Both the position numbers and the translations under genes were made by a program. Source: Bacteroidota bacterium (GTDB taxonomy: Bacteria; Bacteroidota; Bacteroidia; Chitinophagales; Saprospiraceae). Taken from it: 35,132 bases of DNA. Numbering within the stretch: the first letter of the stretch is position 1; the number at the start of each line of letters is the position of its first letter. The stretch spans positions 1 through 35,132 of the forward strand of contig JAKOXM010000087.1 in assembly GCA_029781095.1 (NCBI GenBank). Direction: 5' to 3'. Below, piece by piece: positions 1 through 35,132 of this stretch. Below the pieces are notes generated by a model. The model was not told the origin of the DNA, made no database searches, and worked only from the letters and a program-made list of their open reading frames with translations.

Positions 1-2214
1 CAGCGCGAAGAAGTTGTACGTATTGAAAAGGGTGCCGAACAACTTGTTCCGCGCTTCGAGAATGCCATTGGTGTCGAACTTCAGGTTGTCCCAGGGGTTG
101 GCGTTGGCCATCATGTACCAGCGCGTGGCGTCGGCGCCGTATTCCGCGAGGGTATCGAAGGGATCCACGACGTTGCCTTTGGACTTGGACATTTTATTGC
201 CCTCCTTGTCGAGTACCAGACCGTTGGAAACCACATTTTTGTAAGCCACCGAATCGAATACCATCGTGGCTATGGCGTGCAGGGTATAAAACCAGCCGCG
301 GGTCTGGTCCACACCTTCGGCGATAAAATCAGCCGGGAAGTTTCGCTTGAAAACCTCCTGATTTTCAAAGGGATAGTGCCACTGGGCATAGGGCATGGAG
401 CCGGAATCGAACCATACGTCGATGAGGTCGAGTTCGCGGCGCATGGGTTTTCCCGAAGCCGAAACGAGGGTGACTTCGTCGATATAGGGCCGGTGCAAAT
501 CGTCAGCCAGCCGCTGGGAAAGCCCGAGTGAGCGGTTGGCTTTTCCTATTTCATTTTTTAATTGCTCCACACTTCCCACGCACAACTCTTCCTCCCCGTC
601 CTCGGTGCGCCAGATCGGCAGCGGCACGCCCCAGTAGCGGGAGCGGGAAAGGTTCCAGTCCTGCAGGTTCTCGAGCCACTGGCCGAAGCGGCCTGTGCCG
701 GTGGACGCGGGTTTCCAGTTGATGGATTTGTTCAGCTCCGCCATGCGCTCCTTGGCCGCCGATGCGCGGATAAACCACGAATCGAGCGGGTAATAAAGCA
801 CCGGCTTGTCCGTACGCCAGCAATGCGGGTACGGGTGCTTGTATTTTTCGATTTTGAAAGCCTTGTTGTCGTCTTTGAGGCGCAACGCAATGAGCAGGTC
901 GGTGGGTTTGAACTCCTTGTCCGACGTCACTTCTTTCGGATAGTACTCAGCCTTTACGTAGCGGCCGCCGAATTCGGGTACTTCCTCCACGAATTTGCCC
1001 TGCTTGTCCACAAGCGGGAAAGGCAGGTCGGGTTGTTTCGGGTTGGGCAGGCCGATAAAAGGCACGCCCGCTGCCTTGCAGGCCCGGAAGTCGTCCGCGC
1101 CGAAATAGGGGGCCGTGTGCACCACGCCTGTACCGTCTTCGGTGGTCACAAAATCGCCGGTGATGACACGGAAGCCTTTCTCTTCGAGTTCAGGGGTTAT
1201 CAGGTCGGGCATGGGTATCAACTGCTTGAAACGTACGCCTGCCAGTTCGGAGCCTTTTATATTGGTTTTCAGAACTTTATACGGCAATTTTTTATCACCC
1301 GGCTTGTAATCTTCCAGCGGCTGGTTTTCATCTTCCGGGTTGAAATAGGCGGACAAGCGATCCTGTGCCAGTATCACACTCACGGGCGCTCCTGTATACG
1401 GGCTGAGCGTTTTCACCTTGGCATAGTTGATCTCCGGGCCGACGGTGAGCGCGACGTTGCTGGGCAGGGTCCAGGGCGTGGTCGTCCAGGCAAGGATGCG
1501 GACATCTTCATCCTCATCGTGGAATAGCCATGCGAAACCGGTGTTTCGCTGTGCAGGCACTTTAAACATGGCCACGGTGGTAAAATCCGTCACCTCTTTA
1601 TATGTGCCGGGCATGTTGAGTTCGTGCGTGGAAAGGCCCGTGCCGGCTGCCGGGCTGTACGGCTGGATGGTGAAACCCTTGTACAGGAACGAATCGCCGG
1701 CTGCGGTTCTTTTGTTGTAGAGTTGCTGCAGCAGCCACCAGCACGATTCGATGTATTCGTTTTTAAAGGTGATATACGGATTGTCGAGGTCAACCCAATA
1801 GCCCATTTGGCGGGTCAGGTCGTCCCAGAGGTCTTTGTACCGCATCACCGTGCTGCGGCAGGCAGAGTTGTATTCTTCCACCGTGACTTTTTTGCCGATA
1901 TCTTCCTTGGTGATGCCAAGTTCTTTTTCAACCTGCAGTTCGATGGGCAGGCCGTGCGTGTCCCAGCCGCCCTTGCGTTCCACGCGGTGTCCTTTGAGGG
2001 TGTGGTAGCGACAAAACAGGTCTTTTACCGTGCGCGCCATCACGTGGTGGATACCGGGCTTGCCGTTTGCGGAGGGCGGTCCTTCGTAAAACACAAAAGA
2101 CTTGTCGGCGGGGCGCTGGCTCACCGATTGCTCGAATATCTTTTCGTCTTCCCAGAATTGCCGTATCTCGGCGTCGATGGATGGGAGGTGCAGGTGTTTG
2201 AATTCGCGGTACAT
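1..2214 (-). CDS. ileS: isoleucyl-tRNA synthetase, C-terminus beyond window
   Basis: Class I synthetase that charges tRNA-Ile in the cytosol. The 738 visible codons begin at the ATG 2214-2212 (MYREFKHLHLPS) and run off the left edge, so the anticodon-binding part is missing; family members of this type are usually over 1000 residues. Seen: a signature at residues 54-57 that reads G-I-H-H inside ANGKPGIHHVMAR instead of the usual H-x-G-H, the conserved GGWDTHGLP, editing-domain stretches such as LAWTTTPWTLPSN, the DSWFIR and GWFYTLHA core motifs, and NKMSKSKGN at about 673-681. The ATG follows an A/C-rich, G-poor stretch (2215-2252) typical of Bacteroidota start regions. The 250 bases upstream hold a promoter, an Ile-rich leader peptide and a terminator, suggesting regulation by charged tRNA-Ile supply. 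Identity is certain; the regulation is inferred. Confidence 0.97.
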   Translation of the reverse strand, partial: MYREFKHLHLPSIDAEIRQFWEDEKIFEQSVSQRPADKSFVFYEGPPSANGKPGIHHVMARTVKDLFCRYHTLKGHRVERKGGWDTHGLPIELQVEKELGITKEDIGKKVTVEEYNSACRSTVMRYKDLWDDLTRQMGYWVDLDNPYITFKNEYIESCWWLLQQLYNKRTAAGDSFLYKGFTIQPYSPAAGTGLSTHELNMPGTYKEVTDFTTVAMFKVPAQRNTGFAWLFHDEDEDVRILAWTTTPWTLPSNVALTVGPEINYAKVKTLSPYTGAPVSVILAQDRLSAYFNPEDENQPLEDYKPGDKKLPYKVLKTNIKGSELAGVRFKQLIPMPDLITPELEEKGFRVITGDFVTTEDGTGVVHTAPYFGADDFRACKAAGVPFIGLPNPKQPDLPFPLVDKQGKFVEEVPEFGGRYVKAEYYPKEVTSDKEFKPTDLLIALRLKDDNKAFKIEKYKHPYPHCWRTDKPVLYYPLDSWFIRASAAKERMAELNKSINWKPASTGTGRFGQWLENLQDWNLSRSRYWGVPLPIWRTEDGEEELCVGSVEQLKNEIGKANRSLGLSQRLADDLHRPYIDEVTLVSASGKPMRRELDLIDVWFDSGSMPYAQWHYPFENQEVFKRNFPADFIAEGVDQTRGWFYTLHAIATMVFDSVAYKNVVSNGLVLDKEGNKMSKSKGNVVDPFDTLAEYGADATRWYMMANANPWDNLKFDTNGILEARNKLFGTLFNTYNFFAL

Positions 2215-2345
2215 TATTGTTGTTTGTTGCTTGTTGCAGGTTGTCGGTTTTCAACGGGAGGCTACGAGGGTTCATCAAAGTCTCCATCAGGCATTTTTAA
2301 ATTCCGATGGCATCATACCATTCATTTTTACCAAAAAACCCAATC

Positions 2346-2381
2346 AAAAACCCCGGCCAGTTTGCACACTTGCCGGGGTTT
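2346..2381 (-). terminator. intrinsic terminator / ileS attenuator hairpin
   Basis: Perfect 10-bp stem AAACCCCGGC (2381-2372) and GCCGGGGTTT (2357-2348) with a 14-base loop, followed on the minus strand by a T run (2350-2346) and a second T6 tract at 2338-2333. The T tract exists only in the minus orientation, so it stops leftward transcription. It sits between the Ile-rich leader frame and ileS, and may also end read-through from the protease gene at 2578. A small CTGTT/AACAG hairpin (2397-2382) lies directly upstream of its 5' arm. Confidence 0.75.
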
Positions 2382-2407
2382 CTGTTACTCCAAACAGCCT
2401 TACCGCG

Positions 2408-2464
2408 TCAGGTGTGCACACCGGGACGAATAATAATGCTGATGGATATAATTGGATGTAACAT
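2408..2464 (-). CDS. Ile-rich leader peptide of ileS (18 aa)
   Basis: A short frame of 18 sense codons and TGA, reading M-L-H-P-I-I-S-I-S-I-I-I-R-P-G-V-H-T. Six of 18 residues are isoleucine, encoded by ATT, ATA, ATC and a run of three ATT. It starts 5 bases after a consensus -7 box, so the mRNA may be leaderless, and it ends about 27 bases before the 5' arm of a strong terminator that precedes ileS. This is the layout of a translation-dependent attenuator: with little charged tRNA-Ile the ribosome would stall on the Ile run and change folding downstream. The last codons (2424-2412) can pair with the terminator loop (2369-2357) over 12 of 13 positions, one of them a G-U. The coding sequence is seen; the function is inferred from position and composition. 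Confidence 0.65.
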   Translation of the reverse strand: MLHPIISISIIIRPGVHT

Positions 2465-2469
2465 GGCGG

Positions 2470-2505
2470 CAAAGATAGATTTTTTCAGTAAAACAAAGCG
2501 CACAA
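2470..2505 (-). promoter_or_regulatory. candidate ileS promoter, TAnnTTTG type
   Basis: On the minus strand TATCTTTG (2477 to 2470) matches the Bacteroidota -7 consensus TAnnTTTG exactly. Two TTG triplets lie upstream, at 2496-2494 (gap 16) and 2505-2503 (gap 25), just outside the usual 17-23 spacing on either side. Transcription would begin around 2465, at or one base before the ATG of the leader peptide. Confidence 0.6.
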
Positions 2506-2577
2506 GATTGAAACTTCGCGCATCAACTGTTCCCGACAAAGGAGTTGTCTTCAAAACAAGCCCGCTGTACCCGTGGT

Positions 2578-3663
2578 TCAATCCTCCACTTTCCAGGTCG
2601 CGCCGTACTCTTCCACGAGGATATTGTCGAAGTAGTCAGCCTTTTCGAACAGATTCCTGAGCATGGACTGCCCGGTTTCCTCGTTCAGATAACGGTCGTA
2701 GATCAGCAGCGACAGAATGATATCCTGGTCGTGTACGCTGAGGGTGAGCGCCTCGCTGGTGTAATTCTGGCGAAGCAGGTATTCGTACAGCGGTTTGATA
2801 TTCTCCTTCGGCAACTGACACAACACGGCGTCGGCCGACATCAGGCCGCTTTTGTCGTGGTAGGTGATGATGATCTTGGCGCTGCCCTGGCGGATTTCCC
2901 AGGCATTGGGACCGCAACGACTCAGGGCCACGTCGTGTCCGATCTTTTCGATGAGCGATTCGATGGTTTTCGGCACGCCGGAGGGTACGTATTCTTCCAC
3001 GGCTGCGGGCAGTTCCACGCGATTGCCGCAGTACGTACAAAAGTTGTTATCGACGGTTTTTTCGGTGACAATGTTCATACACGCTGTGCAGCGGCAGGCA
3101 TTGTCCGAATGAAGCGCCAGAAAACCATCGAGTGATTCCTGCAAAAAATTGACGGGCAGGGAAAAGCCGGTGTTGTCGCCGTCGCGGATCACAAAGGTAT
3201 TGATGCCCACAACCTCGCCGTCGTTGTCCACCAGCGGCCCGCCGCTGTTGCCGGGGTTGAGCGCCGCATCGATATGCAGGTACGGAATGCCGTTCATCAC
3301 CTCGCGGGTGTTGGAGACGATGCCGCTTTTTACCGAAAATTTCAGACCGAACGGGTGCCCCATCGCTGTTACGGGATCGCGTTCGCGCAGGATTTTATCC
3401 ACGCCCAGCCGCACTTCGGGCAAGTCATCGATGTCGGAAGGTCCTTCGAGAAATGCGAGGTCGTAGCGCTGGTCGGTGAAGCGCACGCGGGAAAGCCGTT
3501 TGGTGAATTTGGCTCCTTCCACCACCACGGAACGATTGCCTTCCACTACGTGGTGGTTTGTCACGATCACCCCCCTGTCGCGCAGGTAAAATCCCGTGCC
3601 CGTACTGTTGGGCGTGGCGATCTGGACAATGACATTCCGGTAAGTTTCTACAAAATCGCTCAT
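2578..3663 (-). CDS. cytosolic trypsin-like (HtrA/S1C) protease with zinc ribbon and YbjN-like tail
   Basis: Serine endopeptidase of the chymotrypsin/HtrA fold, 361 aa. The triad is visible as H38 (VTNHHVV), D68 (RYDLAFLEG) and S140 (NPGNSGGPLVD). There is no signal peptide, so unlike DegP/DegQ it should act in the cytoplasm. After the protease domain (about 1-180) come paired cysteines C192-x2-C195 and C209-x2-C212, which look like a small zinc ribbon, then about 140 residues resembling the YbjN/CesT-type chaperone fold (fold assignment tentative). No PDZ domain is visible. The start at 3663 gives a complete protease N-terminus. Its stop is 114 bases upstream of the predicted ileS leader promoter. 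Substrate unknown; the tail may recruit clients or regulators. Confidence 0.85.
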   Translation of the reverse strand: MSDFVETYRNVIVQIATPNSTGTGFYLRDRGVIVTNHHVVEGNRSVVVEGAKFTKRLSRVRFTDQRYDLAFLEGPSDIDDLPEVRLGVDKILRERDPVTAMGHPFGLKFSVKSGIVSNTREVMNGIPYLHIDAALNPGNSGGPLVDNDGEVVGINTFVIRDGDNTGFSLPVNFLQESLDGFLALHSDNACRCTACMNIVTEKTVDNNFCTYCGNRVELPAAVEEYVPSGVPKTIESLIEKIGHDVALSRCGPNAWEIRQGSAKIIITYHDKSGLMSADAVLCQLPKENIKPLYEYLLRQNYTSEALTLSVHDQDIILSLLIYDRYLNEETGQSMLRNLFEKADYFDNILVEEYGATWKVED

Positions 3664-3675
3664 TGTGCGGGTGTG

Positions 3676-3723
3676 GTTGAAGCGGGTTGAGAAGGTTGAG
3701 AGGGTTTAAAAGGGTTGGGAGAG
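3676..3723 (+). repeat. GGTTGAGA-type purine-rich tandem tract
   Basis: Degenerate iterations of GGTTGA / GGTTGAGA / GGTTTAAAA / GGTTGGGAG directly upstream of the protease start. A related tract with the same words lies at 20974-21060 on the other side of the window, and CATCTCAACC at 3946-3955 echoes it in reverse. It looks like a dispersed low-complexity intergenic repeat; no function can be assigned. Confidence 0.5.
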
Positions 3724-3779
3724 GGACAGACTGTAAGAAGGGAGAGTTTAAAAATCTGTTTCTGTCTTCTGCTTCCGCG

Positions 3780-3878
3780 CCCTACCCCTGAAGGGGGGTA
3801 TATCACAGAAATCTAATAATTGTTTTATTTTCAACAAATTAAGCATTCAACGAAATGTACTCCCCTTCAGCGGCAGGG
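3780..3878. repeat. REP-like pair of inverted palindromic units
   Basis: Two 24-bp arms, 3780-3803 and 3855-3878, are inverted copies matching at 20 of 24 positions and separated by 51 bp of AT-rich DNA. Each arm also holds its own small palindrome (CCCCTGAAGGGG in the left arm, CCCCTTCAGCGGCAGGGG in the right). This is the layout of a bacterial interspersed REP pair or a tiny non-autonomous element. It lies in the gap between the dioxygenase stop and the protease start, so it may also terminate the upstream operon. Confidence 0.6.
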
Positions 3879-3954
3879 GGCAAAAAAGGAGAATTGACAC
3901 AGTTTTCTGAACGCCCTCTGTAAGAAGAATCCTCAGCAACCAACCCATCTCAAC

Positions 3955-4473
3955 CTAATTTCCTGGCATCACCGTACCGCATTTTTTGCAGGTGCGGGCA
4001 TTTTCATCATCCATAAACTCCCCGATGGCCTGTTTGATCTGGGTACCGATATCCTTGAGTGGGAAGCCTGCCTCGTGCAATTTGGCGCCGCAATTGTCGC
4101 AAAACCACAACAATTTATCAACCTCCCCGGGATTACGGCGGCGTTCGAGCACGAGCCCGACCGTGCCGGCGGGGCGTTGCGGCGAATGGGGTATCCGCGG
4201 CGGCAACAGGAACATCTCGCCTTCGCGGATGTCGATGGTTTCCGGCTTGCCGTCATCATTGATGATCTTGACCTGTATATCGCCTTCCAGCTGGTAAAAA
4301 AGTTCTTCGCCTTCTTCCCAGTGGTAGTCTTTGCGGCCGTTGGGGCCTCCCACGATCATGACGATGAAATCCTCATTATCGATGTAAATTTGTTTGTTTC
4401 CTACCGGCGGCTTGAGCAGGTGGCGATTTTCTTCGATCCAGGTCTGGAGGTTGAACGGTTTGGCAATTCCCAT
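3955..4473 (-). CDS. nbaC: 3-hydroxyanthranilate 3,4-dioxygenase
   Basis: Non-haem Fe(II) extradiol dioxygenase that opens 3-hydroxyanthranilate to 2-amino-3-carboxymuconate semialdehyde in the kynurenine route (tryptophan degradation or NAD synthesis). Length 172 aa is typical of the bacterial form. Seen: a cupin core with metal ligands H51 and E57 (YHWEEGEELFY) and H96 (PPRIPHSPQRP), substrate-binding arginines R47 and about R100, E110, and the bacterial rubredoxin-like second iron site C125-x2-C128 and C162-x2-C165 near the C-terminus. It is the last gene of a tight operon, 12 bases after the EamA transporter. No other kynurenine genes are in view, so the pathway context is inferred from family knowledge. 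Confidence 0.93.
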   Translation of the reverse strand: MGIAKPFNLQTWIEENRHLLKPPVGNKQIYIDNEDFIVMIVGGPNGRKDYHWEEGEELFYQLEGDIQVKIINDDGKPETIDIREGEMFLLPPRIPHSPQRPAGTVGLVLERRRNPGEVDKLLWFCDNCGAKLHEAGFPLKDIGTQIKQAIGEFMDDENARTCKKCGTVMPGN

Positions 4474-4485
4474 GACACATTTTTT

Positions 4486-5346
4486 TTACAATGACAAAAG
4501 TACAATTCCTGCCAGAATCAACAGCGATCCGATCAGGCGCGGGCGGAAATTTTCTTCGGTCAGCAGTTTTGCCCCGAAAATAACGCCAAAAACGATGCTG
4601 ATTTCCCGCATCGGAGCGACATAATGCACGGGAGCGGTTTTCATCGCGTACAATACCAGGATAAAGGCAAAAGGGCTTATTGCTCCAATAGCCAGTATTT
4701 TCCAGCGATGCGCCGACCAAAGCGCGCGCACTTCGGGCCAGTTTTTCCAGGCCACCGGCGCCAGCACGGCAACCCGCAGCGGGTGCGAGGAATATTCGAT
4801 CAGAATCGGCGCCAGCGCGCGGTTTTTTACGGCAAACCCGTCCCAGACAGTGTAGCACGCAATTAATATACCGGTGAAAATACCGTAAAAAATACCTGCC
4901 CGGCGTTTATTCGCGTCTGCGGAACGCTGTGCAATACCCGCAACAAGCAGCACCCCGGCGACTACGGTGGCAAGTCCTGCGAGAGACCATACGGTCACGG
5001 ATTCACGTAAAAACAGCACAGCGCCAAAAGTGGAAAAAACGGGGCCGCTTCCACGTGCCAGCGGATACACTACCGACAGGTCGCTGGTACGATAGCCCTG
5101 TTGCAGCACCAGAAAATAAAGCAGGTGCAACAGACCCGTAACGAAAAGGATCACCACGTTTTCCTGCGTCCAGTCAAACCCGAAAAATGAAACATAGATG
5201 ACCGCCCCGGGCAACAGGATGACCGACATCACAGCAGCGAGCAGCCAGACAAAGGTGGCGCCGCTGGGCACTGTTTTGGCGAGATAATTCCAGTAGGCGT
5301 GCAAAAAGCCGGAAAAAAGAACCAGTAAAAGGACCGGAGTCGTCAT
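4486..5346 (-). CDS. EamA/DMT-family membrane transporter
   Basis: 286-aa integral membrane protein with about ten hydrophobic segments in the two-fold EamA repeat layout of the drug/metabolite transporter superfamily. Each half ends in a DMT-like stretch (VVYPLARGSGPVFSTFGAVL in the first half; APMREISIVFGVIFGAKLL in the second). The start ATG 5346-5344 lies two bases after the cupin stop, and the stop is 12 bases before nbaC, so the three genes are almost certainly co-transcribed and possibly translationally coupled. The substrate cannot be read from sequence; the neighbouring dioxygenase suggests an amino acid or aromatic metabolite, which is inference only. Confidence 0.85.
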   Translation of the reverse strand: MTTPVLLLVLFSGFLHAYWNYLAKTVPSGATFVWLLAAVMSVILLPGAVIYVSFFGFDWTQENVVILFVTGLLHLLYFLVLQQGYRTSDLSVVYPLARGSGPVFSTFGAVLFLRESVTVWSLAGLATVVAGVLLVAGIAQRSADANKRRAGIFYGIFTGILIACYTVWDGFAVKNRALAPILIEYSSHPLRVAVLAPVAWKNWPEVRALWSAHRWKILAIGAISPFAFILVLYAMKTAPVHYVAPMREISIVFGVIFGAKLLTEENFRPRLIGSLLILAGIVLLSL

Positions 5347-5348
5347 GG

Positions 5349-5693
5349 TTACCGTACGGCGTAGGCCACTTTGCCGCTCCTGAAATCTTCCCGGACGGGA
5401 TTAAACACATCAATTATACGGCATCGGGTGTGCGCCTTGCCGGAATGTGGGGCATTGGAAGGAATAGCGAACACATCGCCTGCTTCGAGCGTGTGCGATT
5501 GCCCGCCGACGATCAGTTCGAATCGCCCTTCCAGGAGGTTGAGCACCTGTTCGTGCACGTGCGCATGCTCGGGCAGGTCGGCGCCTTCATCCACGTCCAC
5601 ATAAGCGATGGTCATGCATTCCGTGTGGATCATGCGGGCGTTGAAACCTTTTGAAATGATGAAGGGTGCGAGCTCGGATGTTTTGTACTTCAT
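5349..5693 (-). CDS. small cupin-domain protein
   Basis: 114-aa single-domain cupin. Seen: a metal-site pattern E-H-A-H-V-H-E-Q in motif 1 (LPEHAHVHEQVLNLLEGRFEL) and a motif 2 region with PSNAPHSGKAH, plus the usual G-x5-P turn (GDVFAIPSNAP). Such stand-alone cupins can be isomerases, dioxygenases or ligand sensors. It is the first gene of the cupin/EamA/nbaC unit and reads into the transporter with a two-base gap. No TAnnTTTG box was found in the short space upstream, which is occupied by a large inverted repeat. Confidence 0.85.
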   Translation of the reverse strand: MKYKTSELAPFIISKGFNARMIHTECMTIAYVDVDEGADLPEHAHVHEQVLNLLEGRFELIVGGQSHTLEAGDVFAIPSNAPHSGKAHTRCRIIDVFNPVREDFRSGKVAYAVR

Positions 5694-5729
5694 GGCTTGA
5701 ATTTTATTTAAATGACTTTGCCGCGTATT

Positions 5730-5800
5730 GGGACGCTGATGACACAGATTTGACTGATTTTCACAGTGCTAATCAGTCAAATCTGTGTCATCAGTGTCCC
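5730..5800. repeat. 30-bp inverted repeat (29/30) with 11-base loop
   Basis: Arms 5730-5759 and 5771-5800 are reverse complements with a single mismatch. The sequence contains words such as CTGATGACACAGATTTGACT that look like a dispersed intergenic repeat. It lies 33 bases downstream of the epimerase stop and 36 bases upstream of the cupin start. It could fold as a long hairpin in RNA and act as a terminator or mRNA-stabilising element, but no T tract follows on either strand. Confidence 0.8.
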
Positions 5801-5833
5801 ATTCGCTCTCAAGTTGAAAAACTGGCCCCCGGA

Positions 5834-6808
5834 TCACATCCCCAGCAATTTCATCTCGTACCGCACGGTTTCCGGCCAGCCCTCTTCCAGTGGTCGCGGA
5901 TTGTAGCCGAGTTCCTGTTTGGCTTTGGAATTGTCGCCCAGATAGGTGACTCCGCTCACGACGCGCAGACCTTCCGATGTATAATCTGCGGGGACGGGAA
6001 TAAATTTTTCCAAAACCCCCATTACAGGCGCCATCATGCGCATCAAACCCGCCGGCACCACCTGTGGCATTCGTTTGCGGCTGACCCTGGCCGCCATCTC
6101 TATGGCTTCCACCAATGTATGCGGCTGGCCGGCAATGATATAACATTCGCCGGTCCGGCCTTTTTCCATAGCCGCAAGGTGCGCCCGGGCAATGTCGTCG
6201 ACATGCGCCCAGCAAAAAGCCGAGCGGCTCGGGATAGCAGGCAGCCTGCCCTGAAGCAGTTTGATAAGGTTCTCGCGAACGCTGCTGTTATCGCCGGGGC
6301 CATAGATCAGGCCGGGCATGACGACGACGAGCGGAAGGCCTGCTTCCATGAATTCGAGAGCGATGTTGTGGGCGACGGCTTTGGTGCGATCGTATTCGCT
6401 GATATGCGGACCGTGATAATGGTAATGCTCGTCGGGTATGGCGCCGCGGGTATCGGAAAAAACAGCCAGCGTACTGGTATATACTCCTTTGGGAATACCC
6501 AGATCCCGCATAAGCGTCAGCACATTGCGCGTTCCTTCGATGTTGATTTTATGGCCCTCGCTTTTGTCGCGGGTACCGATTTTGTACCAGCCGGCTACGT
6601 GAAATACCCCGTCGCAGCCCTGCATGGGCACACGCATGGAATCGGGTTCGGTAATATCGCCGGGGGCCAGGGTCACGCCTGCGGCGGCCAGATCCGAGGC
6701 CTTGGAAGGGTTGCGCACGAGAGCCACGACTTCATGGCCATTTTCCCGGAGCAGGCGGGCCAGGTGGCCGCCAACAAAGCCGGTAGCGCCGGTAAGGAAG
6801 TATTTCAT
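5834..6808 (-). CDS. NAD(P)-dependent epimerase/reductase (extended SDR)
   Basis: 324-aa extended short-chain dehydrogenase resembling dihydroflavonol-4-reductase and hopanoid-associated sugar epimerases. Seen: the Rossmann glycine motif TGATGFVGGHLAR at residues 7-19, GDITEPDSM (adenine-binding loop), FHVAGWYKIG, a catalytic serine region YTSTLAVF, and the Tyr-x3-Lys pair in SEYDRTKAVA. Soluble. It is 72 bases downstream of the dihydroorotate-dehydrogenase-like gene and may be the last member of the PFOR operon; a near-consensus -7 box TATCTTTC (6840-6833, one mismatch) could give it its own promoter. The substrate is not evident. Confidence 0.85.
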   Translation of the reverse strand: MKYFLTGATGFVGGHLARLLRENGHEVVALVRNPSKASDLAAAGVTLAPGDITEPDSMRVPMQGCDGVFHVAGWYKIGTRDKSEGHKINIEGTRNVLTLMRDLGIPKGVYTSTLAVFSDTRGAIPDEHYHYHGPHISEYDRTKAVAHNIALEFMEAGLPLVVVMPGLIYGPGDNSSVRENLIKLLQGRLPAIPSRSAFCWAHVDDIARAHLAAMEKGRTGECYIIAGQPHTLVEAIEMAARVSRKRMPQVVPAGLMRMMAPVMGVLEKFIPVPADYTSEGLRVVSGVTYLGDNSKAKQELGYNPRPLEEGWPETVRYEMKLLGM

Positions 6809-6880
6809 CTGCTGGTATTTGACAATTTGGCCGAAAGATACCCCTTCTGTTTAATTGAAGCCGGCCACAATTGATCTCAT

Positions 6881-7882
6881 TTACCAGGCATTTTCCCTCG
6901 AGCCTGTCAGTATTTTTATATAGTTGGCCCGTTCATAGGCATCGGGGTTGGAGATGTTGCGCTGGCTCATCACGCCCTTAAAGGCACTGATCGAATTAAA
7001 ATTCATGCGGTTCATCCACTCTTTTATTTCCTGATTCATCCGGCCGATATGATCGATGCCGTTTTTATAGAGCGCCGATGCCGTCATGGCGATATCGGCG
7101 CCTGCCAGAAGGTATTTGATCACTTCCCGCGCGCTTTGCACTCCGGTGGTCGCTGCCAGCGAGAGCGGCACCTGGCCGTACAAAACAGCAATCCATAACA
7201 GGGGAAGCCTGATTTCAGCGGCATCGCTGTATTGCAGGTTGGATAACAATTTCAGTTCTTCGATGTCAAAATCCGGCTGGTAAAATCGATTGAACAAAAC
7301 CAGTGCATCGGCGCCTGCCTCCTGCATTTTCAGCGCCATATTGCCTGTGGCGCTGAAATAGGGGTTGAGTTTTACGGCCAGGGGGATTTTGACGTGTTGC
7401 CTGATGGCTTTGATGATGTCGATATACCGTTTCTCCACGTCTCCCCCTGTCAGATGAATGTCGGCCGGTATGTAAAACACGTTGATCTCGATACCGTCTG
7501 CGCCCGCCTGTTCCATTTCGAGGGCGTATTCGATCCATCCTTCGTGGGTTATGCCGTTGAGGCTGCCGATAACGGGCATTTGCACGCGCTCCTTTGCACT
7601 TCTGATGATTTCGAGATACTGGGAAGTGCCTACATTATAATCTTCCAGTTGCGGAAAATATTCCGACGCTTCGGCAAAAGCGTTGCTTGTAGCGCTCATA
7701 ACCGATTCATATCGCGCGCGTTCTGCACGAATCTGTTCCTCAAAAAGGGAGAACAGTACCACGGCGCCCGCGCCGGCGTCTTCCATCCGGACGATATTTG
7801 CGACATCTTCGGATAAAGTACAAGCCGACACCACCACCGGCGATTGGAGGGACAAGCCCATGTATTTTGTTTGCAGATCCAT
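6881..7882 (-). CDS. dihydroorotate dehydrogenase-like flavoprotein
   Basis: 333-aa TIM-barrel protein of the DHOD-like group that is commonly encoded beside PFOR. Seen: N-terminus LQTKYMGLSLQSPVVVSAC, barrel strands such as PVIGSLNG, ADGIEINVFY, IPLAVKLNPYFS, and the ATTGVQSAREVIKYLLAGA phosphate-binding region expected for FMN. No other pyrimidine genes are near and the gene follows nifJ by 58 bases, so pyrimidine synthesis is unlikely to be its only role; a redox role tied to ferredoxin or NAD(P)H is inferred. The start is preceded by an A/C-rich stretch (7883-7910) sharing AACCGACAAC with the ileS pre-start region. Confidence 0.88.
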   Translation of the reverse strand: MDLQTKYMGLSLQSPVVVSACTLSEDVANIVRMEDAGAGAVVLFSLFEEQIRAERARYESVMSATSNAFAEASEYFPQLEDYNVGTSQYLEIIRSAKERVQMPVIGSLNGITHEGWIEYALEMEQAGADGIEINVFYIPADIHLTGGDVEKRYIDIIKAIRQHVKIPLAVKLNPYFSATGNMALKMQEAGADALVLFNRFYQPDFDIEELKLLSNLQYSDAAEIRLPLLWIAVLYGQVPLSLAATTGVQSAREVIKYLLAGADIAMTASALYKNGIDHIGRMNQEIKEWMNRMNFNSISAFKGVMSQRNISNPDAYERANYIKILTGSRENAW

Positions 7883-7940
7883 GTTAGTTGTCGGTTATCA
7901 GTTACCGGTTGCAAGTCGCGCAACCCGATGTTGATGTTAC

Positions 7941-10900
7941 TTATAAAACCGGTTGAAACTTCGCTGCGCCGAAGCCGGCCATGTCTTCATACGTTTTCCA
8001 GCGCAAATCCACGATTTCCTGCGCCAGTTCCATCAGCCGCGCCGCTTCTGCCGGGTTGGTCTGGGTCAGCACCTTGTAGCGCAGTTCGTTGTAGGCATAA
8101 TCGCGAAACGGCATATTGGGTCGCAGCGAATCCAGCACAAACGGGTTCCGGTTATTTTTCCGCAGCACCGGATTGTAGCGAATCAGTGGCCAGTAGCCGC
8201 TCGCGACAGCCATATTCTGTTGATTCAGACCCTTTTGCATATCGATGCCGTGGGCAATGCAGTGGCTGTATGCGAGAATCAGGGAAGGGCCCTCATAGGC
8301 TTCCGCCTCGCGCATGGCCAGCAGGGTCTGCTGCGGGTTGGCGCCCATCGCCACCTGTGCCACGTACACGTTGCCGTAAGAAATTGCCTGCAGGGCGAGG
8401 TCCTTTTTACCAACCCGTTTGCCGGCAGAAGCAAATTTTGCGGTGGCCGCGGTGGGAGTTGCCTTCGACGATTGCCCGCCGGTATTCGAATAGACTTCCG
8501 TATCGAGCACCAGCACGTTGATATTGCGGCCGCTGGCCAGTGCATGGTCGAGTCCGCCCGCGCCGATATCGTAGGCCCAGCCGTCGCCTCCGACCAGCCA
8601 GATGCTGCGCCGAACCAGCTGGTCGGCCACCGAAAGCAGGTGTTTGGCCTGTAGGCTATCCAACTTTTGCAACCTTGTTTTCAGTTCGGCGACCCGGTGG
8701 CGCTGTGCTGCAATTTCGGATTCGAGCTTCTGGGGCGCCTCGGTAAGTTCCCGTACAAAATCGGCGCCCAGGGTGGGCTCCAGCTGATGCAGCAGGTCAT
8801 GAGCCATGGCCAGTTGTTTGTCGGCGCTGAGCCGCATGCCCAGCCCGAATTCGGCGTTGTCTTCAAACAGTGAATTGGACCATGCCGGCCCTTTTCCTTC
8901 GCTGTTGACCGTCCAGGGCGTCGTGGGCAGGTTGCCACCGTAAATGGAGGAGCAGCCCGTGGCATTGGCCACGATCAGCCGGTCTCCGAAGAGTTGGGTG
9001 AGCAGGCGCACGTAGGGCGTTTCGCCGCATCCGGCGCAGGCGCCCGAAAATTCGAACAAGGGCTCGAGGAACTGTGCGCCGTGTACAGTCGAAAAATCCA
9101 CGGCAGCACGGTCATTGAAGCGGATTTTTTCAAAATATGCGATATTGGAACGCTCATTTTCGAGTACAGGCGCTTTTTCAGCCAGGTTGATGGCTTTCAG
9201 ACTTCTGTCGGCCGGATTCGTGACCGGGCATGCCTCCGCGCAAAGGTTGCAGCCGGTGCAGTCCTCCAGGTACACTTGCAGGGTATAGCGCGTTTCCGGA
9301 AAGCCCCGGGCATTGATATGTGCGCTTTTGAACCCGGCAGGCGCTCCGGACAGATAATCCTTGTGGTAAAATTTTGACCGGATGACGCTGTGCGGGCAGA
9401 CAAAGCTGCAATTGCCGCATTGCACGCACAGGTCGGGCTCCCAGGAAGCGACCAGATCGGAAATGTTGCGTTTTTCCCATTTGGTGGTGCCGCTTGGGTA
9501 AGTGCCGTCGGCGGGCAGCGCGCTCACGGGTAGTTCGTCGCCGTGACCGCGCATCATTTCGGCTGTAACATGCCGGACGAAATCGGGCGCTTCCGCGGGA
9601 ACGGTCAGCGATACATCGCTGCGGCCGCTGCTCTTTGCGGGCACTTTTACCTCAAACAGCCGGCCGAGCGTCTGGTCCACTGCGTTGAAATTTTGCTGGA
9701 TGACCGCCTTGCCCCGCTTGAAATATGTTTTTTCGATGGCTTTTTTGATCTGAGCGATGGCCGCCTCCCGGGGCAGCACTTCCGACAGCGCGAAAAAGCA
9801 GGTTTGCATAATGGTGTTGATGCGGCCCGCCATGCCGGTTTCGCGGGCCACACTCGTCGCATCTATTGCATAAAATCGCAGTTTTTTGCCAATAATATCC
9901 CGTTGAACGGCATTTGGCAAATGATCCCAAACCTCCTCCGGACCGAAAGGGCTGTTGAGCAGAAAAATAGCGCCTTCCTTCGCAAAAGGCAACATCTCCA
10001 CTTTTGCCAAAAAGTTGAACTGGTGGCAGGCGATAAAGTCGGCCTGCCGGATCAGGTAAGGCGCCTTGACGGGCTCCGGCCCGAAGCGCAGGTGCGAAAC
10101 CGTTTGGGCGCCCGATTTCTTCGAATCATATACAAAATAGCCCTGTGCGTGGAGCGGCGTGTTTTCTCCAATGATCTTGATGCTGTTTTTATTGGCCCCG
10201 ACCGTTCCGTCGGCGCCAAGCCCGAAGAACAATGCCTGTTTCCATTTGGACTCGTCGAGCGTAAAAAACGGATCGACCTCGAGGTGGGTAAAACTGACAT
10301 CGTCGATAATGCCGACCGTGAAATGGTTCTTGGGCCTTTCTTTTTTTAATTCATCAAAAACAGCCTTTACCATTGCGGGGGTAAACTCTTTGGACGACAA
10401 GCCGTATCGTCCGCCCGTAATGAGCGGCATTTGCGTCAATGCACCTGTGCCGAAGGCTTCGGCAACCACCGTAACCACATCCTGATACAGCGGTTCTCCC
10501 GCAGCGCCGGGCTCTTTCGTGCGATCCAGAACGGTTATCCTTTTCACGGTTGGCGGTAAAGCGCCGAGGAAAGCCTCGCCAAAAAAGGGCCGGTACAGTC
10601 TGACGCGCAATACACCGGATTTTTCACCGCAGGCATGCAGCGTCCGGACCGTTTCGGCAGCCGTTTCACCGCCCGAGCCCATGATGACAAGGACATGCTC
10701 TGCGTCGGGCGCACCGCTGTACTCAAATATACGGTAGCCGCGGCCGGTGAGTCCGGCAAATTTCTCCATTACCCGGCTCACCACTTCGGGCGTGCGGGCG
10801 TAAAACGGGTTGGACGTTTCCCTGCCCTGAAAATAGACGTCGGGGTTTTGGGCCGTACCCCGGATAAATGGATTGTCGGGGTTCAAAGCCCTGCTGCGAT

Positions 10901-11516
10901 GCGCAATCACGAGGTCGTCGTCGATCATTGCCCTGATTTGTGCATCGGTAAGCAGGTTGATCTTGTTGACCTCGTGCGAGGTGCGGAAGCCGTCGAAAAA
11001 GTGGATAAACGGTATGCGCGATTCCAGCGTGGCAGCCTGGGCGATCAGAGCCATGTCGTGCGCCTCCTGAACGCTTGCCGACGAAAGCATGGCAAATCCC
11101 GTGGTGCGCGCGGCCATCACGTCCTGATGATCGCCGAAAATGGACAGCGCCTGGGCAGCCAGCGAACGGGCCGCAACGTGAAAGACGGCTGACGTCAGTT
11201 CGCCGGCGATCTTGAACATATTGGGCAGCATCAGCATGAGCCCCTGCGAAGCCGTAAAAGTGGTGGTGAGCGACCCGGTTTGCAAGGCGCCGTGCACCGT
11301 GCCGGCTGCGCCGCCTTCACTCTGCATTTCAACCACATCGGGTACGTTGCCCCAAATGTTTTTCACGCCTTTGGCCGACCACTCATCGGCAAATTCCGCC
11401 ATCGCGGATGAAGGGGTGATGGGATAAATGGCACACACTTCATTGACCCGGTAGGCTACGTATGCCGTAGCTTCGTTGCCATCTAAAGTTACTACGGAAG
11501 CATTTTTTTCAGCCAT
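7941..11516 (-). CDS. nifJ: pyruvate:ferredoxin (flavodoxin) oxidoreductase
   Basis: Single-chain PFOR, 1191 aa, the usual length. It reversibly oxidises pyruvate with CoA to acetyl-CoA and CO2, reducing ferredoxin or flavodoxin. Domain order as seen: N-terminal TPP/pyrimidine-binding domain (NEATAYVAYRVNEVCAIYPI), a domain II/III region, a gamma-like domain (residues about 415-630), two [4Fe-4S] motifs CVQCGNCSFVCP near 695 and CTGCNLCAEACP near 752, the third-cluster cysteines in CAGCGETPY near 824, and the TPP site GGDGWAYDIGAGGLDH near 975. Second gene of the operon, 38 bases after an NAD(P)H-type oxidoreductase that could take its electrons. PFOR is oxygen-sensitive, so its presence suggests life at low oxygen at least part of the time (inference). 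Confidence 0.97.
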   Translation of the reverse strand: MAEKNASVVTLDGNEATAYVAYRVNEVCAIYPITPSSAMAEFADEWSAKGVKNIWGNVPDVVEMQSEGGAAGTVHGALQTGSLTTTFTASQGLMLMLPNMFKIAGELTSAVFHVAARSLAAQALSIFGDHQDVMAARTTGFAMLSSASVQEAHDMALIAQAATLESRIPFIHFFDGFRTSHEVNKINLLTDAQIRAMIDDDLVIAHRSRALNPDNPFIRGTAQNPDVYFQGRETSNPFYARTPEVVSRVMEKFAGLTGRGYRIFEYSGAPDAEHVLVIMGSGGETAAETVRTLHACGEKSGVLRVRLYRPFFGEAFLGALPPTVKRITVLDRTKEPGAAGEPLYQDVVTVVAEAFGTGALTQMPLITGGRYGLSSKEFTPAMVKAVFDELKKERPKNHFTVGIIDDVSFTHLEVDPFFTLDESKWKQALFFGLGADGTVGANKNSIKIIGENTPLHAQGYFVYDSKKSGAQTVSHLRFGPEPVKAPYLIRQADFIACHQFNFLAKVEMLPFAKEGAIFLLNSPFGPEEVWDHLPNAVQRDIIGKKLRFYAIDATSVARETGMAGRINTIMQTCFFALSEVLPREAAIAQIKKAIEKTYFKRGKAVIQQNFNAVDQTLGRLFEVKVPAKSSGRSDVSLTVPAEAPDFVRHVTAEMMRGHGDELPVSALPADGTYPSGTTKWEKRNISDLVASWEPDLCVQCGNCSFVCPHSVIRSKFYHKDYLSGAPAGFKSAHINARGFPETRYTLQVYLEDCTGCNLCAEACPVTNPADRSLKAINLAEKAPVLENERSNIAYFEKIRFNDRAAVDFSTVHGAQFLEPLFEFSGACAGCGETPYVRLLTQLFGDRLIVANATGCSSIYGGNLPTTPWTVNSEGKGPAWSNSLFEDNAEFGLGMRLSADKQLAMAHDLLHQLEPTLGADFVRELTEAPQKLESEIAAQRHRVAELKTRLQKLDSLQAKHLLSVADQLVRRSIWLVGGDGWAYDIGAGGLDHALASGRNINVLVLDTEVYSNTGGQSSKATPTAATAKFASAGKRVGKKDLALQAISYGNVYVAQVAMGANPQQTLLAMREAEAYEGPSLILAYSHCIAHGIDMQKGLNQQNMAVASGYWPLIRYNPVLRKNNRNPFVLDSLRPNMPFRDYAYNELRYKVLTQTNPAEAARLMELAQEIVDLRWKTYEDMAGFGAAKFQPVL

Positions 11517-11554
11517 GACCTTGATGTCCGTTATGATGTTAAAGGTTTCGGGAA

Positions 11555-13195
11555 TTACGACTCTTCACGCACCATTTCAATCGCGTGGCAGGGGCACTGC
11601 TCGTAACATACGGCGCAACCCGTGCAGAGGTTATAGTTAAAACGGTACCGTTGTCCCGGTCCGAGTTTGATAACGGCGTCTTCGGGGCAGGATGCAAAGC
11701 AACCGTCGCATTCGAAACAATTGCCGCAGGAGTAGCAGCGCTGGGCCTCATACCTTGCTTCATCTTCCGACAATCCGCCGACGATCTCCGTAAAATCTGC
11801 TGCGGCCTCTACCGCATTTTTATGAGGCTGCAAGGCTTTGGGCGCCAGGGTTTGAAACCATACGTGCAGTCGTTCGAACCCTACAACAGGGTGTTTCGGC
11901 GGTTTTTCAAAAACGCGCCCGCGCAAAAAGGCTTCGATATACCGGGCTGCCTTTTTGCCGTGACCGACGGCCACCGTCACGGTACGTTCGCTTGGAACCA
12001 TGTCGCCGCCGGCAAAAATGCCCTCGTGCCCCGTCATCATATCCGGCCCGACGACGACCGTACCGTCTTCCTGAAAACGGATGCCCGGTACCTGTTGCAA
12101 AAAAGCCGTATCGGTATCCTGACCGAGCGCCAGAATGAGTGCATCGGCCTCCAGCGTTTCCAGTTCGCCCGTAGGCACGGGCTTGCCGTTTTCAAGACGC
12201 ATCACTTCTACGGTGATGGACGTGCTGCTGATCTCCTTGATGGTGCGGAGCCAGTGGATTTTCACGCCTTCGCTCAGCGCTTCATCGGCCTCGAAGTCAT
12301 GCGCGGGCATGTGCTCGCGATCGCGCCGGTAAATGACCAGGGCCTCTCCCGCACCGAGCCGTTTGGCCGTACGCGCGGCGTCCATAGCCGTGTTGCCGCC
12401 GCCGTAAATGGCTACCCTGCGGCCTATTTTGGGCGCATTGCCCAGTTCTACGTCCCGCAGAAAACGCACCGCGTCGAGTATCTGCCCGGCATCGCGGGCC
12501 GGTATATCAGTCTTTTTCCCGATGTGGGCACCCACGGCGATAAAAACCGCGTCGAAGCGACCTGCCCCTTTTTCCTTCAGAATATCCGTGACCTTATAAT
12601 TGAGGCGTATCGCTACGCCCATCTCTTCAATGCGCCGGATTTCGGCTTCCAGGATATTGCGCGGAAGCCGGTAGGCCGGAATACCGAAATGCATCATGCC
12701 GCCTGCAAGGGGGCCGGCTTCATATATTTCTACGGTGTGCCCCAGTCGTGTCAAATGAAAGGCCGCGGAAAGGCCGCTGGGTCCGCCACCGACAACGAGT
12801 ACCCGTTTGCCGGAAGGTCTGGCCGAAACGGGTATTTTCCAGCCCTGCCGGATGGCTTCATCGCCAAGAAAACGCTCTATGGCATGAATGCTCACCGGGC
12901 CATCTACATAATTGCGGTTGCAGCCGTCTTCGCAGGGATGGTAACACACCCGGCCATGAATAGCGGGCATCGGATTGTCTGCCGTCAGTGTTTCCCATGC
13001 TTCCCGGTAGCGGCCTGCCTGCGCGAGGGAAAGCCACGCCTGTATGTTTTCACCGGCAGGACAGGCATTGTTGCAGGGTGGCAACATATCGAGATACTCC
13101 GGGCGGCGGCTCCTTTTCGGGCCGGTGCCTTCGGCATGACCCTGCAGGTCGGGCGCAGCGGTCAAATCGTTAACTGATTGTTTCATTGCAGCCAT
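11555..13195 (-). CDS. FAD/NAD(P) oxidoreductase with C-terminal 2[4Fe-4S] ferredoxin domain (GltD/NfnB-like)
   Basis: 546-aa flavoprotein of the glutamate-synthase small-subunit family. Seen in order: an N-terminal Fe-S domain (C41-x3-C45; C84-x3-C88-x3-C92), the FAD motif VLVVGGGPSGLSAAFHL at 132-148, a second Rossmann motif VAIYGGGNTAMDAARTAKRL near 270, the NADPH-type loop YRRDREHMPA, and a C-terminal domain with two [4Fe-4S] motifs (CGNCFECDGCFASCP and CTGCAVCYEQCP). It lacks the large glutamate synthase subunit and leads the PFOR operon, so it most likely passes electrons between ferredoxin and NAD(P)+. ATG codons at 13195 and 13186 are both possible starts. The 5' region is shared with the divergent ppdK. 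Confidence 0.9.
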   Translation of the reverse strand: MAAMKQSVNDLTAAPDLQGHAEGTGPKRSRRPEYLDMLPPCNNACPAGENIQAWLSLAQAGRYREAWETLTADNPMPAIHGRVCYHPCEDGCNRNYVDGPVSIHAIERFLGDEAIRQGWKIPVSARPSGKRVLVVGGGPSGLSAAFHLTRLGHTVEIYEAGPLAGGMMHFGIPAYRLPRNILEAEIRRIEEMGVAIRLNYKVTDILKEKGAGRFDAVFIAVGAHIGKKTDIPARDAGQILDAVRFLRDVELGNAPKIGRRVAIYGGGNTAMDAARTAKRLGAGEALVIYRRDREHMPAHDFEADEALSEGVKIHWLRTIKEISSTSITVEVMRLENGKPVPTGELETLEADALILALGQDTDTAFLQQVPGIRFQEDGTVVVGPDMMTGHEGIFAGGDMVPSERTVTVAVGHGKKAARYIEAFLRGRVFEKPPKHPVVGFERLHVWFQTLAPKALQPHKNAVEAAADFTEIVGGLSEDEARYEAQRCYSCGNCFECDGCFASCPEDAVIKLGPGQRYRFNYNLCTGCAVCYEQCPCHAIEMVREES

Positions 13196-13397
13196 TTAAA
13201 ATCATTCAAAAAGAGGAGGTAATGTAGCCGCATCGGAGAAAGAGTATGAATGATATAATTCATCCCGGATGATGACATCATTCACCTTTTAAAAATACCC
13301 GCGGCCGTAATTATGCCTTTGGAAACAAGCATCCCGAACCTGACATCACCTGGACTCTTTTATCAGGTGCCATCTTTTAACAGACTGACCTTGCATC
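13196..13397. promoter_or_regulatory. divergent control region between PFOR operon and ppdK
   Basis: This 202-bp gap separates two divergently transcribed pyruvate enzymes. Visible: the octamer ATCATTCA at 13201-13208 and 13277-13284 with its reverse complement TGAATGAT at 13247-13254, and a CACCTG/CAGGTG hairpin (13347-13369) in the ppdK leader. No exact TAnnTTTG box was found for either direction. The octamer copies are candidate sites for one regulator acting on both units; this is inference. Confidence 0.4.
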
Positions 13398-16127
13398 ATG
13401 GAACAAAAAGTAAAATACGTATACCAGTTTGGTTCAAAAAATACGGAAGGGAATGCCACCATGAAAAATCTTCTCGGTGGCAAAGGCGCCAACCTCGCCG
13501 AAATGTGCCTGCTTGGCATCAGGGTACCCGCCGGGTTCACCGTAACCACCGGGGCCTGCACGGAATACACACAAAAGGGCCGGACGATTGTACTCGATCT
13601 CATCCGGGCGGAAGTGGAAAAAGGCGTAGCCTATATTGAACAGGAAATGGGCAAAAAATTCGGCGATTCATCCGACCCCTTGTTGTTATCGGTGCGTTCG
13701 GGCGCCCGGGCATCCATGCCCGGCATGATGGATACCATCCTCAACCTGGGGTTGAATGAGGCCTCCGTAGCCGGTCTTGCGCTGAAATCAGGCGAAGAAC
13801 GCTTCGCGTGGGACTCTTACCGGCGCTTCGTCCAGATGTATGGCGACGTCGTAATGGGCCTGAAACCCGAATCGAAAGAAGATGAAGACCCCTTTGAGGT
13901 CATCATTGAAGACGTAAAAAAAGCCAGAGGCGTTCATCTCGATACGGAACTGGACACTGACGACCTGAAGGAGCTGGTACGGCGTTTCAAGGAAATCATT
14001 CTCCGGAAAAAAGGTCTTGAATTTCCCACCGACCCCTGGGATCAGCTCTGGGGCGCTATTGTGGCCGTTTTTGAAAGCTGGAACAACGACCGCGCAAGGG
14101 TATACCGCGCCCTGCATGAAATCCCCGAATCATGGGGAACGGCCGTGAATGTGCAGGCAATGGTATTCGGCAACCTCCATGCCGACAGCGCTACGGGCGT
14201 GGCCTTCACCCGGGATGCCGGAACCGGAGAAGATATTTTCAACGGCGAATTTCTGATGAACGCACAGGGCGAGGACGTAGTGGCCGGTATCCGTACGCCG
14301 CAGCAGGTTACCCTCGAAGGGTCGCGCCGCTGGGCCAGCCTTGCCCGTGTCAACGAAGAAGAACGCCGTACGAAATACCCCTCGCTGGAGGAATTGATGC
14401 CCGACGTGTACCGGCAACTCATAGAAGCCGAAACAACCCTGGAAAACCACTACAAAGACATGCAGGACGTGGAATTTACTATCCAGGAAGGCAAACTCTG
14501 GATGCTGCAAACCCGCAACGGAAAACGCACAGGCGCCGCGATGGTGCGCATTGCCATGGAAATGTACCGCCAGGGCATGATAGACGAGAAAACCGCCGTT
14601 TTGCGCGTCGACCCGGCGAGGCTCGACGAACTGCTGCACCCCGTCTTCGACGAACACGCCATTGCCAATGCCAAACTGGTGGCACGGGGCCTGCCGGCCT
14701 CGCCAGGCGCGGCTACGGGACAGGTGGTCTTTTTTGCCGATGAAGCCGATGAATGGGCTCAAAAGGGCAGATCGGTCATCCTGGTCCGACTCGAAACCTC
14801 TCCCGAAGATTTGCGCGGCATGAGCGCGGCAAAAGGGATTCTCACGGCACGCGGCGGCATGACCTCGCACGCTGCCGTCGTGGCAAGGGGTATGGGAAAA
14901 TGCTGTGTGTCAGGCGCCGGAGCTGTCCATGTTGACTACAAAAAAAGGGTGATGACGGTAGACGGCCATGAATACCAGGAAGGCGACTGGATTTCGCTCA
15001 ACGGCAGCACAGGCGAAGTGTACAACGGAAAAATTGCGACGCGGGAAGCAAGCCTCAGCGGCGACTTCGGCGAACTGATGAACCTCGCCGAAAAATACGC
15101 CAAAATGGAGGTGCGCACCAACGCCGACACACCCGAAGAAGCGCTGATCGCCCATAAATTCGGTGCAAAAGGCATCGGATTGTGCCGCACCGAGCACATG
15201 TTTTTTGAAGGCGACCGCATCGTGGCCGTCCGGGAAATGATCCTGGCCGACGACGAGGCAGGCCGGCGCAAAGCACTGGCCAAACTCCTGCCCATGCAGC
15301 GGGCCGATTTTGAAGGGCTTTTCACTGAAATGCACGACCTGCCTGTAACCATTCGCCTGCTCGATCCTCCACTGCACGAATTTGTGCCGCACGAAGAAGC
15401 GAACCAGAAACTTATGGCCCAGGATATGGGTGTTTCGCTCGAAAAAATAAAAGAGCGGGTGGAATCTCTGCACGAATTCAACCCCATGATGGGGCACCGC
15501 GGATGCAGGCTCGGCATCACTTATCACGAGATAACGGAAATGCAGGCAAGGGCCATCATCGAGGCCGCCCTGAATGTAAAATCAAGGGGTATCGACGTGA
15601 AAACGGAGATCATGATCCCGCTGGTGAACACTGTCCGCGAATTCAACGAACAGGCCGCCGTCATCCGCACAACCGCAGAACAGGTGTTCAGCGAACGCGG
15701 TATGCGCATCGAATACCACATCGGCACAATGATCGAAACGCCGCGCGCTACCGTCATAGCCGACAGCATCGGCCGGCAGGCGCAATTTTTCTCCTTCGGC
15801 ACCAACGACCTGACACAGATGACCTTCGGCTTCTCGCGCGACGATGCGGGCAAATTTTTGCCTGATTATATCAAAAAAGGCATCCTCGAACACGATCCTT
15901 TCAAACAACTGGACCAGAAAGGCGTGGGACTGCTCGTGGAAATGGCTGTGCGAAAAGGCCGCGAAGTAAAACCCGACCTGGTCATGGGCATTTGCGGCGA
16001 ACACGGCGGCGACCCGTCGTCCATCGAATTTTGCTACAAAACCGGGCTTAATTATGTGAGTTGTTCGCCTTTCCGGGTACCCATAGCCCGGCTGGCAGCG
16101 GCGCAGGCGGCTATTCGCCATTCGTGA
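13398..16127 (+). CDS. ppdK: pyruvate phosphate dikinase
   Basis: 909-aa PPDK that interconverts pyruvate, ATP and Pi with PEP, AMP and PPi. Seen in order: the nucleotide-binding domain starting NLLGGKGANLAEM near residue 26, with SVRSGARASMPGMMDTILNL; the central phosphohistidine domain LTARGGMTSHAAVVARGMGK (catalytic His near 490); and the C-terminal PEP/pyruvate barrel with KGIGLCRTEHMF, GTMIETPRA, FSFGTNDLTQMTFGFSRDD and MGICGEHGGDP. The start at 13398 (MEQKVKYVYQFG) matches the family N-terminus. Divergent from the PFOR operon: PPDK can make PEP from pyruvate, or ATP in glycolysis with PPi, so the pair sets flux around pyruvate. Followed by a strong hairpin and T tract. Confidence 0.98.
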   Translation: MEQKVKYVYQFGSKNTEGNATMKNLLGGKGANLAEMCLLGIRVPAGFTVTTGACTEYTQKGRTIVLDLIRAEVEKGVAYIEQEMGKKFGDSSDPLLLSVRSGARASMPGMMDTILNLGLNEASVAGLALKSGEERFAWDSYRRFVQMYGDVVMGLKPESKEDEDPFEVIIEDVKKARGVHLDTELDTDDLKELVRRFKEIILRKKGLEFPTDPWDQLWGAIVAVFESWNNDRARVYRALHEIPESWGTAVNVQAMVFGNLHADSATGVAFTRDAGTGEDIFNGEFLMNAQGEDVVAGIRTPQQVTLEGSRRWASLARVNEEERRTKYPSLEELMPDVYRQLIEAETTLENHYKDMQDVEFTIQEGKLWMLQTRNGKRTGAAMVRIAMEMYRQGMIDEKTAVLRVDPARLDELLHPVFDEHAIANAKLVARGLPASPGAATGQVVFFADEADEWAQKGRSVILVRLETSPEDLRGMSAAKGILTARGGMTSHAAVVARGMGKCCVSGAGAVHVDYKKRVMTVDGHEYQEGDWISLNGSTGEVYNGKIATREASLSGDFGELMNLAEKYAKMEVRTNADTPEEALIAHKFGAKGIGLCRTEHMFFEGDRIVAVREMILADDEAGRRKALAKLLPMQRADFEGLFTEMHDLPVTIRLLDPPLHEFVPHEEANQKLMAQDMGVSLEKIKERVESLHEFNPMMGHRGCRLGITYHEITEMQARAIIEAALNVKSRGIDVKTEIMIPLVNTVREFNEQAAVIRTTAEQVFSERGMRIEYHIGTMIETPRATVIADSIGRQAQFFSFGTNDLTQMTFGFSRDDAGKFLPDYIKKGILEHDPFKQLDQKGVGLLVEMAVRKGREVKPDLVMGICGEHGGDPSSIEFCYKTGLNYVSCSPFRVPIARLAAAQAAIRHS

Positions 16128-16207
16128 TCGCGGCAATTCGGGCAGCGATAGCGGAAGAGGCCGGATGGATTATCTTTGCCGGCAAATTGTTCCTGGTAAG
16201 ATCATAA

Positions 16208-16288
16208 TTTTTACCACGGCAGCGCGACGAGACACGACAGGTATTAAAGCGTCGTGAATCGTCGTGTCGTCGTGGTAAAATTTTTTTC
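16208..16288 (+). terminator. ppdK terminator / CGTCGTG-type inverted repeat
   Basis: TTTTACCACG (16209-16218) pairs with CGTGGTAAAA (16271-16280), followed by T7 on the plus strand. A second paired block inside the stem, CGACGAGACACGAC against GTCGTGTCGTCG, is separated from the outer stem by a small bulge. The internal iterations of CGTCGTG suggest a dispersed repeat that has been used as a terminator. It ends 13 bases before the next gene. Confidence 0.7.
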
Positions 16289-16300
16289 TGATTAACCATT

Positions 16301-17014
16301 ATGAACCGGATCGACCGCCTCATGGGTATCGTGACTGCCTTGCAGTCGAAAAAATACTTGTCCGCCGAACAGATCGCCGAACATTTCGGCATCAGCGTAC
16401 GCACGGTATTCCGCGATCTGCGGGCCATGGGCGAGATCGGTGTGCCCATCGGTTTCGAGACCGGCAAGGGCTATTTTATCACGGATGGCTACTTCCTGCC
16501 GCCGGTATCGCTCACCATGGAAGAAGCAAATACCCTCGCGCTTCTCGAACCGCTTGTGGAGCGTTTTGCCGACAAATCAGCCCGGCAAAATTTTGCCTCC
16601 GCATTGTCAAAACTCAAAATGGTGCTCGGGAAAACACAGCGCAAGAATTTCGAGCAGATACAGGCGCAAACCGCGCACTACATCCCGGAAATGTACCTGC
16701 ACATGCTGCCGGAAACGACCTACCTGACCACGATTCAAAACGCCATCGTTCAGAAAAACATCCTCCGTATCGAATACGAAAATCTGAACGGGGAACGCAG
16801 CACCCGCGAAGTGGAGCCCATCGGCCTTACCTTTTACTCGCTCAACTGGCACCTGATCGCCTGGTGCCATATGCGCCAGGGCTACCGCGATTTCCGTACT
16901 TCCCGCATTCAAAAACTGGCGGTCACCATGATGCCATTCCGAAAGCACGACCACATCGGGCTGAAGGACTATTTGAAGATCATGGAGGAGATGCTCCTTC
17001 AGGAGACAGCCTGA
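16301..17014 (+). CDS. HTH/WYL-domain transcriptional regulator (YafY/DeoR-like)
   Basis: 237-aa DNA-binding regulator. Residues 1-60 form a DeoR-like winged helix-turn-helix (NRIDRLMGIVTALQSKKYLS; AEQIAEHFGISVRTVFRDL). A WYL-type ligand-binding domain occupies roughly 140-215 (LRIEYENLNGERSTREVEPIG; LNWHLIAWCHMRQGYRDFRT). WYL domains bind nucleic acid or small ligands and often respond to DNA damage or stress. It lies just upstream of a perfect 10-bp palindrome and a DinB-fold gene; WYL regulators beside DinB-type genes are a familiar Bacteroidota pairing, so control of 17239-17736, possibly through that palindrome, is a reasonable inference. Confidence 0.9.
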   Translation: MNRIDRLMGIVTALQSKKYLSAEQIAEHFGISVRTVFRDLRAMGEIGVPIGFETGKGYFITDGYFLPPVSLTMEEANTLALLEPLVERFADKSARQNFASALSKLKMVLGKTQRKNFEQIQAQTAHYIPEMYLHMLPETTYLTTIQNAIVQKNILRIEYENLNGERSTREVEPIGLTFYSLNWHLIAWCHMRQGYRDFRTSRIQKLAVTMMPFRKHDHIGLKDYLKIMEEMLLQETA

Positions 17015-17042
17015 TTTTTCTTTTTCAGAAATTTTATGAAAA

Positions 17043-17068
17043 CTCACTGACATAAGGCTGTCAGTGAG
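17043..17068. promoter_or_regulatory. perfect 10-bp palindrome, candidate WYL-regulator operator
   Basis: CTCACTGACA (17043-17052) and TGTCAGTGAG (17059-17068) are exact inverted repeats around the 6-base spacer TAAGGC. The site is 28 bases after the WYL regulator stop and about 170 bases before the DinB start. Its size and symmetry fit a dimeric regulator site; it lacks a T tract, so it is a poor terminator. Confidence 0.55.
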
Positions 17069-17093
17069 GGCTGTTTATTTTGCATCAACATCC

Positions 17094-17151
17094 GGTATTC
17101 GGAAGGTATTCTGAAGGTATTCATCTGATGACTTTGAGTCATCGGATGAAT
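17094..17151. repeat. GGTATTC tandem plus 14-bp inverted repeat
   Basis: Two 11-bp tandem units GGTATTCGGAA and GGTATTCTGAA (17094-17115) run into an inverted repeat with arms ATTCATCTGATGAC (17119-17132) and GTCATCGGATGAAT (17138-17151), 13 of 14 matched, around TTTGA. It appears to be one composite dispersed intergenic element; no T tract follows. Confidence 0.6.
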
Positions 17152-17207
17152 ACAATAAGTCAGTGCCAAATCCGGCGTAAAATCACAAGTAACTGAAAAT
17201 CAAATTT

Positions 17208-17233
17208 TCACTCATTACTCATAACTCATCACT
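17208..17233 (+). repeat. pre-start ACTCAT iterations
   Basis: TCACTCATTACTCATAACTC continuing to CATCACT is four loose iterations of ACTCAT ending 5 bases before the DinB ATG. A close relative is present upstream of the SDR at 30282 on the other strand. It is poor in G and should be unstructured in mRNA, which may help initiation without a Shine-Dalgarno site. Confidence 0.45.
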
Positions 17234-17238
17234 ATTTT

Positions 17239-17736
17239 ATGACAATGATCCAAACGTTTCTCAAAGAACTGGAACAGGAAGCCCTCACTACCCGAAAAAT
17301 GCTGTCGCGCGTGCCCGACGACAAATACGACTGGCGCCCCCACCCCAAAAGCATGAACATCCGCTCGCTGGCCACTCATATCGCCGAGCTACCGACCTGG
17401 ATCACCTTGACGCTCACCACCGACGAACTCGATTTCGCGGCCAGCCCCTACAATCCGGCGCAGATCAACAATACCGCCGAACTGTTGGCGCATTTTGAAA
17501 AAAGCCTTGCCGACGGCAAAACGCAACTGATCGATGAGAACGAAAGACACCTGAATGAAAACTGGACGCTGCGCAACGGCGACACGATCTACAGTGTATC
17601 GACCAAAATGGAGGTCATCCGCATGTCGCTGAGCCAGATCATCCACCACCGCGCACAACTCGGCGTGTTCCTGCGCCTGCTCAACGTGCCGATCCCCGGC
17701 AGCTACGGGCCCAGCGCCGATGATCCGACTTTTTAA
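17239..17736 (+). CDS. DinB-family protein
   Basis: 165-aa four-helix-bundle protein of the DinB/YfiT-like superfamily. Seen: an N-terminal helix FLKELEQEALTTRKMLSRVP, then YDWRPHPKSMNIRSLATHIA with the first conserved His, and a late IIHHRAQLGVFLRLLNVPIP whose histidines complete the expected three-His metal site. Members often act as thiol- or bacillithiol-dependent transferases or are of unknown function. It lies downstream of a WYL regulator and ends exactly where a palindromic repeat array begins. The ATG is preceded by an ACTCAT repeat tract. Confidence 0.88.
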   Translation: MTMIQTFLKELEQEALTTRKMLSRVPDDKYDWRPHPKSMNIRSLATHIAELPTWITLTLTTDELDFAASPYNPAQINNTAELLAHFEKSLADGKTQLIDENERHLNENWTLRNGDTIYSVSTKMEVIRMSLSQIIHHRAQLGVFLRLLNVPIPGSYGPSADDPTF

Positions 17737-17904
17737 GTAACGCCAACCTCCGGTTGGCTTTTGCAGCGAAAGCCAACCGGAGGTTGGCATTACGTTGTGG
17801 CCAACCGGAGGTTAGCGTTACTTAGCCAACCGGAGGTTGGCGTTACTTAGCCAACCAGAGGTTGGCGTTACCTAACCAACCGGAGAACCAGAGGTTGGCG
17901 TTAC
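17737..17904. repeat. 25-bp palindromic tandem array (CCAACCGGAGGTTGG)
   Basis: Six copies of a 22-bp palindromic core GCCAACCGGAGGTTGGCGTT followed by AC. The first (17737-17758) is inverted; then 17772-17793, 17800-17821, 17825-17846, 17850-17871, and a last compound copy about 17875-17904. The later copies have an exact 25-bp period with a 3-base CTTA-like joint, so there are no CRISPR-style spacers. It fills the whole gap between two convergent genes: copy 1 follows the DinB stop directly and the last copy contains the TAA of the gene on the other strand. It may serve as a bidirectional terminator. Confidence 0.9.
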
Positions 17905-19091
17905 TGATTAAGAAACTGATCGACAAATGCCCGCAGGGCATCGCCGTGCAGGTTTTTAGCCATTACCCTGCCATCGGAATCGAGCAAAAAACTAGCGGGA
18001 ATGGTCGTCACGTGCAAGGTATCGAGAAAGGGCGAGGTGTCGCCCCCGAGGTGTGAGGCTTGCGGCCAGGCGGCCGCGTCTTTTTGAATGGCCGTTTTCC
18101 AGGCCCCGGGGCTGCTGTCGAGCGCGTAGCCGACGATGGCAAAACCCGAATTGTGGTATTGCGCCCACAGCGGGGCCAGCACTTCGCGGTTTTCGCGGCG
18201 ACAGGGCGCGCACCACGACGCCCAGAGATCGAGCAGGGTCAGTTTTTTCCCAAGCAGGGCATGCAGGCGCAGGGTATCGCCTCCCGACATCGGAAGAAAA
18301 AAATCGGGAATCGTGTCGCCGATCATAACGGGCAATTTGCCGGGCGCGCCAAGTTCGCAGAGTTGCCGGGCAAAAGGGTGATTAGCCTCGCGCCAGCGCC
18401 CGCACTGCCGGTGCAAAAACTCGGGTACCCGCTCGTAATCGCCATCGGGACTCACCCATCGGACGGCGACGAGTGCAGCCCATAAAGAAGCGGTCGAATC
18501 GGCGAAGGCCATGAGCGGGGCGCGGTATTGTTCGAGTTGGGCCGCGCGTTCCAGCAGTGCCGCATCGTCGGCGTGGATGTCGCGGGCGGGCATGCGCATG
18601 GAACGGTTGAACGCTTGCCGCCGGATGTCGCGCAATTGTACTATTGCCTGATTGTCAATCGATTTATCTGTTATTGTCGCCGAAGCCGACAAGCGGCCTG
18701 CCTCTGCCTGCAGGCGTATTTCCCGTCCTTTTTCGAGGATGAGGGGTAAATAATTGGCCGTTTCAGGGTCTTCATCCATCAGTTTATTGGCAAAACGGCT
18801 GCCCTCCCGCTGGATGACCAGCTCGTATAAAACCGGCCCGGCAGGCACCTGAAAACGGTCGAAAGCGAAACTTCCATCGGGACGGATGGCCGCCGAATCA
18901 ACGACAGCCCCCGCGTAATTCGCCGCGATGTCGCCGAAACTGCGCGGCTGCACGAGGTACAGCACCGGGCGCCAGCCGGGCTGCATTTCTATTCGCCCGG
19001 AAAGAACCGGAACGGGTTGCGTCTGGCAGCGGGAAGCGCCCAGAATAAGAAAGGAGGATACAATGAAGTGGAAGAGCCTGACAGGGCGCAT
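17901..19091 (-). CDS. TlpA/ResA-like thioredoxin-fold exported protein
   Basis: 396-aa exported protein with a C-terminal thioredoxin domain. The chosen ATG 19091 (MRPVRLFHFIVSSFLILGAS) gives a clean signal sequence; an upstream ATG at 19145 adds 18 unlikely residues. The region LGASRC resembles a lipobox, but Arg at -1 is atypical, so lipidation is uncertain. The central part (about 40-260) looks like a DUF4369-type beta domain followed by helices. The C-terminal domain has the redox site WASWCAPCRREN and the cis-proline loop TTIPASFLLDSDG. Likely a periplasmic thiol-disulfide oxidoreductase. Its stop codon lies within the last unit of the palindromic array, so the array has replaced or overrun its natural 3' end. 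Confidence 0.87.
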   Translation of the reverse strand: MRPVRLFHFIVSSFLILGASRCQTQPVPVLSGRIEMQPGWRPVLYLVQPRSFGDIAANYAGAVVDSAAIRPDGSFAFDRFQVPAGPVLYELVIQREGSRFANKLMDEDPETANYLPLILEKGREIRLQAEAGRLSASATITDKSIDNQAIVQLRDIRRQAFNRSMRMPARDIHADDAALLERAAQLEQYRAPLMAFADSTASLWAALVAVRWVSPDGDYERVPEFLHRQCGRWREANHPFARQLCELGAPGKLPVMIGDTIPDFFLPMSGGDTLRLHALLGKKLTLLDLWASWCAPCRRENREVLAPLWAQYHNSGFAIVGYALDSSPGAWKTAIQKDAAAWPQASHLGGDTSPFLDTLHVTTIPASFLLDSDGRVMAKNLHGDALRAFVDQFLNQ

Positions 19092-19168
19092 GGCTGGTAA
19101 TTTTTTGCAAAAGTGCGAAAACAGCCCGGTGACGGTTGGTATCAAAGGTTACAAAGCGACCACTGCGC

Positions 19169-19387
19169 TCACTCCTTCCACAGCCCGCCTGCCTTCGCCT
19201 CCAGGTCTTCGGCCTGCTGTTCCTGCCCGTCGGAGCGGTACACTGCGGCTTGGCGGCACAGCATGGCAGCGTAGTCCTGCCGGATGAGCGCTTCGTCGGG
19301 CAGGGCCAGGGCGACTGCACGACAAAAGGAAAGCGCGAATGGCTTAAAGCCGGACCCTACTTGCTCCGCATGCGTATCACCGGGCAA
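19169..19387 (-). CDS. small TPR-like hypothetical protein, possibly a remnant
   Basis: A 72-aa frame that overlaps the last 31 bases of porX in a different phase. Its residues from CRAVALALPDEALIRQDYAA onward read like the last helical pair of a tetratricopeptide protein (AVYRSDGQEQQAEDLEAKAG), but the first 15 residues look random. It may be a real short gene coupled to porX, or the tail of a degraded TPR gene. Nothing else is seen in 19092-19168. Confidence 0.3.
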   Translation of the reverse strand: MPGDTHAEQVGSGFKPFALSFCRAVALALPDEALIRQDYAAMLCRQAAVYRSDGQEQQAEDLEAKAGGLWKE

Positions 19388-20916
19388 ATCATCTCTTCAA
19401 GGCTTATGCCGCCATGTTGAAAGGTGTTTTTGTAATAATTGTGGAAGTGGTTGTAGTTGTTCGGGTACAGGAAAAAGTAGTCCTCTTTTGCAAAAATGAA
19501 GGTGCTGCTGAGGTTGGGGCGCGGCAGACCTGCCTGTTTGGGGTCGCGCACTTCGAGCACGTCGCGGCGTTCGTACTGGAGGTTGCGGCCCACTTTATAG
19601 CGCAGGTTGGTGGTGGTTTCGCGATCGCCAACCACTTTGGAGGGGCTTTGTACGCGAATGGTGCCGTGGTCGGTGGTGACAAACAGCTGCACTTCCCTGC
19701 CCTCGAGTTTTTGCAGGGCCGTCCAGAGAGGGCTGTGAAGGAACCAGGAACGTGTGAGCGAACGGTAGGCGCGTTCGTCACCGGCGAGTTCCTTGAGCAC
19801 TTCCATTTCGGTGCGGGCGTGCGAAAGCATGTCGATGAAGTTGTACACGATCACCGTCAGGTCGTTGTTAAGCGTGTGCAGGATGTCGTCGTTGAGGTCC
19901 TTGCCGTGCTGTACGTTGGTGATCTTGATATATTCCCACTTGAGGCCCTTGCGGAAAGTGCGCTCGAGTTGTTTGCCCAGGAAAAAGTCTTCCGACAGGT
20001 TTTTGCCTCCTTCGTCCGTATCATTTTTCCACTTGTCGGGGAATGCCGCTTCAATTTCCGCAGGCATCATGCCGGCAAAAATGGAATTCCGGCTGTATTG
20101 GGTGGCGGTGGGCAGGATGCTGAAAAAATAGCCCTCGTTTTCCGTTCGGAACATCTCATTGAGAAAGGGTTCAATCACCTTCCACTGGTCGTAGCGCAGG
20201 TTGTCGAGCAGAAGCATGATGGTGGGCACACCTTTGCCCACGTGCGGCAGGATATGCTTGCGCATCATGGAGTGCGACATGACCGGACCGGTCTCCTTGT
20301 TTCTATCGACCCAGTCGAAGTAGTTTTTCACGACAAACTTGGAAAACTCGGTATTGGCCTGTTGTTTTTGCTGGGCCAGGATATCGCCCACTTCGGCCTG
20401 GTTGCTGTCGAGCCGGAGTTCCCAGCCGACGATCTTTTTATAGGCATCCACCCATTCGATATGATCCAGTCCGCCAGTGATCTGCATAAAAATCTGGCGA
20501 AATTCCTGCTGGTAATCCATCGCCGTTTTTTCACGCACGAGGCGTTTGTTGTCGATTATCTTCTTGAGTGTCAGCAATATCTGGTTGGGGTTGACCGGCT
20601 TGATCAGGTAGTCGGATATCTGCGAGCCGATGGCTTCTTCCATCACGTGTTCGGCTTCGTTTTTCGTGATCATCACGACGGGTACCAGGGGGTTGATCTC
20701 TTTGATTTTCGGCAAGGCCTCGAGTCCGGTGAGCCCGGGCATGCTTTCATCCAGAAACACCACATCGATCTCATTACTTTGTTCGAGGTAAGTTTCCACG
20801 GCATCGTGGCCGTTGGAGGCCGTCACCACATCGTAACCTTTGGCCTGAAGGAACATCACGTGGGGTTTGAGCAAGTCGATTTCATCATCGGCCCATAGTA
20901 TTTTGATCTTATCCAT
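19357..20916 (-). CDS. porX: PorX: response regulator with PglZ (alkaline-phosphatase-fold) domain
   Basis: 519-aa regulator of the type IX secretion system. The ATG at 20916 (MDKIKILWADDEIDLL) matches the family start; the open frame extends 45 codons upstream through a repeat tract. Seen: a receiver domain (residues 1-120) with acidic D10-D11, phospho-acceptor D56 in VVFLDESMPGLTG, ITKNEAEH and LIKPVNP, then a helical linker, then a PglZ domain (about 200-519) with metal-site motifs MLLLDNLRYDQW, TATQYSRNS and TTDHGTIRV. In Porphyromonas gingivalis PorX works with the sensor PorY and has phosphodiesterase activity. No porY is in view, but two T9SS cargo genes are in the window. A near-consensus -7 box (CATCTTTG, one mismatch) lies just upstream. 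Confidence 0.95.
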   Translation of the reverse strand: MDKIKILWADDEIDLLKPHVMFLQAKGYDVVTASNGHDAVETYLEQSNEIDVVFLDESMPGLTGLEALPKIKEINPLVPVVMITKNEAEHVMEEAIGSQISDYLIKPVNPNQILLTLKKIIDNKRLVREKTAMDYQQEFRQIFMQITGGLDHIEWVDAYKKIVGWELRLDSNQAEVGDILAQQKQQANTEFSKFVVKNYFDWVDRNKETGPVMSHSMMRKHILPHVGKGVPTIMLLLDNLRYDQWKVIEPFLNEMFRTENEGYFFSILPTATQYSRNSIFAGMMPAEIEAAFPDKWKNDTDEGGKNLSEDFFLGKQLERTFRKGLKWEYIKITNVQHGKDLNDDILHTLNNDLTVIVYNFIDMLSHARTEMEVLKELAGDERAYRSLTRSWFLHSPLWTALQKLEGREVQLFVTTDHGTIRVQSPSKVVGDRETTTNLRYKVGRNLQYERRDVLEVRDPKQAGLPRPNLSSTFIFAKEDYFFLYPNNYNHFHNYYKNTFQHGGISLEEMICPVIRMRSK

Positions 20917-20973
20917 ATATTTTGGTTGTGCTTTGCAAAGATGTGAATTAAATAAACAAAAATGGATGGGGGT

Positions 20974-21060
20974 GGGAAAGTTGAGAGGGGGCTCCCTGCT
21001 CAATCCTCTCAACTTTCCCAAACCTTCCTCAACTTTTCTAAACCCCCTCAACCCCTCCCC
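20974..21060. repeat. GTTGAGAGG inverted and tandem repeat tract
   Basis: A perfect 15-bp inverted repeat, GGGAAAGTTGAGAGG (20974-20988) and CCTCTCAACTTTCCC (21005-21019), followed by further CCTCAACTTTT / CCCCTCAACCCC iterations to 21060. Read on the minus strand it is a roughly 20-bp tandem of GTTGAGGxxGGTTT words, related to the tract at 3676-3723. Confidence 0.65.
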
Positions 21061-21129
21061 GACTCATGGTGACGAATTGGAACGCCGCCGTCTAACAGCT
21101 TATTTTCGGTTGTCAAAAACTATTTTACT

Positions 21130-21229
21130 GCTAACGCGGGGCTAGCGCGGGGCTAGCGCGAGGCTCCGTCTCGTGAAACCATCACCGAGGCTTTGCCTCG
21201 CGGAATCAACCCCGGAGCTTTGCCTCATG
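21130..21229. repeat. 11-bp tandem plus three 17-bp palindromes with 27-bp period
   Basis: GCTAACGCGGG, GCTAGCGCGGG and GCTAGCGCGAG are three tandem 11-mers (21130-21162). They run into three copies of a 17-bp palindrome CGAGGCTTTGCCTCGTG (variants at 21159-21175, 21186-21202, 21213-21229), each separated by a different 10-bp spacer. The period is exactly 27. The spacers are far too short for CRISPR. Confidence 0.7.
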
Positions 21230-21269
21230 AAGACGAATCCCCACCTTTGCGAAAACATTGCCCGATTCC

Positions 21270-22478
21270 ATGAATAGCCGGAAAAAAATCTTCAACGACC
21301 CCGTTTACGGTTTTGTGTCCGTTCCCTACGGGTTGCTTTTGGACATTGTCGACCATCCGTATTTTCAACGGCTCAGGCGCATCCGGCAATTGGGCCTGAC
21401 CTCCTACGTGTACCCTGGCGCCCTCCACACCCGTTTTCACCACGCTTTGGGCGCTCTGCACCTGATGCAGGAAGCCATCGAAACCCTGCGTTCCAAAGGC
21501 GCCGAAATCAGTGACGAGGAAGCCGAAGCCGTCAATATAGCCATTTTATTGCACGATATTGGTCACGGGCCGTTTTCCCATGCACTGGAGCATGCCTTGC
21601 TCGACAAGCACCACGAGCAACTGTCGTCACTTTTCATGGAAAACCTGAATCGCGAATTTGACGGCCGGCTGACACTTGCCATTTCTATTTTTTCAGACGA
21701 GTATCCCAAAAAATTCCTGCACCAGATGGTGTCCGGGCAACTGGACATGGATCGGCTGGACTATCTCAACCGCGACAGTTTCTTTACCGGCGTCAGCGAG
21801 GGCGTAATCAGTTACGACCGCATTATCAAGATGTTAGCGGTGCACAACGGCGAACTGGTGGTGGAAGAGAAAGGGATTTACAGCATCGAAAAATTTTTGA
21901 TTGCCCGAAGGTTGATGTACTGGCAGGTTTACCTGCATAAAACCGGTGTTTCGGCCGAACAAATGCTGATTCATGTGCTGAAACGCGCACGAGAACTGAC
22001 TTTAAACGGAGTTCATCTCGAAGTGCCGCGCCATCTGGCCTGGTTTTTGAAAAATGAAAAAGGCGGCAATATTGAACCGATTGAATCGCTTTTTCACTTT
22101 GCCCTCCTGGACGATAATGACGTCATTGCCGCCATAAAAAACTGGTCGGAAGCGGAAGACTATACCCTCTCCTTTTTGTCGAAAGGTCTGCTCAACAGAC
22201 AGCTGTTCCGTCTGGAATGGTCTAACAAGCCTGTTGCCGCAGCGTATCTCGACGAACTGCGCCGGCGGGTGGAACAAACCTTCGGCGGGGAAGCCTTGCC
22301 GGATCATTTCGTGTACACGGGATCTGAAAGCAACAGGACTTATGACGATGCGAAAGACCAGATCAAGATACTTTTTAAAAATGGCGGGGTACTTCCCATT
22401 ACAGAATGTTCCGATGTGCCGCTTTATACTCAGATAGTTACAAAATACTTCATTTGCTATCCGAAAAAACTGGCATAA
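21270..22478 (+). CDS. HD-domain (SAMHD1-like) phosphohydrolase
   Basis: 402-aa metal-dependent phosphohydrolase. The ATG at 21270 (MNSRKKIFNDPVYGFVSVPY) matches the usual start; a TTG at 21258 is less likely. Seen: FQRLRRIRQLGLTSYVYPGA, then the HD metal set H-x-R-x-x-H in LHTRFHHALGALHLM, the His-Asp doublet ILLHDIGHGPFSHALEH, and DMDRLDYLNRDSFFTGV carrying the last Asp. This pattern is shared with the dNTP triphosphohydrolase SAMHD1 group, so nucleotide hydrolysis is the best guess, though substrates of bacterial members vary. It stands alone, 102 bases before a secreted repeat protein with its own promoter. Confidence 0.92.
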   Translation: MNSRKKIFNDPVYGFVSVPYGLLLDIVDHPYFQRLRRIRQLGLTSYVYPGALHTRFHHALGALHLMQEAIETLRSKGAEISDEEAEAVNIAILLHDIGHGPFSHALEHALLDKHHEQLSSLFMENLNREFDGRLTLAISIFSDEYPKKFLHQMVSGQLDMDRLDYLNRDSFFTGVSEGVISYDRIIKMLAVHNGELVVEEKGIYSIEKFLIARRLMYWQVYLHKTGVSAEQMLIHVLKRARELTLNGVHLEVPRHLAWFLKNEKGGNIEPIESLFHFALLDDNDVIAAIKNWSEAEDYTLSFLSKGLLNRQLFRLEWSNKPVAAAYLDELRRRVEQTFGGEALPDHFVYTGSESNRTYDDAKDQIKILFKNGGVLPITECSDVPLYTQIVTKYFICYPKKLA

Positions 22479-22538
22479 AGACATTTAAATAACCAGAAAA
22501 TTCACCTTGAAATATCCCCTTCTTTGGGGTCTATCAAT

Positions 22539-22546
22539 TACTTTTG
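22539..22546 (+). promoter_or_regulatory. -7 box TACTTTTG for the repeat-protein gene
   Basis: Exact TAnnTTTG match 34 bases before the ATG at 22581, predicting a start of transcription near 22551. The nearest TTG triplets (22507-22509, 22524-22526) lie outside the usual 17-23 spacing; a CCCC/GGGG mini-hairpin (22516-22529) sits between them. Confidence 0.5.
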
Positions 22547-22580
22547 CCCTGAATGCATCTATCAACGCTAAAACAAAACA

Positions 22581-24014
22581 ATGAGTAAAACATTCCAAAA
22601 TCAAACATTCATGTTCACCAATCCGATTCAAGTCATGAGAAAATTCCATTCTATTCTTCTTTTTCTCATCTGCATAGCCTTCGCTGCAAATGCACAACCC
22701 GGCGATGCGCCACCGAATGCACAACCCGGCAAATGTTATGCTAAATGCCACATCCCGGACCAGTATGAAACCGTCACCGAACAAGTGATGATCAAACCTG
22801 CTTCCACGCGTACGATCGCCGTTCCGGCCGAGTACGAAACCAAAACCGAAAATCAGCTTGTAAAAGCCGAAAGCAAACGCATCATAGCCGTTCCGGCCCA
22901 GTATGAAACTGCAACGGAAAAAGTCGTGATCAAGGCCGCCAGCAAACGCCTGATTCCGGTTCCCGCCCAGTACGAAACCGTAGACGAGCGCGTGATGATC
23001 AAACCCGAATCAAAGCGGGTGATCAGCGTTCCGGCCGAATATGAAACGGTTACAGAAAAAGTAATGGTAAAACCCGAAAGCAAGCGCCTTGTCGAGGTGC
23101 CTGCCGTGTACGAAACCGTCACCGAGCAATACGAAATGGAAGCGGCATCCACGAAAACGGAAGTCCTTCAGCCGAAATACGAAACGGTTACCGAGCGCAT
23201 CGAAGTAAAACCGGCTTCTACCAAATGGGTAAAAAAGAAAGCCGACGCCAACTGCCTCAGCGCCAATCCCGACGATTGCCTCGTATGGTGTCTTGTGGAA
23301 GTACCTGCTGAATATCAGACGATCACGAAGCGCGTAAACAAAGGTTGCGACGGATCAGGTGTTGCCGATGCAGGTTGCACGAAAACCGTTCAGATCCCCG
23401 CCAAAATGGGCACGCGCACCGTTCGCAAGGTAAAAACACCGGCGACCACCCGTGAAGAGGTGATTCCTGCCGAGTACAAATCCATGACGGTCCGCAAGGT
23501 AAAAACACCGGCGACCACCCGTGAAGAGGTGATCCCCGCCGAGTACGCTACCGTGAAGAAGCAGGTGCTGAAAACCCCCGCCAGCGTTCGCGAAGAAGAA
23601 ATTCCGGCCGAATACGCTACGGTTACCAAGCAGGTGCTCAAAGCGCCGGCTACAACCCGCGAAGAAGTGATCCCGGCCGAGTACAAAGCCGTATCCGTAA
23701 AAGGCGTGAAAGCCCAGGCTTCGACCCGCACGGAACCTATTCCGGCTGAATACACCACCGTTACCAAACGTCGCCTTGTAAAACCGGGCGGTTTCACCGA
23801 GTGGCGCGAAGTGCTGTGCGGCGAAAAGATCACCGGCTACACCATCCGTCAGATTCAGGACGCGCTGGTAAAAGCAGGCTACGACCCGGGTCCGGTGGAC
23901 AACGTGATGGGTACGCGTACGAAAGCAGCCCTCACAAAATTCCAGAAAGACAAAGGTCTGCCGGTAGGCAATCTCGATTTCGAGACACTGAAAGCGCTGG
24001 GTGTCAATTATTGA
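22581..24014 (+). CDS. secreted 23-residue-repeat protein with peptidoglycan-binding domain
   Basis: 477-aa exported protein. A signal sequence is centred on MRKFHSILLFLICIAFAANA; the ATG at 22581 has an A-rich pre-start region, but the in-frame ATG at 22635 would give the textbook signal peptide and is equally plausible. Residues about 58-406 are some 14 repeats of 23 aa with consensus VPAEYETVTEKVMVKPESKR followed by three residues. The first half is acidic-tyrosine rich (YETVTE), the second half lysine-rich (VRKVKTPATTREE), and two cysteine-bearing insertions separate them. Residues 418-477 are a PG_binding_1 domain (IRQIQDALVKAGYDPGPVDN; TKAALTKFQKDKGL). Likely a cell-wall-anchored extended fibre or scaffold; function unknown. 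Followed by a strong terminator. Confidence 0.9.
   Translation: MSKTFQNQTFMFTNPIQVMRKFHSILLFLICIAFAANAQPGDAPPNAQPGKCYAKCHIPDQYETVTEQVMIKPASTRTIAVPAEYETKTENQLVKAESKRIIAVPAQYETATEKVVIKAASKRLIPVPAQYETVDERVMIKPESKRVISVPAEYETVTEKVMVKPESKRLVEVPAVYETVTEQYEMEAASTKTEVLQPKYETVTERIEVKPASTKWVKKKADANCLSANPDDCLVWCLVEVPAEYQTITKRVNKGCDGSGVADAGCTKTVQIPAKMGTRTVRKVKTPATTREEVIPAEYKSMTVRKVKTPATTREEVIPAEYATVKKQVLKTPASVREEEIPAEYATVTKQVLKAPATTREEVIPAEYKAVSVKGVKAQASTRTEPIPAEYTTVTKRRLVKPGGFTEWREVLCGEKITGYTIRQIQDALVKAGYDPGPVDNVMGTRTKAALTKFQKDKGLPVGNLDFETLKALGVNY
22752..23800 (+). repeat. about 14 coding repeats of 69 bp
   Basis: The 69-bp unit encodes the 23-residue repeats described for this gene. Most units have diverged at DNA level, but 23424-23464 and 23493-23533 are identical over 41 bp at an offset of exactly 69, showing a recent unit duplication or gene conversion. 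Confidence 0.85.
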
Positions 24015-24043
24015 TCCGGTCTTTCACCTGAAATAATTTCCGG

Positions 24044-24079
24044 CAAGGGGGTGGTCGTCTGACCACCCCCTTGTTTTTT
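24044..24079 (+). terminator. intrinsic terminator
   Basis: Perfect 13-bp stem CAAGGGGGTGGTC (24044-24056) and GACCACCCCCTTG (24061-24073) with a GTCT loop, followed by T6 on the plus strand. It ends the repeat-protein transcript 30 bases after the stop codon. Confidence 0.93.
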
Positions 24080-24185
24080 CATGTTTTATTTTCGTTAATA
24101 TACCTGACGGAATGGCAGAATTGTCCGCTCTTTTGAAAACTTTGCACAGTTTTTGACACACAATGAGAATACATGAAAGAAGGGA

Positions 24186-24218
24186 TTGCGCGAAAACATT
24201 ATTTTTCTTTTATATTTG
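24186..24218 (+). promoter_or_regulatory. Bacteroidota promoter TTG-N22-TATATTTG
   Basis: TTG at 24186-24188 and TATATTTG at 24211-24218, spaced by 22 bases, fit the consensus fully. The predicted start near 24224 leaves a 60-base leader before the ATG at 24284. Confidence 0.75.
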
Positions 24219-24283
24219 TCTCGTGCTTTTTCATGGAATAAACCTTAAAATCCAAAACAACCTATTCATAATCAGGCATATAC

Positions 24284-24592
24284 ATGGAAGCTAATCTAAT
24301 GCAGTACATGGTGGACTTCACCATGCCCGAAGATTTGCCGGAAGAATTTGTAAGCAGAATTCCACATCAGCGAGCTGCCGTCAGCCGTTTGTTGAACGAA
24401 GGGAAAATTCTCAACTACGCGCTTTCACTCGAAAACTCGAAACTTTGGGCCGTTTTCTCCGTGCAAACGGAAGCCGAATTGATGCAACTCATCCAGACCC
24501 TCCCCCTCACCCGCTACATGAAGGTCCGAATCAGCGAACTGACCTTTTACAACGCTGCTAATCCGTTCGCACCCGCCTTTTCGGTGAACTGA
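24284..24592 (+). CDS. muconolactone isomerase-like small protein
   Basis: 102-aa single-domain protein resembling the muconolactone delta-isomerase/YciI ferredoxin-like fold. Seen: MQYMVDFTMPEDLPEEFVSR with the typical first strand and helix, RAAVSRLLNEGKILNYALSL, and LMQLIQTLPLTRYMKVRISE near the end. No catechol or muconate degradation genes are near, so catalysis of that reaction is doubtful; many homologues are stress-linked or uncharacterised. ATG 24284 and ATG 24299 are both possible starts. It has its own consensus promoter and precedes the CotH-like gene by 44 bases, perhaps forming a two-gene unit. Confidence 0.75.
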   Translation: MEANLMQYMVDFTMPEDLPEEFVSRIPHQRAAVSRLLNEGKILNYALSLENSKLWAVFSVQTEAELMQLIQTLPLTRYMKVRISELTFYNAANPFAPAFSVN

Positions 24593-24636
24593 GGCCGCCG
24601 TGCCTTTTTCTTCACTGTGCTAACCATTTGATTACG

Positions 24637-25677
24637 ATGCGATTCTATTTCCTGGCTTCTCTTTGCTGGCTGTTTTCGCCTGCCATCTTGCCGGCACAGG
24701 TTCAGCAACCCGCTCCTGAAAGCATTTTCAAGGTCCTTCAGCAGTACGACCCGCTTACGGTTCGCATCGAAACGGATATCAAGCAACTGAAAAAAGACAG
24801 AAGTGACGAACACTGGCAACCGGCCGTGTTCAAAGTGATGAAAGGCGACAGCGTCGCGCTTCAACTCGACGTGGAACTGGCGGCCCGTGGAAACATGCGG
24901 AAAAAAACGTGCTTTTTCCCGCCTGTGAAGATACGGTTCGAACACACCGGGCCCGTGAACGACAGTATTGCCGACGTCAATGAACTCAAACTCGTTACGA
25001 GCTGCAAAAACACCGCCCTCGACGAGCAATGGGTGCAAAAGGAATGCCTGGTCTACGAACTTTATAATATCCTCACGGAACAGAGTTTTCAGGTGAAACG
25101 CGCATCGGTCAGTTTCGCCAATCCCGGGAAAAAAGGAGCCTTAATGAGCAGTTTCTCCTTCCTGATCGAAAGTGAAAAAGAGATGGCGGCCCGCCTCAAT
25201 GCCAAACCCATCAAACCCCGGATTGTGACGCATAAAAGCCTCGATACCCTGGCCTTCGACCGACTGGCGCTTTTTCAATACATGATCGGCAATACCGACT
25301 GGAGCGTACGCGTACGCCACAACATCAAGGTGCTGTACCTGATGCCTAGCGGGCCGAGCATACCCATTCCGTACGATTTTGACTACGCCGGGGTGATCGG
25401 CACCGACTATGCACTGCCCGATCCGCAACTCCCCATTCGTACCGTACAGGAACGCTATTACATGGGCCCCTGCCGTGACAAGTTCGAATTTACGAGGGTA
25501 TTCAGGTATTTCAAGTCAAAGAAAGAAGCCATCCTCAGTCATTGCGAACAATTCCCGGATTTGCCCAGAAATGTGAAAAAACAGGTCGCCAATTACCTCG
25601 GAGAATTTTTCTTAGTACTCGATGATCCCGACTCCGCCAAACGGGACATAGAAGATAACTGCGGAAAAATCAAGTAA
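24637..25677 (+). CDS. secreted CotH-kinase-like protein
   Basis: 346-aa exported protein with signal peptide MRFYFLASLCWLFSPAILPA, then Gln after the cut. The ATG at 24637 is chosen over a TTG nine bases earlier. I recognise a CotH-like order of motifs: ARGNMRKKTCFFPPVKIRF (compare the RGNS...KK of CotH), NELKLVTSCKNTALDEQWVQ followed by a helix, FSFLIESEKEMAARL in the place of the E-containing strand, FDRLALFQYMIGNTDWSVRV with a later N (catalytic-loop-like) and IPIPYDFDYAG in the place of CotH WDFD (the DFG-like metal motif). This suggests an atypical protein kinase fold acting outside the cytoplasm. Activity is unproven and the assignment rests on motif order alone. Convergent with a T9SS cargo gene. 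Confidence 0.6.
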   Translation: MRFYFLASLCWLFSPAILPAQVQQPAPESIFKVLQQYDPLTVRIETDIKQLKKDRSDEHWQPAVFKVMKGDSVALQLDVELAARGNMRKKTCFFPPVKIRFEHTGPVNDSIADVNELKLVTSCKNTALDEQWVQKECLVYELYNILTEQSFQVKRASVSFANPGKKGALMSSFSFLIESEKEMAARLNAKPIKPRIVTHKSLDTLAFDRLALFQYMIGNTDWSVRVRHNIKVLYLMPSGPSIPIPYDFDYAGVIGTDYALPDPQLPIRTVQERYYMGPCRDKFEFTRVFRYFKSKKEAILSHCEQFPDLPRNVKKQVANYLGEFFLVLDDPDSAKRDIEDNCGKIK

Positions 25678-25680
25678 TTA

Positions 25681-25743
25681 GATAGCGGCAATAGCGGCTG
25701 ACACTCCGGCCCCGCTGGAGTGTCAGCCGCTATTGCCGCTATC
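25681..25743. terminator. perfect 27-bp inverted repeat between convergent genes
   Basis: Arms 25681-25707 and 25717-25743 are exact reverse complements (27 of 27) around a 9-base loop. They begin 4 bases after the CotH-like stop and end 12 bases before the stop of the opposite gene. The arm contains GCGGCAATAGCGGC, itself internally repetitive. There is no long T tract, so it may be a bidirectional terminator or a dispersed palindromic repeat. Confidence 0.8.
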
Positions 25744-25754
25744 CGTTGCAGTTG

Positions 25755-27482
25755 TTACTGCTTTCCAAGTTTCACTACTTTTTTCGTCACTCTGCCCGAT
25801 TCACTTTCCACCGTGAGCAGATATACACCGGCTGTTTCAGGGGTGTCGGGCTGCCATTCATTGGGGCCGGGCAGCGCCTGCCTGGTTTCTTCTCCGACGG
25901 TCTGCCCGCTGATACTCGTCCAGCGCAGCGTGACGGTTTCCGGTTTTCCGGCGAGGTAAATCAGCGAAAACACATCGGCAAACGGGTTGGGCGCAATCGA
26001 CACGTTATCGGCAAATTCGGGAGACGGCTCCGGGTATATGCGCCGGATCAGTTCACGATCTTGCGGAGCCAGCGCCGCATCATCGATGGTGCCGCCAAGC
26101 ATCCGGACGTTGAGGTGCATTTGCTGCCCCTGGCTGTACCGGTTGGTCAGGCGGGCCTTGTCCGTAAATATCAGCTTTGAGCCGGGCGGCAGGTCCATGT
26201 ACAATTGTTGCGGCGGGATGTCATTGTTGCATTCCGACATGTTCAGGACACCGTCCACGATCATTGTTGCGTTGCGCTCCAGGGCTATGGTGCTGCCCGC
26301 GCAAAGTGCGAGCATGCCTGTGCCGTCGTTGCCGTAATGCAGGGTGGAGCCTTCGAGTACCCGCAAGGCGCTTTCACTGCGAAACTTCATGCAGGAAAAA
26401 GCATTGTTCATGTACAGCGAGCCGCTGCCATACCGAAATTCATCGCCGCCGCCCACGACGAAATCGACGAAATTCATGCAGATATCGCCTCCGTTATTGA
26501 CGAGATTGACCAGGTGGCGAAGGGTGTCGCTTCCGGCTACCAGCGCACCGGCAAGATAAGTAAACGGCTGTATTTCAAGTGTTTGAAAAGGGTTTACTAT
26601 CAGATTAATCGTCTCCTGCTCCGGGCTGTTCGGATCGATGCTCCCGATTACGTAGGAAGGTTCCTGCGCGCTTGGAAACGTGGGCGCCGTATATTGAAGA
26701 ATAAAATTTTCAAAAAAGAATCCGCCATTGGAAACGGCGTCCCCCACGTTGATGTCATACTCACCCGAAGTGGAATTGTAATTATTCGGTCCAACGGTCA
26801 CCTCCGATATCAGTCCGGGTGACACGTTTCCCGGCTCCACGCTGGCGTAATCGAGGTAGAGGTAATGGCCGTTGAGGTCGGCTCCGGGCGGGAAAGTGAA
26901 TTTAGCAATCAATTCATTCAAATTCTGGCTGAAAAAATATTCCGTCGGGAAACAGGTGTTTATATCCCGATAAAAATAGTTGGGCGGAAAATTGCCGCCG
27001 TTCAGCACCCCTGTTTGTATTCGTTGGGGGCCAGGCACTGCGATACCGATAAACAAACCGGTGCACATGTCTTCAATACAACCGGTGCCCGGAACAGGAA
27101 GCGTGGCAGCGTCGGAGACATGGAAATTGATGCCGGCATTATACAGAGCGTTGGGTTCCAGGCTTGGTTGGCCCGCAAATTCGGAAGACCTGGCACGCAG
27201 GAACAGCGCCTTTTGGGGGTCTATTTGCGACAAATCTATCCGCGGCTGATCAAAAGGAGCAAAAGGTTCCACGCCGATGCACCGGCTTGAATCCACCGGC
27301 CCGGCCCAGGTGTCATCGGTTGTTTGGTACAAATACCAGCCTTTGGGAAACACCAGGGTCTTGGTGTTGTCAAAAGGGCAAGGCAGCGTGTCGTAATTAA
27401 AGAATGCTGTGGAGTAATAAAATTGCCCGAAGGCCGTCGTTGTGCAAAAAATGCACAGGAGAAAAAAGTTGATCTTTTGCAT
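25755..27482 (-). CDS. T9SS-secreted protein with C-terminal sorting domain
   Basis: 575-aa exported protein. Signal peptide MQKINFFLLCIFCTTTAFG, then Q. The large middle part (20-480) has no domain I recognise; it is Gly/Asn/aromatic rich and beta-strand-like, with stretches such as STLHYGNDGTGMLALCAGST and GSKLIFTDKARLTN that resemble right-handed beta-helix or lamin-like repeats. The last 80 residues are a type A T9SS sorting domain: NVSIAPNPFADVFSLIYL, VTLRWTSISGQTV, TAGVYLLTVESESGRVTKKV. It should cross the outer membrane by T9SS and be released or anchored at the cell surface. It has a consensus promoter at 27611-27642 lying between two 36-bp direct repeats. Confidence 0.88.
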   Translation of the reverse strand: MQKINFFLLCIFCTTTAFGQFYYSTAFFNYDTLPCPFDNTKTLVFPKGWYLYQTTDDTWAGPVDSSRCIGVEPFAPFDQPRIDLSQIDPQKALFLRARSSEFAGQPSLEPNALYNAGINFHVSDAATLPVPGTGCIEDMCTGLFIGIAVPGPQRIQTGVLNGGNFPPNYFYRDINTCFPTEYFFSQNLNELIAKFTFPPGADLNGHYLYLDYASVEPGNVSPGLISEVTVGPNNYNSTSGEYDINVGDAVSNGGFFFENFILQYTAPTFPSAQEPSYVIGSIDPNSPEQETINLIVNPFQTLEIQPFTYLAGALVAGSDTLRHLVNLVNNGGDICMNFVDFVVGGGDEFRYGSGSLYMNNAFSCMKFRSESALRVLEGSTLHYGNDGTGMLALCAGSTIALERNATMIVDGVLNMSECNNDIPPQQLYMDLPPGSKLIFTDKARLTNRYSQGQQMHLNVRMLGGTIDDAALAPQDRELIRRIYPEPSPEFADNVSIAPNPFADVFSLIYLAGKPETVTLRWTSISGQTVGEETRQALPGPNEWQPDTPETAGVYLLTVESESGRVTKKVVKLGKQ

Positions 27483-27570
27483 GGTTGCTGGTTATTTAGT
27501 GTGGTGAAAATTTGATGGTCTGACAAATGTATTGGCCGCAAGGGCCTTTTGCGCATGGCAAAATGACAGT

Positions 27571-27679
27571 GTGCGACACAACGTTTCGGGAAAAAACCAG
27601 TTGGCCGCCACAAAGATAAAGGTAATCAGTTTAATTAGTCAAGGTGCGACACAACGTTTCGGGAAAAAACCAGTTGGCC
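27571..27679. repeat. 36-bp perfect direct repeat pair, 37-base spacer
   Basis: The 36-bp sequence beginning GTGCGACACAACGTTTCGGG occurs at 27571-27606 and again, identical, at 27644-27679. The flanks differ at both ends. The 37 bases between hold the promoter of the T9SS gene, so the copies lie just upstream of its -33 element and just downstream of its start of transcription. Only two copies are present in the window. Confidence 0.9.
27611..27642 (-). promoter_or_regulatory. promoter TTG-N21-TATCTTTG of the T9SS cargo gene
   Basis: On the minus strand TTG (27642-27640) and TATCTTTG (27618-27611) are spaced by 21 bases, a full consensus match. Transcription should begin near 27605, leaving a leader of about 120 bases that includes one copy of the 36-bp repeat. 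Confidence 0.75.
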
Positions 27680-27703
27680 AGTTTTAGGCAGTAGAAGCCT
27701 TCG

Positions 27704-27711
27704 TACCTTTG
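27704..27711 (+). promoter_or_regulatory. -7 box TACCTTTG abutting the start codon
   Basis: Exact TAnnTTTG only 4 bases before the ATG at 27716, so the mRNA would be leaderless or nearly so. The nearest TTG (27674-27676, inside the second 36-bp repeat) is 27 bases upstream, longer than usual. Confidence 0.5.
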
Positions 27712-27715
27712 CTGC

Positions 27716-28072
27716 ATGGAAGACTGGGAACTCGATTTTGAATGGTTACGCGTGCAACACATCGTGCAGGATGCCATGCGCCGCGACAATCTGCCCGACC
27801 TGAACACGGTGCTCTTTCTCATCGGCATTCAGGAACTGGGGCGCTGGAGAAAAGACTTCAACAAGGAAGAAAAGCAGGATCTGATGCACATCGCCGTTTG
27901 CCGCCTGCTTTGTTACGATGGCTATTACGAATTCACCGGCCGCGACCAGGACGGCTGGCCACACTTTAAACAGGCTTTGGAAATGCCGCAGCAAAACACG
28001 GTACAACAGGAAAAGTACCTTAAAATAAATGCTGTGCGGTATTTTAAAGAATTGGAAAACGAGGTGGAATAA
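27716..28072 (+). CDS. conserved small acidic protein, function unknown
   Basis: 118-aa soluble, mostly helical protein without a signal peptide. Visible stretches include LNTVLFLIGIQELGRWRKDF, KQDLMHIAVCRLLCYDGYYE and TVQQEKYLKINAVRYFKELE. I know it only as a conserved Bacteroidota hypothetical and cannot assign a role. Its promoter overlaps the divergent control region of the T9SS cargo gene, and the cyclophilin lipoprotein follows after about 30 bases, so the two probably form one transcript. Confidence 0.8.
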   Translation: MEDWELDFEWLRVQHIVQDAMRRDNLPDLNTVLFLIGIQELGRWRKDFNKEEKQDLMHIAVCRLLCYDGYYEFTGRDQDGWPHFKQALEMPQQNTVQQEKYLKINAVRYFKELENEVE

Positions 28073-28104
28073 CTTTTCACCGCCAAATGCCGCTGCCACC
28101 GACC

Positions 28105-28692
28105 ATGCGCCCCTTCCGGATATTTCTGCTTCTTTTACTTTCGGCCTGCGGATCGAAAAAACACCGGCATGTAATTCTGCACACCGGCATGGGGGATATC
28201 CGGGTGGAATTGTCTGATTCGGCGCCGGAACACCGCGATCGCTTTTTGCAAACTTTCACCCGTTTGCCCGCCGATACGCTGATCTTTTATCGCGTCGAGC
28301 GCGATTTTGCCCTCCAATTCAGCGAGCCTGCAGGCAATGGTGACAATTTAACACCGGAATCAGAATCTCCTTTGCTGGGCGGCTCACTGGCCGCTGCCGA
28401 AACTGATTCCGCCGGCCATCCGGCACGCACAGATTATTTCATCGTACTGGGCCGCCCGCAGACGGACGCCACGCTTGACGCAACAGAAAAAAAACTGGAT
28501 CTGCACTTCAGTCCCGAGGCGCGCAGGGACTACAAAAAATACGGTGGTTTGCCCCGCTTGCACGGGCGATATTCCGTTTTGGGTCAGGTGATAACAGGCA
28601 TCGAGGTGGCGCAGAAAATCGCTGCCCTCCCCCGTGATGCGAAGGGGCGACCCTTGCAGGACGTGCATATCTGGGTGGAAACGGAGAAGTAG
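28105..28692 (+). CDS. cyclophilin-type peptidyl-prolyl isomerase lipoprotein
   Basis: 195-aa lipoprotein. The ATG at 28105 gives the signal MRPFRIFLLLLLSAC with lipobox LSAC; an in-frame ATG at 28087 adds six residues. The cyclophilin fold is visible from VILHTGMGDIRVELSDSAPE onward. The active-site pattern F-x-R-x4-F-x2-Q is kept in FYRVERDFALQF, but the usual Gly-Gly-Asp that follows is lost. DYFIVLG corresponds to the QFFI strand, and LHGRYSVLGQVITGIEVAQK to LDGKHTVFGRV. An inserted segment (EKKLDLHFSPEARRDYKKYG) is typical of Bacteroidota members. Likely a periplasmic or outer-membrane folding factor, possibly of reduced activity. Confidence 0.85.
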   Translation: MRPFRIFLLLLLSACGSKKHRHVILHTGMGDIRVELSDSAPEHRDRFLQTFTRLPADTLIFYRVERDFALQFSEPAGNGDNLTPESESPLLGGSLAAAETDSAGHPARTDYFIVLGRPQTDATLDATEKKLDLHFSPEARRDYKKYGGLPRLHGRYSVLGQVITGIEVAQKIAALPRDAKGRPLQDVHIWVETEK

Positions 28693-28730
28693 CAATGGGC
28701 AACGCAGTCATTTGCGGCCATCGCCGCTCT

Positions 28731-29297
28731 TCAGAGTTTCTCCACAAAAAACGTCCTTGACTTTTCCTGCGCAAATTTTTCTGCGTTGAAAGCCTGTGAT
28801 CCGCCTTTCGGGATCGAGAGCGACTGCCATTGCCCGCCGGCCAGGATACGGCATACGTATACCAGTTGCCCGACATGGTAAGGATAATGAGCGAGTTGCC
28901 GGGAAAGCGCTTCCAACACCGTGTGGCCTTCGTTGCGGATATAGACGATCTTTTGCAAGTCGTTCTCCGTCAACGGATTTACCGCGTTAAAGAAGCATTC
29001 CCAGCCCGCATTCCAGGCTTCGAGCAATTCCGCTTTGTTCGCATAATCGTTCTCGAACTCCGCTTCGCGGTTGCGCCACGGCTTTTCACCGTCGCTGTCG
29101 AGGAAATCGGTAAACCGGCTGAGCATATTGCCGCTGAGGTGCTTGACAATAATGGCCACGCTGTTGCTTTCCGGCGTTGGCTGCCAGTGGATGTGGTCGT
29201 CGCCAATTTGAGCGAGGGCCTTGTCGCCGAGTTCGCGGTAATAGCGGAAAAGTTTTCTGGCGCTTTCCAGGTAATTGAATTGGCTGGAGGTTTCCAT
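28731..29297 (-). CDS. DinB-fold protein of the DUF1572 type
   Basis: 188-aa four-helix protein. Seen: YLESARKLFRYYRELGDKAL, IHWQPTPESNSVAIIVKHLS with the first His, and LSRQLAHYPYHVGQLVYVCR with the two later His of the DinB-type metal site. It is a second, distantly related DinB-fold gene in the window (the other is at 17239). Function unknown; metal-dependent thiol transfer is the family-level guess. Convergent with the cyclophilin gene, 38 bases apart. Confidence 0.85.
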   Translation of the reverse strand: METSSQFNYLESARKLFRYYRELGDKALAQIGDDHIHWQPTPESNSVAIIVKHLSGNMLSRFTDFLDSDGEKPWRNREAEFENDYANKAELLEAWNAGWECFFNAVNPLTENDLQKIVYIRNEGHTVLEALSRQLAHYPYHVGQLVYVCRILAGGQWQSLSIPKGGSQAFNAEKFAQEKSRTFFVEKL

Positions 29298-29364
29298 ATC
29301 AACGACGCGGACACAAACCGTCCGTATTTTTATTGTTAGACGTTTTAAGAGATGAAAGCCGATG

Positions 29365-30282
29365 CTACTTTTTATAGGATTTCACCGTTTCTTTTACACC
29401 TTGCCTGTTGGGCGTGGGTTTTAGCCCAAACACGCGCTCGAATTTTTCGGAAGAAAAAATGTAGTCGTGGGTATACTGGTAATTCATCTCGACCATTTCA
29501 CGGAAAAGGCGGCTGAAAAGTCCCATAATACGCAGCATAAAAGTAGAAGTAGTCTGGAATTTCGGCTTTACACCAAATTCTTCCGCAGCGGCTTTCACCC
29601 AGTCCTCACCCGTCCAGTGCTCTGCGGAAGTAGGCAAATGCCAGACCTGGCCGTCGGCACGGCTGTCGGTACCCAGAATGGCAAGTGCCGGGCCAATGTC
29701 AGGCGTGTACGTGTAGGTGTGAATTTTGTCGGCGCGCCCCAAAACAAATGCGGAGGAGCCTTTCGAAAACCGGTCGATAACCGTAGAATTCAGCACGCTG
29801 GTATTGCATTCAGGGCCGTAAAAATCGGCGGCGCGGGCTATGCAGCCGCGCAATCCGTGGTTTTTAAAGGCGTCGAGCAGGCGCTCCGCGACAGGCTTGC
29901 GCACCTTGCCCTTTTTACTGTTGGGCCGCAGGGGCGTTTCTTCGGTCATCGGGCCATCCACCAGCCCGTAGGAGTAAACATTGTCGAGAAAAACCAGTTT
30001 GGCGCCGGTGGCCCGGCAGGCTTCGATACAGTTTTCCATGATAACCGGCCAGTCGCGCCGCCAGATGTCGATGTTGTATTCCAGCCCGACCAGCAGGTAT
30101 ACAACCTCCGAGCCGTCGACAGCGTCCATAACTTCGGCCATATTGGTGACATCGGCCTGCCGATGCTCCCAATCGCCGGGAAAGGGCTTGCGGCTCACAC
30201 CCCGCACCTGAATATTGCGCTTGCGCAATTCGGCGGCAAGGCCAGGGCCGGTTGCGCCATTGATTCCGAGAATTGTGTGCAT
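29365..30282 (-). CDS. NAD-dependent epimerase/dehydratase-like SDR
   Basis: 305-aa atypical extended SDR. The ATG at 30282 (MHTILGINGATGPGLAAELR) puts the Rossmann glycine motif GINGATGPG at residues 6-14; an upstream ATG at 30360 would add 26 unlikely residues. Seen: DVTNMAEVMDAVDGSEVVYL, FLDNVYSYGLVDGPMTEETP with the Tyr-containing active-site loop, and RGCIARAADFYGPECNTSVL, a substrate-loop pattern of sugar epimerases. No sugar genes adjoin, so the substrate is open. An ACTCATCACTCAT tract precedes the start. Confidence 0.85.
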   Translation of the reverse strand: MHTILGINGATGPGLAAELRKRNIQVRGVSRKPFPGDWEHRQADVTNMAEVMDAVDGSEVVYLLVGLEYNIDIWRRDWPVIMENCIEACRATGAKLVFLDNVYSYGLVDGPMTEETPLRPNSKKGKVRKPVAERLLDAFKNHGLRGCIARAADFYGPECNTSVLNSTVIDRFSKGSSAFVLGRADKIHTYTYTPDIGPALAILGTDSRADGQVWHLPTSAEHWTGEDWVKAAAEEFGVKPKFQTTSTFMLRIMGLFSRLFREMVEMNYQYTHDYIFSSEKFERVFGLKPTPNRQGVKETVKSYKK

Positions 30283-30298
30283 GTATTTGCTTTTTTGA

Positions 30299-30322
30299 TA
30301 GCGATGAGTGATGAGTGATAAG
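30299..30322 (-). repeat. pre-start ACTCATCACTCAT iterations
   Basis: Minus strand CTTATCACTCATCACTCATC, about 20 bases before the SDR start codon. It is the same word family as 17208-17233, which lies before an unrelated gene on the other strand. Confidence 0.45.
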
Positions 30323-30622
30323 ATTGGAAACCAGTGCTTTGAAAAAAACACATCATCCAATTATTGCCACTACCGCTTTTTAAACCATAACGCAATTGGA
30401 ACGATCCTGTTTACAGAAATGGCGTATTACCTGGCGATTTCATTAAACATTTTCGCACATGAGGCATGTCCAATAAAAAACAGATCAGTTAAATGGTAGA
30501 GATGTCTGGTCGTGCAAACGCTAAAACAGGCAAAACAAAATCTTTTCCGCCATGGCAGATCGTACATGCAGCCAAGACCCTTATTTTAGCCGTTACAAAC
30601 GCATGCCAACCAGATCAATACG
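30323..30622. other. intergenic region between divergent genes
   Basis: The gap between the SDR start and the beta-propeller start. I see no RNA gene, long inverted repeat or exact TAnnTTTG box. TTATTTTAG at about 30583-30591 is the nearest match to a plus-strand -7 box. It is more AT-rich than the flanking genes, as expected for a divergent promoter region. Confidence 0.4.
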
Positions 30623-33238
30623 ATGTTTCAACGCCAGACACGCCAGCCCTTTCCGATACGGAACATTTTGCTCATTACCGCCATCGTAGTGGCGTTATTG
30701 GCCATTTTATATAAAAATCTCCAAAAATCGCCCGCGTCCACGACGCCACCACCCGTCGAACAATCGGAAGCGGAAGGCGGGAAAGGCCTTCGGCCGGCGG
30801 AGTGGTTCCATACCATGCGTGAATACCCTGATTTTAAAACGGATATCAAGTCATATACGGAGGCGATTGCCCGGGCCTGCAATACTGTGACGCAACGCAG
30901 CCTGCCCGGCTTTAACGCTCCGTGGACGGTACAGGGGCCCGGCAACATCGGCGCACGGGTGACGACCATCAAGGTAAATCCGAATAACCACAACGTCATT
31001 TATGTCGGCTATTCGCAGGGAGGTGTCTGGAAAACAACTAACGGCGGGCAAAGCTGGTCGCCCGTTTTTGACAAACAGCCCTTTCTCGCCATCGGCGACA
31101 TAGAACTCGACCCTCAAAATCCGAACATCGTATACGTGGGCACAGGCGATCCGGACATCAGCGGATACCCGTTCATTGGCGACGGCGTGTGGAAGAGCCC
31201 CGATGGCGGACAGACATGGCAGCACCTGGGCCTTGAATCTCAGCGGATTATTTCCAAAATAATCATTCACCCCGCCAATTCGAATACGATCTATGCGGCG
31301 ACTATGGGCCTGCCCTTCGAACGCAACAATGACCGCGGATTGTACAAAAGCACCAACGGCGGGCAGACATGGCAGCAAGTATTGTTTGTTTCGGATTCGA
31401 CCGGTATTATAGATCTGGTCATGGCGCCCGATAATCCCAATGTGCTCTATGCCGCCGGCTGGGACCGCATCCGCAACAACCAGGAAAGCGTGGTGAGCGG
31501 CAACGGCGCCCGTATCTGGAAAACCGTCGACGGAGGCGCCAACTGGTCCATGATGACGAACGGTTTGCCCGATTTTGAATGCAGCAGGATCGGCCTTGCC
31601 ATATCCCCTGCCAATGCGAATCGCGTGCTGGCGGTTTACGTAGATGCCTCCCTGGACTTTCAGGCAATCTACCGAACGGTCGATGGCGGCAATAGCTGGG
31701 CGCCCCTGCCCACCACTGATCTTGACCCGGGATTCATGGGCGGTTTTGGCTGGTATTTTGGCAAAATTTTCATTAATCCCTTTAACCCGGATGATATTTT
31801 TGTCTGCGGCGTAAACCTCTGGCGTACGGTCGACGGTGGCGATAGCTGGTTCCAGACCACACCCGACTGGTGGACATACGAGGTGCACGCCGATAAACAC
31901 GACATGGCCTTTATCGACGCCAGCACCTGCCTGCTGGGCACGGATGGCGGCTTGTATGAAAGCACAGACGCCGGTTTTAATTGGGCTAAAATTGAAAATA
32001 TCCCCACTTCGCAGTTTTACCGGGTCGCTTTTAATCCGTTCGCGCCCGATCAGTATTATGGCGGTATGCAGGACAACGGCACAACCGGGGGTAATGCCGA
32101 TATTATCAACGACTGGCCCCGGCTATACGGAGGCGATGGCTTTCAGCCTCTTTTTCACCCGGAAGACCCGAATATCTTATATTACGAAACTCAAAACGGC
32201 AATATTACAGGCACCAATGACGGCTTTTCATTCGATGACGCAACGACGGGAATCGAATCGTCCGATCGCCGGCATTGGGACATGCAATATATCCTGAGTC
32301 GCCACAACCTCGAAACCATGTATACCGGAACCTACCGTGTGTATCAGGGTTTCGGCCACCTGCCCATCTGGGCGCCGATCAGTGAAGACCTGACAGACGG
32401 GAATATCTTCGGCGACCGCTACCACAGCATCAGCACGCTCGATGAAAGCCCCCTCGACGCCAATTTGCTGTATGTGGGCACCACCGACGGCAACGTATGG
32501 CGCGGCAACCCGGAGAGCCAAACCTGGACGAACATCTCGGCAGGCCTCCCCGATCGCTATGTATCTTCCGTAAAGGCATCTCCAAACGTCACCAACCGGG
32601 TGTACGTGACACATACCGGCTATAAATCGAATGATTTCACTCCGCACCTGCATCGCTCCGACGACGAAGGCAATACCTGGACGGCCATCTCGGGCGACCT
32701 GCCCAACCTTGCGATCAACGATGTTTACATACTGCCCGGCCACCAGGATTCCATCCTGTTTGTTGCAACGGACGGCGGTGTGTACGGCACCCTCGACGGC
32801 GGGCAGCATTGGGAAAGGCTCGGGCAGGGAATGCCGGTCGTGGCTGTTTACGACATCGATCTGAATCCTGTACAGCGGACGCTTATTGCCGGCACGTATG
32901 CGCGCAGCATCATGACTTTTCCCCTCGATTCGCTCCAAAACGGCGATAACGTATCCACTTACACACCTGGCGGCCAAAAACCGCCGACACTTGTCGTAAC
33001 CCCCAATCCGGCAAACAGTCACGCGGTCCTGGTTACGGAAAATACTTCGGCAAGATTTGAAACGGAGGTCTTTATCGCCGACCTTTCGGGTCGCATACTT
33101 CAGCAGGAAGAGTTCAAAGGGTTTTTGCGTCGCGAAATGCTGCTTGATGTGCAGAGCCTGGCGCCCGGATTGTACGTGGCCTTTGCACGCACCAACGGCA
33201 AGGTGTGGGGGCAACAGAAATTCGTCGTCGCGCGATGA
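30623..33238 (+). CDS. Asp-box (sialidase/VPS10-like) beta-propeller protein with T9SS sorting domain
   Basis: 871-aa exported protein. An N-terminal hydrophobic segment ILLITAIVVALLAILY (about 14-29) acts as signal or anchor. The main body (95-790) is a propeller with at least nine Asp-box motifs, for example TTNGGQSWS, SPDGGQTWQ, STNGGQTWQ, TVDGGANWS, TVDGGNSWA, TVDGGDSWF, STDAGFNWA, SDDEGNTWT and TLDGGQHWE, the pattern of two-domain Asp-box exo-enzymes and glycan-binding propellers. The catalytic sialidase residues are not evident. The last 80 residues fit a T9SS sorting domain (LVVTPNPANSHAVLVTENTS; TEVFIADLSGRILQ; LAPGLYVAFARTNGKV). Probably a surface or secreted polysaccharide-binding protein. 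Its stop overlaps the next start by four bases. Confidence 0.9.
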   Translation: MFQRQTRQPFPIRNILLITAIVVALLAILYKNLQKSPASTTPPPVEQSEAEGGKGLRPAEWFHTMREYPDFKTDIKSYTEAIARACNTVTQRSLPGFNAPWTVQGPGNIGARVTTIKVNPNNHNVIYVGYSQGGVWKTTNGGQSWSPVFDKQPFLAIGDIELDPQNPNIVYVGTGDPDISGYPFIGDGVWKSPDGGQTWQHLGLESQRIISKIIIHPANSNTIYAATMGLPFERNNDRGLYKSTNGGQTWQQVLFVSDSTGIIDLVMAPDNPNVLYAAGWDRIRNNQESVVSGNGARIWKTVDGGANWSMMTNGLPDFECSRIGLAISPANANRVLAVYVDASLDFQAIYRTVDGGNSWAPLPTTDLDPGFMGGFGWYFGKIFINPFNPDDIFVCGVNLWRTVDGGDSWFQTTPDWWTYEVHADKHDMAFIDASTCLLGTDGGLYESTDAGFNWAKIENIPTSQFYRVAFNPFAPDQYYGGMQDNGTTGGNADIINDWPRLYGGDGFQPLFHPEDPNILYYETQNGNITGTNDGFSFDDATTGIESSDRRHWDMQYILSRHNLETMYTGTYRVYQGFGHLPIWAPISEDLTDGNIFGDRYHSISTLDESPLDANLLYVGTTDGNVWRGNPESQTWTNISAGLPDRYVSSVKASPNVTNRVYVTHTGYKSNDFTPHLHRSDDEGNTWTAISGDLPNLAINDVYILPGHQDSILFVATDGGVYGTLDGGQHWERLGQGMPVVAVYDIDLNPVQRTLIAGTYARSIMTFPLDSLQNGDNVSTYTPGGQKPPTLVVTPNPANSHAVLVTENTSARFETEVFIADLSGRILQQEEFKGFLRREMLLDVQSLAPGLYVAFARTNGKVWGQQKFVVAR

Positions 33239-34608
33239 AGCGCCCGGATGCGGCAACCGTTTTTGCAGGCCTGGCGCTCATATTTGGAAGCATCCTTGTT
33301 TTTTTGATTCCGCCGTTCCAGTCGCCCGACGAGCCCAATCATTTTTTTCGCGCCTGCCAGGTAAGTGAAGGCGTAATTTTTCCGCAAACCACGGACAGGC
33401 GGCTCGGCGGCCTGCTTCCGGCCTCGTTGGTACAGCTGCGCGATTCTTTTTCCCGGTTAAAAATGAATTACGACGCACGCCTCGATCGGGACAAGATTTT
33501 TCATTGCCTCGAAATTCCCCTGGACAAAGACCGAAAAAATTTCACGGATTTCCCCAACACGGCCATTTACGCACCCACTGCCTATCTGCCGCAGGCATTC
33601 GCAACAGGGATATTGCGTATCTGCGGAGGCACACCCCTGCAAATGTTGTACGCCGCCCGATTGTCAAACCTGCTGGTCTGGGTGCTCCTGGTATTCGCAG
33701 CGATCCGGATGATGCCTTTTGGCGAGCAGTTGATTGCCGCCATTGCCCTGCTCCCTGCCTCGCTTGTGATGGCCGCGTCCGCCAATGCCGACGTGGTCAC
33801 CAACGGGTTGTGCTGGTGGCTGACAGCATCTTTTCTGCGTTATGGTTTTACAAAATCGAACCTGAGGCTCCCGGTTTTTACAAAACAATGGGGCACCTTC
33901 ATACTCGTTTGCGCCAACAAACTCATCGCCCTGCCGCTCGTTTTATTGAATCTGATGCCCCGCCGCCGGGATGAATGGCGGAAGCAACTGTTTCCTTTCT
34001 CTATTTTGGCGGTGTCCGGGCTTGTCGCAGCGCTTGCATGGGGCGGCCTCGCAAACCGCCGGTTTATTCCTTACGACGCCTATAATACTGCTGTCCGCCA
34101 GGAACAGACACTCAACGAAGGCGTCGATCCGGCGCGGCAGTTGGCGTTTATGCGGGAGCGCCCCTTTGTTTTTATCCGCAGGGCAGGTGTTTCGCTTGCA
34201 AGAGCATTGCCGTCCATAGCGGCTCATTTTGCCGGAAAATTCGGCTGGGAAAAAAATTACCTGCATCCGGCCTGGCTGGCCTTGCTTTGGCTCGCACTCG
34301 CCGCCATGCTTGCAAGCACGGGCGATCTGTTGTCGGCGCGGCAGCGCGTCTGGGCAGCAGTGATCGTGGTTCTGTACGTCGGCTTGTTTGCCGCGACGAT
34401 GTATGCGCTCTGGTGCCCGGTCGGCTCGCCGGAAGTGTCCAATTTTCAGGGACGGTATTTCGTGCCCATTGCACCCGTGGCCGCACTCGCTTTGGCTGGC
34501 CGATGGCTGCAATCACTTCGAAAACAGATATGGCTGGCTACACTTGCAGTTCTGACCGGCGGAAATATGGCGTTGATCGTGGCTGTATTGCAGCGGTATT
34601 ACTGGTGA
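33235..34608 (+). CDS. DUF2142-type polytopic membrane protein
   Basis: 457-aa integral membrane protein. The start is the ATG of an ATGA overlap with the propeller gene, which implies translational coupling. Visible DUF2142/GT-C-like signatures: an N-terminal transmembrane helix followed by PPFQSPDEPNHFFRACQVSE, with the acidic D-E pair expected of GT-C glycosyltransferases; FPNTAIYAPTAYLPQAFATG; then about nine further transmembrane segments and a late NFQGRYFVPIAPVAALALAG. DUF2142 proteins are found with surface-polysaccharide genes and may be lipid-linked glycosyltransferases. Coupling to a secreted Asp-box protein suggests a joint surface role; the reaction is unknown. Confidence 0.82.
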   Translation: MKRPDAATVFAGLALIFGSILVFLIPPFQSPDEPNHFFRACQVSEGVIFPQTTDRRLGGLLPASLVQLRDSFSRLKMNYDARLDRDKIFHCLEIPLDKDRKNFTDFPNTAIYAPTAYLPQAFATGILRICGGTPLQMLYAARLSNLLVWVLLVFAAIRMMPFGEQLIAAIALLPASLVMAASANADVVTNGLCWWLTASFLRYGFTKSNLRLPVFTKQWGTFILVCANKLIALPLVLLNLMPRRRDEWRKQLFPFSILAVSGLVAALAWGGLANRRFIPYDAYNTAVRQEQTLNEGVDPARQLAFMRERPFVFIRRAGVSLARALPSIAAHFAGKFGWEKNYLHPAWLALLWLALAAMLASTGDLLSARQRVWAAVIVVLYVGLFAATMYALWCPVGSPEVSNFQGRYFVPIAPVAALALAGRWLQSLRKQIWLATLAVLTGGNMALIVAVLQRYYW

Positions 34609-34612
34609 TGCT

Positions 34613-35132
34613 TCAGCGCCCCAGCAACTCGAAAATTTCCTCGATTTCGTCAAAGGATTTTACACCGACCTGTTCTTCCTCTCCCCCCGTAAAGCCAATT
34701 CCCGCAGGGCAAATCTGCTCGAGTATGGCCGGCATTTCGGCGCCGGGTATGTCGCCTCCTAACAGCAGGGGGTACGACGCCGCGCATTTTCTCCAGAATT
34801 CCGTTTCCTGCAAAGGAGACGTCCCGGGATTGAACTGAACCAGAAAATACGAGACATAAGGCGCACATTCGTGGAACATTTGCTCCAGAGAATCCGGTTC
34901 CGCTCCCGGCTCCAGCGCCAGAATCACCGTCAGACCCTCCAGTTCCGGCAATTGTACCCGGTGTGCCTGCGTAACCTGTACGGCGTCCAGCCCGAAAAAA
35001 GATGCGTATTCGCGCACGACCGGTGCCGGGGAACGGGAAAATTCTCCCGTAATTTTTGGCCCCTGCACCCATTCGCGGATAGCTTTCATGTACATCGGGT
35101 CCAGGTAGGCGTCGGTACCTTCTTCTAGGTTA
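34613..35132 (-). CDS. TrpF-like TIM-barrel protein, N-terminus beyond window
   Basis: At least 172 aa, with the frame open through the right edge: the codons before ATG 35095 still read like protein (NLEEGTDAYLDPMYMKAIRE), so the true start is outside. Phosphoribosylanthranilate-isomerase-like features: ITGEFSRSPAPVVREYASFF then GLDAVQV (compare the GVF...LDAVQLHG strand), LLLGGDIPG, and the end GIGFTGGEEEQVGVKSFDEI, where TrpF has D-x-S-S-G-V-E...GVKD. The canonical SSGVE is altered, so it may be a divergent TrpF or a paralogue with another role. No other trp genes are visible. Convergent with the DUF2142 gene, with a 4-base gap. Confidence 0.6.
   Translation of the reverse strand, partial: NLEEGTDAYLDPMYMKAIREWVQGPKITGEFSRSPAPVVREYASFFGLDAVQVTQAHRVQLPELEGLTVILALEPGAEPDSLEQMFHECAPYVSYFLVQFNPGTSPLQETEFWRKCAASYPLLLGGDIPGAEMPAILEQICPAGIGFTGGEEEQVGVKSFDEIEEIFELLGR

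Follow-up and report, generated by a model that had tools for sequence, protein, structure and literature searches.

How is expression of ileS, the gene for isoleucyl-tRNA synthetase, controlled in the member of the Saprospiraceae from which the window derives (by the window we mean the whole 35,132-nt stretch of DNA that was analyzed)? A preliminary description had placed an isoleucine leader peptide and an attenuator in front of this gene. Inspection of the sequence gives the order, on the minus strand, of a promoter box, a short open reading frame (ORF), a small hairpin and a terminator stem with a T tract, with ileS following, and the features on which our analysis bears are these:

2477-2470, minus strand: putative promoter box TATCTTTG, of the TAnnTTTG type of Bacteroidota (from the sequence)
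2464-2408, minus strand: predicted leader ORF MLHPIISISIIIRPGVHT with its stop, 18 codons plus TGA (from the sequence and 27 homologous ORFs)
2452-2450, 2449-2447 and 2443-2441, minus strand: three further Ile codons in the leader
2437-2429, minus strand: putative control codons, three consecutive ATT (Ile); an Ile run of at least three is present in 27/27 elements
2418-2402, minus strand: predicted antiterminator 5' strand, TGCACACC-TGA-CGCGGT, across the stop codon (from the duplex with 2379-2363 and pair counts in alignment A2)
2397-2382, minus strand: small hairpin CTGTT/AACAG, the predicted tip of the antiterminator hairpin (from folds of the nascent RNA)
2379-2363, minus strand: predicted antiterminator 3' strand ACCCCGGCAAGTGTGCA, which is the terminator 5' arm plus loop (from the duplex, pair counts and folds)
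2381-2348, minus strand: predicted intrinsic terminator hairpin, arms 2381-2372 and 2357-2348, 10/10 pairs (from the sequence)
2350-2346, minus strand: terminator T tract, the first three T of which also take part in stem pairs (from the sequence)
2214-1, minus strand: ileS, isoleucyl-tRNA synthetase, 738 amino acids, truncated by the end of the window (TIGR00392)

Every part named in the preliminary description is present as stated. In particular, the 18-codon frame contains six Ile codons (in order, ATT, ATA, ATC, ATT, ATT and ATT) and begins five bases past the TATCTTTG box, a perfect 10-bp GC-rich hairpin with a T tract precedes ileS, and 2424-2412 can pair with 2369-2357 at 12 of 13 positions if one G-U pair is counted. 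What that description missed was a second register, 2418-2402 with 2379-2363, which crosses the stop codon, enters the 5' arm of the terminator and recurs in relatives. From the T tract to the start of ileS at 2214 there are 131 bases, and the ileS product scores 787.9 bits against TIGR00392, for which the cut-off is 621.4; the gene downstream thus acts in charging of the amino acid in which the leader is rich. The segment 2340-2464 has a folding energy z-score of -4.69, with 0/200 shuffles equally low. Upstream of the leader, and in the same direction as ileS, lies a gene for a trypsin-like peptidase (PF13365; 2578-3663, minus strand), the stop codon of which (2580-2578) is 113 nt ahead of the leader. 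Comparison of this region with its relatives makes it very probable, in our judgment, that ileS of the window is under the control of a ribosome-mediated transcription attenuator that would sense the charging of tRNA-Ile.

We also considered a T-box leader or another family represented in Rfam, and dropped both because every match fell below its gathering score. T-box models matched nowhere in the window at gathering scores, nor did they figure in the 11 matches obtained at up to E = 5 in 2200-2560; no Rfam family reached its gathering score for the leader element, in the window or in 2200-2560 searched to E = 5. The model RF00514 (His_leader) scored 22.8 bits (minus strand) and 23.7 bits (plus strand), against 49 required.

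The preliminary description had proposed that regions upstream of ileS be compared among related organisms. We searched for ileS in 60 genomes, 37 of them from the same genus (the window's own included) and 23 from other families of the order. A start of ileS was present in 33 of the 37 same-genus genomes (G001, G015, G027 and G033 were without one), and 25 of the 33 have a leader ahead of the gene. In one genome there are two copies of ileS, both preceded by a leader of their own (L003 and L086), and in G033 a leader lies on a contig in which ileS was not found, giving 27 elements in 26 genomes for the genus. No leader was found in the other eight genomes (G002, G004, G008, G011, G012, G019, G024 and G036), in which 1.2-2.1 kb upstream was scanned for Ile-rich ORFs and the whole genome was scanned for the pattern.

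The 27 leaders share a typical peptide, MFQxIISxSIIIRxxxHT. The stop is TGA after CC in 27/27, and between the Ile run and the stop there are exactly six codons in 27/27, while total leader length ranges from 17 to 20. Among 17 distinct N-terminal segments from 18-amino-acid leaders, aligned without gaps, the per-site rate of single-base codon changes was 0.225 for synonymous and 0.057 for non-synonymous ones, an excess of synonymous changes which indicates that the leader frame is selected as a frame. The Ile runs of the 27 elements use ATT for 77 of 85 codons; in the partial ileS of the window the counts are ATC 19, ATA 8 and ATT 2. The leader is accordingly a short ORF in which codons for the regulatory amino acid stand in a run, and it is predicted to be translated.

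Where the leader transcript might begin is suggested by the promoter box. In 26 of the 27 genus elements (shuffle mean 1.3) a TAnnTT[TC]G box is present within the 45 nt that precede the leader start, and in 25 of the 27 the gap between box and leader is 4-7 nt. In the window, TTTG at 2497-2494 is possibly, we presume, the -33 element. Transcription starts in Bacteroidota generally lie a few bases past the TAnnTTTG-type box. Since the start codon in the window is itself only 5 nt past the box, translation of the leader probably takes place on a transcript that is leaderless or nearly so; we infer that, if starts in Bacteroidota follow the box this closely, the leader transcript of the window begins at or beside the ATG.

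Downstream of the ORF, the 27 genus elements have a GC-rich hairpin that ends in a T-rich stretch. In an alignment of 25 of the 27, 96.0% of terminator cells are paired and 4 of 10 pairs show double changes; the T tracts are broken in several relatives (for example L012, L013 and L027). For the small hairpin, 72.6% of cells are paired, with a double change in 1 of 5 pairs. A register similar to that of the window, in which the bases leading up to the stop, the stop itself and about six bases past it face the terminator 5' arm plus loop, was found in 25 of the 27 elements (L016 does not show it, and L023 does so weakly), and these 25 make up alignment A2. We adopted it in place of the earlier register, 2424-2412 with 2369-2357, because the half of the latter nearest the Ile codons is, by eye, not kept in L004. 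Examples of the adopted pairing, again by eye, are ATACC/GGTAT in L003, TTTACACC/GGTGTAAA in L011 and GCGCACC/GGTGCGC in L027. In the window, terminator and antiterminator share the strand 2379-2372, so that the two folds are exclusive.

Across A2, 90.0% of antiterminator cells are paired, versus 30.7-52.4% when the partner is slid by 1-3 columns. Four antiterminator pairs show double changes against a shuffle mean of 1.6, a value of four being reached in 7 of 500 shuffles; further antiterminator pair types in A2 were unremarkable (77/500 shuffles). All four double-change pairs sit in the loop half of the duplex (helix 1). The half that invades the terminator 5' arm (helix 2) is 91.2% paired, has double changes in 0 of 5 pairs and is nearly invariant, so that covariation cannot test helix 2. 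For 19 distinct elements, a leader tail and its own arm gave a mean of -18.0 kcal/mol versus -16.4 kcal/mol for permuted partners, with 1 of 20,000 permutations as low. For L008, L012 and L018, the tail pairing was no better than that of dinucleotide-shuffled tails, and coding also constrains part of the tail. As to mutual exclusion of the two folds, which the preliminary description had left unproven, the register that reaches through the 5' arm now points to it, but covariation confined to the arm is weak.

Folds computed for 26 elements (L023 left out) suggest how a ribosome on the leader might choose between the two structures. In these calculations the A site was placed on the first or last Ile codon of the run, or at the stop, and the ribosome was assumed to cover 9 nt past the A-site codon. 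When the ribosome was placed on Ile, RNA made before the terminator 3' arm folded into the antiterminator in 25 of 26 elements, with some 10 or more expected pairs and a total of -14.9 to -32.3 kcal/mol; L016 formed only four to five antiterminator pairs in the stalled state. With the ribosome at the stop codon, the tail was hidden, the antiterminator formed in 0 of 26, and other structure amounted to at most -10.6 kcal/mol. The models thus suggest that a stalled ribosome would free the antiterminator and that one at the stop codon would hide it. Once the 3' arm exists, the terminator fold is the more stable in 24 of 26 elements, so the choice of fold must be kinetic. Known attenuators likewise switch kinetically. 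Because the fold of the free window RNA contains the terminator, an untranslated leader would also be expected to terminate.

From the parts, their conservation, the two exclusive folds, the covariation in the loop half and the fixed spacing, we infer where transcription would start, that it would terminate, in what order the folds would compete and how the switch would respond to charging. Transcription would start at or beside the leader ATG, and a ribosome would load on the 5' end of the transcript and trail RNA polymerase. With Ile-tRNA plentiful, the ribosome would reach the TGA and cover 2418-2402, the terminator would form, and transcription would halt near 2346. With Ile-tRNA short, the ribosome would wait on the ATT run with its front edge just before 2418, leaving 2418-2402 free to pair with 2379-2363 before the terminator 3' arm is made. 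The resulting long antiterminator hairpin, tipped by 2397-2382, would allow transcription to continue into ileS. The recurrence of frame, terminator and antiterminator before ileS throughout much of the genus lends support to the proposal of the preliminary description that a synthetase gene is here controlled by ribosome-mediated attenuation.

A search of the family covered 248 genomes from 112 genera, and 77 genus representatives were taken among the matches listed, excluding six genera already known as positive; two of the 77 (L258 and L270) are cut by contig ends. In this census we required an ORF 9-40 codons long in which some stretch of nine residues had five or more of a single amino acid, followed within 110 nt by an intrinsic terminator, the terminator after the ORF being a selection criterion. 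An Ile-rich ORF with a terminator was found before ileS in 31 of these 77 listed representatives, whereas in controls the other 19 amino acids together gave 2 matches (one Ser, one His) and the antisense strand gave one Ile match; in the remaining 46 of 77, the census test found no leader. The hairpin could in principle be a mere terminator of the upstream protease-like gene, which runs in the same direction and ends 113 nt ahead of the leader, and the ORF a chance frame; we give this scarcely any credence in view of the promoter box, the conserved frame and the fixed spacing, and of the 31 family matches as against 2 and 1 in the controls.

The family elements have peptides such as MKTFQHIIISIIITSLPCNLR and terminators such as AGCTCC...GGAGCT, with no obvious sequence likeness to the element of the window; in 24 of the 31, the predicted pairing extends to the stop codon or across it. 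Own tail and arm partners gave -16.0 kcal/mol versus -12.5 kcal/mol for permuted ones, with 0 of 20,000 permutations as low (31 elements), although the own partner was the single best of the 31 for 7 elements only and was worse than most for L264, L275 and L332. With the arm restricted to the 11 nt at the start of the stem, the values were -7.8 for own and -7.4 for permuted partners, and 1,153 of 20,000 permutations did as well. Stalled and stop states showed no difference in L275 and a smaller difference in L307 and L326. Given the weakness of the arm-only permutation and the lack of double changes in helix 2, the covariation rests on the loop half; the predicted antiterminator would be exclusive with the terminator, with covariation in its loop half and weak covariation for the arm half alone.

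These results bear on the alternative that the Ile-rich leader senses Ile-tRNA by a route that does not involve an antiterminator, such as Rho access, mRNA stability or arrest by the nascent peptide. The weak antiterminators of L008, L012, L018 and L275 and the weak covariation in the terminator arm alone would fit such a route, but it accounts poorly for the GC-rich hairpin and T-rich end that follow the ORF in the 27 genus elements and for the covariation of the antiterminator loop half across members of dissimilar sequence. In addition, the poor conservation from genus to genus of the peptide sequence on either side of the Ile run speaks against specific arrest. We regard this alternative as unlikely and favor attenuation through the antiterminator.

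Among 80 named ileS loci, Ile matches were found in 8, including Flavilitoribacter nigricans and an Aureispira metagenome-assembled genome, and all 8 belong to the Saprospirales by title or context; controls on the same 80 loci gave one Leu match (L104) and, on the antisense strand, two Phe and one Ile. In other families of the order, 0 of 22 genomes had an Ile leader before ileS, and no Ile leader was seen at the ileS loci examined outside the Saprospirales. The ileS attenuator thus appears, from sequence, to be a Saprospirales feature among the loci examined, with many losses or undetected copies (46/77). An order-wide search with the model R1 gave matches at E <= 0.5 in 120 of 396, many of the weak ones covering only the terminator part. 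Two contigs labeled Thermoanaerobaculia and Thalassobius (L089 and L137) carry a Bacteroidota-like ileS, with 82% and 60% identity to that of the window, and so are probably mis-binned.

A second TAnnTT[TC]G box occurs no more than 60 nt past the terminator in 8 of the 27 genus elements (shuffle mean 1.7) and in 18 of the 31 family elements (shuffle mean 2.1); many relatives therefore seem to keep a promoter below the switch. In the window, no such box was found within 60 nt of the terminator. These second boxes would also suit a different arrangement, in which the terminated RNA or the hydrophobic peptide acts in trans while ileS depends chiefly on another promoter for its expression, and there is a precedent in Sinorhizobium meliloti, for which the portion of the work drawn on here reports that the trp leader peptide works in trans (PMC7298713). 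The lack of a second box in the window weighs against such an arrangement, which moreover leaves the linkage to ileS and the Ile codons unexplained, and we judge it very unlikely. Attenuation in cis, by contrast, takes in both the linkage and the codons.

Leaders that appear to be of the same kind precede other genes. In the genome from which the window derives, the hisG leader (L237) is VNIISVIVRHHHHSLPGGKR followed by a stop, with a GTG start and four consecutive His codons; it begins five bases past TACTTTTG and has a terminator and a similar tail/arm pairing. Leaders of hisG with four His are also present in two relatives (L235 and L236). All three adjoin a TAnnTTTG-type box and have a terminator, and so share the kind of attenuator, here for histidine. 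Upstream of ilvD, Ile/Val-rich leaders with terminators were found in G401 (L200), G128 (L180) and G101 (L186), the peptides being MPNLTNIIAIIIIVVSPPG in L200 and MRFEFVIIVVVIIISTQKG in L180, which comes from another family of the order (ilvD was identified by profile match in G128 and G401 and by eye in G101). The window's genome, G005 and G035 have ilvD without a leader. Four genomes that are 98-100% complete (G007, G009, G021 and G022) gave no match to ilvD (PF00920) and keep the ileS attenuator; the lack of an ilvD match suggests isoleucine auxotrophy.

We also scanned about 400-450 nt upstream of those copies of valS, leuS, metG, thrS, serS, proS, glyS and pheS that our searches located in the window's genome and three same-genus genomes, using a light test and naming genes by their start sequence. 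Starts were mis-set or not placed in some of the scanned copies (for example L225-L227, L229, L230, L240, L250 and L256), and thrS of the window's genome was detected at most as a fragment (L253) that falls outside the scan. Terminator-like hairpins were found before one valS (L215) and, in weak form, before one metG (L228), and neither was accompanied by an ORF with many codons for the cognate amino acid; no terminator was called in the remaining scanned synthetase upstream regions.

More than 800 nt separates leader and ileS in 8 of the 26 ileS-linked elements. A gene or more than 800 nt intervenes in L004, L006, L007, L010, L013, L014, L022 and L052 within the genus and in L198, L199 and L203 from other genera. 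The inserts examined comprise a YhcG/DUF1016 nuclease (L013), a Mrr-type restriction enzyme (L010), and Uma2 and DUF5615 genes (L198); that of L007 belongs to no known Pfam family. In L198 (G256) and L178 the attenuator appears to have been duplicated: the ileS leader model gives two matches some 0.8 kb from each other, and a Uma2 gene lies between them. It is possible, if doubtful at present, that a general circuit operates in the Saprospirales, in which the last codons of a leader and its stop form the antiterminator strand; such a circuit would begin on a leaderless mRNA in some genera and would run ileS, his and ilvD by tRNA charging, and at ileS it would have become a place where restriction-type and PIN-like genes dock between attenuator and synthetase and thereby fall under the control of isoleucine starvation.

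Attenuation of synthetase genes is known elsewhere, and the comparisons that follow concern the parts of each published source drawn on here. In Escherichia coli, the pheST leader peptide (pheM) is Phe-rich. The pheST synthetase operon is controlled by attenuation, and a second promoter has been proposed just above pheS, below the attenuated one (PMC4082710). The likeness to pheST extends from attenuation of synthetase genes to the promoter that many of the relatives studied here seem to keep below the switch. Unlike pheST, which responds to Phe in Gammaproteobacteria, the ileS element would sense Ile in Bacteroidota. In the ileS element, the start codon is 5 nt past the box and the predicted antiterminator strand crosses the stop. 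Classical attenuators with leader peptide, antiterminator and terminator, as here, have been predicted before leuS and trpS of Streptomyces, in one or two species each (PMC1262725), and differ from the present element in amino acid and phylum.

The T-box reads tRNA directly, without translation. T-boxes acting on translation occur before ileS of Actinobacteria, where the gene and the signal, charging of tRNA-Ile, are the same (PMC1262725); unlike those leaders, the window has no T-box match. In S. meliloti, the ATG of the trpL leader peptide is the 5' end of the transcript (PMC7298713), and the start codon of the ileS leader would similarly lie at or near the transcript 5' end, although trpL concerns Trp and a biosynthesis operon in Alphaproteobacteria. 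Within the phylum, leader-peptide attenuation has been reported for amino-acid biosynthesis operons of Flavobacterium psychrophilum, by the same mechanism as proposed here; in the part of that study drawn on here, synthetase mRNAs (alaS is named, ileS is not) figure only as having structured 5' UTRs (PMC9723704). In Bacteroides thetaiotaomicron, some long 5' UTRs hold short ORFs reminiscent of leader peptides (PMC7366714). A paper that we take to be that of Naville and Gautheret (PMC2965389) has zero occurrences of Bacteroid- or ileS in its main text, the section considered. Our literature search found no leader-peptide attenuator for ileS or for a synthetase gene of Bacteroidota, though Lopatovskaya 2010 and Vitreschak 2004 could contain one. 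The preliminary description knew of no such case in Bacteroidota; this holds for synthetase genes as far as our search reached, but not for the phylum as a whole, given the biosynthesis operons of F. psychrophilum (PMC9723704).

The class of system is classical; what appears to be new is the host group, the gene that would be controlled, and a near-leaderless layout that straddles the stop. As judged by our literature search, this would be the first leader-peptide attenuator described for a synthetase gene of Bacteroidota, its function being predicted from sequence. Its presence in at least some three dozen genera provides a natural alignment in which sequence has drifted and geometry has been kept, and a clear copy (L097) in a named strain, F. 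nigricans DSM 23189, makes the claim directly testable. The element would offer a defined case in which a ribosome is coupled to RNA polymerase on an mRNA that seems to be leaderless.
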